From: Bacillus sp. es.036
GTDB taxonomy: Bacteria > Bacillota > Bacilli > Bacillales > Guptibacillaceae
DNA: 64,000 nucleotides
Direction: 5' to 3'
Assembly: GCF_002563635.1 (NCBI RefSeq)
Contig: NZ_PDIZ01000001.1
Span: forward strand, 2,294,001 to 2,358,000
Below the pieces are notes generated by a model. The model searched no databases. It was not told the DNA's origin and worked only from the letters and a program-made list of their open reading frames with translations. The position numbers and the translations under genes are program-made. This document shows, piece after piece, positions 1 through 64,000 of the stretch (position 1 is the first letter of the stretch; every line of letters starts with the position of its first letter).

Positions 1-2
1 AA

Positions 3-29
3 TAAAAAAGCCGGCATCTACGCCGACTT
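3..29 (-). terminator. Rho-independent terminator of thrS
   Basis: Read on the minus strand, an 8-bp stem (AAGTCGGC with GCCGGCTT, one G-U pair) is followed by a run of six T. It lies immediately after the thrS stop codon. Confidence 0.85.
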
Positions 30-33
30 TTCG

Positions 34-1971
34 TTACTTCTTGTCTTTAATTTCTTCTTCAATTCTAGCAGTAAATTCGTTTAGAGAAACAGTCTCTGAA
101 TTCTGCTGGCTGTAGCGACGAACATTAACCGCTTCACCTTCAACCTCTTTATCCCCTACTACGAGCATATAAGGGATTTTCTGCATTTGTGCTTCACGAA
201 TTTTGTACCCAATCTTTTCGTTGCGCTCGTCTACTTCAACTCGAATTCCAGCGCGTTGAAGTTTTTTCTGAACACTCTTCGCATATTCCAGGTGTACTTC
301 CGAAACAGGAATAATTTCTGCCTGAATTGGAGCAAGCCATGTTGGAAACGCCCCTTTATATTCTTCAATCAAGAATGCCACAAAGCGTTCCATTGTAGAA
401 ACGACACCTCGGTGAATGACGACTGGACGATGATGGTTACCATCTTCACCGATGTAAGAAAGATCAAATCGCTCTGGAAGTAGGAAGTCAAGTTGAACAG
501 TCGAAAGAGTTTCCTCTTTACCTAGAGCTGTTTTCACCTGAACATCCAATTTCGGACCATAAAATGCCGCTTCGCCTTCTGCTTCTACATATTCGACGTT
601 AAGGTCATCCATGGCTTCTTTTAGCATTTTTTGTGCTTTTTCCCACATTTCGTCATTGTCGATATACTTTTTCTTATCTGCTGGGTCACGATAAGAAAGA
701 CGGAATGAGTAGTCACTAATATTGAAGTCTTTATAAACTTCCTGAATCAGCTCGACAACTTCAATAAATTCTTGCTTAATCTGATCCGGACGACAGAAAA
801 TGTGAGCATCATTTAGGGTCATTGAACGTACGCGCTGAAGTCCTGCTAGCGCACCAGACATTTCATAGCGGTGCATTGTTCCTAGCTCAGCCACACGGTA
901 CGGAAGACTGCGGTAGCTTTTCAGATCATTTTTGTAAATCATCATATGGTGCGGACAGTTCATCGGACGAAGAACCAATTCTTCTGTTTCATCCATTTTC
1001 ATTGGCGGATACATATCGTCTTGATAGTGATCCCAATGACCACTTGTTTTATAAAGCTCTACGTTCGCGAGGTGAGGCGTATAAACATGGTTGTAACCAA
1101 GACGTTCCTCGAGGTCAACAATGTATCGTTCAATCGTACGGCGAATCGTCGCTCCTCTTGGCAACCAGATTGGAAGCCCTTGTCCAACTTCTTGAGAAAT
1201 CGTAAATAGCTTTAGCTCTTTACCAAGTTTACGGTGATCTCGCTCTTTCGCTTCTTCTAAAAGGTGAAGGTACTCTTCTACCTGGGATTGCTTCGGAAAT
1301 GCTGTACCATAAATGCGTTGTAGCATTTGATTTTCGCTATCTCCACGCCAGTAAGCACCTGCAATCGATAGTAGTTTAAAGGCTTTGATCTTACTAGTTG
1401 AAGGAACATGTGGTCCACGGCAAAGATCGAAGAATTCGCCTTGTTCATAAATTGTCACTTGTTCATCGTCAGGTATCGCTTCAAGCAATTCTAACTTAAG
1501 ATCATCGCCAATTTCCTTAAACATTTTCTCTGCTTCAGCACGACTGACAACAATGCGCTTCACTTCAAGATTTTCATTAATAATTTTCTTCATTTCTTTT
1601 TCGATCTTCGGAAGATCTTCAGGTGTAATTGATACAGGGCAATCAATATCGTAGTAGAATCCACTATCAATGACTGGGCCAACGCCAAGTTTCACATCAC
1701 TATAGAGACGTTTAATCGCCTGAGCCATTAAATGAGCCGTACTATGGCGAAGAACTTCAAGTCCGTCTTCACTTTCTGGTGTTACGATTTCAATCGATGC
1801 ATCTTCTTCAATTTCCCGACGCAAATCGAAAAGAACGCCATTCACCTTTCCTGCAAGAGCTTTTTTCTTTAAGCCCGGACTAATTGAGCTTGCAATCTCT
1901 TCAGTTGTTGTTCCTTTATTAAATTCTTTCACAGAACCATCTGGGAACGTAATCTTTACCATTTCAGCCAT
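34..1971 (-). CDS. thrS: Threonyl-tRNA synthetase
   Basis: Cytoplasmic class II aminoacyl-tRNA synthetase that charges tRNA-Thr. The 645 residues show the standard order: an N-terminal TGS domain (about 4-64), the editing domain with [10 protein letters not shown] near residue 76 and the CRGPH segment near 183, the catalytic core with the zinc-binding region PMNCPHHMM, and a C-terminal anticodon-binding domain. Length and layout are typical of Bacillus ThrS. The start follows GGAG on the minus strand. Expression is very probably controlled by tRNA-Thr through the T-box leader directly upstream. The gene is monocistronic, with its own terminator. Confidence 0.98.
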
Positions 1972-2242
1972 GCTTCTTCACTCCTTTTTGCATATAAAAA
2001 ACACTCATCCCAAAAAGGGACGAGTGTTTTATCTCGTGGTTCCACCCTGCTCCCCGTATAGAGAAAATCCTATACGGCTCAGATTGCTGTAACGTAGCAG
2101 AAACGCTACCCTATTTCCAGGGCAGAGTTCAAAGGTGGTAAGAATGCTTGTCTCGCTAGGAAGTTCACACCAATCCTTCCCTCTCTTAAAGCAGACAGAA
2201 CATCTCATGTCCTTATCGTAACAATAACGTATATGCGTGTAT
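1972..2242 (-). promoter_or_regulatory. T-box leader of thrS
   Basis: The minus-strand leader between the promoter and thrS holds the T-box core AGGGTGGAACCACG (plus positions 2035-2048), followed by an intrinsic terminator (1996-2030). T-box leaders sense uncharged tRNA: the specifier codon pairs with the anticodon and TGGN pairs with the NCCA end, which stabilises an antiterminator. ACC (Thr) triplets sit in the Stem I region near 2134-2140 and could be the specifier, but the exact triplet was not proven by folding. An open frame across this region is the untranslated leader, not a gene. Confidence 0.93.
1996..2030 (-). terminator. T-box conditional terminator
   Basis: An 11-bp stem (ACACTCGTCCC with GGGATGAGTGT) and a T-tract lie between the T-box sequence and the thrS ribosome binding site. 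This is the terminator that the tRNA-stabilised antiterminator would prevent. Confidence 0.9.
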
Positions 2243-2248
2243 GTAGGT

Positions 2249-2277
2249 ATTATAAGTAGTGTACTTATGAAAATCAA
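2249..2277 (-). promoter_or_regulatory. Sigma-A promoter of thrS
   Basis: On the minus strand TTGATT, a 17-bp spacer and a perfect TATAAT begin just beyond the ytxC stop codon. This places transcription start near 2242, so the T-box leader is about 270 nt. Confidence 0.85.
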
Positions 2278-2284
2278 GCTTATT

Positions 2285-3121
2285 TTAATGATTGCCAGAA
2301 AAAAAGTTTTTAACCCGTGACAACGGAAAAAAACATAGTCGTTCTTCAAAAACATTACGAATGGTTTGAGCTAACCCTTCTTCCGTGTCTTCTGTATATA
2401 AATAAATTTCTTTAGGAGCAAAAATCAGAAGCGGCAAAAGTATTTCAGAATCCATTTCTTCCAAAGAAAGTCCATTCGGAATGTTATCAAGTGGTTCATG
2501 AATCCCATTAAGCTTATGACCACTTAGATCATATAATCGGTAGCTACCATCAAAAACAAGCACAACTTTTTCTTGGAGAGCCTCTCTTGATTTAAGAAGA
2601 AGCCTTAATGCTTCAATAAAGTTCTGATATTCTTGCTCAAGTTTATACTCGTCAATCGCTTCGCCAATTAGCTCAGTTAACAGAGCTCGATAAGGACCGG
2701 TTCGAAACCGCAAATAAGAGTCAAACAAGATCGATCCACCCTGTTCAATACAAGAAAACGTTGATCGATGCAATAAATCAACCCGGTTTGTGTAGCGATC
2801 AGAGCGAGGGAGTTCTTCTTTGTCTCCCTCTCCAATACTTTTTGCAATTGCTGTAATTTCGTCAATTTCATCTCTATCTTGATAGTAGTATTTTGTTGTT
2901 AATATTTGTTTCATCCATTGCTTCTCATAGATAGTGCTAACACAGCGGACGATGCATTTGGAGATGTGATAACACAACTTTGCATTATATGGTTCCACTT
3001 GTACAGAGAGCGTTAATTCCGCTTCATTAACGGAGACTTTTTGTTGAACGTTCCTATCCTTTATCAAATGTTCATAAACAAATTGAAAATCTTCTTTTTG
3101 ATCAAATGTTATTGAAACCAA
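2285..3121 (-). CDS. ytxC: YtxC-like protein
   Basis: A 278-residue protein that fits the YtxC family by its place between dnaI and thrS, as in B. subtilis, and by its length. The biochemical role is unknown; the family has been linked to sporulation. It is soluble-looking, acidic and rich in Leu and Glu, with no signal peptide or clear membrane helix. The start is TTG, preceded by a GGGGGGAA purine run. The dnaI terminator separates it from the replication genes upstream, so it is probably transcribed alone. The assignment rests on context and length. Confidence 0.75.
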   Translation of the reverse strand: MVSITFDQKEDFQFVYEHLIKDRNVQQKVSVNEAELTLSVQVEPYNAKLCYHISKCIVRCVSTIYEKQWMKQILTTKYYYQDRDEIDEITAIAKSIGEGDKEELPRSDRYTNRVDLLHRSTFSCIEQGGSILFDSYLRFRTGPYRALLTELIGEAIDEYKLEQEYQNFIEALRLLLKSREALQEKVVLVFDGSYRLYDLSGHKLNGIHEPLDNIPNGLSLEEMDSEILLPLLIFAPKEIYLYTEDTEEGLAQTIRNVFEERLCFFPLSRVKNFFSGNH

Positions 3122-3192
3122 TATATTCCCCCCTGTCCACCTTCTTACTAAAATCTATATGGCTCCAGATTGGAAATGATGTATAGAACAAT

Positions 3193-3218
3193 AAAAAAGC
3201 CTTCCCTAAGGAAGACTT
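3193..3218 (-). terminator. Terminator after dnaI
   Basis: Minus-strand stem AAGTCTTCC with GGAAGGCTT, then a T run. It closes the dnaB-dnaI unit. Confidence 0.85.
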
Positions 3219-4150
3219 TAGACTCGTCTATTTTTCCCCTGTAAAAAGACTGGGGTGGTAAAATGCTTTATTCTTTCCATGATTCGCTTCGCTTTTGTTT
3301 CTTCAATTCCACTTTTATGAGAATAAGCGAGATGCTCCTCTAACAAGGAATAATCCAAATTAGAAGAATAAAGGGTTGGTAATCCTTCTGTCATGCGATA
3401 TTGGAGCAGAGCACCAAGTATGTCATCCCGTACCCAACTCGAAATATTTTCAGCCCCAATATCATCAAGGATTAATAAAGGAGTCTCTTTTAAGTAATTT
3501 AGCTTTTCATCAATCGATTGATCTTGTATGGCACTCTTCATTTGTCGAAAGAAATCAGGCGTATAAATAAACTGCGAACGAACGCCTTTTTCCTTCGCTA
3601 ACTGATTTGCAATTGCCCCTAGAATAAATGTTTTGCCAACACCAAAACCACCATGAATATAGAGCCCTTTCTTCGTTTCACCCGGAACAAAGTCCTCGAC
3701 GTATTGAATAGCTGTGCCAATCGCTTCAATTCGCACAGGATCTTCATCATCCAAATCTGCAAATGTCGCTTCAAGAATTTCTTTTGGAATATAGTAGCTC
3801 TGAATCATTTCATTACGCTTCTTATTCTTATCTTCTTCAATCCTTGTTGGACAGCGGTTATAACGAATATCGATGACTGAACGGTTAAGAAATAACTCCG
3901 GCTCGTACCCTTGCATCATATTAATACAGTTGGAGAGCCCCGAGCACCCCTCACACCGTTTAGACTGAGTCGTAAATTCATACAATCTTGCAAGACTTCG
4001 ATCAATCATTTTTTCATCGACTTCATCTTGTTCCTCAATAAATGCTTGAATATCTTCATCTGCCATGATCGCTTTTTTCATTTCTTGATATTGCTGTTGG
4101 AACTTCTTGTTACCCGGCATTTTATTAAACGATTCTTGGATGGACTCCAT
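3218..4150 (-). CDS. dnaI: Primosomal protein DnaI (helicase loader)
   Basis: AAA+ ATPase that loads the replicative helicase DnaC at the origin and during restart, together with DnaB and DnaD. The N-terminal helicase-binding domain carries a Cys/His cluster (CEGCSGLSNC). The ATPase domain has Walker A GGFGVGKT and Walker B LLILDDIGAE. The chosen ATG start (310 aa) has a GGGGTG ribosome site six bases upstream; a GTG nine bases earlier is in frame but sits inside that site. It follows dnaB by about 15 bp, the classic Firmicutes helicase-loader pair. Confidence 0.95.
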   Translation of the reverse strand: MESIQESFNKMPGNKKFQQQYQEMKKAIMADEDIQAFIEEQDEVDEKMIDRSLARLYEFTTQSKRCEGCSGLSNCINMMQGYEPELFLNRSVIDIRYNRCPTRIEEDKNKKRNEMIQSYYIPKEILEATFADLDDEDPVRIEAIGTAIQYVEDFVPGETKKGLYIHGGFGVGKTFILGAIANQLAKEKGVRSQFIYTPDFFRQMKSAIQDQSIDEKLNYLKETPLLILDDIGAENISSWVRDDILGALLQYRMTEGLPTLYSSNLDYSLLEEHLAYSHKSGIEETKAKRIMERIKHFTTPVFLQGKNRRV

Positions 4151-4165
4151 ACGTTTCACCCCGCT

Positions 4166-5518
4166 TTATTTTTTGTATTTGCTTAGCATTTTTTTGAGCT
4201 GATCTTGTTTTTCTGAGCGCTCTTCATGAGACATATCCGGTTCTTTTTGATCCGATATCCATTCAGGAACTTTGTCTTTTCGAGCTGAAGAACTTCCTTT
4301 TCCTCGAGATGCTGGATTCGCCTTTTTCTTGGGCTGCTGTAGTTCTTTTATAGCAAGATCCATGGCTTCTCTCACTGTCTTTACCCTGGCTCTTGCCCAG
4401 TGACTCGCAAATTTTTCTACGTAGTTTTTCGAGAGTTTTTTATCCTGTGTTTCAATAATAAAATCAAGAAGAACGTTCATTACACCAGGAGTTAGCTTCT
4501 GTTCATCCATAATACGCTCGACAAGTTTCATATCTGCTTCTGATGGCTTACCACCTTCTGCTGCACGTTGAAGAATATCATAAGGTGTCATTTGCTCATA
4601 ACGCTGAGCGGCCTTCTCCTCTTCCGTTACAGGCTCTTTTGTATGGAATTCTTGCAGTGCAGCAGGCTGACGCCTATATTGAAGCGCAGGTACCTTTCCT
4701 CGATTTTCAAGAGCAAACCAGCTGCTCACTTCTTTTCGGAGAAGATCATCTGATAGCTCATCATGATGAATGGCTGCCTGTTCCACGATTCGCCCCATTT
4801 CATAAGGCTCAATCTTATAGACAAAAGCAAGTCGCTCAATTGTTTTCTTAACCGAATCAGTAAACATTTTCTCTGTTACAATCATATCAGAAATGTGCTG
4901 TTTCATCACATCAAAGTCAAATTCAGATGAAGTGAAAACAAGACCCTTATTATCATTTCGACTTGCGATCTCTCGAACATCATCTTCTTCCTCATAACTT
5001 GCCGTCATCTCAGAAGGATGCAGTGAATCGTATACTTCGTTAAACGAAGCAGTCATATCCTTATATTCTGACAAATCCGGCTTTTCAACAGAGAAATACT
5101 TCTTTAAATCCTGGTATCGATTACGCCCTAATCGATTGAACAAATAAATATTTAAAACACCGTCATTAAAAAAACGATCAGGTGTTAGCGGTGGCTGAAG
5201 CTCGTAAGTAAAGTGTCTCGGATCTTCTCCGTTTTTGAGGAAAGTATTTAATAAGCCGATCCCCTCTAGCTTTCGTCGCTCTTCAAGTAGTTTTTTTGTA
5301 TCCCATCTCATCATCAGTAACAAATGATGATGAGTCATTTTTGTAACAAGACTGTCCTGTTGCTCATGGGCGCTCCACATCGTCATATAGAGACTGTATG
5401 CCCCTGCACCAATTAGAGGCTGATATAACAGGGTAAGGACATTCCTATCATAATCATGCAATAACCCGAACGCCTCAATTTGAAGCGTATCAACAGGAAG
5501 AAGTTCTTTCCAATGCAT
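4166..5518 (-). CDS. dnaB: Replication initiation and membrane attachment protein DnaB
   Basis: Firmicutes-type DnaB (not the E. coli helicase), a DnaB/DnaD-fold protein that recruits DnaI-helicase to oriC and tethers it to the membrane. About 450 residues. The N-terminal winged-helix region begins MHWKELLPVDTLQ. The C-terminal DnaD-like domain includes APYDILQ-type helices near residues 315-390, with a basic tail rich in Lys and Ser. The ATG at 5518 is preferred over a GTG nine bases upstream because AGGTG lies six bases before the ATG. It is co-transcribed with dnaI. Confidence 0.93.
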   Translation of the reverse strand: MHWKELLPVDTLQIEAFGLLHDYDRNVLTLLYQPLIGAGAYSLYMTMWSAHEQQDSLVTKMTHHHLLLMMRWDTKKLLEERRKLEGIGLLNTFLKNGEDPRHFTYELQPPLTPDRFFNDGVLNIYLFNRLGRNRYQDLKKYFSVEKPDLSEYKDMTASFNEVYDSLHPSEMTASYEEEDDVREIASRNDNKGLVFTSSEFDFDVMKQHISDMIVTEKMFTDSVKKTIERLAFVYKIEPYEMGRIVEQAAIHHDELSDDLLRKEVSSWFALENRGKVPALQYRRQPAALQEFHTKEPVTEEEKAAQRYEQMTPYDILQRAAEGGKPSEADMKLVERIMDEQKLTPGVMNVLLDFIIETQDKKLSKNYVEKFASHWARARVKTVREAMDLAIKELQQPKKKANPASRGKGSSSARKDKVPEWISDQKEPDMSHEERSEKQDQLKKMLSKYKK

Positions 5519-5619
5519 ATGCTTCACCTTTATATTCCTTCATAGATTTTTCTAACTAACTGATCGCCTGAGTCATAACAACGTCTTGACTCATCATGGC
5601 ATTTGTCTTATTAACGTAC

Positions 5620-5645
5620 AAAAAAAGAGCTTACACTAAGCTCCT
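5620..5645 (-). terminator. Terminator after nrdR
   Basis: Minus-strand stem GAGCTTA with TAAGCTC and seven T. Confidence 0.85.
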
Positions 5646-5650
5646 TTTCC

Positions 5651-6109
5651 TTACTCTGCTCTGTTAATTAATTCTTTAAGCTCACGAATAAAAACATTAA
5701 TATCTTTAAACTGACGATAAACGGAAGCAAATCGAACGTAAGCGACTTCGTCAACTTTTGCCAGTTGATCCATCACAAGCTCACCGACAGTATCACTACT
5801 GATCTCGGAAGCTCCCTGATTACGAAGGTCGCGTTCTATTTCATTTACGATGGTTTCAAGTTTTTCGAGCGGCACGGGTCTTTTCTCGCAGGCTTTAATT
5901 AAACCTCTGAGAATTTTTTCCCGGCTAAACTCTTCCCTAGCTCCATCTTTTTTCACGACAATAAGCGGTATTTCTTCAACTGTTTCAAACGTTGTAAATC
6001 GATAGGTACACGATTCACATTCGCGGCGCCTGCGTATCGATCGGCCTTCATGAACCGGTCTGGAGTCAAGCACTCTTGTACCATTATGATTGCAGTTGGG
6101 ACAGCGCAT
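5651..6109 (-). CDS. nrdR: Transcriptional repressor NrdR
   Basis: Zinc-ribbon and ATP-cone repressor of ribonucleotide reductase genes. In 152 residues it shows the ribbon (CPNC near residue 3 and CESC near residue 31, with the basic RRRRE linker) and the ATP-cone (about 46-136), which senses (d)ATP. Length and motifs are standard. It lies next to dnaB as in other Bacillaceae and ends in its own terminator. Confidence 0.97.
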
Positions 6110-6183
6110 TAGATCATCTCCACTAAACGAACAAGATTTCTATCTCTTATTTTAGCATAAAATGTACGACGACACACATCCTA

Positions 6184-6573
6184 CTAAATTTGCTCTGAAA
6201 TGCCTGTTCCAATCAACGTTAGCTTTTTCTTCAAATCTGAATAAATCGTTTCAATTACTTTTTTGCTAAAACCGAAATCTACTGGTAAAGGAGTCTCTGT
6301 CGAAACGGAAAAATCTACCGCTGTTTTATAAGCGCGCACCGTCACGACGGTTACGACGATTAACGCTTTTTTAGGACCCTTCACTTGAAATACAAACTCT
6401 CCACGTTCGGGTGAATTGGTCACGATTTCACCTTTGTAGTGTTTTTGAAGGATCGCTTTCGCTTCTGTAAAAGCCTGTTCTTTTGTCGCTTTAAAATAAT
6501 GCGTTTTCAATGCAGCATTTTGATGCCTTTCCCCTGTTTCAGAACGATTGCTAAAAAACTCTTTTATTCCCAC
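6184..6573 (-). CDS. Small protein of unknown function
   Basis: About 129 residues from a GTG start that has a strong AGAGGAGG site upstream. A longer frame to 6627 has no ribosome site and is not preferred. The first third is polar (KEFFSNRSETGERHQ). The middle has a beta-rich hydrophobic stretch (ALIVVTVVTVRAY). There is no signal peptide and no recognised motif. The protein sits between nrdR and speD and may be a cytosolic alpha/beta protein. No function is proposed. Confidence 0.7.
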   Translation of the reverse strand: MGIKEFFSNRSETGERHQNAALKTHYFKATKEQAFTEAKAILQKHYKGEIVTNSPERGEFVFQVKGPKKALIVVTVVTVRAYKTAVDFSVSTETPLPVDFGFSKKVIETIYSDLKKKLTLIGTGISEQI

Positions 6574-6682
6574 CCCTAGTCCTCCTCTATTTTTTTTAAG
6601 AATAGCAATAAATGACTGATAAATCAATGAGGTCGCGCTGAATCCCCGTTCAACCCAAGCTATTATATTTCTTAGCTAAACT

Positions 6683-6711
6683 AAAAAAGGGCACCCAGGG
6701 TGCCCTTTTAA
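6683..6711 (-). terminator. Terminator after speD
   Basis: Near-perfect palindrome: AAAGGGCACCC with GGGTGCCCTTT around a single base, followed by T on the minus strand. Confidence 0.88.
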
Positions 6712-6725
6712 TCGAAGTATTATTA

Positions 6726-7115
6726 TTATGAAGTAAACGCTGACTGTTCTTCTCTAACTTTAGGTTTTACAGGTCCCATGCCTCGTGGAAGTTCGATGTT
6801 CTCACGCGTATCCGCTCCAAGTGCATCCGCAATGTAGTTTGCAGCTACGTTTGGATCAAGATCACCACAAGTATACACATCAATACTTGCATACCCATGT
6901 TCCGGGAAACTGTGAATTGTTAAATGTGATTCAGAAATAATAACAACACCACTTACACCCTGAGGTGCAAATTTATGAAATGCTACTTCCCGAACCTCTG
7001 CACCAGACTTAAGAGCAGCTTCAACAAACGTTTCTTCGATAAATTTCATGTTGTTTAATTTTTCAGTGTCACAGCCCCATAGTTCAGCAATGACGTGACG
7101 TCCCATTGTATCCAT
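6726..7115 (-). CDS. speD: S-adenosylmethionine decarboxylase proenzyme
   Basis: Makes decarboxylated SAM, the aminopropyl donor for spermidine. At 129 residues it is the short prokaryotic class that self-cleaves to form the pyruvoyl cofactor. The cleavage serine sits in [12 protein letters not shown] near residue 63, and the conserved Cys in [10 protein letters not shown]. The N-terminus METMGRH-type (here MDTMGRH) matches Bacillus SpeD. The ribosome site is GGGGGAA, nine bases before ATG, and it is complementary to an upstream leader element. The product may serve the membrane aminopropyltransferase at 40060-41604. Confidence 0.96.
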
Positions 7116-7252
7116 AGCAAAATTCCCCCTTTATTTTTACTCATGCCTAAAGCATGCGGTATTGAAAATCCACCACGGGGGAAAGTTAGTCCGATGAGGT
7201 CCTAACCCTTTAAGTAGTTTTCAATGCCAAATTGCTATAAAAGAAGTTCACG
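7116..7252 (-). ncRNA. Structured 5' leader of speD, candidate translational switch
   Basis: About 137 nt of leader between the promoter and the speD ATG. Three structures are visible on the minus strand. First, an 11-bp helix with one mismatch (7218-7228 with 7158-7168). Second, an enclosed hairpin GTTAG/CTAAC (7202-7206 with 7185-7189) with inner CC/GG. Third, a CATGC/GCATG hairpin just before the ribosome site. The loop strand TTCCCCC (7177-7183) is exactly complementary to the ribosome site GGGGGAA (7123-7129). I do not recognise this as a named riboswitch class. Confidence 0.55.
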
Positions 7253-7258
7253 AAAAAT

Positions 7259-7287
7259 AGTATAAGGCTTTTATTTTTTTTTTGCAA
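7259..7287 (-). promoter_or_regulatory. Sigma-A promoter of speD
   Basis: Minus strand TTGCAA, 17 bp, TATACT, with an A-rich spacer. It gives speD its own transcript downstream of the gapB terminator. The remaining stretch between about 7290 and 7432 shows no gene or clear signal. Confidence 0.75.
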
Positions 7288-7433
7288 GAATAAATTAAAT
7301 GCTGATTTCGCTTTTGTATCCTCAACCTCAAAAATTCAGTGTCCTTGCTAATTTTTCCGCGATAATTAAAACATGTCCAAAACTGTCGAGATTTATCCTT
7401 TATTTCAAAAGCCGTCATTAGTGATAACAAATC

Positions 7434-7466
7434 AAAAAAGAAGCGGGAGACGTTCTCCCACTTCTT
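7434..7466 (-). terminator. Terminator after gapB
   Basis: Minus-strand stem GAAGTGGGAG with CTCCCGCTTC and six T. It separates gapB from speD. Confidence 0.85.
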
Positions 7467-7476
7467 TCCTTTTCAC

Positions 7477-8505
7477 CTATACGCTTACTTTCAACCTTTC
7501 GGGAATTCTTTCCCCAACGTACTTCGCCATATCAACGACTCGACAAGAATATCCCCACTCATTGTCATACCAGGCAAGTACCTTTACTTTTTTATTCTCA
7601 ACGACCATTGTCGATAGTCCATCTACTATAGAAGAATGAGCATTACCATTGTAGTCAATTGATACTAATGGTTCATCAGAGTAAGCAAGAATACCTCTTA
7701 GGGGCCCTTCAGAAGCAGCTTTTAAAGCATCATTAACTTCATCAATGGTCACTTCTTTCTTAAGATCAACCACCAGGTCGACTAATGACACATTTGGTGT
7801 CGGTACGCGAAGCGACATTCCGTTAAGTTTCCCTTCTAAATGAGGCAATACTTTTGAAATCGCTTTAGCTGCACCTGTCGACGTTGGAATAATTGATTGG
7901 CCACAGGCACGTGCTCTTCTTAAATCTTTATGCGGATTATCAATGTTTTTCTGATCATTCGTATATGCATGAACTGTTGTCATCATACCCGAAACAATTC
8001 CAAAGGACTTATCAAGCACTTGAACAACCGGGGCCAGACAATTGGTTGTACAAGATGCATTTGATAAAACATGATGTTTCTGATCATTGTATTCGCTTTC
8101 ATTAATGCCCATCACAATTGTAAGATCTTCATTCTTACCAGGTGCTGTAATGATTACTTTCGTAGCTCCTGCATCAATATGATAACCGGCTTCTTCTCTC
8201 GTACGAAACTTGCCGGTAGCTTCAATCACAATGTCGATTCCCATCTCTTTCCATGGAAGAGTTTTTGGATCACGATTATTTAAAACAACCACTTTTTTAT
8301 TGTTAATCTTTATCCCATTCTCAATTGGTGTAACCTCTCCATCAAATGTACCGTGAATGCTATCATATTTAATTAAATGGCTGAGCGTTTCTGGCGGATA
8401 GCTAGCGTTAATTGCTACAACTTCCAAACTATCTTCCATTATTGCCTTTCTAAATACCATTCGCCCAATTCTTCCAAAGCCATTAATTGCTACTCTTGAT
8501 TTCAT
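7477..8505 (-). CDS. gapB: Glyceraldehyde-3-phosphate dehydrogenase, gluconeogenic type
   Basis: Oxidoreductase of glyceraldehyde 3-phosphate. The GapB class is NADP-dependent and works in gluconeogenesis. 342 residues, with the N-terminal Rossmann motif INGFGRIGRMVFRK and catalytic Cys in SNASCTTNC near residue 152, followed by the catalytic domain. The assignment to GapB, not GapA, is supported by its place beside speD, as in B. subtilis, and by two CcpN boxes in the promoter region. The start is a conventional ATG. Confidence 0.93.
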   Translation of the reverse strand: MKSRVAINGFGRIGRMVFRKAIMEDSLEVVAINASYPPETLSHLIKYDSIHGTFDGEVTPIENGIKINNKKVVVLNNRDPKTLPWKEMGIDIVIEATGKFRTREEAGYHIDAGATKVIITAPGKNEDLTIVMGINESEYNDQKHHVLSNASCTTNCLAPVVQVLDKSFGIVSGMMTTVHAYTNDQKNIDNPHKDLRRARACGQSIIPTSTGAAKAISKVLPHLEGKLNGMSLRVPTPNVSLVDLVVDLKKEVTIDEVNDALKAASEGPLRGILAYSDEPLVSIDYNGNAHSSIVDGLSTMVVENKKVKVLAWYDNEWGYSCRVVDMAKYVGERIPERLKVSV

Positions 8506-8527
8506 TCAGCGTTCCTCCCGCCACATA

Positions 8528-8570
8528 TGTGTTATACTTATTTCCCCTATCACAAAATTAGTATAACATA
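8528..8570 (-). promoter_or_regulatory. Pair of CcpN operators at gapB
   Basis: Two perfect matches to the CcpN consensus TRTGHYATAYW lie upstream of gapB in opposite orientation: TGTGTTATACT on plus (8528-8538) and TATGTTATACT on minus (8560-8570). The second ends in TATACT, which could be the -10 element. CcpN represses gapB and pckA on glycolytic carbon in B. subtilis. The CcpN gene itself is not in this window. Confidence 0.8.
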
Positions 8571-8642
8571 TAATATGCAAATGAAAAGATTAATTTACAC
8601 TATTTTTGTAGAACGTCTTTATCTAAGCGCATGACGATTAAA

Positions 8643-8677
8643 AAACAAAAAACACGCCGTTTCAGACGTGTTTTTTG
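8643..8677 (-). terminator. Terminator after coaE
   Basis: Minus-strand AAAACACG paired with CGTGTTTT and a T-rich tail. It overlaps the last bases before the coaE stop. Confidence 0.75.
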
Positions 8678-8678
8678 T

Positions 8679-9278
8679 TTATATTATTCCCCATTTTTTT
8701 AGAATGTTGTTAAGTTGTTCTTCCGTTTCTTCACGTGTTCCGGTGTTATCAATCACATCATCAGCCAGTTCTTTCTTTTCTTCAATTGGCATTTGCGATT
8801 GGATACGATCGAAAGCCTCTTCTTCCGTACTCCCATCCCTTTCAACTAATCTCGATAGCTGGGTTTTTGCATCGACATAAATGAGAAGGGTTTGATCAAC
8901 CATATGAGTTAGCTGACTTTCAAATAAAAGCGGAATATCGAAAACAATATGCGCGCTTCCCTGTTCTTTTAGAGCTGCTGCTTGATCAAGCATTCCTTTC
9001 CGAATTGCAGGATGAAGAATACGATTTAATACTTTGCGCTTTTCCTCATCTTTAAAAATGACAGCTCCTAACTTCTTCCGATCAAGCCCGCCATCTTCTG
9101 CTTTCATGTCATCTCCAAATAATCGAAAGATGTCTTGAAGTGCTGGCTCACCAGGTTCAACTACTTTTCTTGCCATTACGTCTGCATCAATGATTGGTAT
9201 GTCATAGCGGCGAATCATCTCTGCTACAGTACTTTTTCCACTAGCGATTCCACCGGTAAGTCCAATATCCATCGTCAT
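8679..9278 (-). CDS. coaE: Dephospho-CoA kinase
   Basis: Last step of CoA synthesis: phosphorylates dephospho-CoA at the 3' hydroxyl. 199 residues, a P-loop kinase with GLTGGIASGKST near the N-terminus, the DADVMAR segment near 32 and FDIPLLFE near 108. Length is normal. It is downstream of ytaF and about 10 bp from it, within a coaE-ytaF-mutM-polA cluster, all minus strand. Confidence 0.97.
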   Translation of the reverse strand: MTMDIGLTGGIASGKSTVAEMIRRYDIPIIDADVMARKVVEPGEPALQDIFRLFGDDMKAEDGGLDRKKLGAVIFKDEEKRKVLNRILHPAIRKGMLDQAAALKEQGSAHIVFDIPLLFESQLTHMVDQTLLIYVDAKTQLSRLVERDGSTEEEAFDRIQSQMPIEEKKELADDVIDNTGTREETEEQLNNILKKWGII

Positions 9279-9288
9279 CCTCCTTTCA

Positions 9289-9921
9289 CTACATTCTAAG
9301 GAATCCTAAGATAATGAGTAGGCATCCCGGTAAGAGTGATAGTTTATCCATCCATTTAATGTTTGAAGTAAGGTTTCCGAACTTTAATCCTAAGAGCAAA
9401 AACAGCGAACTCATACAAGCAATCAAAAGTGACGTTTCAATAGGAGGAAAACCAACCATCGACGCACCTATGCCTGCTCCAAACGCATCAAGAGACAATG
9501 CAGCACCGAGCATAATTGCTTCAATACCTGTAATTGTACCAGAATCATCAAAGTCTGCCGTTGTCGGTTTTCTCAAAATGCTGATAACCACCCCGAGCGA
9601 GCGTATTTCATAATGAAGAAGAATTCGCTCAGAAACCGTTTTTTCAACCTCTTTGTTGTTACGAATCATTTGATACAAGACCCATCCACCTAGCGCAATA
9701 AGAATACCGCCACCAATTCGCTGAGCTACTATATCTGAAATCCATAACTGTAAAAGTGAGCCAAACCCCATTGCGATTAACATGGAGATCGCCGAACAAA
9801 TCGAAATGATAAGAATCGACTTAAAAGGAATTTTCATCCTTCTTAGGCCATACGTTAAGCCAACTCCAAATCCATCTACGCTTACGGCAAATGCTAAGAA
9901 AAAAAGAGAAACCCAGTACAT
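9289..9921 (-). CDS. ytaF: Sporulation membrane protein YtaF (MntP-like fold)
   Basis: Predicted six-helix membrane protein of 210 residues, related to the MntP/YtaF efflux family. Hydrophobic segments run through the whole chain, and conserved acidic helix motifs (VSVDGFGVGLTYG and LSLDAFGAGIG) repeat in the two halves, as in MntP-type pumps. YtaF is induced in sporulation in B. subtilis; its substrate is unknown. It sits between mutM and coaE, the usual Bacillus order. Confidence 0.88.
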   Translation of the reverse strand: MYWVSLFFLAFAVSVDGFGVGLTYGLRRMKIPFKSILIISICSAISMLIAMGFGSLLQLWISDIVAQRIGGGILIALGGWVLYQMIRNNKEVEKTVSERILLHYEIRSLGVVISILRKPTTADFDDSGTITGIEAIMLGAALSLDAFGAGIGASMVGFPPIETSLLIACMSSLFLLLGLKFGNLTSNIKWMDKLSLLPGCLLIILGFLRM

Positions 9922-9986
9922 AGGCGAGCTCCTTCCATACTAAAATCTTAAATAGTATATGAAAGGAGCCCATCCAACGCTACGAC

Positions 9987-10817
9987 TCACTCATTCACCT
10001 GACAGAGCGGACAAAACGTTGTTCCTCTTCCTCCAACAACGATTTTCTCGAGCTCAGTTTGACAGTTTTTACATCCCTGACCAACGCGTCCATAAACAAA
10101 GAGATTATCCTGATAAGTGCCTACTTTCCCCTGACTGTTTACATAGGAACGGATTGTACTACCGCCTTTATTCACAGCATCAGATAACGTATGAACGATC
10201 TGTTCTCTAAGTGTTTCAATTTCTCTGTTTGTGAGGGTCGATGCGATTCGCTCAGGGTGTATTCTAGCTTTAAACAGCGCTTCATCGACATAAATATTCC
10301 CCAGTCCAACAACGAGGGTTTGATCTAACAACACTGTTTTAACTTTTCGAGACGTTTTTTGAAACCCTTTTTGTAATACTTCAGAGGTAAATTGTTCTGA
10401 AAAAGGTTCATGCCCCAGCTGCACGAGTGGCAACTCATTTTCCTCTAATCCAATAGGAAAAAGATGCATCGTACCAAACTTCCGCACGTCATGATAACGA
10501 AGCTCCGTTCCATCTTCGAACGTAAAAAACACATGCGTATGATGATCAAATTCTTCATCGATAGCAGATAATTTATACTTTCCTTCCATACGAAGGTGAG
10601 AGACGATTACATCATCTTCAAGAACAAGTTTTAAAAACTTCCCTCTTCTTTCAACACCTGTAAAAGTCTGACCAATCACTTTCATTTTGAAGGCTTCAAC
10701 ATCATCTGGTTTCTTAATGATTTTAGGCCACTTTACAACAACATTTGTGACCTTCTTCCCTACAACCAAACCTTCTAGTGTGCGTTTTACCGTTTCTACT
10801 TCTGGTAATTCAGGCAT
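9987..10817 (-). CDS. mutM: Formamidopyrimidine-DNA glycosylase
   Basis: Base-excision repair enzyme that removes 8-oxoguanine and formamidopyrimidines and has AP lyase activity. 276 residues: catalytic PELPEVETV at the mature N-terminus (Pro2, Glu3), the H2TH region with GLGNIYVDEALF near 170, and a C-terminal zinc finger (CKNC ... CPLC). The start is ATG. It sits about 20 bp downstream of polA and is probably co-transcribed with it, which couples two repair functions. Confidence 0.97.
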   Translation of the reverse strand: MPELPEVETVKRTLEGLVVGKKVTNVVVKWPKIIKKPDDVEAFKMKVIGQTFTGVERRGKFLKLVLEDDVIVSHLRMEGKYKLSAIDEEFDHHTHVFFTFEDGTELRYHDVRKFGTMHLFPIGLEENELPLVQLGHEPFSEQFTSEVLQKGFQKTSRKVKTVLLDQTLVVGLGNIYVDEALFKARIHPERIASTLTNREIETLREQIVHTLSDAVNKGGSTIRSYVNSQGKVGTYQDNLFVYGRVGQGCKNCQTELEKIVVGGRGTTFCPLCQVNE

Positions 10818-10837
10818 ATTTCCCTCTCCTTTAATGC

Positions 10838-13465
10838 CTACTTCGCATCATACCAGGTGGAGCCATACTCATAATCAACTTTCAGTGGGACGTCCAGTTT
10901 GATTGCAGATTCCATTACTTCAGGTACGATACGTTTTAACGTTTCAATCTCTTCTTGTGGTGCCTCAAAAATCAATTCATCATGTACTTGAAGCAACATA
11001 CGTGTTTCTAACTTTTCTTCTTTTAAGCGTGTCTCCATTTGAACCATGGCGAGCTTAATAATATCTGCAGCCGTTCCCTGTATTGGTGTGTTCATTGCCG
11101 TTCTTTCAGCGAATCCACGCTGATTAAAATTACGAGAATTAATTTCAGGTAGATACCTTCTTCTCTGTAACAATGTTGAGACATATCCGTCTTCTTTAGC
11201 TTTTGTAACAACGTCTTCCATATAGTTTTTTACGCCAGGAAAGCTTTCTAAATAGCGGTCAATAAACTCTCCCGCTTCTTTTCTCGAAACGTCGATACTT
11301 TGTGACAAGCCATAATCACTAATGCCATAAACAATTCCAAAGTTAACAGCTTTCGCATGTCTGCGCATATTCGACGTAACATCTTCTTTGTCTACATTAA
11401 AAACGTTCATCGCTGTTTTTGTATGAATGTCTTCATCTTGCTGGAAAGCCTCTATCAAATTCTTATCTTGCGCGATATGTGCGAGAACGCGTAGCTCAAT
11501 TTGAGAATAATCCGCTGCAAACATCACCCAATCTTTTCGAGATGGAATAAACGCTTTTCTGATTTTGCGACCTTCTTCAAGGCGAATTGGGATATTCTGC
11601 AAATTTGGGTCAGTTGAGCTAAGTCTTCCCGTCTGTGTAAGTGCTTGATTAAACCTTGTGTGTATTTTACCTGTATCTGAGTAAATAACTTTTAACAAAC
11701 CTTCAATATAAGTCGAATTTAATTTACCGAGCTGACGATAAAGGAGGATTTCCGGAATTACCTCGTGTTTACTTTCAAGCTTTTCAAGCACATCAGCAGA
11801 CGTTGAATAGCCAGTTTTTGTTTTCTTAATAACCGGAAGCTCCAACTTCTCAAATAAAACTTCCCCAAGCTGTTTAGGCGAGTTAATATTAAATTCAGTT
11901 CCCGCGAGTTCAAAAACCTTTGCTTCAATCTTACTCAATTTTTCATTTAACTCTTCGCCCATTTTTTCTAAGAATTTGGTATCAACGGAAACACCTTTTG
12001 TTTCCATTTCACCTAAAACAAGCGTAAGGGGCATTTCTAGGTCATGGAACAGCTCATACTGCTCATTGTTTCTTAACTGTTCTTCAAGCTTGTCTTTTAA
12101 TTGATATACCGCATAGGCTTTTCGAACAAGGTGGTCCGCAAACTCTTCAACTTCTGGAAGCTTACGTTTCGCTCCCTTTCCATAAATGGACTCATCAGAA
12201 GAAACAATAGAAAAGCCTTCTCGTCTCGAAATAGCAGATAGGTCATGCGTCGATTCAGATGGATTTAGGAGATAGGAAGCAATCACTAAATCAAACGTAA
12301 TCCCTTCTAATGAAATGCCCTTCCACCCTAAAGCCACAACGGCTCTTTTCGCATCAAAAACCCATTTCTTCTGAGTACGATCTTCTAGAAAATTTCGAAA
12401 CAATTGAGACTGCAGAGCTAAATCTGTTGGGATAAAATAATTCCCGTTTTCATTTACAAGGGAAATCCCTTGTATGTCGGCATTATGGTAATTTTCATCC
12501 ATCACTTCCACAATCATGGCAGATGGACTAACGAGATGCTTGGCTTCTATCTCGTTGATCGTCTCAAAATCTAAATCATCGATTTTCTCGTCTTCTACTT
12601 CTGTCCCCCCGATTCGATTAAGAAGAGACTTAAATCCAAGTTCACTAAACAGTGTAGCGACTGCTTCATGATTATAACCGCTGTAGCCTAAATCAGTTAT
12701 CCCTAGTTCAAGTGGCGTTTCTTTAAAAATCGTTACAAGCTCTTTGCTCATCATGGCCTGCTCTTGATTTTCTTCCAATTTTTCTTTTAACTTTTTACCA
12801 GAAACATCATTAAGCGATTCAAAAACGGCATCCACCGTGCCAAATTGTTTTAATAATTTAAGAGCCGTTTTCTCTCCAACACCAGGTACACCAGGAATAT
12901 TGTCCGAGTTATCACCCATAAGCGCCTTCATATCAATGATTTGATCAGGGCTAAGGCCATATTTTTCAAGAAGAAAGGCTGGGTCATATGTATCAATGTC
13001 GGTTATTCCTTTTTTCGTTAAGGCTACGTGAACGTTATCTGAAACAAGTTGGAGAAGATCTTTATCTCCGGAATAAATTTTCACTTCCCAATCTTCTTTA
13101 CTCGCAAGATCCGATACGGTTCCAATGATATCATCTGCTTCATAATTCTTAATTTCATATCGCTTAATTTGAAATGCGTCCAGCACTTCACGTATAACAG
13201 GGAACTGTTCGCTTAATTCTGAAGGGGTTTTTTGTCGCCCGCCTTTATACTCTGTATACGTTTTATGGCGAAACGTTGTTTTACCGGCATCGAAAGCAAC
13301 GAGCATATGTGTTGGCGATTCATTTTCTATAATTTTCAACAACATCGTTGTAAATCCTAGTACGGCATTTGTATAGACACCTTTATCATTATTTAACAAC
13401 GGCAATGCAAAAAACGCACGATAGGCAATGCTATTTCCATCAATTAAAACTAACTTGTTCTTCAA
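10838..13465 (-). CDS. polA: DNA polymerase I
   Basis: Repair and Okazaki-fragment polymerase of 875 residues. The N-terminal 5'-3' exonuclease (about 1-290) has AFDAGKTTFRH and GDNSDNIPGVPGVG. The polymerase C-terminus has motif A DYSQIELRVLAHIAQD, motif B RRHAKAVNFGIVYG and motif C QVHDELIFE. The middle 3'-5' exonuclease domain (about 300-470) reads AMIVEVMDENY where a proofreading enzyme would have the DxE metal ligands, so proofreading is probably lost, as in Geobacillus Pol I. The start is ATG. Confidence 0.98.
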   Translation of the reverse strand: MKNKLVLIDGNSIAYRAFFALPLLNNDKGVYTNAVLGFTTMLLKIIENESPTHMLVAFDAGKTTFRHKTYTEYKGGRQKTPSELSEQFPVIREVLDAFQIKRYEIKNYEADDIIGTVSDLASKEDWEVKIYSGDKDLLQLVSDNVHVALTKKGITDIDTYDPAFLLEKYGLSPDQIIDMKALMGDNSDNIPGVPGVGEKTALKLLKQFGTVDAVFESLNDVSGKKLKEKLEENQEQAMMSKELVTIFKETPLELGITDLGYSGYNHEAVATLFSELGFKSLLNRIGGTEVEDEKIDDLDFETINEIEAKHLVSPSAMIVEVMDENYHNADIQGISLVNENGNYFIPTDLALQSQLFRNFLEDRTQKKWVFDAKRAVVALGWKGISLEGITFDLVIASYLLNPSESTHDLSAISRREGFSIVSSDESIYGKGAKRKLPEVEEFADHLVRKAYAVYQLKDKLEEQLRNNEQYELFHDLEMPLTLVLGEMETKGVSVDTKFLEKMGEELNEKLSKIEAKVFELAGTEFNINSPKQLGEVLFEKLELPVIKKTKTGYSTSADVLEKLESKHEVIPEILLYRQLGKLNSTYIEGLLKVIYSDTGKIHTRFNQALTQTGRLSSTDPNLQNIPIRLEEGRKIRKAFIPSRKDWVMFAADYSQIELRVLAHIAQDKNLIEAFQQDEDIHTKTAMNVFNVDKEDVTSNMRRHAKAVNFGIVYGISDYGLSQSIDVSRKEAGEFIDRYLESFPGVKNYMEDVVTKAKEDGYVSTLLQRRRYLPEINSRNFNQRGFAERTAMNTPIQGTAADIIKLAMVQMETRLKEEKLETRMLLQVHDELIFEAPQEEIETLKRIVPEVMESAIKLDVPLKVDYEYGSTWYDAK

Positions 13466-13610
13466 TAGAAGTCCTCCATTTCATTCATTACGCAATTTGT
13501 CGATCACTGTACATCCCAAAAGACGCCTGCTTCATATATTTTACCACGATGGTAAAAAGAATGAAAAACAAGCGTCCAACTGATTAATTCTGTTTTGATA
13601 ATGAAAGACA

Positions 13611-13640
13611 AAAAAAGAGAGACGAGAAAATCTCGTCTCA
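13611..13640 (-). terminator. Terminator after phoR
   Basis: Minus-strand 9-bp perfect stem GAGACGAGA with TCTCGTCTC and a T run. It ends the phoPR transcript before polA. Confidence 0.88.
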
Positions 13641-13733
13641 AAAATGTGCTCTCGTCATGATGAAGGGGTCACTTGTTACTTTACAGAAATCATTTAAAGA
13701 ACATATAAACAGACTGTAAAGAAATCGTAAAGA

Positions 13734-15152
13734 TTAATATTGTCTCTCTTTATTTAAAGTGATGATAAAAGTTGTCCCTTCACCAGGTTGACTGTTAACT
13801 GCGATCTGACCCTGGTGAGCTTCGACGAGGTGTTTTACAATAGCAAGTCCAAGACCCGTCCCACCAGAATTTCTACTTCTTGCACGATCTACTCTGTAAA
13901 AGCGTTCAAAGATTCGGGGAAGCTCTTCTTGTCGTATTCCAATTCCATTATCCGAGATCGTAAACTGAACAGCATCTTTTTCCTCGTTAACGAAAATCGT
14001 AACGCTTCCTCCTTCTGGAGTGTACGTAATACTATTGGCAATTAAATTAAGAAACACCTGTTTTAAACGGTTTGCATCGCCTTTAATTTGAAGATCCCCA
14101 TTATAGCTAATTTCCACTTCAATGCTTTTCTTATCTGCTTTACTTTTTGTCATTAGTAGGCAATCATCAATCACTTCTTTTAAATCTACATCCTGCCAAT
14201 TTAACGCAAAGTGCTTTTGTTCCATCTTTGAGAGGTCGAGAAGATCCTGAATGAGGCTCTGAAGACGATCACTTTCATTTAAAATTATCGTAAGAAAACG
14301 AGTGCGAAAGGCTTTGTTTTCCATAGCTCCATCAAGTAATGTCTCTGCAAAGCCTTTCAACGAAGTGACAGGCGTCTTTAACTCATGAGATACGTTTGCT
14401 ACAAAGTCCTTTCTCATTTGCTCGAGCTTTTTTAACTCTGTGATATCGTGGAAAACAAGAACAACACCTTTTAGCTTTTCATCGTGATTAAGGATCGGCG
14501 CACCTGAGACGTCAAAGTGGCGCATTTCGATCCCAACTTGCAACTCAACTTGTTTTCGAACAGTTTGCTCAACGAGTAGCGTCTCTTCCACTAATCGAAT
14601 GATTTCCCTATACGGAAGTGCTTCATAATAGAGCAAATCTAAGTATTCTTCGGTTTTGATATGAAACGTTTCTTTATAAAAGCGATTAACAAGGTTAATA
14701 TGACCTTTTGAATCAATCAGAATTAAGCCACTATCCATATTTTCAATTAATGTCATCAATCGATTTTGCTGAATTTCATAGGAATTGGTCATGTTCTGTA
14801 AATTACGAGCAAGAATGTTTAAGGCGTGACTAAGTTGCCCCGTCTCATCCAGCTTATATTCATAAGTTCGTGCTTTAAAATTCCCAGAAGCAAGCTCATT
14901 GGCAACATTCAATGCACCCTCTAAAGGTTTTGTTAACTGATTTGAGATGCGAAGACTAAGGTAAACAATAATGAAAAAAGCTCCTGTAAATGAAAGAATT
15001 AGGATTAGCCACATATTTGACAAAGCCTCTTCACTAGCATTATCGAATAGAATTCCTTCAAATAAATTACCTATGAAAACAACTAAGATTGAAAAGACAA
15101 GAAAAAGAATAACGAATTGAGCATTCAGAAAACGGGAGCGGAACCGCTTCAT
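13734..15152 (-). CDS. phoR: Phosphate-starvation sensor histidine kinase PhoR
   Basis: Membrane histidine kinase of the PhoPR phosphate-limitation system. 472 residues: two N-terminal membrane helices with almost no extracytoplasmic loop (about 10-60), a HAMP segment, a PAS domain (about 125-230, LIENMDSGLILID), the phospho-acceptor His in FVANVSHELKTPV near 254, and a HATPase with DNGIGI and GGTGLGLAIV. It is shorter than B. subtilis PhoR, which has an extra extracellular PAS domain. It overlaps phoP by four bases (ATGA), so translation is coupled. Confidence 0.93.
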   Translation of the reverse strand: MKRFRSRFLNAQFVILFLVFSILVVFIGNLFEGILFDNASEEALSNMWLILILSFTGAFFIIVYLSLRISNQLTKPLEGALNVANELASGNFKARTYEYKLDETGQLSHALNILARNLQNMTNSYEIQQNRLMTLIENMDSGLILIDSKGHINLVNRFYKETFHIKTEEYLDLLYYEALPYREIIRLVEETLLVEQTVRKQVELQVGIEMRHFDVSGAPILNHDEKLKGVVLVFHDITELKKLEQMRKDFVANVSHELKTPVTSLKGFAETLLDGAMENKAFRTRFLTIILNESDRLQSLIQDLLDLSKMEQKHFALNWQDVDLKEVIDDCLLMTKSKADKKSIEVEISYNGDLQIKGDANRLKQVFLNLIANSITYTPEGGSVTIFVNEEKDAVQFTISDNGIGIRQEELPRIFERFYRVDRARSRNSGGTGLGLAIVKHLVEAHQGQIAVNSQPGEGTTFIITLNKERQY

Positions 15153-15871
15153 TTAACAGAAGGCTCCTCTAACTTATAGCCAAGTCCTCTAATTGTTTTA
15201 ATGTATTCAGGTTTACGCGTATTTTGCTCAATTTTTTCTCTCAAATGACTAACGTGCACATCTACAATCCGGGTATCCCCAACAAAATCATAATTCCAAA
15301 CCGCACTCAAAAGCTGCTCTCTCGTCAGAACTCGACCTTTATGACGTACGAGATACACTAATAATTCAAATTCTTTAGGAGTAACCTCCATTATTTCCCC
15401 CTGGAAAAATGATTCGTAATTATTTGGATAAACCTCTAGTTCACCTACCTGGATTTTCTCTGATTCTTCCATCTGGTTAGCTACTTTCGATTCTTCAAGC
15501 TGTTTTACCCGCCTAAGAATCGCCTTAACACGCGCAACGACTTCTCTAGGACTAAACGGCTTTGTCATATAATCATCAGCACCCAGTTCGAGACCAAGTA
15601 CTTTATCAAATTCATCATCTTTGGCAGTCAGCATTAAAACAGGCGTATGAATGTGGCGTTGTCTCAATTCTTTACACACCTCTAACCCATCCATTTCAGG
15701 TAGCATAAGATCAAGAATAATGCAATTTGGCTTCTCAGCCTCAACTACTTTCAATGCTTCTGAACCATCTTCAGCCGTCACAACATCATAACCAGCTTGT
15801 TCCAGATTAAATTGAAGCAATGTTAAAATCGACATTTCGTCGTCTACAACTAGTATCTTTTGAGCCATCAT
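15149..15871 (-). CDS. phoP: Phosphate-response regulator PhoP
   Basis: OmpR-family response regulator of 240 residues. The receiver domain has the acidic pair VVDDE, phospho-acceptor Asp in DLMLPEMDG near residue 54 and Lys in MTKPFS. The C-terminal winged helix (about 140-236) has the EVTPKEFELL and RVLTREQLL segments. It is co-transcribed with phoR. The start ATG follows GGGGGATTTT; a second Met directly after could also be used. Confidence 0.95.
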   Translation of the reverse strand: MMAQKILVVDDEMSILTLLQFNLEQAGYDVVTAEDGSEALKVVEAEKPNCIILDLMLPEMDGLEVCKELRQRHIHTPVLMLTAKDDEFDKVLGLELGADDYMTKPFSPREVVARVKAILRRVKQLEESKVANQMEESEKIQVGELEVYPNNYESFFQGEIMEVTPKEFELLVYLVRHKGRVLTREQLLSAVWNYDFVGDTRIVDVHVSHLREKIEQNTRKPEYIKTIRGLGYKLEEPSVK

Positions 15872-16036
15872 AAAATCCCCCTAACGAATTTCCCCATTCA
15901 TCAATGCCGATGCCAGGCTTTTCTTTTATTTTAGCCTGAATACCCTCATCATACTATTATTTTCATAAAGGCAAAAGAAAAACTTGACTTTTTTAGCAGT
16001 ATGAAGCGCTTTTATCAAAAACAAATGTAAAATGCA

Positions 16037-16064
16037 TAAAAAAAAGAGCCTAATTCAGGCTCTA
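16037..16064 (-). terminator. Terminator after the hotdog-fold gene
   Basis: Minus-strand AGAGCCT with AGGCTCT and eight T. It overlaps the stop codon of the gene at 16062. Confidence 0.88.
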
Positions 16065-16541
16065 AAAATTCTCAAAGGATGTTGACTTTGTTAATGGTTT
16101 TGCAGGATATGGGGGGCAGACAGTAAACAAACCGTCTAAGATAGCTTCTCCTGATTCATTTATGCCCTTAACGTTTATTTCAACTTCATGTTCTTTTGTA
16201 AAGACATTCATAACTTCAAACTGAAAATGAAGTGTCTCATAATGATGGACGGGATTCTCAAAAATGACTTCCTGTTTTTTAATACTACTCCCAGGTCCAG
16301 GCAAATACTTAGATATAGCACCTGTTATGATAGCAAGAAGCATAATTTGCGGGACAATCGGTTTTTTGAAAGGTGTCATCGAAGCATAATCATGCTGAAT
16401 GAAAAGAGGATTATTGTCATTTGACAGCCCGAGATATAAAAGAAGGTCCCGATCCTCTATTTTTTCCGTCACTTCCAGCTTTTCACCTACTGACATTTCA
16501 TCGATCATTCGTCCAAGTTTACGTTTTTTTCCTAGTAACAT
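16062..16541 (-). CDS. MaoC-like hotdog-fold protein, possible enoyl-CoA hydratase
   Basis: 159 residues with the look of a single MaoC-type hotdog: the segment LSNDNNPLFIQHDYA near residue 38 resembles the D-x-NP-x-H active site of (R)-specific enoyl-CoA hydratases, followed by the central helix PQIMLLAIITGAIS and beta strands to the end. Unusually, the His normally right after NPL is displaced to QHD three residues on, so activity is uncertain. The gene is monocistronic between mdh and phoP, with a ribosome site AAAGGGGG. The substrate is unknown. Confidence 0.75.
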   Translation of the reverse strand: MLLGKKRKLGRMIDEMSVGEKLEVTEKIEDRDLLLYLGLSNDNNPLFIQHDYASMTPFKKPIVPQIMLLAIITGAISKYLPGPGSSIKKQEVIFENPVHHYETLHFQFEVMNVFTKEHEVEINVKGINESGEAILDGLFTVCPPYPAKPLTKSTSFENF

Positions 16542-16582
16542 CGCTACTCCCCCTTTAGTGAAAGCGTTTTCTTTTTTGTTTT

Positions 16583-16613
16583 AAAAAGAGATCCGGTTCT
16601 CACACCGGATCTA
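16583..16613 (-). terminator. Terminator after mdh
   Basis: Minus-strand AGATCCGG paired with CCGGATCT, followed by CTTTTT. Confidence 0.87.
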
Positions 16614-16618
16614 CGTTA

Positions 16619-17557
16619 TTAACCTAATACCGTCATTACTTTACGAACGGAATCAGCTGATTTATCTAGCTCTTTCTTCTCTTCATTTGTTAAATCAAGT
16701 TCAATGATTTCTTCAATACCGCCACCGCCAAGAATTGTCGGTACACCGAGGTAAAGCCCGTCATAACCATACTCGCCTTCGAGATAGGCGATTGTTGGAA
16801 GAACACGACGCTGGTCTTTAAGGATTGCCTCTACCATCTCAACAAGTGATGCAGCAGGAGCATAGTATGCACTACCATTTCCTAGAAGACTTACAATTTC
16901 GCCGCCACCTTTGCGGGTTCGTTCCACAATTTCAGCAAGGCGCTCTTCAGAAATAAGGCTCTGAAGTGGAATGCCACCTGCAAACGAATAGCGAACAAGT
17001 GGAACCATATCATCACCATGCCCACCGAGGACGAATCCTGTAATATCTTTAACAGAAAGGTTCAACTCTTCAGCAATAAATGAACGGAATCGGGCAGAAT
17101 CCAGAATTCCCGACTGACCAATTACGCGATTTTTAGGAAGCCCAGACTCCTTAAACACCGTATACGTCATGGCATCAACAGGATTCGTTAACACAACAAT
17201 GGTCGTTTCAGGAGAATATTTCACAATATCCTGAGTCACACTTTTCATGATTTTCGCATTTGTATTCACAAGATCGTCCCGGCTCATTCCTGGTTTTCTA
17301 GCAATACCAGCTGTAATCACAACAATATCTGAACCTGCTGTATCTTCATAATTTGATGTACCGGTGATTTTAGAATCAAAACCCTGAACAGGGCTTGCTT
17401 CAAACATGTCAAGTGCTTTCCCTTTTGTTGGGCCCTCCTGATTTGGGATATCAACGAGTACAACGTCAGCAAGTTCTTTTTGAGCTAAAAGAAAAGCAGT
17501 TGTTGCCCCAGTAAAACCTGCTCCAATTACGGAAACTTTTTTACGTTTCACTGTCAT
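16619..17557 (-). CDS. mdh: Malate dehydrogenase
   Basis: NAD-dependent malate-oxaloacetate interconversion in the TCA cycle. 312 residues of the LDH-like MDH class: N-terminal [16 protein letters not shown], Asp of VLVDI that selects NAD, active-site Arg in [14 protein letters not shown], and catalytic His in [12 protein letters not shown] near residue 181. It is the third gene of the citZ-icd-mdh cluster and lies about 45 bp after icd. The ribosome site is AAAGGAGTGG. Confidence 0.97.
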
Positions 17558-17601
17558 TTAAATGCCACTCCTTTCATACAAGGAAATATAGTGATTTTAT
17601 T

Positions 17602-18873
17602 TTAGTCCATATTATTGATGAGTTCATCACCAAATTCAGATGTTTTCACTTCCGTTGCGCCGTCCATAAGACGTGCGAAGTCATAAGTGACAACTTTATT
17701 CGCAATTGTTTTTTCCATAGAATCAAGTACAAGCTTCGCCGCTTCATTCCATCCGATATGCTCGAGCATAAGGACTCCTGAAAGAATAACGGAGGAAGGA
17801 TTTACTTTATCAAGACCAGCGTATTTTGGAGCCGTACCATGTGTTGCTTCAAAAATAGCGTGTCCAGTTTCGTAGTTAATGTTTGCTCCAGGAGCGATTC
17901 CAATTCCACCAACCTGAGCTGCTAGAGCATCAGAAACATAGTCACCGTTCAAGTTCATTGTAGCAACTACGTCAAATTCAGCTGGACGAGTTAGAATTTG
18001 TTGCAAGAAGATATCAGCAATGGCATCTTTAACAATTAGCTTGCCTTCGCTTTCTGCCTTGGACTGCGCTTCGTTCGCAGCATCTTTCCCTTTTTCTTCA
18101 ACGATGCGATCGTACTCAGACCAAGTGAAAACCTTGTCGCCAAATTCTTGCTCCGCTACTTCATAACCCCAGTTTTTGAAAGCTCCTTCAGTAAATTTCA
18201 TAATATTCCCTTTATGAACGAGCGTTACATTTTTGCGGCCCTCATCAAGTGCGTACTGAATAGCTGCACGAACCAAGCGCTTAGTACCTTCTTCTGAAAC
18301 AGGCTTAATTCCAATACCAGACGTTTCAGGGAAGCGGATATTTTTTGCACCCATTTCATCTTGAAGGAAAGAAATGATTTTCTTGACTTCATCAGTACCC
18401 TTTTGGAATTCAATTCCTGCATAAATATCTTCTGTATTTTCGCGAAAAATAACCATATCGGTATCCTCAGGACGCTTTACAGGTGAAGGAACGCCTTTAA
18501 AATAACGGACTGGACGAAGACAAGTAAATAAATCAAGCTCTTGTCGTAGGGCAACATTCAGCGAACGAATGCCTCCCCCAACTGGTGTAGTGAGTGGTCC
18601 TTTGATTGCAATTATGTATTCACGAATCGCATCAAGCGTATCTGCCGGTAGCCATTCACCTGTTTTATCAAATGCTTTCTGACCTGCATATACTTCTTTC
18701 CATACGATTTTTTTCTTACCACCATAAGCTTTATCAACTGCGCCTTCTAATACTTTCGAAGCGGCCGCCCAAATATCAGGTCCCGTTCCGTCGCCCTCAA
18801 TGTATGGAATAATTGCATGATCTGGAACGTTTAGTACACCATTATTTACGGTAATCTTCTCTCCATTAGCCAT
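17602..18873 (-). CDS. icd: Isocitrate dehydrogenase, NADP-type
   Basis: Oxidative decarboxylation of isocitrate to 2-oxoglutarate. 423 residues. The isocitrate-binding loop [17 protein letters not shown] (near residue 100) contains the serine that is phosphorylated in E. coli, and the metal-binding DIFLQQ and nucleotide-binding HGTAPKYAG segments are present. Length is that of the Bacillus and E. coli dimeric enzyme. It sits between citZ and mdh. An intercistronic terminator after citZ would let levels differ. Confidence 0.97.
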
Positions 18874-18908
18874 TTTATATTCCTCCTAGTAAATGATTAA
18901 CATTTAAT

Positions 18909-18934
18909 AAAAGGGAAGAAACCTTCCCTTTTTT
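18909..18934 (-). terminator. Intercistronic terminator after citZ
   Basis: Minus-strand AAGGGAAG with CTTCCCTT and a T run between citZ and icd. Partial read-through would feed icd and mdh. Confidence 0.8.
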
Positions 18935-18935
18935 A

Positions 18936-20051
18936 TTATCTATTTTCTACTTTTACATACGTTTGATTTGTCGCCCCTACGTATTCAGCACGCGGTCGGA
19001 TTAAACGGTTATTGCTATACTGCTCAAGAATGTGAGCAATCCAACCGGATACACGACTGACCGCAAATAGCGGTGTGAACAAATCATGATCAATCCCTAG
19101 ACTATGATAAACAGAAGCCGAATAAAAATCGACATTAGGCGGGAGACCCTTTTCACTTGTCACGATTTCTTCCATCTTCGTCGACATCTCGTACCACTTT
19201 GTTTCTCCAGTAAGTTCTGTTAGCTTGCGAGACATTTCACGCAAATGCTTTGCACGTGGATCACCCGTTTTATATACGCGATGTCCAAAGCCCATGATCT
19301 TTTCTTTGTTTTCAAACGCATTTTGCAAATATGGTTCCACGTTATCAACGCGATCGATTTCACTTAACATAGCCATAACACGTTCGTTTGCTCCACCATG
19401 AAGTGGCCCTTTCAGTGCACCAATAGCAGCCGTTACGCCTGAATACATATCTGAAAGTGTTGCAACACATACGCGTGCAGTAAATGTTGAAGCATTTAGC
19501 TCATGATCGGCATGGAGCACTAGCGCTTTATTGATTGCTGTAACAGCAACTTCTTCTGGAAGTTCTCCTGTTAACGTATATAAGAAGTTTGCAGCAAAGC
19601 TAAGATCTTTCTTAGGCTCTACTGGAGCTTTCCCTTCACGAATACGTGAAAAAGCGGTTACAACAGTTGGGATCTTTGCTTGAAGACGGATCGCTTTACG
19701 GTAATTCGCCTCTTCGCTCATATCGTCCGCTTCTTCATCATACAGTGCAAGTGTAGAAACCGCTGTACGAAGAGCCGCCATCGGGTGCACCTTATCAATT
19801 GGATACGATTTCATTTGATTCACAATCTCTTCAGGAATCGAAGCGTTACTAGCAAATTCTGCTGTGAATTCCTCAAGTTCAGTCTTATTAGGAAGTTTAT
19901 CGTTCCATAATAGATAGATTACTTCTTCAAAACTAGCATTTTCAGCGAGGTCATCGATATTATATCCTCTGTATGTTAAGACATCATTTACAATAGAACT
20001 AATCGATGATGTTGTTGCAACTACGCCTTCTAATCCGCGAGTAGTCGTCAT
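18936..20051 (-). CDS. citZ: Citrate synthase
   Basis: Condenses oxaloacetate and acetyl-CoA. 371 residues, the small dimeric type found in Gram-positives. The catalytic residues are visible: His in GPLHGGANERVM near 219, His in GFGHRVYKTGDP near 257, and Asp in NVDFYSASVYH near 310. It is the first gene of the citZ-icd-mdh cluster. The leader has a clear promoter and a cre-like site downstream of the start, which fits carbon catabolite repression. Confidence 0.97.
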   Translation of the reverse strand: MTTTRGLEGVVATTSSISSIVNDVLTYRGYNIDDLAENASFEEVIYLLWNDKLPNKTELEEFTAEFASNASIPEEIVNQMKSYPIDKVHPMAALRTAVSTLALYDEEADDMSEEANYRKAIRLQAKIPTVVTAFSRIREGKAPVEPKKDLSFAANFLYTLTGELPEEVAVTAINKALVLHADHELNASTFTARVCVATLSDMYSGVTAAIGALKGPLHGGANERVMAMLSEIDRVDNVEPYLQNAFENKEKIMGFGHRVYKTGDPRAKHLREMSRKLTELTGETKWYEMSTKMEEIVTSEKGLPPNVDFYSASVYHSLGIDHDLFTPLFAVSRVSGWIAHILEQYSNNRLIRPRAEYVGATNQTYVKVENR

Positions 20052-20107
20052 ACGTCTCCCTCTCCTTTTCCATATTATTGGCTCTAATATTTTCTAAAAA
20101 TTCTGCT

Positions 20108-20123
20108 TTGATAACGCTTTTAA
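20108..20123 (-). promoter_or_regulatory. cre-like site in the citZ leader
   Basis: Minus-strand TTAAAAGCGTTATCAA matches the CcpA consensus WTGNAARCGNWWNCA except for A in place of G. It lies about 45-60 bp after the predicted transcription start, a roadblock position like the one known for B. subtilis citZ. Confidence 0.6.
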
Positions 20124-20173
20124 AACGCTCCAAAAAAATAAGAACCTATGTACAAGATGGTGCGTCAGTTCTC

Positions 20174-20202
20174 ATTATAAACAATTCTCTGATATTTGTG
20201 AA
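20174..20202 (-). promoter_or_regulatory. Sigma-A promoter of citZ
   Basis: Minus-strand TTCACA, 17 bp, TATAAT. Predicted start is near 20167, leaving a leader of about 115 nt. Confidence 0.75.
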
Positions 20203-20303
20203 TGAATATGCATGATTTCGTCGATTCCTTTTTTTCTCAAATGTTTGAAAAATGATAATAAAGAAGCGAATCATGCAAACGTTATGCCCTTCTGAGCAGA
20301 CGT

Positions 20304-20771
20304 TCAGGTGAAAAATTCAACAACCTTCATCGCCATATAAGCAATGCCCGCTCCAATCAATGGACCAACGGCAATTCCTTGAAAAACAGCTACAGCAAGA
20401 ATTGTACCAAATACAAGCGCTGTGGTAATATGCGGATCATTTTGTAGTAAAATAATCCCTTTTGAAGCGATAATCGCAACAAATATACCAGCTCCCATTG
20501 CAATCCATGCATAAGAAGATTTAACTGCTTCACCAAGTTGCTTAAAACCTATTTCTCCATTTGCAATTGGTACGAGCACGGCAATCGTAATGATTGTTAC
20601 TCCCCAGGAGATTCCTTTTGATTGAAAGATCGGAAATACTTTATCACCAAGTCCCACCGTTTTCACAACCAGTAAGACCGCTACGGCAATAATGAGCGAG
20701 CTATTTTTCGCAATAAGCGCGATTGCAAATAAAATGAGTAGAAAAATAGTAGGCTGAGAAATAATTGACAT
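20304..20771 (-). CDS. ytwI: DUF441 membrane protein YtwI
   Basis: 155-residue integral membrane protein with four or more hydrophobic segments, Gly- and Ala-rich, e.g. SLIIAVAVLLVVKTVGLGDKV near 25-45 and the C-terminal GPLIGAGIAYMAMKVVEF. The family (UPF0756/DUF441) has no established function. It keeps the B. subtilis position between citZ and the divergent ytvI. Confidence 0.85.
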   Translation of the reverse strand: MSIISQPTIFLLILFAIALIAKNSSLIIAVAVLLVVKTVGLGDKVFPIFQSKGISWGVTIITIAVLVPIANGEIGFKQLGEAVKSSYAWIAMGAGIFVAIIASKGIILLQNDPHITTALVFGTILAVAVFQGIAVGPLIGAGIAYMAMKVVEFFT

Positions 20772-20910
20772 AACGCTCCCTCTTTCACATTAGCAGAACT
20801 CTTTTAGCATAACAAACTTTTAGAAAATAAGCACGAAACTGGTTTACTACAATTGCTTGTTTTAAAGCAAGCAGTGTAAAATATAGGAAAGGGATCCTAG
20901 GAGGGTTGAA

Positions 20911-22029
20911 ATGAATTGGAAATACATACATAGAGTTTTACGATTTTTCCTTGTCATCTTTCTTATTATTCTTTCCTTAATTGCCTTTTATTATATTTGG
21001 CATCTCGCTTACCCTTTTGTAATTGCTTTACTTCTTGCTTTTTTAATCAATCCAATGGTCGACTTACTAGAAAGAAGAGGAAAAATTCCAAGACCCTTTG
21101 CTGTAGCTCTTTCCATTTTATTCCTAATTGGAGTGCTTGCAGCTTTTATTGCCTTGCTCGTAAATGAGCTTGTCCAGGGCATCGTTTATATCGCTAGCGT
21201 ATTACCAGGAAACTTTCAAGAAATCGTTAGTTTCATAGAAGAACTCTTCGTGTCACACGTCATGCCACTTTATAATCAATTAGAAGACCTGTTTAAAGAT
21301 TTAAATAAAGATCAGCAAACGACTGTTCTTGACAATATTCAATCAATCGGGACAACTGTTACTACCGCTGTTACCGATATTCTTCAATCTCTTGTTGAAG
21401 GAATACGCTCAATTATCGTTAGTTTACCAACCATTTTAACTGTGCTTGTCTTCTCGATGTTGGCCACTTTTTTTATCAGTAAAGACTGGTATAAATTCAT
21501 TAATTGGCTTAAAAAGAAAGTGCGTAGTGATATCCAAAAAAGTATTGGTACGGTCTATGTTGATTTAAGGCGGGCTTTGTTTGGCTTTCTTAAGGCACAG
21601 CTTACGCTGATCTCCATGACGGCTGTTATCGTCCTTATCGGTCTATTTATTTTGAGAGTTGATTATGCGATCACAATTGCGATTATTATTGGCCTAGTAG
21701 ATCTCTTACCTTACCTTGGTACTGGAGCAATTTTTGTACCGTGGATGATTTATTCTTTTTTAACTGGTAATTATGCTCTAACAATTGGGCTTTCTATTCT
21801 TTACGGAGTCGTCGTCATCCAACGCCAAGTTATGGAGCCAAAAGTCCTATCTTCTAATATAGGACTTGATCCTCTCGCAACATTAATTGCGTTATTCGTA
21901 GGCTTTCAACTATTTGGATTCATCGGTCTGATTATCGGTCCAGTTCTTCTCGTAGTTCTTAAAACACTTTACCAAGCGAATGTATTTAAGGATATATGGG
22001 GTTATATAAAAGGGGCATCAGGTAAATAG
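20911..22029 (+). CDS. ytvI: Sporulation integral membrane protein YtvI (AI-2E family)
   Basis: 372-residue polytopic protein of the AI-2E/PerM permease family. Hydrophobic segments fill residues 10-90, there is a long amphipathic central loop (about 95-160), and a C-terminal helical block includes LVDLLPYLGTGAIFVPW, a family hallmark. B. subtilis YtvI is a sporulation protein with no known substrate. It is one of few plus-strand genes here. The ribosome site is AGGAGGG, and TTGCTT-18 bp-TAAAAT upstream is a possible promoter. Confidence 0.88.
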   Translation: MNWKYIHRVLRFFLVIFLIILSLIAFYYIWHLAYPFVIALLLAFLINPMVDLLERRGKIPRPFAVALSILFLIGVLAAFIALLVNELVQGIVYIASVLPGNFQEIVSFIEELFVSHVMPLYNQLEDLFKDLNKDQQTTVLDNIQSIGTTVTTAVTDILQSLVEGIRSIIVSLPTILTVLVFSMLATFFISKDWYKFINWLKKKVRSDIQKSIGTVYVDLRRALFGFLKAQLTLISMTAVIVLIGLFILRVDYAITIAIIIGLVDLLPYLGTGAIFVPWMIYSFLTGNYALTIGLSILYGVVVIQRQVMEPKVLSSNIGLDPLATLIALFVGFQLFGFIGLIIGPVLLVVLKTLYQANVFKDIWGYIKGASGK

Positions 22030-22082
22030 CGAAAACAAGATCATAGATCAACAAAGCTTATTAAAGGCAAAAAAGCATTAAA

Positions 22083-22127
22083 AAACCATAGGAGCAACGT
22101 ACAAATGATACGTTGCTCCTATGGTTT
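22083..22127. terminator. Bidirectional terminator, 19-bp stem
   Basis: A perfect 19-bp inverted repeat (22083-22101 with 22109-22127, 7-nt loop) lies between the convergent ytvI and monooxygenase genes. It has a T tract on the minus strand and a shorter one on plus. Confidence 0.88.
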
Positions 22128-22162
22128 AATTTGTTACATTCATGAACCTTTCAGCTCAACCA

Positions 22163-22459
22163 TTATTTTTGCACTTCAGTAGCGTCATACACTTTAACGT
22201 CTAATGGGGCCACCAAATATTCTGGTGCTTTTCCAACAAATGCTTGAAAATGAGCACTTTGATTGTGCTTTTCAACTGCAGCCATGTCTTCATAAGCTTC
22301 AATCATTTTATAAGTACTCTCTTTTTCAACCTCTTTCGTCAAAGTATAAGAAAGATTTCCTTCTTCTTTTCTAGCTTCTTCAATAAGAGTAGCTACTTCG
22401 TTAAGAAACGCTTCTTCCTTAGCCGGGTTAATTTGTAATCCTGCATGAATAATAATCAT
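22163..22459 (-). CDS. Putative quinol monooxygenase, ABM domain
   Basis: 98-residue antibiotic-biosynthesis-monooxygenase-like protein (ferredoxin-like dimeric fold). It starts IIIHAGLQINPAKEEAFL and has EGNLSYTLTKEVEKES near 37-52 and HNQSAHFQAFV near 67-77, which match the YgiN/quinol-monooxygenase pattern. It is the third gene of a MarR-nitroreductase-monooxygenase operon, about 30 bp after the nitroreductase. A role in quinone or electrophile handling is inferred from that context. Confidence 0.82.
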   Translation of the reverse strand: MIIIHAGLQINPAKEEAFLNEVATLIEEARKEEGNLSYTLTKEVEKESTYKMIEAYEDMAAVEKHNQSAHFQAFVGKAPEYLVAPLDVKVYDATEVQK

Positions 22460-22488
22460 TCGTTATATCCTCTTTTCAATGTTTATTT

Positions 22489-23124
22489 TTATTTCCACTC
22501 TGTAATTGATTCAACAGGTAAGCGAACAGATTTGTATCCTTCGTTTGCTGCTTTACCAATTGAAATCAGCATCACTGGATAGTAGCGCTCTTTATCCATA
22601 CCGTAAGCTTCAGCAATCTGCTCTTTCTCATATCCACCAATTGGATTTGTATCATATCCGTGTGCTCGAGCCGCTAACATCAATTGCATGGACACTAATC
22701 CACCATCAATGATATTCATTTCTCTAAATTGCTCATTTGACATACCTTCTAACAAGCCTTTTATCGCTGGAAGCTGTTGATCTCTTACTTCTGCAGGCAT
22801 ATACCCTTTTTGTACAGCAGTGTCATAAATTTCATCAGCATAGTCGAGGCTGTTCATATCTACAAATACCGCAATAACAGCTGCAGATGTTTCAACTTGT
22901 GATTGATTAAATTTAGCAAGTGGAGCTAAAGTTGTTTTTCCCTCCTCGCTATCGATAACGACAAAACGCCATGGTTGAAGATTGACTGAAGATGGTGCCA
23001 ACGTAGCTTCAGTTAAAATTTCCGTCATCTCTTCTTTAGTAATTTTGACTGACGAATCGTAATGGCGAATTGAGCGTCGTCCTGTAATAATGTCATTAAA
23101 GTCATTTATTTTGGTTGCATTCAT
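22489..23124 (-). CDS. Nitroreductase-family oxidoreductase
   Basis: FMN-dependent NAD(P)H oxidoreductase of 211 residues. Family features are the N-terminal RRSIRHYDSS, the helix PSSVNLQPWRFVV near 42-54, and a C-terminal NPIGGYEKEQIAEAYG. It resembles the MhqN/YdgI group of Bacillus nitroreductases that reduce quinones or nitroaromatics. It is about 30 bp downstream of the marR gene and on the same transcript. The ribosome site is AAGGAG. The natural substrate is unknown. Confidence 0.9.
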   Translation of the reverse strand: MNATKINDFNDIITGRRSIRHYDSSVKITKEEMTEILTEATLAPSSVNLQPWRFVVIDSEEGKTTLAPLAKFNQSQVETSAAVIAVFVDMNSLDYADEIYDTAVQKGYMPAEVRDQQLPAIKGLLEGMSNEQFREMNIIDGGLVSMQLMLAARAHGYDTNPIGGYEKEQIAEAYGMDKERYYPVMLISIGKAANEGYKSVRLPVESITEWK

Positions 23125-23151
23125 CGTTAAATCTCCTTATGTCATTTCTTG

Positions 23152-23586
23152 TTAGTATTGAATTTCTTCAATGTTATTTTGAATACGGCTAAGCATATCG
23201 GATAATTCGTATTGTTCCTTCTCACTAAAGTCTTTTAACACTTTACGAATGAACTCTTCTTTCTCTATTCGAAAAGAAGCAATTTTCTCTCTACCTTCTT
23301 CTGTTAACCTCACAAAGGTAAAGCGGTTATCATCTGGGTTCTTGCGTCGAGTAACCATTTCTTTTACCTCAAGCTGCTTTAAATGTCTTGTGACAGCAGC
23401 ACTATCAATATTCACTTCTTTCTGCAAAGCTGTTTGGCTAATCTCCTCAACCTCAAACAATTTATGCAGGATCTCTAAGCGAGACTGACTGATGCCAGTA
23501 CATCTTTCGAATTTCGGACTCATTTGTTTGTATATATTATTTAACTGGTATAATATTTTACCTTCATCTGAGCAAGAAGCTTTCAA
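23152..23586 (-). CDS. MarR-family transcriptional regulator
   Basis: 144 residues from a TTG start with GGAGGAGG just upstream. An upstream in-frame TTG lies inside that site and is rejected. The winged helix (about 30-115) contains SQTALQKEVNIDSAAVTRHL and the wing KNPDDNRFTFVRLTEEG. A Cys near the N-terminus (KASCSDE) and another in ERCTG could sense thiol-reactive compounds, as in YodB or OhrR. This gene leads the operon and probably represses it through the two identical palindromes that flank its promoter. Confidence 0.9.
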   Translation of the reverse strand: MKASCSDEGKILYQLNNIYKQMSPKFERCTGISQSRLEILHKLFEVEEISQTALQKEVNIDSAAVTRHLKQLEVKEMVTRRKNPDDNRFTFVRLTEEGREKIASFRIEKEEFIRKVLKDFSEKEQYELSDMLSRIQNNIEEIQY

Positions 23587-23615
23587 CGCATCCTCCTCCT
23601 TCAATCGTTTGATGG

Positions 23616-23628
23616 GTCAATCATTGAC
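23616..23628. promoter_or_regulatory. Operator O1 of the marR operon
   Basis: Palindrome GTCAATCATTGAC, extended by TTGATG/TCATCAA flanks. It is immediately downstream of the promoter -10 element and overlaps the predicted transcript start. Confidence 0.7.
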
Positions 23629-23637
23629 TCATCAACT

Positions 23638-23666
23638 AATATACTAGTTGTATTTCTGAATGTCAA
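23638..23666 (-). promoter_or_regulatory. Sigma-A promoter of the marR operon
   Basis: Minus-strand TTGACA, 17 bp, TATATT: an almost consensus promoter placed exactly between the two operator palindromes. An additional inverted repeat CTAGTTG/CAACTAG (23644-23670) overlaps it. Confidence 0.85.
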
Positions 23667-23691
23667 CTAGAAAACACTAATTAATTGACAG

Positions 23692-23704
23692 GTCAATCAT
23701 TGAC
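23692..23704. promoter_or_regulatory. Operator O2 of the marR operon
   Basis: A second exact copy of GTCAATCATTGAC, 76 bp from O1 and upstream of the -35. It lies inside a longer imperfect palindrome (23681-23715) with TTAATTGA/TCAATTAA ends. Confidence 0.7.
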
Positions 23705-23763
23705 TGCTCAATTAAATTAGTATACGAATGGTTTTTATATCAACTAACCGCTCACTACTCCCA

Positions 23764-23799
23764 TTAAAACAGGAGCTTGAATGTAGACTCAAGCTCCTT
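23764..23799 (-). terminator. Terminator after fxsA
   Basis: Minus-strand AGGAGCTTGA with TCAAGCTCCT, followed by GTTTTAAT. Confidence 0.75.
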
Positions 23800-23845
23800 A
23801 AAGACTTATTTCTATGATGATTACATAAGCATATGGCACAATTCC

Positions 23846-24238
23846 TTACCTTCTAATAAACATAAACTGACCATTATTCATTCGACGTTCAAGGAATTTC
23901 TTAATCCATCTCTTAAATGGTTTTCTAGTTGCCGGTATAAGAAGCAAAAAGCCGACTGCATCTGTAATAAATCCCGGTGTGAGTAGAACGACACCACCTA
24001 CAAGTATACACAAACCATCTAGAATAGCTTCACCGGGCATTTGACCAGTCTGCATTTGTCTGTTCACCTTCTGGATCGTCTCTGCTCCTTCTTTACGCGC
24101 AAGCCAGGCCCCGAGGATTCCAGTACCTATAATCAATAATACTGTTGGAATAAGCCCCAGTGTTCTTCCTGACAGAAGTAACAAAGCGATTTCTAGAGCC
24201 GGTACGATGATAATAAAAAGCAACAAAATACGAAACAT
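23846..24238 (-). CDS. fxsA: FxsA-family membrane protein
   Basis: 130-residue inner-membrane protein. N-terminal helices (about 3-20 and 26-45, with GTGILGAWLARKEG) are followed by a hydrophobic helix pair (about 75-105) and a basic tail PFKRWIKKFLERRM. FxsA of E. coli suppresses F-plasmid exclusion of phage T7; its cellular role is unknown. It is next to pyk as in B. subtilis. Confidence 0.9.
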   Translation of the reverse strand: MFRILLLFIIIVPALEIALLLLSGRTLGLIPTVLLIIGTGILGAWLARKEGAETIQKVNRQMQTGQMPGEAILDGLCILVGGVVLLTPGFITDAVGFLLLIPATRKPFKRWIKKFLERRMNNGQFMFIRR

Positions 24239-24370
24239 GACATAGCTCCCTCAATTATAATCGGGAAAGTGTCCCGTTATCCCTATTATACGTGTTTTTC
24301 AATTTTTTTCGAACTCAATTGCCTCATTCGTTCATTATAAAGAATACCCACAAGAGGTTTTGGAGTATGG

Positions 24371-24404
24371 AAAAAGGCTGTCGATTTACTCGACAGCCTT
24401 TAAA
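24371..24404 (-). terminator. Terminator after pyk
   Basis: Minus-strand 12-bp perfect stem AAAGGCTGTCGA with TCGACAGCCTTT and T tail. Confidence 0.9.
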
Positions 24405-24418
24405 AGCTTACATCATAC

Positions 24419-26173
24419 TTATAGGATACTTGCTTTCCCGTTGTAAATAATTCCTGTTGTTGCATCTAACGTTACTTGTTGACCCTCTTCAAATAGCTCA
24501 GTAGCATTCTCAAGACCAACGACTACAGGCAGACCAAGACTTAAGCCGACAACAGCAGCATGGCACGTAAGACCGCCTTCTTCTGTAATAAGTCCAGCTG
24601 CTTTTTCTAGTGCTGGAACCATATCTTTATCAGAAGCAATCGTCACAAGGATTGTGTTAGCATCTGCTTTTTGAATCGCTTCTTCAGCTGTTTTTGCAAT
24701 CGCAATGCGTCCTGAAGTAGATGTTTTGCCAATACCCTGTGCTTTTGCAAGAATATCACCGATCACGTGAACTTTCATCAAGTTTGTTGTACCAGATTCT
24801 CCAACCGGTACACCCGCTGTAATGACAACAGTATCTCCGTGATTAACAATACCAGATTGGATTGAAGCGTCTACAGCCACTTCTAGCATTTCATCCGTAG
24901 TTGAGACTTTATGTCCTTCTTGTGCGTGAACGCCCCATACAAGAGCAAGCTTGCGGCATACGCTAGCTGTATTTGTTACAGCAACAATTGGTGCCTTCGG
25001 ACGATATTTAGAGATCATGCGAGCCGTATGACCGCTTTCTGTAGCTGTAATGATAGCAGGCACATTTAAGTTATAAGCTGTGTGTGCAACAGATTCACTG
25101 ATCGCATTTGTTGTATTTGTTTCCGTTTCTTTACTTCTCACAGAAAGAAGATCACGGTAGTTTAGTGATTTTTCAGTGTATGATGCAATGTTATGCATCG
25201 TTTGTACAGCTTCGATTGGATATGATCCAGCTGCTGTTTCACCTGAGAGCATGATCGCATCTGTGCCATCTAGGATCGCATTGGCAACGTCACTTGCTTC
25301 CGCACGTGTTGGGCGTGGATTACGCTGCATAGAATCAAGCATTTGTGTTGCTGTAATTACTGGTTTACCAAGTGCATTACATTTCTTAATAAGCTGTTTT
25401 TGTACTAGAGGCACTTCTTCAGCTGGAATTTCAACACCAAGATCACCACGAGCAACCATTAAGCCGTCAGAGATCTCAAGAATGGAATCAATATTATCGA
25501 CACCTTCACGGTTCTCAATTTTAGGGATGATTTGAATATCAGTAGCTTTATGCTTCTCTAGAAGTTTACGAATGTCAAGAACATCGGATACACGACGAAC
25601 GAATGACGCAGCAATAAAGTCTACACCTTGCTCGATACCGAACTCGATATCTGCAGCATCCTTATCCGTAATACCAGGAAGGTTAACACTTACGTTCGGT
25701 ACGTTAACACCTTTTTTATTTTTCAACGTTCCATTATTTAGAACCTCAGTATAAAGTTCATTCTTTTCGATTTGCTTTACTTCCAGTTCAATTAATCCAT
25801 CGTCAAGTAGAATTTTAGATCCTACGTGAACATCGTTAACAAGTTCAGGATACGTAACAGAAATCTTTTCTGTTGTGCCTAGAACTTCTTCCATAGATAC
25901 GATAAGCTGTTGACCTGCTTCAAGATCAATGCCGCCATTTTCCATATTATTCGTACGGATTTCTGGGCCTTTCGTATCTAAAAGAATCGCTACGTTTTTA
26001 CCTAGCTTCTCAGCCACTGAACGAATTGACTTAATACGATTACCGTGTTCCTCAAAATCACCGTGTGAGAAATTCAAACGAGCAACATTCATTCCTGCAT
26101 TAATCAATTTCTCTAATGTTTGTTCATTTTCACTTGCTGGTCCTATCGTACAGACAATCTTAGTTTTGCGCAT
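24419..26173 (-). CDS. pyk: Pyruvate kinase with C-terminal PEP-utilising domain
   Basis: Last step of glycolysis: PEP plus ADP to pyruvate plus ATP. 584 residues, about 110 more than E. coli enzymes. The catalytic part has the N-terminal [21 protein letters not shown] and the metal/active-site segment [12 protein letters not shown]. The extra C-terminal domain (about 475-584) has [19 protein letters not shown], the phosphohistidine-domain fold of PEP synthase and PTS enzyme I, as in other Bacillus pyruvate kinases. It follows pfkA, with a hairpin between them. Confidence 0.98.
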
Positions 26174-26256
26174 GGGTCTGTCTCCTCCTAAAAGCTATGC
26201 TTCAATTAGTTTTCTTCATAACAGAAATGTTATGTATTTTTTCAGGCATTACGATA

Positions 26257-26279
26257 CACCCCTTACCTATGAAGGGGTG
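26257..26279 (-). other. Intercistronic hairpin between pfkA and pyk
   Basis: Minus-strand CACCCCTT paired with AAGGGGTG over a 7-nt loop, with no T run after it. It is more likely an RNA-processing or stability element than a terminator. Confidence 0.5.
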
Positions 26280-26291
26280 CCCCGCATACTG

Positions 26292-27257
<966 letters not shown>

Positions 27258-27330
27258 TCACCTCATTAGTTCTTTGTGTTATTAAAATATCAAATACAGC
27301 CCCTTAATACAATAGCAAAGGTACATCGCA

Positions 27331-27363
27331 AAAAAGTGCTTTCTCTTTTGCGAGAAAGCACTT
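27331..27363 (-). terminator. Terminator after accA
   Basis: Minus-strand AAGTGCTTTCTC with GAGAAAGCACTT and a T run. Confidence 0.9.
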
Positions 27364-27366
27364 CCC

Positions 27367-28344
27367 TTATTTCAAGCCAATGGTATCGGTTACAAACGTA
27401 TATTGTCCAATATTTCTGTATTTTTCATAACGATGATCCACCAGCTCTTCTTTGGTAAGTTGTGTCAGTTCTTCAAGAGATTTAGATAGGGCGCTCTGAA
27501 TAGCGTTTGCCTGTTCTTCCACATTGCGATGCGCGCCACCTTTTACTTCAGGGATAATCTCATCAATGACATTTAACTCTTTCAAATCTGGCGCTGTAAT
27601 TTTCATTGTATCTGCCGCTTGTTGTGCCAGACTTGAATCTTTCCACAAAAGAGCCGCAGCACCTTCAGGGGAAATAACGGAATACCATGAATTTTCGAGC
27701 ATGTGCACATGGTTACCTACACCAATGGCAAGCGCTCCCCCACTCGCGCCTTCACCGATAACAATGCAGATAATTGGGACTGTTAATCCAGCCATCTCGA
27801 TCAGGTTCCTAGCAATCGCTTCACTCTGGCCCCGTTCTTCTGCGGCTTTACCAGGAAATGCGCCTTTCGTGTCTAGTAAGAAAATAACCGGACGCTGAAA
27901 TTTTTCAGCTTGCTTCATCAATCGAAGCGCTTTCCGATACCCCTCCGGATGCGGCATACCAAAGTTCCTTCTAAGATTCTCTTTTGTGTCCTTACCCCGC
28001 TGATGACCAATAACTGTAACAGGATTGCCTTCAAACGTAGCGATTCCCCCTACAATGGCTTCATCGTCTCCAAACAGACGGTCACCATGCAATTCAAGAA
28101 AATCATCAAAAATACGATCGATGTAATCTGATGTCGTTGGTCGCTCAGGGTGTCTTGCTAATTGAACACGGTTCCACGCGGTTAAATTCTCGTAAATTTC
28201 ACCTTCCATTTTAGAAAGTCGTTTTTCAAGTCGTGAAACTTCATCAGTAAGGTCCACCTTCTTCTCTTCCATAAAAGCATGAAGTTCTTTGATTTTATCT
28301 TCTAACTCTTGAAGCGGTCGTTCAAAATCAAGCCTCTGCCCCAT
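27367..28344 (-). CDS. accA: Acetyl-CoA carboxylase carboxyltransferase, alpha subunit
   Basis: With AccD, transfers the carboxyl group from biotin to acetyl-CoA to make malonyl-CoA. 325 residues. The N-terminal coiled-coil helix (about 5-55) is followed by the crotonase-like domain with oxyanion-hole segments [13 protein letters not shown] near 200 and [10 protein letters not shown] near 228. The ATG overlaps the accD stop (TAATG), so translation is coupled. Confidence 0.98.
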
Positions 28345-29201
28345 TATTTCTCACCTCTATTTCCATGAATCATTAAAATTTGGCTAAGCGTTTTCTTCAT
28401 ATCCGCTCTATGAATAACACGGTCCAATTGACCATGATGTAACAAAAACTCAGCTGTTTGAAAATCTTCTGGAAGATCTTCACGAATCGTTTGCTCAATA
28501 ATTCTTCGCCCAGCAAAACCAATTAAAGCCTTAGGTTCAGCGAAATTAAAGTCACCTACAGAAGCAAAGCTCGCTGAAACTCCGCCAGTTGTAGGATGCG
28601 TCATAATAGATATGAACAATCCACCATCGTTGCTAAAGCGTTTAAGGGCTACGCTGGATTTCGCCATTTGCATTAAACTAAGCACACCCTCCTGCATTCT
28701 AGCTCCACCGGAGGCTGTAAAAATGATAAAAGGAATTTTTTCTTTATGTGCATGTTCAATCGTTCTTGTGATTTTTTCTCCTACAACAGACCCCATGCTA
28801 CCCATTCGAAAACGTGCATCCATCACAGCAATAGCTGTTCGGTAACCGTCAATCGTTCCTTCACCTGTTACCACCGCTTCGTTCAATGAAGATTTCTTTT
28901 GATCCTTTTCCAAGCGCTCAACATAACCAGGGAAAGAGAGAGGGTTCTCGGAAATCATCTCTGCGTCCAGTTCTCTAAATGAACCTTGGTCAAGCGTATT
29001 TTTTAAGCGTTCAGGGGCAGACATCTGGTGATGATAGCCACATTTCACGCAAACCTTATGGGATTTTTCAAGTTCTTTCGTATAAATAATACTTTTGCAC
29101 CCTGGGCACTTTGTCATGATGCCTTCAGGGACATCTTGTTTTATTTTATCTGAAGGAACTGTCGCATACTTTTTTTTCTTGTTGAACAAATCCTTTAACA
29201 A
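28344..29201 (-). CDS. accD: Acetyl-CoA carboxylase carboxyltransferase, beta subunit
   Basis: 285 residues. The N-terminal C4 zinc finger ([10 protein letters not shown] ... CVKCGYHH, about 31-54) binds nucleic acid and helps assembly. The carboxyltransferase domain has the GGARMQEG and [11 protein letters not shown] motifs near 165-215. The start is TTG with AAAGGAATGG upstream. It follows the GntR gene by about 30 bp, so gntR-accD-accA probably form one operon. Confidence 0.96.
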
Positions 29202-29232
29202 TGTTGACCATTCCTTTCGCTTATCCTAATGG

Positions 29233-29880
29233 CTATTCTTCCGTTTTTTTCATTTCATACTTATCCAAAAGATTAATTGCCGCTTCTTGATTTCGAGAAA
29301 CGAGCGCATGAATCATAGCCTCATAATAATGAGTTGGACGAAATGTCAATTGATTCCAAATTGTCTGGTGATAATCCGCAAGCTCTGCCCATAAGCGCAT
29401 AAGCAAGTGATTATGTGTGGATGAAACAATGACACGGAAGAAAGCAGTATCAAACTCAGTCGAAAAAATGTCTCGATCTGAAGAGTTGTCCTTATGTTCC
29501 ATCATAGTTCTTAATCGATCAATATATTCATCTGAAATCCGTTCACAAGCCACTCTTAGTATATCTTTTTCGATTAATTTCCTCGTTTCAAGCAAATCTT
29601 CTTTCGACTTGGTATCTTTTAAAATGAAAGATGCAATCACTTCTACAAGGCGATGATCTCTAGCATTGGCTATAAAAGTCCCTTCACCGCGTCGCGTTTC
29701 AATAAGACCTAGCATTTCCATTGATCTTAACGCTTCCCTTATAGAAGATCTTCCGGCATTTAAGCGATCAGAAAGCTCCCTTTCCGAAGGGAGCTTATCG
29801 CCGGTTTGTAAACCATCATTATAGATAATCGCCTTTATCTTCTGAAGAATATTCTGATAGACTTTCCCCTGGGTTGTCAT
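29233..29880 (-). CDS. GntR-family regulator, FadR subfamily
   Basis: 215 residues. The N-terminal winged helix (about 5-75) has the GntR signature KLPSERELSDRLNAGRSSIR. The C-terminal FCD ligand-binding domain has HNHLLMRLW and HYYEAMIHAL, which place metal-binding His residues. It sits between the malic enzyme gene and accDA. The FadR-type operator TGGT-N3-ACCA found upstream of the malic enzyme (31331-31345) is the most likely target. The effector is unknown; an organic acid or acyl-CoA is plausible from context. Confidence 0.85.
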   Translation of the reverse strand: MTTQGKVYQNILQKIKAIIYNDGLQTGDKLPSERELSDRLNAGRSSIREALRSMEMLGLIETRRGEGTFIANARDHRLVEVIASFILKDTKSKEDLLETRKLIEKDILRVACERISDEYIDRLRTMMEHKDNSSDRDIFSTEFDTAFFRVIVSSTHNHLLMRLWAELADYHQTIWNQLTFRPTHYYEAMIHALVSRNQEAAINLLDKYEMKKTEE

Positions 29881-29991
29881 TGGAAGTCAACACCCTTTCT
29901 TAGCTCTAAGAACAGGAGAACGTTAGAATAACCCGGCTTTTCACCAGGTATTCTCAAAATACAATCCGCGCTCATAAGTAAAATGCAAGAA

Positions 29992-30023
29992 AAAAGTGAG
30001 AAAGTCAAGCTCTTCCCCACTTA
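29992..30023 (-). terminator. Terminator after ytsJ
   Basis: Minus-strand AAGTGGGGAA with TTTCTCACTT (10 bp with G-U pairs) and six T, overlapping the stop codon. Confidence 0.75.
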
Positions 30024-31265
30024 TTCATTATCTGCTTCAATGATTGCAAGAGAACGCGTTTTTTCTTTAACAGCTTCAGGATCAACATTTATACGAGCTA
30101 CTCCGGTTTCCATAGCAGCTTTCGCTACGCTTGCAGCAACAGCAGGTGCTACGCGCGGATCAAATGGAGCAGGAATCACGTAGTCTGCATTTAGATCTTC
30201 CTCAGCAACTAACTCTGCAATGGCTTGTACAGCAGCTACTTTCATATCTTCGTTAATGTGAGTCGCCCGAACATCAAGAGCACCTCTAAAGATACCAGGA
30301 AATGCAAGTACGTTATTAATTTGATTTGGGAAATCTGAACGACCTGTACCGATCACTTTAGCTCCCGCTTCTCTCGCATCGTCAGGCATGATTTCAGGAT
30401 TTGGGTTCGCCATAGCAAAAATGGTAGGATCCTCATTCATTGATTCCACCATTTCTTTTGTCAAGGCGCCTTCAACGGATACCCCAATAAAAACATCCGT
30501 ATTCACAATCACTTCTTTCAGGGATCCTTCAGCTTTATCACGATTTGTATATTTGGCTACTTCCGCTTTTACATCATTCATTCCGTAAGAACGACCTTCG
30601 TAAATAGCCCCTTTTGAATCACACATAATAATATCTTTTACACCGAAACGATTTAAAAGTTTAATAATGGCAATGCCCGCTGCTCCTGCACCATTAATGA
30701 CAACTTTAATTTCACTCATCTTCTTATCTGATAGTTTCAGAGCATTAACTAGTCCCGCTACGGTTACAATCGCTGTACCATGTTGATCATCATGAAAGAT
30801 GGGGATATTTGTTTCTTTTTTCAGTCTTTCTTCGATCACAAAACAGTTTGGAGCAGCAATATCTTCAAGGTTAATCCCACCAAAAGTAGGTTCCATTAAC
30901 TTAACAGTTTGTACGATTTGATCGACATCTGTTGTGTTTAAACAAATTGGAAATGCATCAACCCCGGCAAAACTCTTGAAAAGAACGGCCTTTCCTTCCA
31001 TTACAGGAAGAGCAGCTTCAGGTCCAATATTTCCAAGACCAAGGACTGCGGTACCATCTGATACAACAGCCACCATGTTTCCTTTCATCGTATATTCATA
31101 TACTTTATTCTTGTCATCATAAATTTCCTTACATGGTTCTGCTACACCAGGTGAATAAGCCAGGCTTAAATCAGTGGCATTACGAACAGGTACTTTTGAT
31201 TTTGATTCTAACTTTCCTTGCCTCACTCTGTGAATATGTAGGGCTTCTTCTCTTGTAATGGACAA
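30021..31265 (-). CDS. ytsJ: Malic enzyme YtsJ
   Basis: Oxidative decarboxylation of malate to pyruvate. The B. subtilis orthologue is the NADP-preferring YtsJ. About 414 residues. SKVPVRNATDLSLAYSPGVAEP at the N-terminus has the catalytic Tyr-Ser region, HDDQHGTAIV near 159 binds metal, and INGAGAAGIAI near 188 is the nucleotide motif. The TTG start at 31265 has GGAGAG eight bases upstream; an earlier in-frame GTG overlaps that site. A palindromic operator for the neighbouring GntR regulator lies about 65 bp upstream. Confidence 0.93.
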   Translation of the reverse strand: MSITREEALHIHRVRQGKLESKSKVPVRNATDLSLAYSPGVAEPCKEIYDDKNKVYEYTMKGNMVAVVSDGTAVLGLGNIGPEAALPVMEGKAVLFKSFAGVDAFPICLNTTDVDQIVQTVKLMEPTFGGINLEDIAAPNCFVIEERLKKETNIPIFHDDQHGTAIVTVAGLVNALKLSDKKMSEIKVVINGAGAAGIAIIKLLNRFGVKDIIMCDSKGAIYEGRSYGMNDVKAEVAKYTNRDKAEGSLKEVIVNTDVFIGVSVEGALTKEMVESMNEDPTIFAMANPNPEIMPDDAREAGAKVIGTGRSDFPNQINNVLAFPGIFRGALDVRATHINEDMKVAAVQAIAELVAEEDLNADYVIPAPFDPRVAPAVAASVAKAAMETGVARINVDPEAVKEKTRSLAIIEADNE

Positions 31266-31330
31266 TCGTTCCACTCTCCTTTTTTCAGAAGCATTAGACT
31301 ATGTTAACAATTCCCCTAGAACATTTGGGC

Positions 31331-31345
31331 AGTGGTCAGACCACT
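31331..31345. promoter_or_regulatory. FadR/GntR-type operator upstream of ytsJ
   Basis: Perfect palindrome AGTGGT-CAG-ACCACT. TGGT-N3-ACCA is the half-site arrangement bound by FadR-subfamily GntR proteins such as PdhR, LldR and E. coli FadR. It is 66 bp before the ytsJ start and one gene away from a FadR-subfamily regulator. Confidence 0.7.
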
Positions 31346-31392
31346 CTATTTTCACCATTATAACAAATCACCATTTGCTGTAAAGATTTTCA

Positions 31393-34300
31393 TCACGGCT
31401 TTTTCACGACGTTGCGTTCACCAAGTAATTTTTTCAACGTGTGAACACAGTCTGGATCAGGGTTCACTAGCCATCCTTCACCTAATTTAACTGTTTTATC
31501 TGTTTTACTATAATAAATAACAACCTCTGTGTCGCCTGAGTGTTGGTGAAGCACTTTCTTCACTTCACTTAAGACGCTTTCGTGATGCGGTTCAATTTTA
31601 AGAAACAGGGTTTGTTTTGCTTTTTTCGGCTTAATATCCGCTAACTTCATGACCCTTGATATAATGATATTCGTCTGATCATTTCTCTTTTGTCCCACCC
31701 CATCAACATATAGAAATTCTCCTTTAGTCAATAGGCTCTCCATTTTCTCCCAAACGTCAGGAAAGGCCACCCCTTCAATTTCTCCTGTTTCATCACCAAG
31801 TGTTAGAAAGGCCATCATTTGACCTTTTTTCGTTCGAATACTTCGGACCTTCAATACCTCTACAGCCAACCTAAGCGGTGCACGATCCTCAGCCTCTATC
31901 GCATCTTTCGTAACGTTCCTTACATAACCTTTTAATTTGTCCAAATAAGGATCAAGCGGATGAGCCGTTAAGTAAAAACCAATCGCTTCTTTTTCAAAAG
32001 CGAGCATTTCCGCTTCATCAAAAGGGGGAACGCTTTCGTAAGCTGGTTCCGTTTCGCCATCTTGGAAGAAGCCTTCCTGACCACTTTGTTCAGATCCGTA
32101 ATTCATTGCCCCCTCTAATGAGGCAAGCATAGAAGAACGACTTACCCCAAACTCATCCATTGCCCCAGCAAATATAAGTGATTCAAGAGCGCGCTTGTTC
32201 ACCACTTTCAGCGAAATCCTCGCACATAGATCAAAAAGACTTTTGTAAGGATGAGTTCTTTTTTGCACGATCTCTTCAATCGCATTTCTCCCAACATTTT
32301 TTACCGGCAGAAGTCCGAATCGAATGGTATTCTTCTCCACCGTGAATGTCTCTTGACTACTATTAATCGATGGAGGTTGAACCATCATGCCTTTTTGTTT
32401 CGCTTCAGCTAAATACGTCGCAAGTCGATCCTGGTTTCCGACGGCAGAATTCAGAAGACTTGAAAAGAAATAGCGCGAATAGTTTGCTTTTAAATAAGCG
32501 AGCTGGTAAGCAATGACACTATAAGCAACCGCATGACTTCTGTTGAAACCATAATCCGCAAATCGAACAATATACTCATATACTTTAAGAGCTATATCTT
32601 TCGGATATCCCTTCTCAAGACATCCCCTTACAAAGTGCTCTCTTTCTGACTCAAGAACTTCACGCTTCTTTTTAGATACAGCTCTTCTCAATAGATCAGC
32701 TTCTCCCAGAGAGAAACCAGCTAACTTAGAAGCAATTTGCATAATTTGTTCTTGATAGACAATAACCCCATAGGTTGATTTAAGAATAGGTTCAAGGTCA
32801 TGATGGAGATATTCAATTGTTCTTTCTTTGTGCTTACCAGAAATAAAAAGAGGTATATTCTCCATCGGTCCCGGACGATAAAGTGCATTAACAGCGACAA
32901 TATCTTCAAACTCAGTTGGCTTTAGCTTTCTAAGTACTTGACGCATTCCATCAGATTCAAGTTGAAATACACCAGTCGTATCGGCTTTTTGTAGTAGAGA
33001 GAAAGTAGCTTCATCATCCATTGGTATCGTTGAAAGAGAAGGCCTTTGACCCATTTCCTCTTCAATGTCATTTAATATACCTTCAATTAAGGTTAAATTC
33101 CTAAGCCCCAGGAAATCCATCTTCAATAAACCAATCTCTTCTAAATCATTCATCGGAAATTGGGTTAAGTTAATGTGATGACCACCAAGCAAAGGAACAT
33201 GCTGCGTGAGAGGCTCTGCTGAAATCACCACTCCAGCAGCATGGGTGGACGTATGTCGTGGAAGCCCCTCAATTGTACTAGCTATCTCAAAAACGCGTTT
33301 CCCTTCTTTTGATGAAGAGATGAGCTCCTTAAGAACCTTCGACTCTTCTTTCGCCTGATTTAACGTCAAGCCGGGGCGTGAGGGGATCGCTTTAGACATG
33401 GCATCAAGGAGCTTGTTATCTACCTCTAATACTCGCCCCACGTCTCGAATGGCTGCCTTTGCTGCAAGCGTACCAAACGTAACAATTTGAGCGACACGAT
33501 CATGACCATATTTCTCATGTACATAATCAATCACTTCATCTCGTCTAACGTCAGGAAAATCAATATCAATATCAGGCATTGTGACGCGCTCTGGATTCAA
33601 GAATCGCTCAAATAAAAGGTTGTGTTCAATAGGGTCCACATCTGTTATATGCAATAAGTAAGCAACAAGAGAACCTGCCGCAGAGCCACGACCTGGACCA
33701 GTAATCATTTGATGCTCATGCGCATATTTCATGAAGTCCCAAACAATTAGAAAATAATCATTGAACCCCATTTTGTTAATAATAGAAAGTTCGTAATCCA
33801 ACCGTTCAGTGACGCGTTCATCCTGATATGAATAGCGCTCAGAAAGATTGTCGAAACAAATTTTCTTTAAATAGTCAAAAGCCGTTACTCCATCAGGCAC
33901 CGGATAAAGAGGCAAATGTGTTTGATTAAAATTTAATTCTACATTACACCTTGCCGCAATATCAGTTGTATTTATAAGAGCTGTCTCGTACCCTCTAAAT
34001 CGCTGCGTCATTTCTTCCGAAGACGCTAAATAGTACTCATGGTTAGGTAGCGCAACGAGATTTTTGTCTTCAAACCGCTGTCCTGCGTCTATGCACCTCA
34101 AACAATCATGTGCTTCTCCATCTTCCCGGTTAATATAATGTGCAGCATTTGTCACCGTTAAGGGAAGATTGACCTTGTTTGCAAACGTGGAGAGCAATAA
34201 GTTGAGTTGCCTTTCTTCTCGTAACGAATGATCCTGCATCTCAAGATAAAACCCTTCCTTGAAGATACGCTGATACTCCATCGCCATTTCAAATGCGGTC

Positions 34301-34740
34301 GTTTCTTCACCATGTAAAAGTTCCTGTCCGATTTTGCTAGAAATAGACCCTGAAAGAGCGATAAGCCCGCTTGCATTTTCAACTAAATCTTCTTTTTCTA
34401 TGTAAGGGATATTACCCGTTGCACACTGCATGTGTGTGCTGATCTTTAATAAATTATCGTACCCTACTTTATTAACAGCCAGTAAAACAAGATGGTCGAA
34501 TTGATCGCGCGTATGAAGAGCAGTACGGTTTCCCACGCGGACATCCAGACCAATGATCGGTTTAATGCCCTTTGCTTTACATGCTCTGTAGAAAGGAATT
34601 GTTCCAAACATAGTTCCTTTATCCGTTAGGGCAAGCGACTGATACCCTTTTTGTTTTGCTGATTCTATCAGCGCTTCAATACGACTCGGACTGTCTAGAA
34701 GACTATATTCACTGTAGACACGAAGATGCACGAATTCCAT
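31393..34740 (-). CDS. dnaE: DNA polymerase III alpha subunit, DnaE type
   Basis: Second replicative polymerase of low-GC Firmicutes; extends RNA primers before hand-over to PolC. 1115 residues. The N-terminal PHP domain starts VHLRVYSEYSLLDS, the catalytic Asp triad is near ITGPGRGSAAGS and PDIDIDFPD (about 345-395), the helix-hairpin-helix is around 790-860, and the OB-fold is near 960-1050. No proofreading exonuclease domain is present, as expected for this type. The start is ATG. Confidence 0.97.
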   Translation of the reverse strand: MEFVHLRVYSEYSLLDSPSRIEALIESAKQKGYQSLALTDKGTMFGTIPFYRACKAKGIKPIIGLDVRVGNRTALHTRDQFDHLVLLAVNKVGYDNLLKISTHMQCATGNIPYIEKEDLVENASGLIALSGSISSKIGQELLHGEETTAFEMAMEYQRIFKEGFYLEMQDHSLREERQLNLLLSTFANKVNLPLTVTNAAHYINREDGEAHDCLRCIDAGQRFEDKNLVALPNHEYYLASSEEMTQRFRGYETALINTTDIAARCNVELNFNQTHLPLYPVPDGVTAFDYLKKICFDNLSERYSYQDERVTERLDYELSIINKMGFNDYFLIVWDFMKYAHEHQMITGPGRGSAAGSLVAYLLHITDVDPIEHNLLFERFLNPERVTMPDIDIDFPDVRRDEVIDYVHEKYGHDRVAQIVTFGTLAAKAAIRDVGRVLEVDNKLLDAMSKAIPSRPGLTLNQAKEESKVLKELISSSKEGKRVFEIASTIEGLPRHTSTHAAGVVISAEPLTQHVPLLGGHHINLTQFPMNDLEEIGLLKMDFLGLRNLTLIEGILNDIEEEMGQRPSLSTIPMDDEATFSLLQKADTTGVFQLESDGMRQVLRKLKPTEFEDIVAVNALYRPGPMENIPLFISGKHKERTIEYLHHDLEPILKSTYGVIVYQEQIMQIASKLAGFSLGEADLLRRAVSKKKREVLESEREHFVRGCLEKGYPKDIALKVYEYIVRFADYGFNRSHAVAYSVIAYQLAYLKANYSRYFFSSLLNSAVGNQDRLATYLAEAKQKGMMVQPPSINSSQETFTVEKNTIRFGLLPVKNVGRNAIEEIVQKRTHPYKSLFDLCARISLKVVNKRALESLIFAGAMDEFGVSRSSMLASLEGAMNYGSEQSGQEGFFQDGETEPAYESVPPFDEAEMLAFEKEAIGFYLTAHPLDPYLDKLKGYVRNVTKDAIEAEDRAPLRLAVEVLKVRSIRTKKGQMMAFLTLGDETGEIEGVAFPDVWEKMESLLTKGEFLYVDGVGQKRNDQTNIIISRVMKLADIKPKKAKQTLFLKIEPHHESVLSEVKKVLHQHSGDTEVVIYYSKTDKTVKLGEGWLVNPDPDCVHTLKKLLGERNVVKKP

Positions 34741-34947
34741 AGATTATCCCACTCTCAATTTGCTGTTATCCTCTATTATAGATACTTCAAGCTTCTCAAA
34801 CAAACATTATCAAGCATAACATTCTCTCATGGTTGCATAGGCTGTACTAAATGCAATCATTTGCCTCGCTTTAAATACGCCAAGTTATTTTTTCGTTCAT
34901 TTATAAGAAGATCCTAAATGAAACTGATTAGAAAGAAGGAATCAAAA

Positions 34948-35283
34948 ATGGAGAGAGTAACGCTCGTTACCTTGATTATTGCTTTTTTTGTAGCCTTTGG
35001 AGTGATTGTTGGAGGTTCTCTCATCGGAGGTATTGGAGCTTTTCTCTCTGGTGAACCTCCGCTACATTGGATGTTTATTGTGGCACAACGATTAAAAATC
35101 TGGGCGATCGCAGCAGCGATTGGAGGTACGTTCGACACAATCAATAATATGGAAAGAAGTTTTCTCAGCGGTTCACCAGACGAAATCATGCGTCAGTTTT
35201 TATGGATATTCTGTGCGCTCGGTGGCGCCCAAGCTGGAATGGAAATTATTAACTGGCTAACACAGGAACGTTCCACGTTATGA
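34948..35283 (+). CDS. ytrH: Sporulation membrane protein YtrH
   Basis: 111 residues from the ATG that has GAAGGA eight bases upstream. An ATG 30 bases earlier is in frame but lacks a good site, and the shorter form matches family length. Two or three membrane segments (LVTLIIAFFVAFGVIVGGSLIG, and LKIWAIAAAIGGTFD) fit YtrH. It is needed for efficient sporulation in B. subtilis and is under sigma-E there. It overlaps ytrI by four bases. The gap from dnaE to here (about 200 bp) shows no gene. Confidence 0.88.
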   Translation: MERVTLVTLIIAFFVAFGVIVGGSLIGGIGAFLSGEPPLHWMFIVAQRLKIWAIAAAIGGTFDTINNMERSFLSGSPDEIMRQFLWIFCALGGAQAGMEIINWLTQERSTL

Positions 35284-35786
35284 GAGTCCCCCCTCTTTAT
35301 TCTAGAAAGGGCTGGCAGCGATTTCTAGCCGGCCTTTGTGTAGGGGTGATTTTTGGTTGGCTCTTCTTTCTTATGCTTTTTGGTATAATGTACGAAAAGC
35401 AGATTACGACAATCAAAGAGCAAAAAATTGAAATCTCTGATCTAAAAATGCAGAATCAAACCTTGCTCGACGATAAAGAAAATTACAATAGCACCGATAT
35501 TGAGAAAACACTGCTTGTAAAAAAAATTGACGTGACTTTTGAAAAAGATAAGGAATTACCACTTAACTCCTTAACCCGTCATGAGCTCAAAAAAGAAATT
35601 CAAAGTGAATTGAACGATCTTCTCAACAAAGATCTTGGAGCGATATCGAGAACAAGAAGCTTTATCATCTCATCCCTCGAAAATAAAACGTTAATCATTG
35701 ATGACGTAAAATATGGATTTGAAGTAAAACAATTTATTCTTTGGACAACAGTTGAAGTAGAGCTTGCAATCAAGCTCGTCCAATAG
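35280..35786 (+). CDS. ytrI: Sporulation membrane protein YtrI
   Basis: 168 residues. The N-terminal membrane helix (about 15-38, FLAGLCVGVIFGWLFFLMLF) is followed by a coiled-coil stretch (about 42-70) and a small soluble domain outside the membrane. It is translationally coupled to ytrH (ATGA overlap). The pair is required for normal spore formation in B. subtilis; the molecular role is not established. Confidence 0.87.
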   Translation: MRVPPLYSRKGWQRFLAGLCVGVIFGWLFFLMLFGIMYEKQITTIKEQKIEISDLKMQNQTLLDDKENYNSTDIEKTLLVKKIDVTFEKDKELPLNSLTRHELKKEIQSELNDLLNKDLGAISRTRSFIISSLENKTLIIDDVKYGFEVKQFILWTTVEVELAIKLVQ

Positions 35787-35882
35787 CGAAAATAGATCTA
35801 TTTTGTGACCTTTTGTCAGACAAGTCGCAATTTTCACAAGCGTAGTATATGATAAGAGTATAGAAATTGTGGAGGTGGCGCG

Positions 35883-36074
35883 ATGGTTATTGATCGCAAA
35901 CAAATCGCGAGAGCAAAAATCGCTGATTTAATGAATGGACGATCCGCTTACGCAGAGTCCCATGAAATGACTGCCCTTATTAAAAAGGAGCTGCAATCAC
36001 TTAACATCGACGTGCACGAAGACGTGACAAGCTTTGGTTCATGGTTTATTCCTAAGTCACACGATCAGGTGTAA
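35883..36074 (+). CDS. Conserved-looking small protein, unknown
   Basis: 63 residues with a strong ribosome site (GGAGGTGGCGCG) and its own terminator, so it is likely a real gene. The protein is soluble and charged (DRKQIARAKIADLMNGRSAYAES) and ends with a SFGSWFIPKSH segment. No family is recognised. It is on the plus strand, convergent with nrnA. Confidence 0.75.
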   Translation: MVIDRKQIARAKIADLMNGRSAYAESHEMTALIKKELQSLNIDVHEDVTSFGSWFIPKSHDQV

Positions 36075-36079
36075 ACAAG

Positions 36080-36122
36080 GAAGACCGGAAATCCCTTTAA
36101 AAAGGAGATACCGGTCTTTTTT
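36080..36122 (+). terminator. Terminator of the 63-residue gene
   Basis: AAGACCGG paired with CCGGTCTT around an inner imperfect stem (ATC/GAT, CTTT/AAAG), followed by TTTTTT on plus. It may also act weakly for nrnA. Confidence 0.82.
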
Positions 36123-36127
36123 GTGAC

Positions 36128-37063
36128 TTACTCGTTGCACGCCTTTTCAAGTTCAGCAAGAACCTCGTTCGCTTCTTCCCATGTATACACTGTGGCACCC
36201 GCAGCCATTGGATGTCCACCTCCGTTAAACTGTGCTGCAATTTGATTTACAACAGGACCTTTCGAACGAAGGCGAACGCGAATTTGGTCTGCCTCCTCAA
36301 TAAAGAATACCCACGCTTTTAATCCCGCTACATTGGAGAAAGTATTCACTAGCTGGGATGCTTCGCTAGCGGTTACTCCGTATGAAGCAACGGTTTCTTT
36401 TGTGATTTTCATCCATCCTGCACCCGTTTCTGATGTTTCAAAATGTTGCAGAACATAGCCATTTAAACGGGCGATGTGCTGCTCTGTCCTGTATAGTTCT
36501 TTATAAAGAAAGCCCGTGTCAACACCAAACTTTAAAAGCTCCCCAGCATACATAAAGGTACGTTGAGTCGTATTAGAAAACATAAAACGCCCTGTATCCC
36601 CTACAATTCCTGCATACAGAAGAAAAGCTCCTTTTTCAGATAGCTCGTATCCTCGTTCCTTTGCTGTTAGATATAAATCAACAATCATTTCACTCACAGA
36701 ACTTGAAGAGGTATCTACCCATAGAAGGTCACCGTAAGGATCTTCGTTTGGATGATGATCAATTTTAATGAGGAGCTTGCCATTTCGATAGCGCTCATCA
36801 CTTACACGCGGCTGGTTAGCCGTATCACAAACAATGACAAGGGCATCTTCATAAGTCTCATTTGATACCTTGTCCATTCGATTTAGAAATGTGAGTGAAG
36901 GTTCTTCTTCACCGACAGTATAGACCTTCTTCTTAGGAAAAGAAGTTCGAATAAGCTCAGCAAGACCGCCTTGTGATCCTAATGCATCAGGATCTGGACG
37001 CACGTGGCGATGAATAATAATCGTTTCATATTGTTCGATAGCATCTAATATTTTTTCTTTCAT
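36128..37063 (-). CDS. nrnA: Oligoribonuclease / pAp phosphatase NrnA
   Basis: DHH-DHHA1 phosphoesterase that degrades short RNA (nanoRNA), 3'-phosphoadenosine 5'-phosphate and pApA. About 311 residues, with HRHVRPDPDALGSQ near 20, VCDTANQPRV near 85, DHHPNEDPYG near 105 and the DHHA1 signature GGGHPMAAGA near 284. The ATG at 37063 has AAAGGAGAAG upstream; a longer in-frame start to 37126 lacks a site. The B. subtilis locus is ytqI. Confidence 0.95.
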   Translation of the reverse strand: MKEKILDAIEQYETIIIHRHVRPDPDALGSQGGLAELIRTSFPKKKVYTVGEEEPSLTFLNRMDKVSNETYEDALVIVCDTANQPRVSDERYRNGKLLIKIDHHPNEDPYGDLLWVDTSSSSVSEMIVDLYLTAKERGYELSEKGAFLLYAGIVGDTGRFMFSNTTQRTFMYAGELLKFGVDTGFLYKELYRTEQHIARLNGYVLQHFETSETGAGWMKITKETVASYGVTASEASQLVNTFSNVAGLKAWVFFIEEADQIRVRLRSKGPVVNQIAAQFNGGGHPMAAGATVYTWEEANEVLAELEKACNE

Positions 37064-37171
37064 GAAGCTTCTCCTTTCGACTGCGTTCCTAATTGTTATT
37101 GTTCTGACATAGATTTTCCCTATCATCTTCTATACAATAGAAAAGAACCTTGAATATGGAGGAAAGCAGCC

Positions 37172-37477
37172 ATGCCTATCTTTGTTATTTTTATTGTTTT
37201 TTCAATTGTTTTCTATTTGTTCTACAAAGTGAAAGCTGTACGTCATAGCGGTGTAGCAACGACACAGTGGCTTCATTCAAAAGCAAGTATTGCATTAGGA
37301 CTTTTCCTTATCTTTTTTGCGATTAATTCACTCACTGTTTCTTTATCAACTGTAACGTTTATCGTCGCTGCTGTCTTCATTTTACTCGGCCTTGCAAACG
37401 TTGTAGTCGGCTACAAAAAATACCGTCACTACCTTCCTTTTGCCATTGAAGAGGCAAATATGATGAAGCAAAATTAA
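37172..37477 (+). CDS. ytpI: YtpI-like membrane protein
   Basis: 101 residues with three membrane segments (residues 2-20, about 38-55 and about 60-80) and short basic linkers (KVKAVRHSG, YKKYRHY). Position between nrnA and ytoI matches B. subtilis ytpI. Function is unknown. The ribosome site is GGAGG. Confidence 0.85.
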   Translation: MPIFVIFIVFSIVFYLFYKVKAVRHSGVATTQWLHSKASIALGLFLIFFAINSLTVSLSTVTFIVAAVFILLGLANVVVGYKKYRHYLPFAIEEANMMKQN

Positions 37478-37494
37478 GCACGATATGAATAATG

Positions 37495-37523
37495 AAACCG
37501 CCACAGTAATTGGCGGTTTTTTT
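37495..37523 (+). terminator. Terminator of ytpI
   Basis: AAACCGCCA with TGGCGGTTT and a T run on plus. It lies between convergent ytpI and ytoI. Confidence 0.88.
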
Positions 37524-38832
37524 ATCGATCGATGAGCTGCGCCATCATGAGCGCCTTGCCTACAACTGACCCTTCATGATAAATTTCAACATCGACCTTC
37601 CCAAATTTACGTGAGACTTCGAGTACTTTAGGAACAATTTCAATTGTATGATCGATTTGAACGGGTTTTATAAAATAAAGCGTAATATTTTCAACAACCA
37701 AATCACCTTTTTTGTATTTCTTTAATACCCGGCTACCAGCTTCGGTTACAAGGGTAGTCACAACCCCATATGATAAAGTTCCAAGTAGGCTTGTCATTTG
37801 TGGCGTTATTTCACAGCTGTAGCGACTTTCTGATGGTGTTGACACATCTTTAATTTGACTCGTAATCAGGTCATCAAACGTTTCACCGATTTGAGGCTGT
37901 TGCTGAATCATTTGAAGCGCTTTTAACACATCTTGTCTACTAATAATTCCTATCAAACGGTGGTATTGATCGAGAACCGGCAGCATTTCGATTCCTTCCC
38001 AAATCATTGTATGGGCAGCAGATGCAACCGATGTTTGTTCATTTACTGTTAAAGGATGTTTCGTCATTACTTTTGAAATTGGTGTTTCGTTACGTTCTCC
38101 AAGAATATCTTTAGAAGTCACAATTCCCTGCACTTTCATATTAGGGTCCACAACAGGATAACGACTATGGAGCGTTTTCTCATTTAACTCGTGCCAACGA
38201 CCTACGTTTTCCGTCGTCACAAGAAAACTTGTTTTCGTAAGTGGCGTTAAGATATCACTGACTAAAGCAATTTCCTTTTTTATCAACCGGTCATATATCG
38301 CTCGATTAATCATGGTTGCTACTGTAAAGGAATCGTAGGATGTTGAAATAATCGGTAAATCATAGGCATCTGCCATTTTTTTCACATCGTCCTGCGCGTC
38401 AAATCCACCCGTAATCAAAACGGCGGCGCCTGCTTCAAGCGCAATTTTGTGTACATTGTCTCGATTACCTACGATGAGTAAACTCCCAGGATCAACATAG
38501 CGCATCATTGCTTCCAATTTCATCGCTCCGATAACGAACTTGTGAAGGGTTTTATGTAGGCCGTTTCTCCCTCCAAGCACTTGTCCATCCACTACGTTCA
38601 CCACTTCAGCATAAGTGAGTTTTTCGATGTTTTCTTTTTCTTTTTTTGTAATTCGGATTGTGCCCACACGTTCAATTGTGCTGACCGTACCTTTATTTTC
38701 AGCATCCTTGATCGCTCGATAGGCTGTCCCTTCACTCACTTTCAGCTCTCTTGCAATTTGACGCACAGATATTTTACTTCCCACTTCTAGCGTCTCAATA
38801 TATTCGAGAATCTGTTCATGTTTCGTTGTCAA
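37522..38832 (-). CDS. ytoI: YtoI: HTH, DRTGG, CBS-pair and hotdog protein
   Basis: 436 residues in four blocks: an N-terminal DeoR-type helix-turn-helix (about 1-60, SVRQIARELKVSEGTAYRAI), a DRTGG domain (about 75-180), two CBS repeats (about 195-315, HPLTVNEQTSVASAAH), and a C-terminal thioesterase-like hotdog domain (about 330-436). CBS pairs bind adenine nucleotides, so this is probably a nucleotide-sensing regulator. Target genes are unknown. The start is TTG with GGTGAAAG upstream. Confidence 0.92.
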   Translation of the reverse strand: MTTKHEQILEYIETLEVGSKISVRQIARELKVSEGTAYRAIKDAENKGTVSTIERVGTIRITKKEKENIEKLTYAEVVNVVDGQVLGGRNGLHKTLHKFVIGAMKLEAMMRYVDPGSLLIVGNRDNVHKIALEAGAAVLITGGFDAQDDVKKMADAYDLPIISTSYDSFTVATMINRAIYDRLIKKEIALVSDILTPLTKTSFLVTTENVGRWHELNEKTLHSRYPVVDPNMKVQGIVTSKDILGERNETPISKVMTKHPLTVNEQTSVASAAHTMIWEGIEMLPVLDQYHRLIGIISRQDVLKALQMIQQQPQIGETFDDLITSQIKDVSTPSESRYSCEITPQMTSLLGTLSYGVVTTLVTEAGSRVLKKYKKGDLVVENITLYFIKPVQIDHTIEIVPKVLEVSRKFGKVDVEIYHEGSVVGKALMMAQLIDR

Positions 38833-38939
38833 TTTCTTTCACCATACTTTCTACGTTCACATCTGTATCAGTAGATATACTACTTCTGTTATAGTGGTGT
38901 TTGAATTGACTTCATTATACATAACTCATCCCTATAACT

Positions 38940-39176
38940 TCAACGACTGTATTGTTTTTTTCTTAAATCGACTGGTAAATCCTCTTCTGATATAAACTGA
39001 GTTTCTCTTCTCCCAAAGAACAAACCAGCAAGATTTCCACCAAGCGCCATGACAGCAAAGAGAAGCCAGAGACTAAAGAAAGCACCTTCAAGCGTTAAAT
39101 CAATTTGAAAACGTGGTACAGCATCATACATTAAAAACAGAATACACAATACAGATAAAAACAATCGTTGTTTCAC
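38940..39176 (-). CDS. Small two-helix membrane protein, unknown
   Basis: 78 residues with a GTG start and AGGGGG ribosome site. The first helix is RLFLSVLCILFLMYDAVP and the second FFSLWLLFAVMALGGNLAGLFF. The tail is short and charged (EEDLPVDLRKKQYSR). No family is recognised. It lies between ytkL and ytoI on the same strand. Confidence 0.7.
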   Translation of the reverse strand: MKQRLFLSVLCILFLMYDAVPRFQIDLTLEGAFFSLWLLFAVMALGGNLAGLFFGRRETQFISEEDLPVDLRKKQYSR

Positions 39177-39238
39177 ACCAATTCCCCCTTACAGCCTTTC
39201 TAAAAGGATATGTTTGAATTGGCTAATTTAATACGCTT

Positions 39239-39281
39239 ATCCAACACAAAACCGATGCAGTGCATCGGTTTTGTGTTGGAT
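39239..39281 (-). terminator. Long palindrome after ytkL, probable terminator
   Basis: A 43-bp near-perfect palindrome (21-bp arms around one base) begins at the ytkL stop codon. On the minus strand the distal arm contains GGTTTTGTGTT, so it can work as a terminator, though the arms are longer than needed. Confidence 0.65.
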
Positions 39282-39961
39282 TATAATTCGATTGTTTCGC
39301 CTGATTGTAAAAATTTACCCTTCGTTCCTTTAAGGCTATCTGCAAACGCCTCACCATCTTGTTCAATAAGTGGAAACGTATTGTAGTGAATTGGCACAGT
39401 TACGTCTGCGTTAATCCATTTCGCAGCAACAGCTGCGTCCTCTGGTCCCATTGTAAAATTATCACCAATCGGTAAGAACGCAAGATCAATTGACTTATCA
39501 GACAATAGCTTCATATCTGAAAAGAGTCCGGTATCACCAGCATGATAAACCGTCTTTCCTTCTGCACTAAACAGAATACCGGATGGCATGCCCGTGTAGA
39601 TAATTTGCTGATTTTCTTCTTCTGTATAGCTCGAACCATGGAATGCTTGCGTTAGCTTCACCTTACCAAATTCAAATTCGTGAGCGCCACCAATGGCCAT
39701 AGGGTGAGCATTAACCCCTTTAAATTCAAGGTATGTAGCCAGTTCAAATGGAGCTACGACTAAAGCATCATTTCGTTTCGCAATATCAACTGTATCTCCG
39801 ACGTGATCATTATGTCCGTGTGTCAATAAAATAACGTCGCACTTCACTTCGTTAGCGTCTAACTTACATTGTCCATTACCTGAAATAAAAGGATCAATTA
39901 AAATTTTTGCTTTTTCCGTGACAATCTCAACAACTGAATGACCATGAAATGTAACTTTCAT
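39281..39961 (-). CDS. ytkL: Metallo-beta-lactamase-fold hydrolase YtkL (UPF0173)
   Basis: 226 residues. The MBL metal motif [11 protein letters not shown] is near residue 50, with further ligands in HAGDTGLF near 143 and PIHYNTFP near 195. The family is UPF0173 (YtkL), with no defined substrate. Length is normal. It is downstream of the SpeE-like gene by about 100 bp but probably has its own promoter. Confidence 0.92.
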
Positions 39962-40059
39962 TTGGTATCGCTCCTTTAACGGTTGGAATTTTCAACCTCC
40001 ATGAAAAATATAGAAGGATTGACTCTAGTCAGTAAGTTCCCTTTGAGTAATGATCTAAA

Positions 40060-41604
40060 CTAGTAATACAACCATGCTCGTTCGTATTTTTCGATTAGAT
40101 GAGGTTGAATAAGTGTATTCGGTTCAAATCGAACCTTCTTCCCTTCTCTCATCATCTGTTGATCTTCATCTTTCCCAAACACGCTAAGGGAGGGAATCAT
40201 CTCACTTGATAGAAATTTGGTTTTTACAGCAAGCTTTAGCTTCTCTTGATCTACCGGCTCTCTCGTCCCCATCACAAAACCCCAGTTACCAAAGCTCGGA
40301 ATGTCGACGTGGTAATTCGAAGTGATTAAACCAGTCTCTGCGATCGTGCGATCAATTGTCCAATAAGCTTCTCTTGCAAACAATGGACTTGTTGCTTGTA
40401 CCATTAACGCTCCGTTGATTTCCAAATGATTACGTAACAACGAATAGAATTCCCACGTATACAACTTGTTTAACGATTCATTATTTGGATCAGGAAGATC
40501 AACAATGATCACATCAAATGCTTTTTCTTCTTGTTTAATATATTGAAAAGCATCTTCATTTTTAATTTGAACACGTTTATCTTCAAGCGCATGCTCGTTT
40601 AATTCCGTTAATAAGTGATGTTCTCTAGCGAGCTTCACCATTTCGGGATCTAAGTCTACTACTGTTATCGATTTCACGCGATCATATTTTAAAAGCTCTC
40701 GAACAGCTAGTCCATCTCCGCCTCCCAGTAATAATACATTTTCAGCATTTTGAACTGTCGCCATCGGGATATGAACGAGCGTTTCGTGGTATCGATGTTC
40801 ATCACTTGAACTAAACTGAAGCTGTCCATTCAAAAAAAGTCTAAGATCTCCCTGTTCCCTCGTTAAGGTGATTTTTTGATAAGAAGTTTCTTCCGAGTAA
40901 ATGATTGGATCTTTGTATAAACGCTGCTCAAAAGAGAAAGCCATTTCCTCACCAAAAATTGTACCGACAACCATTAGTAAAAACAAAAGCATTGCTATTC
41001 CAATATAAACAGCTCGATAAACCATCTCTTTTCGAAATGAATAAATCATCCAAAATGCGACGAGAATGTTCACGAGAGCGACAAGGAAAGCTGATTTTAC
41101 AAGGCCAAATTCTGGTCGAAGGTAAAAGGCAAATAATAGTCCCCCTACAAGTCCTCCTGCATAGTCAGAAAAGAGAACTCTTGCTGTACTTTTATTAATT
41201 TCTACACCAATTTCATTCGCTTTTCGAATCAAAATTGGTAGTTCAAGGCCCGTTAATCCGCCTACAATAAGAATGGTCGTATAGAGTACAATAGTAGTTG
41301 CTTCTTCTCCTGCAATTGCCATAATTCCAAATACCGTAAAACTAGAAAACCCACCTATTAAACCAATAAGAAGTTCTATCGCAATAAATCTTGTAATTAA
41401 GTTTTTCACAACTTTTTCACTCAGGGATGCGCCAATCCCCATTCCAGTCAGAAAGAGCGAAATGGTTAACGTATATTGCTTTACACCATCACCTAGTATG
41501 TATGATCCTAGCGCGCCGAACAGCACTTCAAAAATAATTCCGCAGATCGATACAATTCCTGAAGCCCAGTACAACTGACTGCTTTTACTAAACGTCCTGC
41601 TCAT
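40060..41604 (-). CDS. Membrane-anchored spermidine-synthase-like aminopropyltransferase
   Basis: About 514 residues. The N-terminal half (about 10-215) has seven or so membrane helices. The C-terminal half (about 220-500) is a spermidine-synthase fold: DEHRYHETLVH, nucleotide-binding LLLGGGDGLAVREL, acidic VVDLDPEMV, and the catalytic-loop region VIIVDLPDPNNE. It probably transfers an aminopropyl group from decarboxylated SAM to an amine at the membrane. The ATG start has AGGTG six bases upstream. It is the last gene of the PspA/DUF350 cluster. Confidence 0.9.
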   Translation of the reverse strand: MSRTFSKSSQLYWASGIVSICGIIFEVLFGALGSYILGDGVKQYTLTISLFLTGMGIGASLSEKVVKNLITRFIAIELLIGLIGGFSSFTVFGIMAIAGEEATTIVLYTTILIVGGLTGLELPILIRKANEIGVEINKSTARVLFSDYAGGLVGGLLFAFYLRPEFGLVKSAFLVALVNILVAFWMIYSFRKEMVYRAVYIGIAMLLFLLMVVGTIFGEEMAFSFEQRLYKDPIIYSEETSYQKITLTREQGDLRLFLNGQLQFSSSDEHRYHETLVHIPMATVQNAENVLLLGGGDGLAVRELLKYDRVKSITVVDLDPEMVKLAREHHLLTELNEHALEDKRVQIKNEDAFQYIKQEEKAFDVIIVDLPDPNNESLNKLYTWEFYSLLRNHLEINGALMVQATSPLFAREAYWTIDRTIAETGLITSNYHVDIPSFGNWGFVMGTREPVDQEKLKLAVKTKFLSSEMIPSLSVFGKDEDQQMMREGKKVRFEPNTLIQPHLIEKYERAWLYY

Positions 41605-41634
41605 GACTTTCACCTTCAGCTGTTCATTTCTTTT

Positions 41635-42030
41635 TTACGTGATTGATGCTCCTACTACTAAGCCAAGACCAATGGAAACGCACATGGAGAGTATACCTAC
41701 TGATACAACACCTTCACTAAGCTTTTGTTCCACTGAGAAACGCCTTGTAAGAAAATCAAAGATATAATAAGCCACCAATTGAAGAACCACGCCATAGGCA
41801 CCCCATATGACTGTATCGAGAACATCTGAACTATGATAAATGGCGAAAGCTAAGATAAGACAAATTCCAATAATCTTACCACCTATGGATAGCGCAACTG
41901 CCGTATTTCCGTTTTCAACCTGTTCCCAATCCTTGTATTTTGTCGTAATCAATTCAAAAATAATTAATCCAACAACTACAACAACAATCGCTGCAATAAA
42001 ATAAATAAATGTTAATAAAAATGGTCCCAT
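41635..42030 (-). CDS. DUF350-like membrane protein
   Basis: 131 residues with four membrane segments (about 4-26, 46-66, 74-98 and 108-130), matching the DUF350/YjfL pattern, including ALSIGGKIIGI and GAYGVVLQLVAYYIFD. Function is unknown; these proteins recur beside PspA-like and ATP-grasp or polyamine genes. The ribosome site is GGAGG. It sits 30 bp before the aminopropyltransferase, in the same operon. Confidence 0.85.
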   Translation of the reverse strand: MGPFLLTFIYFIAAIVVVVVGLIIFELITTKYKDWEQVENGNTAVALSIGGKIIGICLILAFAIYHSSDVLDTVIWGAYGVVLQLVAYYIFDFLTRRFSVEQKLSEGVVSVGILSMCVSIGLGLVVGASIT

Positions 42031-42049
42031 TATGATGATCCTCCTTCAA

Positions 42050-42610
42050 TTATTTCCCTGTTCCCGGACCGCCGCCGCGACTCGATCCTCGAAAAGACGG
42101 AATCGTTGTCGGTCCTTTATATGTACCACCTGTGGTGCCATATCCTCCATAACAATTCCCGGTTGCGTTCAAACAACGGTTTTTTTGTTTTTTCCCCCAG
42201 TCATCTACATCCAGTATTTCATCTAGAATATAATAAGCTAGTAACCCATCAAAGAAATTAGGTTGGTAGTTATCTCGTACAAATCCAACTGTAGCGACTT
42301 CGACGAGGGTATTCGATGCGTCATCATTTTCTTGCAACGTAACGAGATAGTCATCATAAACGAGAATTTGTTTGCCTTCTTTTAATTCACTGACTTCATT
42401 CGGCTTTATTTGTTCCTGTAAGTAGGAGGCAACAGTAGGGATATCTTCCTCAGCATTGTAAACCTTTGAGACATCGCTTGAATCCACGCTGCTTTCAACG
42501 ACATCTTCAAGCTGATAACGATCTTCGACGATTTCTTGAATATCCTTCGTAATCCCACATGCCGATAAGAGCAGAATGAATGCTGTCAGTAATCCAGTGA
42601 GCCATTTCAT
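42050..42610 (-). CDS. DUF4247-like lipoprotein
   Basis: 186 residues with a signal peptide ending in a lipobox (LLLSAC, Cys18), so it is predicted to be lipid-anchored outside the membrane. The central domain (about 25-140) is acidic. The tail is Gly/Ser/Thr-rich (GGYGTTGGTYKG, SSRGGGPGTGK), like a flexible surface extension. It fits DUF4247 by context and layout. It may be the extracytoplasmic sensor or partner of the PspA and DUF350 proteins. Confidence 0.82.
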   Translation of the reverse strand: MKWLTGLLTAFILLLSACGITKDIQEIVEDRYQLEDVVESSVDSSDVSKVYNAEEDIPTVASYLQEQIKPNEVSELKEGKQILVYDDYLVTLQENDDASNTLVEVATVGFVRDNYQPNFFDGLLAYYILDEILDVDDWGKKQKNRCLNATGNCYGGYGTTGGTYKGPTTIPSFRGSSRGGGPGTGK

Positions 42611-42636
42611 TCTTCCACCCCATTTAAGGGGAAAGC

Positions 42637-43308
42637 TTATTCTTTCCCCATTTTTTTCTTAAGATCTGCCAATTCATCATCGATACCGTCATTTTTGTCA
42701 AGTGCATCAAGCTCATCATCAAGAGAGCGACTTTTCGAACGCATATCTTCACTTGTCTCAGCTTCCGCCTCGTATTGAAGAACTTTTTCCTCCATCCGCT
42801 CAAAACCACGTTTAGAATCATCACCGCCAATATCAGACATGGCACGATTTATCTTCGTTTTCGTTTTGGCTGACTCTGCACGAGCCTTTAGACTATCTTT
42901 CTTCAGCTGCATTTGACGATACTCTTCTTTCATCTCATCTAACTTTGAACGAAGAGAATCTGCATCAGTCTTTGCTCTTTCATAAGATGTCTTCAGTGTT
43001 TCTGCTTTTGCTTCATGATCTTTTTTATCTTGAAGCGCTCTTCTGGCTAAATCATCATTATCAGATTCTAGCGCTTTCATCGCCTGATCCTGGCGCTTTG
43101 AAACCATGGCTTTAGCATCGTCCCATTTCTTTTTTAACATTTTTTCATTCGATATTTGTTTCGCTACAGCTGTTTCAGCATCTCGAATATCTGCTTCCAT
43201 ATCCCTCATAAACTGTTCTAGCATCTTTACCGGATCTTCTGCCTTATCAAGTGCAGCATTTAGTTCAGAAGACATGATCGTTTTAACTCGTTTAAACATA
43301 TTAAACAT
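42637..43308 (-). CDS. PspA/IM30-family protein
   Basis: 223 residues of mostly alpha-helical coiled coil, typical of PspA, IM30/Vipp1 and LiaH: an N-terminal amphipathic helix (MFNMFKRVKTIMSSELNAAL), the DPVKMLEQFMRDME signature near 25-40, and long charged helices (about 60-150). PspA proteins form ESCRT-III-like assemblies that protect damaged membranes. In B. subtilis the pspA operon is controlled by sigma-W, and the same kind of promoter lies two genes upstream here. Confidence 0.93.
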   Translation of the reverse strand: MFNMFKRVKTIMSSELNAALDKAEDPVKMLEQFMRDMEADIRDAETAVAKQISNEKMLKKKWDDAKAMVSKRQDQAMKALESDNDDLARRALQDKKDHEAKAETLKTSYERAKTDADSLRSKLDEMKEEYRQMQLKKDSLKARAESAKTKTKINRAMSDIGGDDSKRGFERMEEKVLQYEAEAETSEDMRSKSRSLDDELDALDKNDGIDDELADLKKKMGKE

Positions 43309-43322
43309 TTGCTATCATCCTC

Positions 43323-43829
43323 TCATTTACTTCCAGCAAGAATTTTAATTTCATACTCTTCAATAGCATATCCTTTGCTTACTTCTACTTCAGAACCCCA
43401 AATTTCTATTGATAGAAAGTTTGTTTCATCTTCATTTGAAAAATCGTGGTATTCTACTTCCTGCCCATTTAAATTACTACCACGCCCAGTCCCTGACACT
43501 TTTGCTCGACCATGTTCTTCTCTATAATACGTAACATCGTCTATGGTTAGCTTTTTTGGTATGGGTCTTGCCAGCTTTTCCTTCACGTTACGATAAATGC
43601 CTAGCTCAAGTTCGTCATCCATTTCGGCACTTAGCCATACCGAGGATGCTCCCGATTTCAGCTGATAGGCGTACCACTTATAGCCATTATTCTGATACGT
43701 CAGTGATCCGACAACTTCATAATCCTCCAGATCATAAGTGACGATATCCCCAACTTGAATCGAAAAAACGGTCCTTTCTTTAATCGTGTTTTCTTCCTTC
43801 TTTCCGAATAATTTTGATAAAAAACTCAT
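43323..43829 (-). CDS. DUF4178-like protein
   Basis: 168 residues from an ATG with GGAGGCGAGG upstream; a longer in-frame start would overlap that site. It begins SFLSKLFGKKEEN. The body is beta-rich with repeated SVQVGDIVTYDLEDYEVV and YQLKSGASSVWLS-type segments, as in DUF4178. Role is unknown, but the domain co-occurs with PspA and DUF350. It is the first gene after the sigma-W-type promoter and 14 bp before the PspA gene. Confidence 0.82.
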   Translation of the reverse strand: MSFLSKLFGKKEENTIKERTVFSIQVGDIVTYDLEDYEVVGSLTYQNNGYKWYAYQLKSGASSVWLSAEMDDELELGIYRNVKEKLARPIPKKLTIDDVTYYREEHGRAKVSGTGRGSNLNGQEVEYHDFSNEDETNFLSIEIWGSEVEVSKGYAIEEYEIKILAGSK

Positions 43830-43856
43830 TTCCTCGCCTCCCATCCCTCATAGTTT

Positions 43857-43884
43857 TATACGAATCATCGCTAAAAAAGTTCCC
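43857..43884 (-). promoter_or_regulatory. Sigma-W-type ECF promoter of the PspA-SpeE operon
   Basis: Minus-strand GGGAAC, a 16-bp spacer starting TTTTTT, then CGTATA. The sigma-W consensus is TGAAAC-N16-CGTATA with T-rich sequence after the -35, so only the first two bases of the -35 differ. The predicted start is about 20 bp before the DUF4178-like ATG. It begins immediately after the stop codon of the upstream 154-residue gene. Confidence 0.7.
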
Positions 43885-43885
43885 T

Positions 43886-44350
43886 TTATTTTTCTGGTTT
43901 TCGATGAGAAACCATTCCCTCTTGCTCAGTATAATAGAAATCCAGTGGGGGTCGTTCTGTTAAGAGAGCTTTCTTTTCCAGTTTAAAGAAGCTGATTTTC
44001 CGAAACGGATCTCCTTCGATGACCGGAGCTTCTTTCTCAGAATGAATGTATAAGTCCACAGCTCTCTGAACTGTATCAATCCAAAATGGAATATGACGGT
44101 GTTGTTCTTCAAAAAGTTCAAACGTCTCTTTCGACATATAAAATGGTTTAGACGGAATACCTCCAAGGTGAGATATAAGAAAAGAAGCATCGAGTTCATT
44201 GTTATCCTTTACAAGAACTTTTAACGAAATACCATCACGTTTCTTTTCTGCGAATTTACCGACTGCCTGCCGTATTTCATGAAGGCTTGCTTCTATCATC
44301 GTTGGATGATCCACTTTACTCTTTTCATTCTTTTTTCTCCAAAATGCCAT
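43886..44350 (-). CDS. Unknown cytosolic protein at head of the PspA cluster
   Basis: 154 residues, soluble, with a basic start (AFWRKKNEKSKVDHP). The central part includes SLHEIRQAVGKFAEK and HIPFWIDTVQRAVDLYIHSE helices, and the C-terminus is charged. The ribosome site is GGGGAGG. No family is assigned. It occupies the position that yjfI holds in the E. coli yjf cluster, but homology is not claimed. It is upstream of the sigma-W-type promoter, so it may be transcribed separately. Confidence 0.75.
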   Translation of the reverse strand: MAFWRKKNEKSKVDHPTMIEASLHEIRQAVGKFAEKKRDGISLKVLVKDNNELDASFLISHLGGIPSKPFYMSKETFELFEEQHRHIPFWIDTVQRAVDLYIHSEKEAPVIEGDPFRKISFFKLEKKALLTERPPLDFYYTEQEGMVSHRKPEK

Positions 44351-44445
44351 GTTTTCACCTCCCCATACACATGTTCCGTATTGAATGAAGAAAATCCTTT
44401 TCTACATTCACACTTCTTATAATAACGAGCCGTCATACAAGGCGT

Positions 44446-44474
44446 AAAAAAATAAAGCAGCTACTAGCTGCTTT
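44446..44474 (-). terminator. Terminator after ald
   Basis: Minus-strand AAAGCAGCTA with TAGCTGCTTT (10 bp, one-base centre), then ATTTTTTTAC. Confidence 0.88.
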
Positions 44475-44483
44475 ATACCTCCT

Positions 44484-45602
44484 TTACTTTTCAAGGAGTG
44501 AACGAACACTTTTATAATCAAGCTGTTGCGCTTCAGCTACTGCTTCATACGTTACAAAACCATGCATCGTGTTAATCCCCTTTAACAAAGGTTCATTTTC
44601 AAGACAGGCTTTCTTGTATCCTTTATTCGCAAGCTGAACCGCATAAGGAACAGTCACATTCGTTAAGGCAATCGTGGATGTACGTGGCACAGCGCCAGGC
44701 ATATTGGCTACAGCGTAATGCACAACACCGTGCTTCGTATAGGTTGGATTATCATGAGTTGTGATACGATCCGTTGTTTCGAATATACCTCCCTGATCAA
44801 TCGCCACATCAACGATGACGGAACCCGGCTTCATTTCTTTAATCATCTCTTCCGTTACCAGTTTTGGCGCTTTTGCTCCTGGAATAAGAACAGCACCGAT
44901 AACAAGATCTGATTCTTTTACCGCTTCTATTATATTTAGTGGATTGGACATCATCGTATTTATTTCAGTTCCAAAAATATCATCAAGCTGTCGCATTCGT
45001 TCTGGGCTTAAATCCATAATCGTTACGTCTGCTCCAAGTCCCATTGCAATTTTAGCTGCATTCGTACCAACAACTCCGCCGCCAATGACAGTAACTTTTC
45101 CTCTCTTTACGCCTGGAACGCCACCTAATAGAATGCCAAGTCCACCTTTGGGTTTCTCAAGAAATTGAGCACCGATCTGTGCAGCCATCCGGCCAGCCAC
45201 TTCACTCATAGGAGTTAAAAGAGGTAATGAGCCATTTGGCAGCTGAACCGTTTCATACGCAATGCCAATCACTTTTTTTTCCACAAGCGCTCGTGTCAGC
45301 TCAGACTCCGCAGCTAGGTGTAAATATGTAAATAAAATTAGCCCCTCACGAAAATAACCATATTCCTGAGGAAGCGGCTCTTTTACTTTCATAACCATTT
45401 CCTTCGACCACGCTTCTGCGGCCGTTTCAACAAGATGAGCGCCAGCTTCTAGATACTGCTCATCTCCAAAACCAGAACCCACTCCCGCCCCTTTTTCGAT
45501 ATATACTTCATGGCCGAAGCCCGTTAAACTTAATACTCCAGCAGGTGTCATCGCTACTCGGTTCTCATTGTTTTTCACTTCCACAGGAATGCCAATATGC
45601 AT
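44484..45602 (-). CDS. ald: Alanine dehydrogenase
   Basis: Reversible NAD-dependent deamination of L-alanine to pyruvate and ammonia; used on alanine as nutrient and in sporulating cells. 372 residues from the ATG that has GGAGGAG upstream (a longer in-frame start to 45647 is rejected). It begins [20 protein letters not shown]. The Rossmann motif [20 protein letters not shown] is near residue 170, and the VDVAIDQGG and [16 protein letters not shown] segments match the family. Confidence 0.96.
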
Positions 45603-45722
45603 GCATACTCCTCCTTCGTCTCTCTTTGGCCGTATAAAATCACCCAACCATTCTAAAAGTTACCAAAATCATTCAAAAGACGATTCTCTAAACGTAAAAA
45701 CATAAGTTTATTTTCGTAATCT

Positions 45723-46061
45723 TCACACTATTATCATATACCCCACAGTTACCATTAACAACCCGCTAATTAAGCTAACAACGATGTAAACAACCGATAG
45801 CCAAAGCTTAGTTGTAGCTAGCTCAAATGCTTCATACATAAATGTCGAAAAGGTCGTCAACGCTCCGAGAAAACCTGTTGAGATCCCAGGCCCCCAATCT
45901 CCCGCTCCAAACGCCATCCCCATTAAGAAACTTCCTAATAGATTTACTAAAAGAGTTGCTAGCGGGAAATGAAATTGATTAAAGCGGTTTACCCCTAGTG
46001 CTGTGACATAACGAAGCCATGCCCCAACGCCGCCACCAATAGCAATCATCAACCAATCCAT
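45723..46061 (-). CDS. crcB2: Fluoride channel CrcB/FluC, second subunit
   Basis: 112 residues with four membrane helices. GGGVGAWLRYVT near the start, NLLGSFLMG, and GALTTFSTFMYE (the sodium- and fluoride-site region, near 73-84) are the FluC hallmarks. It exports fluoride passively. It starts two bases after the upstream crcB gene ends, so the pair is coupled and probably works as a heterodimer. Confidence 0.95.
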   Translation of the reverse strand: MDWLMIAIGGGVGAWLRYVTALGVNRFNQFHFPLATLLVNLLGSFLMGMAFGAGDWGPGISTGFLGALTTFSTFMYEAFELATTKLWLSVVYIVVSLISGLLMVTVGYMIIV

Positions 46062-46063
46062 CC

Positions 46064-46432
46064 TTAGTCCCTCCCCACTTTTTTCGCTAAGGAAACCCCT
46101 ATGATGACGCTTAAGATTCCAGCTAGAATACTACCGCCACCATACAAAGCTAATCCCCAAAAGTGACCATCTCTTATGTAAACGAACAAATCAAGAGAGT
46201 ACGTGGAAAAGGTTGTAAATGATCCTAACAAACCAGTCGCAATAAATTTTTTCACTGAATCTGAAAGGCGAGGGTTCATACTTACAAATTGATAGAAAAA
46301 ACCTAGAAGAATGGAGCCGACGATATTGACAATAAAGGTAGCGATCGGACTGCCATTCAGCACTGTACCAATTCCCCCTCTAAGAGAGGCTCCAATGGCT
46401 CCACCAGCTATGACAGCAAAACTATTTTTCAC
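46064..46432 (-). CDS. crcB1: Fluoride channel CrcB/FluC, first subunit
   Basis: 122 residues with four helices: GGAIGASLRGGIG, NIVGSILLGFFY, GLLGSFTTFSTYS and the C-terminal helix. GTG start, with GGAG 10 bases upstream. No fluoride (crcB) riboswitch was seen in the 56 bp before it, so induction, if any, would come from farther upstream. Confidence 0.95.
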   Translation of the reverse strand: MKNSFAVIAGGAIGASLRGGIGTVLNGSPIATFIVNIVGSILLGFFYQFVSMNPRLSDSVKKFIATGLLGSFTTFSTYSLDLFVYIRDGHFWGLALYGGGSILAGILSVIIGVSLAKKVGRD

Positions 46433-46488
46433 TTGAATGCGGCTCCTTTCACGTCTTTCCTCATCTTATCGAAACCGCTATTCAAAGT

Positions 46489-46863
46489 CTACTGATCGTT
46501 TTCATCCCATACCCAGGTGTATAACCTTCCGCTCGCATCCATCCACTTTAATTCAAATCGTTCCGCGTTTTGATAACCAAAGCTGTCCATTTTTTTCACA
46601 AGTTCTTCTACTCTTGCAATTTCGGTTACTTCTAGATGTTGAAACAAAGCTTCGACTTCCTTTTTTGCTCGCTCTCCCTTTTCAACAACATTTCCGTTCT
46701 CAACTTCAAATTCATTCGGACTAGAGAACTCCCATTCATGTTCAATTCCATTAGAAACAACCATACATTTAAATGAAAAACTGTTCTGGAGTGTAGAAGC
46801 TTCTGCTCGAATTGTAAACAGACATAAGTAAACAGCAAAAGTTATGATGGTAAGTTTCCTCAT
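46489..46863 (-). CDS. Secreted small protein, unknown
   Basis: 124 residues with a typical Sec signal peptide (RKLTIITFAVYLCLFTIRAEA, cleaved after AEA near residue 22). The mature part is acidic, with ERAKKEVEALFQHLEV and a WMDASGRLYTWVWDE C-terminus. The ribosome site is GGAGGAGG. No family is recognised. It lies 56 bp upstream of the crcB pair and may be transcribed with it. Confidence 0.72.
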   Translation of the reverse strand: MRKLTIITFAVYLCLFTIRAEASTLQNSFSFKCMVVSNGIEHEWEFSSPNEFEVENGNVVEKGERAKKEVEALFQHLEVTEIARVEELVKKMDSFGYQNAERFELKWMDASGRLYTWVWDENDQ

Positions 46864-46929
46864 TATTCATCACCTCCTCCTTATGCTGACTGAAAGTGAT
46901 GAATATTATTCCTAAACGCATCATTAGAA

Positions 46930-46958
46930 TTGCTTCCGCTTAAGATCACAACTAAAAT
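46930..46958 (+). promoter_or_regulatory. Promoter of the NCS1 permease gene
   Basis: TTGCTT, 17 bp, TAAAAT on plus, about 30 bp before the start codon. Confidence 0.65.
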
Positions 46959-46988
46959 AAAACTATATTTGTTGTAAAAGGAGAGTCT

Positions 46989-48314
46989 ATGAGCAGTTTA
47001 CCGAAATCATCTAATTCTATTCAAATTGAAAGATATGGACTTGAATCCGTTCCAGAAACGTCGCGTACGACTCGCTGGTACGAATATACCATGATTCAAA
47101 TGGCTGTATCCGTGAATGCCGGGAATTTCCTTGTGCCTGCTCTTGCCGTTCTCGAAGGAGGACTTAGCTTCATTTGGGCTGTGCTTGCGACCGTATTCGG
47201 AGCAACTGTCGCCTTTCTATTCGTCTCATTCCTATCCTTTCCAGGAGCAAGACGCGGAATCCCGTCTCAATATGCAGTGCGAGCATTTGTTGGTGTAAAG
47301 GGAGCCCAATACTTTGCTTCACCAGTTAGAACCATCACGTCACTATACTGGTTTTCCGTCCAAACCATTGGCGGTACTTATATGGTCGTTGAGTTAATGA
47401 AACGCGCTTTTTCAATAAAGCTTCTGTTTCTGCCGACGTCACTGTTACTTGCTACTATAATGGCGTTACTTGCGTTAGTCGGTTTCGATGCGGTTAAAAA
47501 AGTGACCAAGTATTTTCTTCCTCTTTTATTTGCTGGAGGCGTTGCAATGTTCTTTGTTTATTTCACTACTTCTATTAACGGCAGCAGCTACTCATCCGTT
47601 ATCACATTTAATGGAGAACCAAACAGATCATTCTTTTTCTTCGCCAGCCTTGCATTTGTTCAGTATGTATCTGGAGTAAGCAGCTCTTCCGATATGGCAA
47701 GATACGCTAAATCTCCTCAGCATGCATTCTGGGGCATATTCTCTGGGAATACCTTTGGGTTTACATTAACCGCACTTCTCGGTGCCTATACCGCTACAGT
47801 AGCAGGAACATGGAACCCTTTTTTAATCACAAGTCAACAGACGCAATCTACTCTCCTGTTAATCCTAATCTTTGCATCCGCACTCTGTTCAATGATCATG
47901 ATCAACATTAGCAATGCGTACACAGGAGGATATAGCCTTCTAAACACGTTTCCATCTCTCGGACGAGTGAAGAGTGCCCTTTTACTAGGTTTCGCTGCTG
48001 TAGCGTTAAGTGCATTTCCAGCCTTTGTGGATGAAGCGGAATCGTTTATTTCTTTGCTTGGTGCTTTTGTTATTCCATTATCTGCCGTAATTGTGACTGA
48101 TTTTATGGTGATAAAAAAAGGAAGCTTCACATCTGCCATGCTCGAGACTTTATCAGAAAGAACATTAAACCGCTCAGGATTCCTCGCCATTTTATTGGGT
48201 GTTTTATTCTATCTTTTGCTTCCTACTGATTATTCACCAGGATTTTTATCTTTTCTATTAACAGGTATACTGTACCTTTTGTTCCACCGTTTTAAGAAAA
48301 AAAACGTTCACTGA
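46989..48314 (+). CDS. NCS1-family nucleobase permease
   Basis: 441 residues with about 12 membrane helices. The N-terminal signature near residues 10-35 (ERYGLESVPETSRTTRWYEY) and the GNFLVPALAVLEGGL segment after it place it in the nucleobase:cation symporter-1 family (cytosine, allantoin or purine transport). GANRG-type helices follow: ARRGIPSQYAVRAFVG near 83. It stands alone on the plus strand, so the substrate cannot be read from neighbours. Confidence 0.85.
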   Translation: MSSLPKSSNSIQIERYGLESVPETSRTTRWYEYTMIQMAVSVNAGNFLVPALAVLEGGLSFIWAVLATVFGATVAFLFVSFLSFPGARRGIPSQYAVRAFVGVKGAQYFASPVRTITSLYWFSVQTIGGTYMVVELMKRAFSIKLLFLPTSLLLATIMALLALVGFDAVKKVTKYFLPLLFAGGVAMFFVYFTTSINGSSYSSVITFNGEPNRSFFFFASLAFVQYVSGVSSSSDMARYAKSPQHAFWGIFSGNTFGFTLTALLGAYTATVAGTWNPFLITSQQTQSTLLLILIFASALCSMIMINISNAYTGGYSLLNTFPSLGRVKSALLLGFAAVALSAFPAFVDEAESFISLLGAFVIPLSAVIVTDFMVIKKGSFTSAMLETLSERTLNRSGFLAILLGVLFYLLLPTDYSPGFLSFLLTGILYLLFHRFKKKNVH

Positions 48315-48325
48315 ATGGTACCATG

Positions 48326-48359
48326 AAAAAAGTTCATGCTCACGGCATGAACTTTTTTT
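48326..48359. terminator. Bidirectional terminator
   Basis: AAAGTTCATGC with GCATGAACTTT, with A and T runs at both ends. It serves the permease (plus) and the 52-residue gene (minus). Confidence 0.88.
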
Positions 48360-48364
48360 CCTTA

Positions 48365-48523
48365 TTAATAATAACTTTTCCGATCAGCTTTACGAGGAAG
48401 CTTCTTTGCTTCTTTTTGTTCTTCCTCATCGATCACACCGCTCTGATACGATTCACTTAGCTGTTGGTGAACAGCCATTTCACCACTTTCATCATAAATC
48501 AATTCCTTCTTCTTATCAGTCAT
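48365..48523 (-). CDS. 52-residue hydrophilic protein, unknown
   Basis: A short gene found by eye: ATG at 48523 with an ideal ribosome site (AGGAGG) nine bases upstream, 52 codons, stop TAA, then a strong terminator. The protein starts MTDKKKELIYDESGEMAVHQ and is highly charged, with many Lys and Glu, ending in RKSYY. There is no membrane segment. No family is recognised. The combination of start, site and terminator makes it a likely real gene. Confidence 0.78.
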   Translation of the reverse strand: MTDKKKELIYDESGEMAVHQQLSESYQSGVIDEEEQKEAKKLPRKADRKSYY

Positions 48524-48680
48524 CACGTAGCCTCCTGTCGTTTCAGTCTTGCTTTCGTATTCTTTCCAACAACAGGACGGTTTACTTATCGATTGAGGAT
48601 TAATTCAAAACAAGTGAGGAAATTCATAACAAAAGATAACTTATGTATCGAGTCTGAGTGCAATTAGAAGGAATAAGCAG

Positions 48681-49187
48681 TTATTTACGAAGCTCTCGCA
48701 CAATATGAGGAAGCTCTGGGATTAATAACTTAGACATCGCTAATTTCACAGCACCTGAAGAACCCGGCATAGCAAAGATGGCCGTTTCCTTTGCAACCCC
48801 TCCAATGGCTCTGCTTAGCATAGCTGGCGTGCCAATATCATCTGTATAGCTAATCATACGAAACAGCTCACCAAACCCAGCTAGCTCCTTCTCAAGCACT
48901 CCTTCAACAACTTCATAGGTGACATCTCTTTTAGAAATGCCCGTTCCTCCATTTAATAAAACAGCATCCACATCACTAGCAGCAATCCCTCGCTGAATAG
49001 CCGACCAAATTTCCTCTTGATCATCTTTTACAATGGTTCGCTCGATCACCTTATGACCTTTTTCTTCTAGTAAGGAGGAAATGATTTTTCCGCTTTTATC
49101 AGTTTCGTTTGTTCTTGTGTCACTGACAGTGATAATCAAACAGTGAATAACTGCCGGCGCACTGGATTTATGTTCACTAAAGCTCAT
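48681..49187 (-). CDS. moaB: Molybdenum cofactor biosynthesis protein MoaB
   Basis: MogA/MoaB-family molybdopterin adenylyltransferase. About 168 residues: VSDTRTNETDKSGK near 23, LNGGTGISKRDVTYE near 80 (the MPT-binding motif), and MPGSSGAVKLAMSKLL near 140. The start with GAGAGGAG seven bases upstream is chosen over two earlier in-frame ATG codons. It overlaps the end of the upstream EcsC-family gene by 11 bp. No other moa gene is near. Confidence 0.93.
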   Translation of the reverse strand: MSFSEHKSSAPAVIHCLIITVSDTRTNETDKSGKIISSLLEEKGHKVIERTIVKDDQEEIWSAIQRGIAASDVDAVLLNGGTGISKRDVTYEVVEGVLEKELAGFGELFRMISYTDDIGTPAMLSRAIGGVAKETAIFAMPGSSGAVKLAMSKLLIPELPHIVRELRK

Positions 49188-50031
49188 TTCCATACTCCTC
49201 TCTAAGTTCATTTAGAAAACGTTTCTCATAGAACTTATGAGCGATTTCACTGACTGACCGAGTAAATCGATAGTTCACAGCTGCTCCAATCGCTATGCCA
49301 AGAATCGGAATTCCTTGAATCATTTTTTTCCGCAGCATCATTAGTACGGTACCTTTTATCATTTGCTTCATCGGACCCTGTAACCAGTTGGCATCAGCAA
49401 TTCCTTCAGGACCTTCATAAAAATATGGATGTGCCTGCTCTTGCTTTACTTCTTGCTCTAATTCTCGCCAGGCTCGCTCTTGTAAACCTTTAGGAAGAGT
49501 AGCCATGTGGAAAACTTTAAGGGCTATCATCATTTCAGAAGGGTAATTGACAGGGTAACCATAAGTCATCGCAATAAGCTGTACCGTTCTTAGGTTAATG
49601 GCAAGCACCGCTGGTAAATCAAGACCTAATAATAAAAAACTTCCCGTACCTGCAAGTCCCCCTTGCGCAAATGAAACCATTCGCTGTCGCGCAATTTGTT
49701 GATCAGCAATATAGACAAGCTGATCAACAGTCAAGTTCTTCATATCCTGAATTTGTTCGATCTCTGGATGAAACAAGCGTGCATCGGTTAAGAGTCGATG
49801 ACTGGCATCGACCTGAGATTGTGAATTTTGTATAAGCGAATGCATATGAAAAAGCGCCGAGTCCATTACGGCATACAAACGTGTTTTGGCTTTAGAATCC
49901 AGCTGATTGAGCTGGTGGTTATACAACTTGTGAAATGTTCGCTCTATGTCAGTTGCTTCATGCGCAAAATGCTCTTCTTCCCATAAATGAATGACCGTCA
50001 TTCTTTTTTGTTCTCTTTCTGTCCACACCAA
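49177..50031 (-). CDS. EcsC-family protein
   Basis: 284 residues. EcsC-like central hydrophobic helices with GLAGTGSFLLLGLDLPAVLA and INLRTVQLIAMTYG near 120-155. The C-terminus has GIPILGIAIGAAVNYRFTRSV, predicted to insert in or lie on the membrane. The family takes its name from the third gene of the B. subtilis ecs ABC-transporter operon; function is unclear. TTG start with GGGAG. Its 3' end overlaps moaB. Confidence 0.85.
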   Translation of the reverse strand: MVWTEREQKRMTVIHLWEEEHFAHEATDIERTFHKLYNHQLNQLDSKAKTRLYAVMDSALFHMHSLIQNSQSQVDASHRLLTDARLFHPEIEQIQDMKNLTVDQLVYIADQQIARQRMVSFAQGGLAGTGSFLLLGLDLPAVLAINLRTVQLIAMTYGYPVNYPSEMMIALKVFHMATLPKGLQERAWRELEQEVKQEQAHPYFYEGPEGIADANWLQGPMKQMIKGTVLMMLRKKMIQGIPILGIAIGAAVNYRFTRSVSEIAHKFYEKRFLNELREEYGNEL

Positions 50032-50111
50032 TTGAAATCGCTCCCTTCAACCCCTTTCCTATATTGTATCTTTTCCCTTCAAAAACTTCCAACAAAGGTG
50101 AAAGAAGGATA

Positions 50112-50142
50112 CAAAAAAAAGAGCACCCTTTTCGGGTGCTCT
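50112..50142 (-). terminator. Terminator after ackA
   Basis: Minus-strand AGAGCACCC with GGGTGCTCT, AAAA loop and eight T. Confidence 0.9.
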
Positions 50143-50146
50143 TGAT

Positions 50147-51334
50147 TTATTTAGAAAGTCGAACAGTATCTCGCGCAATCACAACTTCTTCATTTGTTGG
50201 GATAATCATAACTTTTACAGGTGAGTGAGGATAGTTAATGAAAGCTTCTTTCCCTTTCACCTTGTTTAGAGCTGGATCCCAGTAAACGCCCATAAATTCA
50301 AGGCCACGTAACACACGTGCACGAACCGCGTCACTATTTTCACCGATACCTGCTGTGAAAATAATGGCATCTAGTCCTGACATACGCGCAGCGTAAGACC
50401 CAATGTATTTATGAATACGAGAAGTAAATACTTCAAGGGCAAGTTCAGCACGTTCGTTTCCAGCTTCGGCTTTACTTGTGATATCGCGAAGATCACTTGA
50501 GAAACCAGATACGCCAAGAAGACCACTTTTCTTATTTAATGTATTCATTACTTCTTCTGCTGTTTGACCAGTCTTATCCATAATAAATGGAATTAAGGCA
50601 GGGTCAATATTTCCAGAACGAGTTCCCATCGTCACACCAGCTAGTGGTGTAAAGCCCATGGAAGTATCGATTGACTTTCCACCTTCAATTGCTGCAATAC
50701 TTGCTCCGTTACCAAGGTGACAAGAAAGAATACGTAATTGATCAAGCGGACGACCAAGCATTTCTGCAGCACGCTCTGAAACATACTTATGAGAAGTACC
50801 GTGGAAACCATACTTACGAACACCGTAATCTTCATAATATTCGTAAGGTAAGCTATATAAGAAAGATTGCTCTGGCATTGACTGGTGAAAAGCTGTATCA
50901 AATACAGCTACAGATGGAACTTCTGGCAAAATCTCACGGAACGCACGGATACCTACAAGGTTTGCAGGGTTATGCAATGGTGCAAGCTCTGATACTTCTT
51001 CAATTCCAGCAAGTACTTCATCTGTAATCATTGCAGAATCATTAAATTTCTCTCCACCATGAACAACGCGATGACCAACACCTTCAATTTCATCATAAGA
51101 TGAAATAATAGAAAAGCTAATCAGCTTGTCCAAAAGCATTTTTACTGCTACTGCATGATCAGGGATATTAGTGATTTCTTCTTTTTTTTCACCGTGCACT
51201 TCTATTGTAAAAATGGCGTCATCAAGGCCGATTCTCTCCACGAGTCCTTTTGTGATAACAGTTTCTTCCGGCATATTTAAAAGTTGAAACTTCAACGAAG
51301 AACTACCGGCGTTGATTGCGATTATTTTCGCCAT
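50147..51334 (-). CDS. ackA: Acetate kinase
   Basis: Acetyl phosphate plus ADP to acetate plus ATP in overflow metabolism. 395 residues from the ATG with AAAGGAG upstream (the longer in-frame start at 51412 is rejected). It has [16 protein letters not shown] at the start, [10 protein letters not shown] near 90, [26 protein letters not shown] and the C-terminal [10 protein letters not shown] cre-like site and a leader hairpin lie upstream, in keeping with CcpA activation in Bacillus. Confidence 0.97.
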
Positions 51335-51378
51335 GTGTGACAGCTCCTTTATTTCAGTAAAATTAGAATACGACACGA

Positions 51379-51404
51379 AAATAGAAGGGTAAGACCCTTC
51401 TATC
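51379..51404 (-). other. Hairpin in the ackA leader
   Basis: Minus-strand ATAGAAGGGT with ACCCTTCTAT (10 bp, CTT loop), followed by TTTCG. It could be an attenuator or a stability stem; the short T stretch makes termination uncertain. Confidence 0.5.
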
Positions 51405-51449
51405 TTTAGCACTCTTATTATTTAAACACCGACCATTACTTTATTCAAG

Positions 51450-51466
51450 GTGAAAACCGCTTACAT
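51450..51466 (-). promoter_or_regulatory. cre-like site upstream of ackA
   Basis: Minus-strand TGTAAGCGGTTTTCA, close to the CcpA consensus but with one extra base in the right half. It lies about 115 bp upstream of the start, ahead of a possible TTGAAT/TAAATA promoter, the position expected for CcpA activation. Confidence 0.5.
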
Positions 51467-51509
51467 TCAAGTATTCCGTCAATTCAGATTTGTAAACGTT
51501 TCACTTCAG

Positions 51510-52502
51510 TTATGAAAGCTGTGAAAACCACCCATTGATCTGTTGCATCATGTTCAGCATCGCTTCACGATTTGAGAACGATGGGAGTTTTGCCATCATC
51601 ACTTGCTTTGGTTTTAACGTATGTTCTCCTTTTTTCTGAGTAACGAGGATGCTTTTGGCCTGTGATTCATTCGCAAACAAGCTAGTTGGCAATTGAATAA
51701 TTCCATGGATAACAGAGCGATCGTTGAGCAAATTCCTTACTTGCTTTGCGCCATCATCTCCAAAGAGAAAGTTTGGAATCATGAAGAAAAGCATACCAGA
51801 GTCTTCCGTCATGTTTAAACTTTGTTCGATCAAGAGATGATGAACATAAGACATTCCCTCTTCCGCTTTTAACTCATATTTCGCAGCTGCCTCTTCGTGT
51901 GGGTAATACCCGACAGGTAAATCTGTCACCACAGTATTTACTTGAGGAATGTAGAGTGGCTTCACACTATCCTGGTGAAGAAATTCCACTTGATGCTTTT
52001 GCAAGTTAGCATTAACAAATCCCAGGTGCAAGAGAAGATCGTCGGGTTCAACACCGTACGCTTCTACGTTCTCTCCATCCAATTGATTGAGGACTGACGT
52101 TAGCAAATTCCCAGTGCCAACAGCAGGATCAAGAATCTTCATGTTATCAAGATTTAGAACCTCTTTATATTTTTTCACAAGATACCCAATTAAATGCGCC
52201 ACACTATCAGGTGTCATTGCATGGTGAGGTTGAATACCTTTTTTCATTCCTTTAAGCAGGGCCAGTTGGATCCCTTTCCGCACCGTTTCTTGTTCTGCTC
52301 CATCAAGACTACATGAGTCATACAGATTTTTTAGACGCACAACCGTATCAGCATCTAGTTCTTCTTGAAGGACTTTATTTTCAAATATATTTAAACCTGT
52401 CTCGACAAGTGCTTCAAGATAAGACATCTCTAACTTATTTTGAATGACAAGTGTTGATTCATCTAACACGTTATATAGATTTTCTACAGTTAATTCGGAC
52501 AT
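51510..52502 (-). CDS. ytxK: Class I SAM-dependent methyltransferase YtxK
   Basis: 330 residues. The C-terminal methyltransferase domain (about 85-300) has the SAM-binding ILDPAVGTGNLLTSVL near 113 and a catalytic DLPVGYYP near 190, like the N6-adenine DNA methylases of restriction systems but without a specificity subunit. In B. subtilis, ytxK is next to ackA. The target is unknown. The ribosome site is AGGAGG. Confidence 0.92.
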   Translation of the reverse strand: MSELTVENLYNVLDESTLVIQNKLEMSYLEALVETGLNIFENKVLQEELDADTVVRLKNLYDSCSLDGAEQETVRKGIQLALLKGMKKGIQPHHAMTPDSVAHLIGYLVKKYKEVLNLDNMKILDPAVGTGNLLTSVLNQLDGENVEAYGVEPDDLLLHLGFVNANLQKHQVEFLHQDSVKPLYIPQVNTVVTDLPVGYYPHEEAAAKYELKAEEGMSYVHHLLIEQSLNMTEDSGMLFFMIPNFLFGDDGAKQVRNLLNDRSVIHGIIQLPTSLFANESQAKSILVTQKKGEHTLKPKQVMMAKLPSFSNREAMLNMMQQINGWFSQLS

Positions 52503-52627
52503 TAATCGGCCTCCTATCAGTTCGCCGTCTCTATTGTAAACAGTCTTGACTTCTTTCGCAACAATGATAGATGAGAAACCAACGTCTTCTTTCCTTGAAA
52601 CTAGCTAAAACGTAATCGCCTAACGTG

Positions 52628-52664
52628 TAAAAAAGGACTTCGATGAAGTCATCGAAGTCCTTTT
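52628..52664 (-). terminator. Terminator after tpx
   Basis: Minus-strand AAGGACTTCGATGA with TCATCGAAGTCCTT and a T run: a long perfect stem. Confidence 0.9.
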
Positions 52665-52677
52665 CATAGGAGATGTA

Positions 52678-53175
52678 TTATTCCGCTTGTTTTGCAGCAT
52701 TTAGAGCAGCATCATAATCAGGATGATTAGTCGCTTCACTCACGTACTCTGTGTGCACAACCTCACCGTTACGATTCACAACAAACACAGCTCTTGCTAG
52801 CAAACGCAGTTCCTGCATAGCTACGCCAAATGCTTTACCAAATGAAAGGTCTCGATGATCTGATAAGGTAATCGCATCTTCAATACCAGCCGCACCACAC
52901 CAGCGTTTTTGAGCAAATGGAAGATCAGCACTAATAGTTAATACTTTTACGTTGTTAAGTTTTGCAGCTTCTTCATTGAATTTACGTGTTTGTGCATCAC
53001 AAACACCTGTATCAAGAGATGGTACAACACTAATAAGACGAGTACCTGGATAATCTTCAAGCGTCTTTTCAGATAGATCATTTGCAAGCACAGTAAAATC
53101 AGGAGCCTTGTCACCAACTTTTACTTCTTCACCTAAAAGCGTCATTGGCGTTTCTTTAAATGTAATGTTAGCCAT
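52678..53175 (-). CDS. tpx: Thiol peroxidase
   Basis: Peroxiredoxin that reduces lipid and other hydroperoxides with thioredoxin. 165 residues from the ATG with AAAGGAGG upstream (the longer frame is rejected). Peroxidatic Cys in [14 protein letters not shown] near 60 and resolving Cys in [10 protein letters not shown] near 94, as in Tpx. The gene is monocistronic, with its own terminator. Confidence 0.96.
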
Positions 53176-53264
53176 GTTCATACCTCCTTTATAATTGGTC
53201 GTATGTACGACTAACTTCATCATATAGGTGTAACCAGTAGATTTCAAGAAATCAGCAGTAGCTA

Positions 53265-53298
53265 CAAAAAAAAGCTACCTCATTATAAAGTAGCTTAA
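53265..53298 (-). terminator. Terminator after ytfJ
   Basis: Minus-strand AAGCTAC with GTAGCTT and eight T, overlapping the ytfJ stop codon. Confidence 0.83.
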
Positions 53299-53831
53299 AA
53301 ATCGAGATCTTGCTTATTGTCATCTTGATGTCTTTGCTGTCCCCGAAAAAGATGTTTGGATTGAGAGCTTTGTCTTGATGATCCTGAAGCGTTTTGTTGA
53401 CCTTGTTGACTTTTTTGGTTTTTATTTCCATCTGAGTTCTGATTCATATTTTGAAGGATGCTTTGTACCTTTTCAATAGCCTGCGGTGCAAGGTCAAGTA
53501 GTCTCTCGTAAAGATGAGTTGTATTGTCCAGATGAATCATTTTTATATCCCCTGCACTGACGATTAGAAAAGCAATGGGGGTAATGGAAACCCCTCCACC
53601 ACTTCCGCCGCCAAATGGCTCCCCTTTACTTTGGCCCTGCTGGTTGGACTGTTGTTTCAACATGAATTCACTACCACCAGCAGCAAATCCAAATCCAACC
53701 TTTGAAACCGTCAAAATAACACTCCCATCTGGAGTTTCGACCGGATCACCAATAATGGTGTTTACATCGATCATATCTTTCAAATTTTCCATTGCCGTTT
53801 GCATTAATCCTTCAATTGGATGTTCAGACAT
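53295..53831 (-). CDS. ytfJ: Sporulation protein YtfJ (GerW family)
   Basis: 178 residues. The GerW domain (about 1-120) begins EHPIEGLMQTAMENLKDMID and has the Gly-rich GGGSGGGVSITPIAFLIV centre. The tail (about 125-178) is Gln/Asn/Ser-rich and low complexity. In B. subtilis, GerW (YtfJ) is needed for normal spore germination. It is about 28 bp downstream of ytfI and probably co-transcribed. Confidence 0.92.
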   Translation of the reverse strand: MSEHPIEGLMQTAMENLKDMIDVNTIIGDPVETPDGSVILTVSKVGFGFAAGGSEFMLKQQSNQQGQSKGEPFGGGSGGGVSITPIAFLIVSAGDIKMIHLDNTTHLYERLLDLAPQAIEKVQSILQNMNQNSDGNKNQKSQQGQQNASGSSRQSSQSKHLFRGQQRHQDDNKQDLDF

Positions 53832-53859
53832 GTGTTTTCCTCCTTCACTTCCTAAACCG

Positions 53860-54459
53860 CTAAGCCTCCTGTAACTTTTTCTGAGACTTCATCAATTTAA
53901 TTACCGCGATCATAGCATGCCCCAGTTTGAACGTAATCATGCATTTCATATAAGTTTGAATTGTTTTCATTTCATAGATTGGCGTGACAATAAGTTGAGG
54001 AATTGTATGAAGGTTTGAGTAGTGTGATAGAAGCGTAAAAATCGCTACCTTCGCATTCATTACAATTTCAGCAAAGACAGCTGTATTGGCAGCATTCCCC
54101 GCCCCGAAATTGGTTTCCCATTGAACATTTTTAAAACGTACTCGTTTCAAGAAAAATAAGAACGACTTCCTAGCACGAAATGCTTTTTTTAATACCTGAA
54201 CCAATTCCTTTGTTTCACCTTTAAGCCCTTTTTCTTTCTTCTTCTTTTTGACAGTTTCTTCCCCCTCTTCAAATAACTCGATTAAGGGAATAGTCGTTTC
54301 ATAGACGACAAGTCCAAAAAGCGCTCTCACAGCTATCTGAAGTTCCTCCACCGTTGAAGAATGTTCCATAATCACCGTTACTCTTACAGTCGAAAAAATA
54401 ATAAGAGGTAAGGATGCGATGATTAAGAGTAAAAGAATAGCAGCGATCGCAATAATCAC
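53860..54459 (-). CDS. ytfI: YtfI-like DUF2953 protein
   Basis: About 199 residues from a GTG start that has GGAGAGAG about 11 bases upstream. A longer TTG frame to 54498 is not supported. The N-terminal membrane helix (residues 1-22, IIAIAAILLLLIIASLPLII) is followed by a basic region (TVKKKKKEKG) and an alpha/beta C-terminal domain. The role is unknown; it precedes ytfJ, as in B. subtilis. Confidence 0.82.
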   Translation of the reverse strand: MIIAIAAILLLLIIASLPLIIFSTVRVTVIMEHSSTVEELQIAVRALFGLVVYETTIPLIELFEEGEETVKKKKKEKGLKGETKELVQVLKKAFRARKSFLFFLKRVRFKNVQWETNFGAGNAANTAVFAEIVMNAKVAIFTLLSHYSNLHTIPQLIVTPIYEMKTIQTYMKCMITFKLGHAMIAVIKLMKSQKKLQEA

Positions 54460-54512
54460 TAAACATCTCTCTCCTTTTATTTTTTTGTAAGAGACCAAAA
54501 AAATTAGAGTAT

Positions 54513-54543
54513 AAAATAAACCTGCCCAAAATGGGCAGGTTTA
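54513..54543 (-). terminator. Terminator after yteJ
   Basis: Minus-strand AACCTGCCCA with TGGGCAGGTT and a T-rich tail. Confidence 0.87.
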
Positions 54544-54557
54544 TTCAATATGAGATT

Positions 54558-55031
54558 TTATTTTTCATGTACAACAGTCGTCTCAGCAAACAAATCATGA
54601 ATGCCCTGTTTCTTTTTTGTGAAGGCCACGACAAGAAAACCTACAAATAAAATCGTCTTGCTTATAAAACGACCAATTCCTTCTCTAAAAATAACGGTTC
54701 CCCAGGTTAACTTCGTCTTATCAAGGGACGCTACCTTTAATCCGAAAAGCATTTTCCCAAGTGTCTGAGACAAAAATTTTGTCATTAAAATAAAATACAT
54801 ATAATAAACAATTCCTGTTAGAATGGCCTGTAAAGGTAAAATGGCCGGTTCTGTTGCTGGTAAGTCAAATCCTCTTATTAGAGGTGTGATCAGAATGCCA
54901 TTCAAACTTGCTACCACTATAATATCAACTAAATATGCCCAAAAACGCATCCAGAAGCCCGCATAACGTACGTGCCTCGCCTCTGTGTCTACCGATGCGG
55001 GAGGGGCAGTCATACTCATTGTTTCGTCCAT
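54558..55031 (-). CDS. yteJ: RDD-family membrane protein YteJ
   Basis: 157 residues with the RDD domain: three or four membrane helices, the first Arg-rich segment YAGFWMRFWAYLVDIIVVA near 24-42, and the motif QTLGKMLFGLKV near 89. In B. subtilis, yteJ is the partner of sppA under sigma-W; it is linked to lantibiotic and membrane stress resistance. It starts about 13 bp after sppA, so it is co-transcribed. Confidence 0.92.
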   Translation of the reverse strand: MDETMSMTAPPASVDTEARHVRYAGFWMRFWAYLVDIIVVASLNGILITPLIRGFDLPATEPAILPLQAILTGIVYYMYFILMTKFLSQTLGKMLFGLKVASLDKTKLTWGTVIFREGIGRFISKTILFVGFLVVAFTKKKQGIHDLFAETTVVHEK

Positions 55032-55044
55032 TCTGCCTGCCTCC

Positions 55045-56040
55045 TTATTCAGAATATAAATACATTAACTCAGGGGATTGCGGCGTTGATAGAAGCTGCT
55101 GAATGCCTAAAAGATCTTTGTCGGGCCCCATGAGTTTTGCAGCTGTCATTTCAAATAATGAATTAAAACCAAGGTTTTGCTTATATTGAACAACTTGTAG
55201 CTTGTTATCTCCAAGATCTTTCTTCATTCCTTCAATTGTATCTTCTAAATTACCAAGATCATCTACAAGGTTCACTTCTTTCGCTTGTCTTCCATCGTAT
55301 ATTCTACCGTCAGCAAGTTCACGGACTTTGCTTTCGTCTATTCCTCTACCTTCACTCACGATCCGAACAAACTGATCATATGAGTTATCAATCATTGATT
55401 GTAAAATTTCTCGCTCTTCTTCGGTCATTTCTCGGCTCGGTGACATGATATCTTTATGAGGACCGCTCTTAATCGTCTCCCACTTCACACCAACTTTTTC
55501 AGCTAATTCTGCATAATTCATTGATTGCATGATTACCCCAATTGAACCTGTAATTGTAGAAGGACTTGCTACAATTTTATCTGTCGGAGCAGAAATGTAA
55601 TAACCCGCAGAAGCTGTCATACTTCCCATTGAAGCGTAGATCGGTTTATCCGTTTTTTCTTTGATCTCCAAAAGTTTATCGTGAATCTCTTCACTTTCTA
55701 CAACACCACCGCCTGGCGTATTCAGCCTTAAGATAATCCCTTTGACGCTCTTATCTTCTGCAGCATGCTCTAACCGTTTCATAAATATATCGTGATTGTA
55801 TCCTGCCTGCGGCAGAAAGCTAGTATTCGTTCCTGTATCTTGAATAACACCTTCCACATTAAGAACGGCGATTTTATTCGAGCTGCTCCCTTCTTCAATA
55901 ACCGTCTCTGCAAATTGGTCTGTCGTATTCATTTCTTCTTGCCACCCGCCAAATGCCAGACTTGAAACAAAATTAAAACCAAGTGATACGATGATGAGAA
56001 CTACTGTAATACCTAATGCAATCCATCGTTTTCCATTCAT
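55045..56040 (-). CDS. sppA: Signal peptide peptidase SppA
   Basis: Membrane serine protease of the S49 family that degrades leftover signal peptides. 331 residues: an N-terminal membrane anchor (about 7-25), the nucleophile Ser in MGSMTASAGYYIS near residue 145, and the general-base Lys in the IKSGPHKDIMSPSREM region near 197. Downstream of a sigma-W-type promoter and upstream of yteJ. The ribosome site is GAGGAGG. Confidence 0.95.
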   Translation of the reverse strand: MNGKRWIALGITVVLIIVSLGFNFVSSLAFGGWQEEMNTTDQFAETVIEEGSSSNKIAVLNVEGVIQDTGTNTSFLPQAGYNHDIFMKRLEHAAEDKSVKGIILRLNTPGGGVVESEEIHDKLLEIKEKTDKPIYASMGSMTASAGYYISAPTDKIVASPSTITGSIGVIMQSMNYAELAEKVGVKWETIKSGPHKDIMSPSREMTEEEREILQSMIDNSYDQFVRIVSEGRGIDESKVRELADGRIYDGRQAKEVNLVDDLGNLEDTIEGMKKDLGDNKLQVVQYKQNLGFNSLFEMTAAKLMGPDKDLLGIQQLLSTPQSPELMYLYSE

Positions 56041-56075
56041 AGTAAGCCTCCTCTATATCCTGATGCTATCTTATG

Positions 56076-56102
56076 TACGATGAGACCAAGTTATTGGTTT
56101 CA
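56076..56102 (-). promoter_or_regulatory. Sigma-W promoter of sppA-yteJ
   Basis: Minus-strand TGAAAC, 17 bp, CGTA, the canonical sigma-W elements, with a start about 28 bp before the sppA ATG. The B. subtilis sppA-yteJ operon is a sigma-W target. The rest of the 282-bp gap to the NAD kinase gene holds a small AGGAAG-CGCA-CTTCCT palindrome (56131-56146) and nothing else clear. Confidence 0.8.
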
Positions 56103-56322
56103 TATTTTTGAGAATACCATACAAAATAAGGAAGCGCACTTCCTAAACGTACGGAAACAAATTTAGTACAATTCTATTGGATAGAATAAGTACTGTTCAT
56201 CTCACACCATTTTAAAATCGTTTTACGCGTTTTAAAGGGAACTAAATTCAATTTTTTCTTTTTTCTAAAAAGAGAGAGTGTTAAAGTAAAAAGGACTAAC
56301 AGTAGGACAAGGAGGAATTCAA

Positions 56323-57120
56323 ATGCCAAATCGACGTAATTTGTTTTTTTTCTACAAGCAGACAAAAGAAATCCAGGAAAAAGTAGAACCTTTGAAGGCA
56401 CTTGCAGAAAAAAATGATTTTCATATTGTAGAAAGTCCTGAAGAGGCGAGCATTATCGCTAGTATCGGGGGAGACGGAGCTTTTCTTCAAGCGGTTAGAA
56501 AAACAGGCTTTCGTGAAGATTGTCTCTATGTCGGTATTTCTACGGGCGAGCTAGGGTTTTATTGTGATTTCCATATCGACAACATCCAAAATATGGTGGA
56601 CGACATTTTATCAGAAGGTATTGAAGTACGTCGTTATCCGACAATAGAAGTAATGGTAAACAACGAATCCTCTTTCTATTGCTTGAATGAATGCACCATT
56701 CGATCATCAATTATTAAAACACTTGCTATGGAAGTATACGTAGAAGATTTTCACTTTGAAACGTTTCGGGGAGATGGCCTCATTGTTTCCACCCCAACGG
56801 GAAGTACGGCATATAATAAATCCGTTAATGGTGCTGTGGTAGATCCTAAACTTGCTTGTATGCAAGTAAGCGAACTTGCTTCACTTAACAATAATCATTA
56901 CCGTACGCTTGGCTCTCCATTTTTATTAAGTGATGAGAGAACGCTTACGCTTCAAGTCATTCAAGATGGCAATGACTATCCAGTTATCGGTATCGATAAT
57001 GAAGCGATGAGCATACAACATGCTAAAGAAATTCAAATCCATATCCCAGAAAAACGCATCAAAACTGTTAAGCTTAAAAACAATTCTTTTTGGCATAAAG
57101 TGCAAAGAAGTTTTCTTTAA
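56323..57120 (+). CDS. nadK2: NAD kinase (second Bacillus type)
   Basis: Phosphorylates NAD to NADP. 265 residues: the GGDG motif in IASIGGDGAFLQA near residue 48, the NE/N motif CLNECTIRSS near 118, and the nucleotide loop TPTGSTAYNKS near 160. Place and length match the B. subtilis ytdI/nadK2 gene. It is on plus, between divergent sppA and convergent ytcJ. The ribosome site is AAGGAGGAA. Confidence 0.93.
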   Translation: MPNRRNLFFFYKQTKEIQEKVEPLKALAEKNDFHIVESPEEASIIASIGGDGAFLQAVRKTGFREDCLYVGISTGELGFYCDFHIDNIQNMVDDILSEGIEVRRYPTIEVMVNNESSFYCLNECTIRSSIIKTLAMEVYVEDFHFETFRGDGLIVSTPTGSTAYNKSVNGAVVDPKLACMQVSELASLNNNHYRTLGSPFLLSDERTLTLQVIQDGNDYPVIGIDNEAMSIQHAKEIQIHIPEKRIKTVKLKNNSFWHKVQRSFL

Positions 57121-57122
57121 GG

Positions 57123-57151
57123 AAAAGCGCCGCAAACTATGCGGCGCTTTT
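57123..57151. terminator. Bidirectional terminator
   Basis: AAAAGCGCCGC with GCGGCGCTTTT, 7-nt loop, between convergent nadK2 and ytcJ. Confidence 0.87.
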
Positions 57152-57179
57152 GTATTGATTTAAAGTCGATTAAGACAAA

Positions 57180-58772
57180 TTAGATTTTTTCATATACAAC
57201 CGTTTCATCCACAACTGTCATGACCGGTTTTGTTTCAAGTATAATGTCTGGATCACAGTGAAAAATATCACGATCTAAAACTGTAAAATCCGCAACAAAG
57301 TTCTCTTTAATCATACCTCTCTCATGCTCTCTTCCAATAGCAAACGCACTGCCTTTTGTAAAAAGAGAGACGCTCTCAAACACCGACAATTTTTGTTCAG
57401 GATAATACCCACCATGAGATTCTTCAGGACGTTTCCGTGTAACAGCTGCATGAATACCTAGTAATGGATTGACAGGTTCTATTGGCGCATCTGATCCACC
57501 TGCAATGGGAACTCCACTTTCAAGGAGGGTTTTCCATGCAAAGGACATTCCCATTCTACCTTCTCCAAGACGTTCAATAACCCACGGAAAGTCTGATGCG
57601 ACAAATCTTGGCTGGATATCGAGAATAACTGAAAGCTCTTTTAATCGCTTTAACAAATCTTCTCGCATTACTTGAGTATGAATCAGACGATCTCTCAAAC
57701 CGAATGGAGCAGGGTACTGTTCAATGGCTTCAATGGCATATTCAAGAGCCAGATCACCAATGACATGAATGGCCACAGGCATATCATGCGACCTCGCTTT
57801 CTTTACAAGTTCAGTCAGCCCTTCAATGCTGTGAATGGCAACTCCTGACGTGTCAGGGGAATCATTGTATGGATGGCTTAACAATGCCGTACGTCCTCCC
57901 AGTGCCCCATCAGCAAAGATCTTCATTGCTCCAAGTTCAACATAGTTCGTTCCATCGCCAAAGCCCAGCCCCTGTTTTCGCATGTCTTCGATAACTTCGT
58001 GATGAACGAGTAGATTCGCTCTGAATTTGCGCTGACCATTGATCACATTCAAAAACGTTTCGTACGTACGTGTAAATCCACCGTAATAGTTTAAATCTTC
58101 ACTATGACCACCTGTCACTCCTTGTGCAACAAGATCATCTACTGAACACGAGAGTGCTTTTTCGAGAAACTCGATGCTTGCCTCAGGCATCGCATTCTTA
58201 ACTAATTCCTGTGCACGGTCAAGTAAATATCCAGTTGCTCTGCCGTTACTATCACGCATAATCACGCCACCTTCAGGATCAGGCGTATCATCCGTAATTC
58301 CCGCAAGATCGAGCGCAATAGAGTTAGCAAGAATCGCATGTCGACATACTCTTGTTAGCATCATCGGATGATTTGGCGCAATCTCATCCAACTCGTCACG
58401 ATGAAAGATTTTTCGATCCTGAAAGTTGTTTTCATTCCAACCTTCTCCAATCACCCACTCAAATGGGGCAATTTCCTCTACTTTTTTTTCAAGGAGACGT
58501 TTCATTTCTTCTGCAGAAGCAGCTTCCGATAAATTAAGGCGAAGGAGCTTTTCCCCGTGCCCAATCATATGAAGATGACTATCGACAAATCCAGGAATCA
58601 TCACATTCCCTTTCAAATCATACTGTGCCGTCATTTCTTTTCCGAACATCGAGGTAAGTTCTGATTTAGACCCGACCTTTTTTATTCGGCCATTTTCTGT
58701 ATAAACAGCTTCTACTGTTTCATTTTCATGTTCAAGCGTATAGATCTTTCCACCAAACCAAAGCGTTCCCAC
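57180..58772 (-). CDS. ytcJ: Amidohydrolase YtcJ
   Basis: 530 residues of the metal-dependent amidohydrolase superfamily, YtcJ type. The metal motif VDSHLHMIGHGE is near residue 62. Further ligands lie in HVIGDLALEYA near 339 and in GSDAPIEPVNP near 435, which carries the catalytic Asp. The substrate is unknown; related enzymes cleave N-acyl or formamide bonds. GTG start, with GGGGAG upstream. Confidence 0.9.
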   Translation of the reverse strand: MGTLWFGGKIYTLEHENETVEAVYTENGRIKKVGSKSELTSMFGKEMTAQYDLKGNVMIPGFVDSHLHMIGHGEKLLRLNLSEAASAEEMKRLLEKKVEEIAPFEWVIGEGWNENNFQDRKIFHRDELDEIAPNHPMMLTRVCRHAILANSIALDLAGITDDTPDPEGGVIMRDSNGRATGYLLDRAQELVKNAMPEASIEFLEKALSCSVDDLVAQGVTGGHSEDLNYYGGFTRTYETFLNVINGQRKFRANLLVHHEVIEDMRKQGLGFGDGTNYVELGAMKIFADGALGGRTALLSHPYNDSPDTSGVAIHSIEGLTELVKKARSHDMPVAIHVIGDLALEYAIEAIEQYPAPFGLRDRLIHTQVMREDLLKRLKELSVILDIQPRFVASDFPWVIERLGEGRMGMSFAWKTLLESGVPIAGGSDAPIEPVNPLLGIHAAVTRKRPEESHGGYYPEQKLSVFESVSLFTKGSAFAIGREHERGMIKENFVADFTVLDRDIFHCDPDIILETKPVMTVVDETVVYEKI

Positions 58773-58805
58773 TGATGTTCTCCCCTTTATCCGATTTGTG
58801 AGCTT

Positions 58806-58834
58806 ATTGTATCATTCCTATTATAAACTGTGAA
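58806..58834 (-). promoter_or_regulatory. Promoter of ytcJ
   Basis: Minus-strand TTCACA, 17 bp, TACAAT. Confidence 0.65.
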
Positions 58835-58857
58835 TCTTCTGGTTTTTCTTCAAACTC

Positions 58858-58885
58858 TTGGTTGATTTTTCAATCATGATACAAT
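58858..58885 (+). promoter_or_regulatory. Promoter of murG2
   Basis: Plus TTGGTT, 16 bp, TACAAT, divergent from the ytcJ promoter. Confidence 0.6.
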
Positions 58886-58937
58886 AAGAATATCTAAGAG
58901 AAAGTGCAAGACAATTGTTGAAGGTGAGGAAATCACG

Positions 58938-60005
58938 TTGAAGAAGAAGATTTTATTTACAGGCGGTGGATCAGCCGGACACGTTACCGTTAATTTAGCT
59001 CTTATCCCCCGTTTTTTAGAAGAAGATTGGGATATCCATTATATCGGATCTGAAAAAGGGATTGAACGTCAGCTTATTGAACCCGTTAAAGGCGTTACGT
59101 ATCATCACGTTGCAACCGGAAAGTTAAGAAGATATTTTGACTGGAATAACTTTAAAGATCCTTTTAAAGTTATTAAAGGCGTTGGAGAAGCTTTCTCTAT
59201 TATTAAACGAGAAAAACCATCTGTTATTTTCTCAAAAGGTGGATTTGTTTCTGTCCCGGTTGTGATTGCCGGTAAAATGAACGGAGTACCTGTCATTATT
59301 CACGAATCTGATTTAACTCCCGGCCTTGCTAACAAAGTAGCAATTCCTTTCGCATCAAAAGTGTGCACCACTTTTCCAGAAACTGTGAAACACCTTCCTG
59401 AAAATAAAGCAGAATACATTGGGGCTGTGGTCCGCGATGAATTAAAAAGCGGAAACCGGTCAAAAGGACTCTCATTCGCTGAATTTAGTGGAACAAAACC
59501 AGTAATGCTTATTATGGGAGGTAGTCTAGGAGCAAAGCGGATCAACGAATCGGTTCGTAACCAGCTCAATCAGTTGCTCCAAACATTCGATATCCTTCAC
59601 CTTACAGGTAAAGGGCAGGTTGATGAGTCACTTCAAATGAAAGGTTACAAACAATTTGAATATGTAACAGATGAACTTCCTGATTTATTAGCAATGGCGG
59701 ACTTAATCGTTTCTAGGGCTGGATCGAATTCAATCTTTGAATTTCTTGCGCTAAAGAAACCAATGCTGCTCATTCCACTATCGAGAGCAGCGAGTAGAGG
59801 TGACCAAATCTTAAATGCTCAATCATTTCAAAAATCGGGCTATGCTAACGTTTTGTTAGAAGAAGATTTAACCGACGCTTCTTTCTTAAGATTAGTACGC
59901 GAAACTTATGAGAAACGGTCAACTTACTTAAAAGCAATGGAGCAAGATAATGCCGGAGATCAAGCGAATAAAATCGAGTCATTGATTAAAAGCATCGCAA
60001 AATAA
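58938..60005 (+). CDS. murG2: MurG paralogue (UDP-GlcNAc transferase)
   Basis: 355 residues of the GT28 glycosyltransferase MurG family, which adds GlcNAc to lipid I. N-terminal [16 protein letters not shown] (the GGTGGH-type loop), the acceptor-side [20 protein letters not shown] near 95-115, [12 protein letters not shown] near 120, and C-terminal donor motif [20 protein letters not shown] near 253. TTG start after AAGGTGAGG. It lies outside any dcw cluster; a second MurG is known in several Bacillus species, probably with a specialised role. Confidence 0.92.
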
Positions 60006-60006
60006 G

Positions 60007-60040
60007 AAGAAGAGGACCAAAAAATGGTCCTCTTCTTTTA
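60007..60040. terminator. Bidirectional terminator
   Basis: AGAAGAGGACCA with TGGTCCTCTTCT, with T on plus and A-rich start, between convergent murG2 and mbcS. Confidence 0.87.
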
Positions 60041-60067
60041 CTTACCTATAAGATCTGTTGTCTTATT

Positions 60068-61645
60068 TTATGAAGCTCCCTGCGTTTCTTTTTGTCGGAG
60101 TTCAATTCTTCTTATCTTTCCAGACGTGGTCTTTGGAAGTTCTTCAATAAATTCAATCTTACGGGGGTATTTGTACGGCGCCGTCAACTCTTTCACATGA
60201 TCTTGAAGTTCACGAGTTAACGCATCACCTGCCTGACTCGCATCTTTTAATACAATATATGCTTTAACAATATTCCCTCTTACTTCATCCGGACTTGCCA
60301 CCACGGCACACTCCTGAACAGCTGGATGCTTAACGAGAGCATCTTCCACTTCAAAAGGTCCAATGGTATATCCAGAACTAATAATAATATCATCACCTCT
60401 CCCCTCAAACCAGAAGTAGCCATCGTCATCTTTGGACGCCTTATCCCCTGTTAAATAATAATCCCCTCTATATGCCATCTGTGTACGCTCTTGATCTTGA
60501 TAGTACTTTTTGAAAAGAGCTGGCACATCTTTATGCACGGCAATATCGCCAACTTCCCCAACTTGAACCGGCTCTCCCTCTTCATTGATAATTTCCACCT
60601 GGTTTCCAGGGGTTGGTTTCCCCATTGACCCTAGTTTTACTTCCATTCCTTTTAGAATACCAACAAGCAACGTATTTTCCGTTTGACCGTAACCGTCTCT
60701 TACATCGATTTTAAAATACTTTCTAAACGTATCAATAACCTCACGATTAAGAGGTTCTCCCGCTGAAACGGCACTTCGAAGCACGGGAAGGTTGTAGCGA
60801 TCCAAACCATCTACTTTTGCCATTAATCGGTATTCTGTCGGAGTACAACAAAGAACATTTATGTCGTATTTGGAAAGGAAACCAAGATATGCTTCAGGAT
60901 CAAATTTACCACTGTATAAGAATCCAGTAGCTCCACTGCCTAACGTAGCAACAAATGGACTCCATATCCACTTCTGCCAACCAGGTCCTGCTGTTGCCCA
61001 AACGTTATCACCTTCTTGAATATCAAGCCAGGATGCAGAAGTGGTTCTTAAATGAGCATACGCCCAACCATGACTATGCACAACGCCTTTTGGATTACCA
61101 GTGGTACCTGACGTATAGGAAAGGAATGCCATATCATCACGCAATGTGTTAACGCCCTCGAAAGAAGCGCTTTCATTTTCGGATTGTTGAAGTAATGGAA
61201 GCCACCCCTTTGTTTCTATCCCGACACTGAACTTATATTTCAGTGATGGCGCATCACTTTCTACCCCTGCAAATGCTTCAACTAATTGCGATTCACAAAT
61301 AACCGCCTTTGCTTCTGCATGATTTATTCGGTATACCAGATCCTTTTTCCGTAACATTTCCGAGGAAGGAATTACGACAAGTCCAGCTTTAAGACATGCA
61401 ATGTAGACAGCATAAGTATCAATAAGCCTAGGCATCATAATTAATACGCGATCTTGCGGTGCTAATCCTCCACTTGTTAAAGCACCGGCAATGCGGTTTG
61501 CCTTTTCAAATAATTGCTTATATGTAATTTCCTGCTCGTCACCTTGATCGCTTCGCCATTTTAAAGCAACCTTGTCTTCATTAGAAACAAATCGTTCCAT
61601 TTCACTTGTTAAATTATAATATTCTGGTGCAATTAAATCTTGCAT
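60068..61645 (-). CDS. mbcS: Acyl-CoA synthetase MbcS (YtcI)
   Basis: Adenylate-forming enzyme that activates short or branched acids such as methylbutanoate. 525 residues with the core motifs: AFLSYTSGTTGNPKGVVHSH near 172 (P-loop), DGYGQTENTL near 319, YLTGDKASKDDDGYFWFEGR near 400, the hinge, and the catalytic Lys in PKTTSGKIRRIEL near 508. It fits the B. subtilis ytcI/mbcS place next to ytcJ and a SASP gene. The ribosome site is GAGGAGG. Confidence 0.92.
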   Translation of the reverse strand: MQDLIAPEYYNLTSEMERFVSNEDKVALKWRSDQGDEQEITYKQLFEKANRIAGALTSGGLAPQDRVLIMMPRLIDTYAVYIACLKAGLVVIPSSEMLRKKDLVYRINHAEAKAVICESQLVEAFAGVESDAPSLKYKFSVGIETKGWLPLLQQSENESASFEGVNTLRDDMAFLSYTSGTTGNPKGVVHSHGWAYAHLRTTSASWLDIQEGDNVWATAGPGWQKWIWSPFVATLGSGATGFLYSGKFDPEAYLGFLSKYDINVLCCTPTEYRLMAKVDGLDRYNLPVLRSAVSAGEPLNREVIDTFRKYFKIDVRDGYGQTENTLLVGILKGMEVKLGSMGKPTPGNQVEIINEEGEPVQVGEVGDIAVHKDVPALFKKYYQDQERTQMAYRGDYYLTGDKASKDDDGYFWFEGRGDDIIISSGYTIGPFEVEDALVKHPAVQECAVVASPDEVRGNIVKAYIVLKDASQAGDALTRELQDHVKELTAPYKYPRKIEFIEELPKTTSGKIRRIELRQKETQGAS

Positions 61646-61751
61646 TGTGTGCCTCCTCTATTATGTAATAGTTACATTATACACAAAAGTATGAAAGTTT
61701 TGAATCTAATCTAACGAAAACATCCGCACATATAACGCTGCTATAGATCAA

Positions 61752-61786
61752 CAAAAAAGAGGAAGATGCTGATGCATCTTCCTCTG
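61752..61786 (-). terminator. Terminator of the SASP gene
   Basis: Minus-strand AGAGGAAGATGC with GCATCTTCCTCT and a T run. Confidence 0.9.
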
Positions 61787-61801
61787 AGCCAATTTATTCA
61801 A

Positions 61802-62002
61802 TTATTTGGAATATCCTCCGAACTGTTGTTCAGACTGCTGAACAAGACGCTTTGTAATCTCGCCACCAACTGACCCGTTTGAACGTGAAGTTGAATCAGG
61901 ACCAAGATTCACGCCAAATTCAGAAGCAATTTCATATTTCATTTGATCTAGAGCTTGCTGTACACCTGGAACTACAAGGTTGTTTGAACTGTTGTTTGCC
62001 AT
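61802..62002 (-). CDS. sspA: Alpha/beta-type small acid-soluble spore protein
   Basis: 66 residues. Coats spore DNA, changes it toward A form and protects it from UV and heat; degraded by GPR protease in germination. The GPR cleavage region [12 protein letters not shown] and the C-terminal DNA-binding [15 protein letters not shown] are typical. Expressed in the forespore (sigma-G) by family knowledge; no convincing sigma-G promoter was identified by eye. Confidence 0.96.
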
Positions 62003-62091
62003 GAGTTAATCACCTCCTTACTCATATCATGTGATAGACAAGAAGGTGCTATCCTTAATAACTTATGGCATTGGGGTAAAATGCTGGAAGT

Positions 62092-63288
62092 CTAAAGCAA
62101 TTCATCAAAAGAATCGTCTTTTTCTTTAATGAGGATCGTTTCAACACCATTTACCGCTTCCTCAACAAGTTCATCAATTGGCAAGTATTGTTCAAATTTA
62201 TTCGCATGCTCACGTTTCGGCTTTGTTTTTGGAGCTTCAGGCAAGAATACCGTACAACAGTCTTCGTAAGGGCGAATCGAGATGTCATACAAATCAATCG
62301 CTCTTGAAATTCTCATAATTTCAATTTTATCCATCGAAATAAGTGGCCTTAATACCGGGTAGTTTGTTACCTCGTTAATCGTATTCATACTCTGAATCGT
62401 TTGACTCGCAACCTGGCCAAGACTTTCTCCCGTCGCAATGGCCAAAGCATTATTTTTCTCAGCAAGTTTTTCTGTAATGCGCATCATCATTCTTCTCATA
62501 ATCGTCATGCTATAGTTATCTGGCATTTCCTTTTGAATCGCCTTTTGCGTATTTGTAAACGGAACGATATGAAGGCGAATATCCCCACCATAACGGGACA
62601 GAACTTTTACAAGATCCTCCACTTTTTGTCTCGAACGTTCACTTGTAAAAGGAGGACTGTGAAAATGAACAGCCTCAACTTTTACACCTCGTTTCATTGT
62701 AAGATAGCCTGCAACAGGACTATCAATGCCACCAGACAGCATTAGCATCACTTTATTGTCTTGTACAGTTGGCAACCCACCTGCACCTTCGGAATTATTG
62801 CAGCTAAGATAAGCGCCATCTTGCTTCACTTCTACTTTCAATTCCATATCAGGATGGTGTACATCAACAGTCAATTTCTCTGTGTTACTTAATACATATC
62901 CTCCAATATCACGGTTCATATCCTGCGATCGGTGCGGAAACTGTTTGAATGGCCTTCTAACCGTTACCTTAAACGTCATACTTTCGTTGCCCATTTGATC
63001 TTTCACTAGCTGTAAGGCTTTTTCTTTAATCAAATCAATATCGTGGTCTGTTTTTATTGCCACACTTAAAGAATGAATCCCAAAAATTGTTTTAAGTTTC
63101 ATTAAAATTGGTTCTGGGTCCTCGTCGTTAAGTTTAACAATCATTCGATCAAAGGATTGATGTACTTCAATTGCCGGGTAATCCGACAATACTTGCTTCA
63201 CTCTTTTTTTCAAAGATGTAATAAAACCTTTTCTATTTTTTCCTTTAAGAGAAATTTCACCGTAGCGAAGGATGATGTGATCATACAT
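62092..63288 (-). CDS. thiI: tRNA 4-thiouridine sulfurtransferase ThiI
   Basis: Makes 4-thiouridine at tRNA position 8 and can feed thiamin synthesis. 398 residues: an N-terminal ferredoxin-like and THUMP part (about 1-165) and PP-loop ATPase with MLMLSGGIDSPVAGYLTMKR near 182. It lacks the C-terminal rhodanese domain of E. coli ThiI, as in other Bacillus. It begins five bases after the cysteine desulfurase gene, so the sulphur donor and user are co-transcribed. Confidence 0.97.
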   Translation of the reverse strand: MYDHIILRYGEISLKGKNRKGFITSLKKRVKQVLSDYPAIEVHQSFDRMIVKLNDEDPEPILMKLKTIFGIHSLSVAIKTDHDIDLIKEKALQLVKDQMGNESMTFKVTVRRPFKQFPHRSQDMNRDIGGYVLSNTEKLTVDVHHPDMELKVEVKQDGAYLSCNNSEGAGGLPTVQDNKVMLMLSGGIDSPVAGYLTMKRGVKVEAVHFHSPPFTSERSRQKVEDLVKVLSRYGGDIRLHIVPFTNTQKAIQKEMPDNYSMTIMRRMMMRITEKLAEKNNALAIATGESLGQVASQTIQSMNTINEVTNYPVLRPLISMDKIEIMRISRAIDLYDISIRPYEDCCTVFLPEAPKTKPKREHANKFEQYLPIDELVEEAVNGVETILIKEKDDSFDELL

Positions 63289-63293
63289 AGCTA

Positions 63294-64000
63294 TTACCTC
63301 ATTACTTGTTTTAGTTTTGGTACTTCAGTTTGCAATTCGTTTAGAAATATATCAATTTGTTCTTTAGTCGTTTCAAAAGAAAGACTAATTCGAATAGCAG
63401 ATCTTGCTCGTATCGTGGTTAAACCAATTGCCGCTAATACATGGCTTATTTCAGCCGTTTTTGATGAACATGCGGAACGCGTAGAAACATAAATTTCTTT
63501 TTCCTCGAGCGCATGAATTAATACTTCAGGTTTAATACCTGGAACTGAAAAATTCACAATATGTGGAGCACCAGACATTGAACTATTTAGCTCAATTCCC
63601 TCGATTATTGATAGCTCTGCAAACACATGCGTTCTTAAAGTTTCCAGCATTCGTTTTTGAGTTTTTGCTCTATTTAAATACAAGCGAAGAGCCTTTGCCA
63701 TCGCAACAATTCCCGGGCCATTTTCTGTACCGGAGCGAATTTCCCTTTCCTGCCCTCCACCAGAGAGGAGTGGAAGCAAAGTGATCTTCTCTCCTTTAAT
63801 TAATAAACCATTTCCTTTAAGACCGTGAAATTTATGAGCTGAGTACGAAACCAAATCGGCCTGAACATCATTAAAATCAAGTGGTACTTTTCCAATCCCC
63901 TGGACATCATCAATATGAAAAAGGGCACGTGACTTCTGCTTAATAAGATGTCCGATCTCTTTAATAGGTTGAATTGAGCCCAGTTCATTATTCACATGCA
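63294..64000 (-). CDS. nifZ: Cysteine desulfurase (partial, 5' end beyond window)
   Basis: PLP enzyme that delivers sulphur from cysteine, here probably to ThiI. The visible part is the C-terminal two thirds (about 235 residues): the MNNELGSIQPI segment at the window edge, the Schiff-base Lys in VSYSAHKFHGLKGNG, and the persulfide Cys in STRSACSSK. The coding frame is open to the window end, so the true start lies outside. NifZ of B. subtilis stands in the same place before thiI. Confidence 0.92.
   Translation of the reverse strand, partial: HVNNELGSIQPIKEIGHLIKQKSRALFHIDDVQGIGKVPLDFNDVQADLVSYSAHKFHGLKGNGLLIKGEKITLLPLLSGGGQEREIRSGTENGPGIVAMAKALRLYLNRAKTQKRMLETLRTHVFAELSIIEGIELNSSMSGAPHIVNFSVPGIKPEVLIHALEEKEIYVSTRSACSSKTAEISHVLAAIGLTTIRARSAIRISLSFETTKEQIDIFLNELQTEVPKLKQVMR

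What the first reader, a model, noticed from the sequence alone, without database searches (positions are those of the whole stretch)
40060..44350. Sigma-W-type operon combining PspA, DUF350, DUF4178, DUF4247 and a membrane spermidine-synthase-like enzyme
Seen: six same-strand genes with gaps of 14-56 bp; a lipobox protein, a four-helix DUF350-like protein, a PspA coiled-coil protein and a polytopic protein with a spermidine-synthase fold. Known: DUF350, PspA-like and ATP-grasp or polyamine genes co-occur, as in E. coli yjfIJKLMC. Inferred: the system senses envelope damage at a lipoprotein, oligomerises PspA at the membrane, and adds aminopropyl groups at or near the membrane. In this version an aminopropyltransferase takes the place of the YjfC-type amidoligase, a variant worth study.
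Basis: partly seen in the sequence, partly recalled or inferred. Interest (0 to 1): 0.75.

Follow-up and report, generated by a model that had tools for sequence, protein, structure and literature searches.

The report
SigmaW-driven PspA and membrane aminopropyltransferase operon
A block of five genes that salt- and alkali-tolerant Bacillus relatives probably switch on when their membrane is damaged, pairing a membrane-repair protein with a membrane-anchored enzyme of the spermidine-synthase kind whose job and side of the membrane are still open.

Summary
The conserved unit is five genes, DUF4178-pspA-DUF4247-DUF350-7TM/SpdSyn, kept in 35 of 38 genomes of the order that carry the enzyme (window included, one enzyme gene frame-split). 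An exact sigmaW-type promoter precedes DUF4178 in 24 of 34 such fetched loci, with 2 other exact sites in 943,564 nt. In the window a degenerate site lies between DUF3939 and DUF4178, so DUF3939 is probably outside the unit.

PspA and DUF350 with a membrane SpdSyn are in print (PMC11237479). This Bacillaceae form differs: no CesT/Tir gene among the six, DUF4247 with PspA, sigmaW-type control.

The enzyme keeps donor-site motifs but has another acceptor loop. A simple charge-based prediction puts its catalytic domain outside the membrane (51 of 51 at default settings). Against: three of 16 genomes with the enzyme show no AdoMet decarboxylase, and its closest solved sequence is ordinary B. subtilis SpdSyn. 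New variant of a known kind.

The parts
43886..44350 (-). DUF3939 gene (154 aa), upstream neighbour, probably its own unit
   Evidence: Pfam PF13075 160.7 bits; beside the operon in 8 of 53 loci and 3 of 37; sigmaW-like site follows it. A terminator-like hairpin 44476-44452 and a sigmaA-like site 44448-44419 precede it, but such sites were no commoner than in shuffles
43856..43884 (-). sigmaW-like promoter GGGAAC-N16-CGTATAA
   Evidence: same place in 8 of 8 DUF3939-bearing relatives (2 exact, 2 with one mismatch, 4 with two); exact sites upstream of DUF4178 elsewhere
43323..43844 (-). DUF4178 protein (173 aa), nearly all beta, probably cytoplasmic
   Evidence: PF13785 122 bits; AF2 pLDDT 89.5; no PDB fold match at E<=0.001
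42637..43308 (-). PspA/IM30 (223 aa)
   Evidence: PF04012 156.5 bits; a second family member elsewhere in the genome, 57.8 bits
42050..42610 (-). DUF4247 lipoprotein (186 aa)
   Evidence: PF14042 56.6 bits; lipobox-like N-terminus read by eye
41635..42030 (-). DUF350 protein (131 aa, 4 predicted TM)
   Evidence: PF03994 124 bits
40060..41613 (-). 7TM + spermidine-synthase-like enzyme (517 aa)
   Evidence: NF002956 597 bits, cut-off 472; PF01564; AF2 model; Foldseek ranks Thermus triamine/agmatine aminopropyltransferase and thermospermine synthase first by small margins; phmmer ranks B. subtilis SpdSyn 1iy9 first
40060..40914 (-). SpdSyn-like domain of that enzyme (residues 234-517), predicted outside the membrane
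6726..7115 (-). AdoMet decarboxylase beside a GAPDH-like gene (named by eye), possible donor supply (one of two in the genome)

Best explanation
A sigmaW-controlled envelope-stress operon of five genes. When the membrane or wall is damaged, sigmaW transcribes DUF4178-pspA-DUF4247-DUF350-7TM/SpdSyn. PspA (with DUF4178 on the cytoplasmic side) coats and steadies the inner leaflet. DUF350, the DUF4247 lipoprotein and the 7TM enzyme form a membrane unit in which the SpdSyn-like domain transfers an aminopropyl group from decarboxylated AdoMet to an acceptor that is not free putrescine, probably a membrane or surface amine, making the surface less negative. Shown: families, conserved order, conserved promoter in relatives, conserved donor-site motifs, a changed acceptor loop. 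Inferred: sigmaW dependence in this strain, the complex, the chemistry, the acceptor, the effect on charge, the division of labour.
For: Order kept in 35 of 38 genomes (window included). Exact TGAAAC-N16/17-CGTA upstream of DUF4178 in 24 of 34 loci, one change in 7 (six a base, one a 15-nt spacer), none in 3; only 2 other exact sites in 943,564 nt, both strands counted. In the other sample 26 of 28 exact. SigW over NCBI's cut-off in all 38 and in 112 of 120 overall (p=0.05; G055's copy has an internal stop). AdoMetDC in all 38 and 113 of 120 (p=0.10, so weak). Two of 38 (G015, G075) have no other PF01564 gene; in G075 and Salibacterium (L041/G120) speD lies within about 3 kb. GGGDG Asp in 45 of 45 and DxxDP in 44 of 44 with residues there, while the loop that is IPTYPSGLW in the cell's own SpeE is IPSFGNWGF here. 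B. subtilis pspA-ydjGHI is a sigmaW operon (PMC3498285, passages).
Against: No transcription, enzyme or localisation data. AdoMetDC not found in 3 of 16 genomes with the enzyme (G129 Cytophagales MAG, G130 and G131 Gordonia; completeness of these not told), so the donor may not be dcAdoMet everywhere; the class 2 family search there is uninformative (nothing rang in any control). The closest solved sequence is B. subtilis SpdSyn and the family name is polyamine aminopropyltransferase, which fit a plain polyamine synthase. The window's own -35 is imperfect, and one family (L098, L107, L110) shows no such promoter. In G006 and G033 only DUF4247-DUF350-enzyme is found in the fetched stretch, so PspA beside it is not obligatory.
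Confidence: 0.5

Rival explanations
1. The enzyme is an ordinary polyamine synthase at the membrane: it makes spermidine or a longer polyamine, which binds and steadies the membrane together with PspA.
For: NCBIfam equivalog 'polyamine aminopropyltransferase' 597 bits over a 472 cut-off; closest solved sequence B. subtilis spermidine synthase 1iy9, E 3.5e-36; donor and catalytic motifs kept; folds like substrate-flexible triamine/agmatine and thermospermine enzymes; two of 38 genomes have no other SpdSyn.
Against: 36 of 38 genomes already carry a canonical SpeE; acceptor loop differs; residue two after the motif Asp is Leu/Ile/Val/Met in 45 of 45, where the spermine synthases of PMC11107197 always have Gly (section 10); per recall of the Li 2019 abstract (Biochem J, not held) such fusions did not replace SpdSyn in E. 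coli.
Confidence: 0.25
2. The enzyme is an AdoMet-dependent methyltransferase acting on exported proteins, as fungal NHMT does.
For: Same plan (about 215 residues of 7TM, then a SpdSyn-like domain) in A. nidulans NHMT, an ER protein that methylates the N-terminal His of secreted proteins (PMC10349129; abstract, passages, sections 9 and 12). Three genomes with the enzyme lack detected AdoMetDC. Predicted topology fits.
Against: NHMT has Ile where aminopropyltransferases have Asp/Glu in GxG(D/E)G; here Asp in 45 of 45. speD near the gene in some genomes. That paper reports the NHMT 7TM sequence only from fungi.
Confidence: 0.15
3. One reading: six-gene unit with a lipoprotein sensor that drives PspA and an aminopropyltransferase, taken here to face the cytoplasm.
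For: Gene content and short gaps. The TopPred-like run on whole proteins gave a cytoplasmic C-terminus for 30 of 51.
Against: DUF3939 is outside the conserved unit and upstream of the promoter-like site; charge bias before the domain favours outside; no evidence for sensing by DUF4247.
Confidence: 0.1

Closest known systems
PspA operons with 7TM-spermidine synthase (second CesT/Tir-PspA group, Ravi et al. 2024, PMC11237479, passages)
   Same: PspA, 7TM-SpdSyn, DUF350, DUF4178 and a lipoprotein in one operon
   Different: There a CesT/Tir gene partners PspA, and the lipoprotein is another family (Ctha_1186). Here no CesT/Tir among the six genes, DUF4247 instead, and a sigmaW-type promoter
DUF4247/DUF2617 variant of the same paper (without the CesT/Tir-PspA dyad); probably what Gordonia L054 shows
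   Same: In L054: DUF4178, DUF4247, DUF350, 7TM-SpdSyn
   Different: In L054 a 181-aa gene, not profiled, lies where DUF2617 would be, no PspA in the block; DUF4178 carries a TM segment; no AdoMetDC found in the two Gordonia genomes
MFS/7TM-SpdSyn fusions with AdoMetDC and DUF350 (Li et al. 2019, Biochem J; recalled, not held)
   Same: Membrane-anchored SpdSyn-like domain with DUF350
   Different: That work started from AdoMetDC; PspA/sigmaW context not part of it, as far as I recall
E. coli yjfIJKLMC
   Same: PspA-like and DUF350 genes with a polyamine-related enzyme (recalled; PMC10948618 passages for YjfI/YjfJ)
   Different: ATP-grasp ligase YjfC instead of a SpdSyn-like enzyme
B. subtilis pspA-ydjGHI
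   Same: pspA operon under sigmaW (PMC3498285, passages)
   Different: Different partner genes
Fungal NHMT (PMC10349129)
   Same: 7TM plus SpdSyn-like domain, acts on secreted proteins
   Different: Methyltransferase; Ile in place of the motif Asp; sequences not compared here

Membership tests
PspA/IM30 | PF04012 over gathering score | tested here: met
   156.5 bits, cut-off 33.9
Polyamine aminopropyltransferase (NF002956) | score over curated cut-off | tested here: met
   597 bits, cut-off 472
Spermidine synthase SpeE (TIGR00417) | score over curated cut-off | tested here: not met
   161.6 bits, cut-off 249.55
Polyamine aminopropyltransferase (NF002956) | GxG(D/E)G and DxxDP motifs | tested here: met
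   Asp300 in 45 of 45; DxxDP in 44 of 44 with residues there
Spermidine synthase SpeE (TIGR00417) | acceptor loop as in the cell's own SpeE (IPTYPSG) | tested here: not met
   IPSFGNWGF; Gly442, Trp444, Gly445, Phe446 each 44 of 44
Polyamine aminopropyltransferase (NF002956) | aminopropyl transfer activity | not testable with these tools
   needs enzyme assay
sigmaW regulon | TGAAAC-N16/17-CGTA promoter (consensus recalled) | tested here: inconclusive
   window: exact -10, two mismatches in -35; exact in 24 of 34 and 26 of 28 loci of relatives
sigmaW regulon | sigW in the genome | tested here: met
   TIGR02948 317.9 bits, cut-off 243.1
sigmaW regulon | sigW-dependent transcription | not testable with these tools
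   needs RNA data
CesT/Tir-PspA-7TM-SpdSyn operon (PMC11237479) | 7TM-SpdSyn, DUF350, DUF4178, PspA | tested here: met
CesT/Tir-PspA-7TM-SpdSyn operon (PMC11237479) | CesT/Tir (DUF2170-type) gene next to pspA | tested here: not met
   no such Pfam match among the nine proteins scanned at E<=1; DUF3939 was not tested by fold
yjfIJKLMC-type operon | ATP-grasp ligase | tested here: not met
   none among the nine proteins scanned
NHMT | Ile instead of Asp/Glu in GxG(D/E)G | tested here: not met
   Asp in 45 of 45

The most novel reading that the evidence does not exclude
The SpdSyn-like domain works on the outer face of the cytoplasmic membrane: a sigmaW-induced, extracytoplasmic aminopropyltransferase that puts aminopropyl groups on exported proteins, lipids or wall polymers next to the DUF4247 lipoprotein, with the 7TM part (invariant Glu124 and Asp150 in or near its helices) carrying or holding the donor. 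It would be a bacterial counterpart of ER-resident fungal NHMT with another chemistry.
Probability: 0.3. Interest if true: 0.85.

Novelty: new variant of a known kind. Interest (0 to 1): 0.5.

Why it matters
Why many bacteria keep a membrane-bound spermidine-synthase homologue beside their normal one is an open question. The Bacillaceae version ties it to a known stress sigma factor and to PspA, in relatives of culturable species, which makes it testable: induce with cell-wall antibiotics, delete, and look for a new aminopropyl modification. If the domain faces outward, a nucleoside-donor reaction at the cell surface would need a donor route that I do not know of, and a new way to change surface charge under antimicrobial attack would be in view.

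Tried and rejected
DUF3939 as operon member: rejected because the conserved promoter lies after it and it is absent beside most operons. DUF3939 elsewhere in those genomes was not searched.

Cysteine avoidance as proof of an outside domain: 1 Cys in 10,809 residues of the domain (37 of the 38 genomes; G077 left out, its gene is split between frames) against 9 in 9,855 for canonical SpeE (36 genomes), p=0.009; but 29 of 36 canonical enzymes and all 34 PspA sequences counted also have none, and non-Bacillota domains have 0-3, so this is weak.

Orientation by homology to MFS transporters: profile comparison not significant (8.6% local probability).

TopPred-like run on whole proteins: 51 of 51 N-in, but 30 of 51 came out C-in because one hydrophobic stretch in the SpdSyn fold was counted as a helix; restricted to the part before the domain, 51 of 51 were 7TM, N-in, C-out at default settings, and 47, 51, 51 and 40 of 51 at four other settings. 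The MFS control was right at both ends in 11 of 14 (true layout recalled), so single calls err. A loop-charge count with helices dropped one at a time favoured C-out in 38 of 45 sequences, C-in in 7. Helix borders and the cut before the domain were set by me.

Fold of DUF4178: no PDB match at E<=0.001. PDB sequence relatives of DUF4178, DUF350, DUF4247 (single sequences) and DUF3939 (profile): none at E<=0.1.

Class 2 AdoMetDC in Gordonia: uninformative.

AdoMetDC and SigW co-occurrence: no genome of the 120 contradicts it, but p=0.10 and 0.05 because both are nearly universal.
Full report
What is there. The window lies in a Pseudalkalibacillus-like genome (closest named relative at this locus P. 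hwajinpoensis AmN0-1, 96% for the enzyme; G000 has 4.34 Mb). On the minus strand from 44350 to 40060 lie DUF3939, DUF4178, PspA, DUF4247 lipoprotein, DUF350 and a 517-residue polytopic SpdSyn-like protein, all over their Pfam cut-offs. Gaps are 41, 14, 26, 19 and 21 bp. Upstream is ald with a terminator-like hairpin at 44476-44452; promoter- and terminator-like sites in this stretch are no commoner than in shuffles. Downstream is a metallo-beta-lactamase-fold gene.

Conservation. One scan of genome contigs with the enzyme gave 53 loci. By phmmer, 36 of the 37 Bacillaceae loci (L007-L042, L047) keep DUF4178-PspA-DUF4247-DUF350-enzyme in order; the 37th (Salibacterium, L041) has PspA divergent and DUF4178 downstream, with a K+-channel-like gene and speD between (the channel named by eye). 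DUF3939 was found beside the operon in 8 of the 53. L059 is a soluble SpdSyn-like protein and not this enzyme. In a second sample, 120 genomes of the order, the 7TM part was found in 38. I fetched the other 37 loci: 34 keep the full order (one, G077, with the enzyme gene split between frames), two (G006, G033) show only DUF4247-DUF350-enzyme in the stretch fetched, and G075 has the Salibacterium arrangement. The two samples share species, so they are not independent.

Promoter. Of 28 loci of the first sample without DUF3939 and with DUF4178 upstream, 26 have an exact TGAAAC-N16/17-CGTA before DUF4178 and 2 have CGAAAC (counted by me from the listing). In the second sample 24 of 34 are exact, 7 have one change and 3, all of one family, none. 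Those loci hold 26 exact sites in 943,564 nt (both strands counted), 24 of them here. Where DUF3939 is present the site lies between DUF3939 and DUF4178: in the window as GGGAAC-N16-CGTATAA at 43884-43856, and in 8 of 8 relatives (2 exact, 2 with one mismatch, 4 with two); in the two exact ones the TGA is also the DUF3939 stop. Two-mismatch sites alone mean little (247 in the window, both strands; one-mismatch 28; exact 1, elsewhere at 56102); shared place, spacing and -10 are the argument. The genome has a SigW over NCBI's cut-off. The sigmaW consensus is recalled; PMC3498285 (passages) shows sigmaW control of another pspA operon in B. subtilis.

The enzyme. AlphaFold2 (45 aligned relatives) gives seven helices up to about residue 233 and then a SpdSyn fold, pLDDT 89.4 (helix count is my reading of the listed elements with the long one split at its kink). 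Foldseek ranks the Thermus triamine/agmatine aminopropyltransferase (E 3.9e-17) and a plant thermospermine synthase before T. maritima SpdSyn (1.1e-15); the margins are small and TM-scores alike. By sequence the closest solved protein is B. subtilis SpdSyn. It misses the cut-off of the SpeE model TIGR00417 (161.6 of 249.55 bits) and passes NF002956. The donor-side motif GGGDG is invariant in 45 sequences and DxxDP is kept in the 44 that cover it; the SpeE loop IPTYPSGLW is IPSFGNWGF here, and QTDNPW is QATSPL. PMC11107197 (section 10) finds that SpdSyn and N1-aminopropylagmatine synthases are not told apart by any of its motifs, so 'not putrescine' is an inference; its spermine synthases have Gly two residues after the motif Asp, where this family has Leu, Ile, Val or Met. 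Two of 38 genomes have no other SpdSyn family member (G015, G075), the other 36 also have canonical SpeE. AdoMetDC is present in all 38 and in 13 of 16 genomes of a wider set (14 reached through loci, plus G015 and G075), missing in two Gordonia and one Cytophagales MAG. In G075, G120 and G122 speD lies within about 3 kb of the enzyme gene, and in G121 next to a second 497-residue homologue. The window's genome has two AdoMetDC genes and a speE next to an agmatinase-like gene.

Which side. Taken with seven helices, Lys+Arg per loop is higher in loops 2, 4 and 6 than in loops 1, 3, 5 and the stretch after helix 7, in Pseudalkalibacillus, other Bacillaceae and non-Bacillota alike; the N-terminus is clearly positive only in the first group (in many other rows it was cut short by the match limits). 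That predicts N-in and the catalytic domain outside: 45 of 45 by fixed helices, 51 of 51 by a small TopPred-like script at default settings. The same script on 14 MFS proteins, whose N-in/C-in layout is recalled, was right at both ends in 11. Results against: on whole proteins it gave C-in for 30 of 51, which I attribute to a buried stretch of the SpdSyn fold; at two stricter settings 4 and 11 of 51 lost a helix and became C-in; a supply of AdoMet-type donors outside Gram-positive cells is not known to me. There is an architectural precedent: fungal NHMT, a 7TM protein with a SpdSyn-like domain in the ER that methylates secreted proteins (PMC10349129; abstract, passages, sections 9 and 12). 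I could not compare sequences with it.

Prior art. PMC11237479 (passages only) describes operons of PspA with CesT/Tir, 7TM-SpdSyn, DUF350, DUF4178 and a lipoprotein; a variant with DUF4247 and DUF2617 without the CesT/Tir-PspA dyad; and the idea that PspA systems monitor polyamines or aminopropylation. The passages I saw do not mention a Bacillaceae form of this operon, sigmaW control of it, or the side of the enzyme; I did not see the whole text or the supplements. My searches listed no other paper that I recognised as reporting this unit; only open-licence papers are searched, and searches listed 15 of 83, 15 of 58 and 12 of 3,599.

Judgement.

Noticed in passing
L040 1276-8530 (Halobacillus massiliensis): The block appears twice in tandem, the first copy with a shortened enzyme match; could be real or an assembly artefact.
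   Followed up: no
L041 10321-11741 and L124 9776-11184: A K+-channel-like gene and speD sit next to the rearranged operon in Salibacterium and in G075, like the K+ channel and AdoMetDC mentioned for other PspA/DUF350 operons.
   Followed up: partly
L054 and L056 (Gordonia): DUF4178 carries an N-terminal membrane segment, followed in L054 by Arg residues, which fits a cytoplasmic DUF4178 domain; no AdoMetDC found in either genome.
   Followed up: partly
L045, L046, L049, L050, L051: ORFs upstream of the 7TM enzyme, some on the other strand, begin with zinc-ribbon-like paired-cysteine motifs; one of them (L050) matched DUF4178.
   Followed up: no
L004 1516-3306: The genome's second AdoMet decarboxylase lies next to a squalene-cyclase-like gene (named by eye).
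   Followed up: no
window 56102, minus strand: The only exact sigmaW-type site of the window lies here, away from the operon; the gene behind it was not examined.
   Followed up: no
G077 / L126: The 7TM enzyme gene is split between two frames; left as found.
   Followed up: no
L120 6613-8109: Two DUF350 genes flank DUF4247 in this operon.
   Followed up: no
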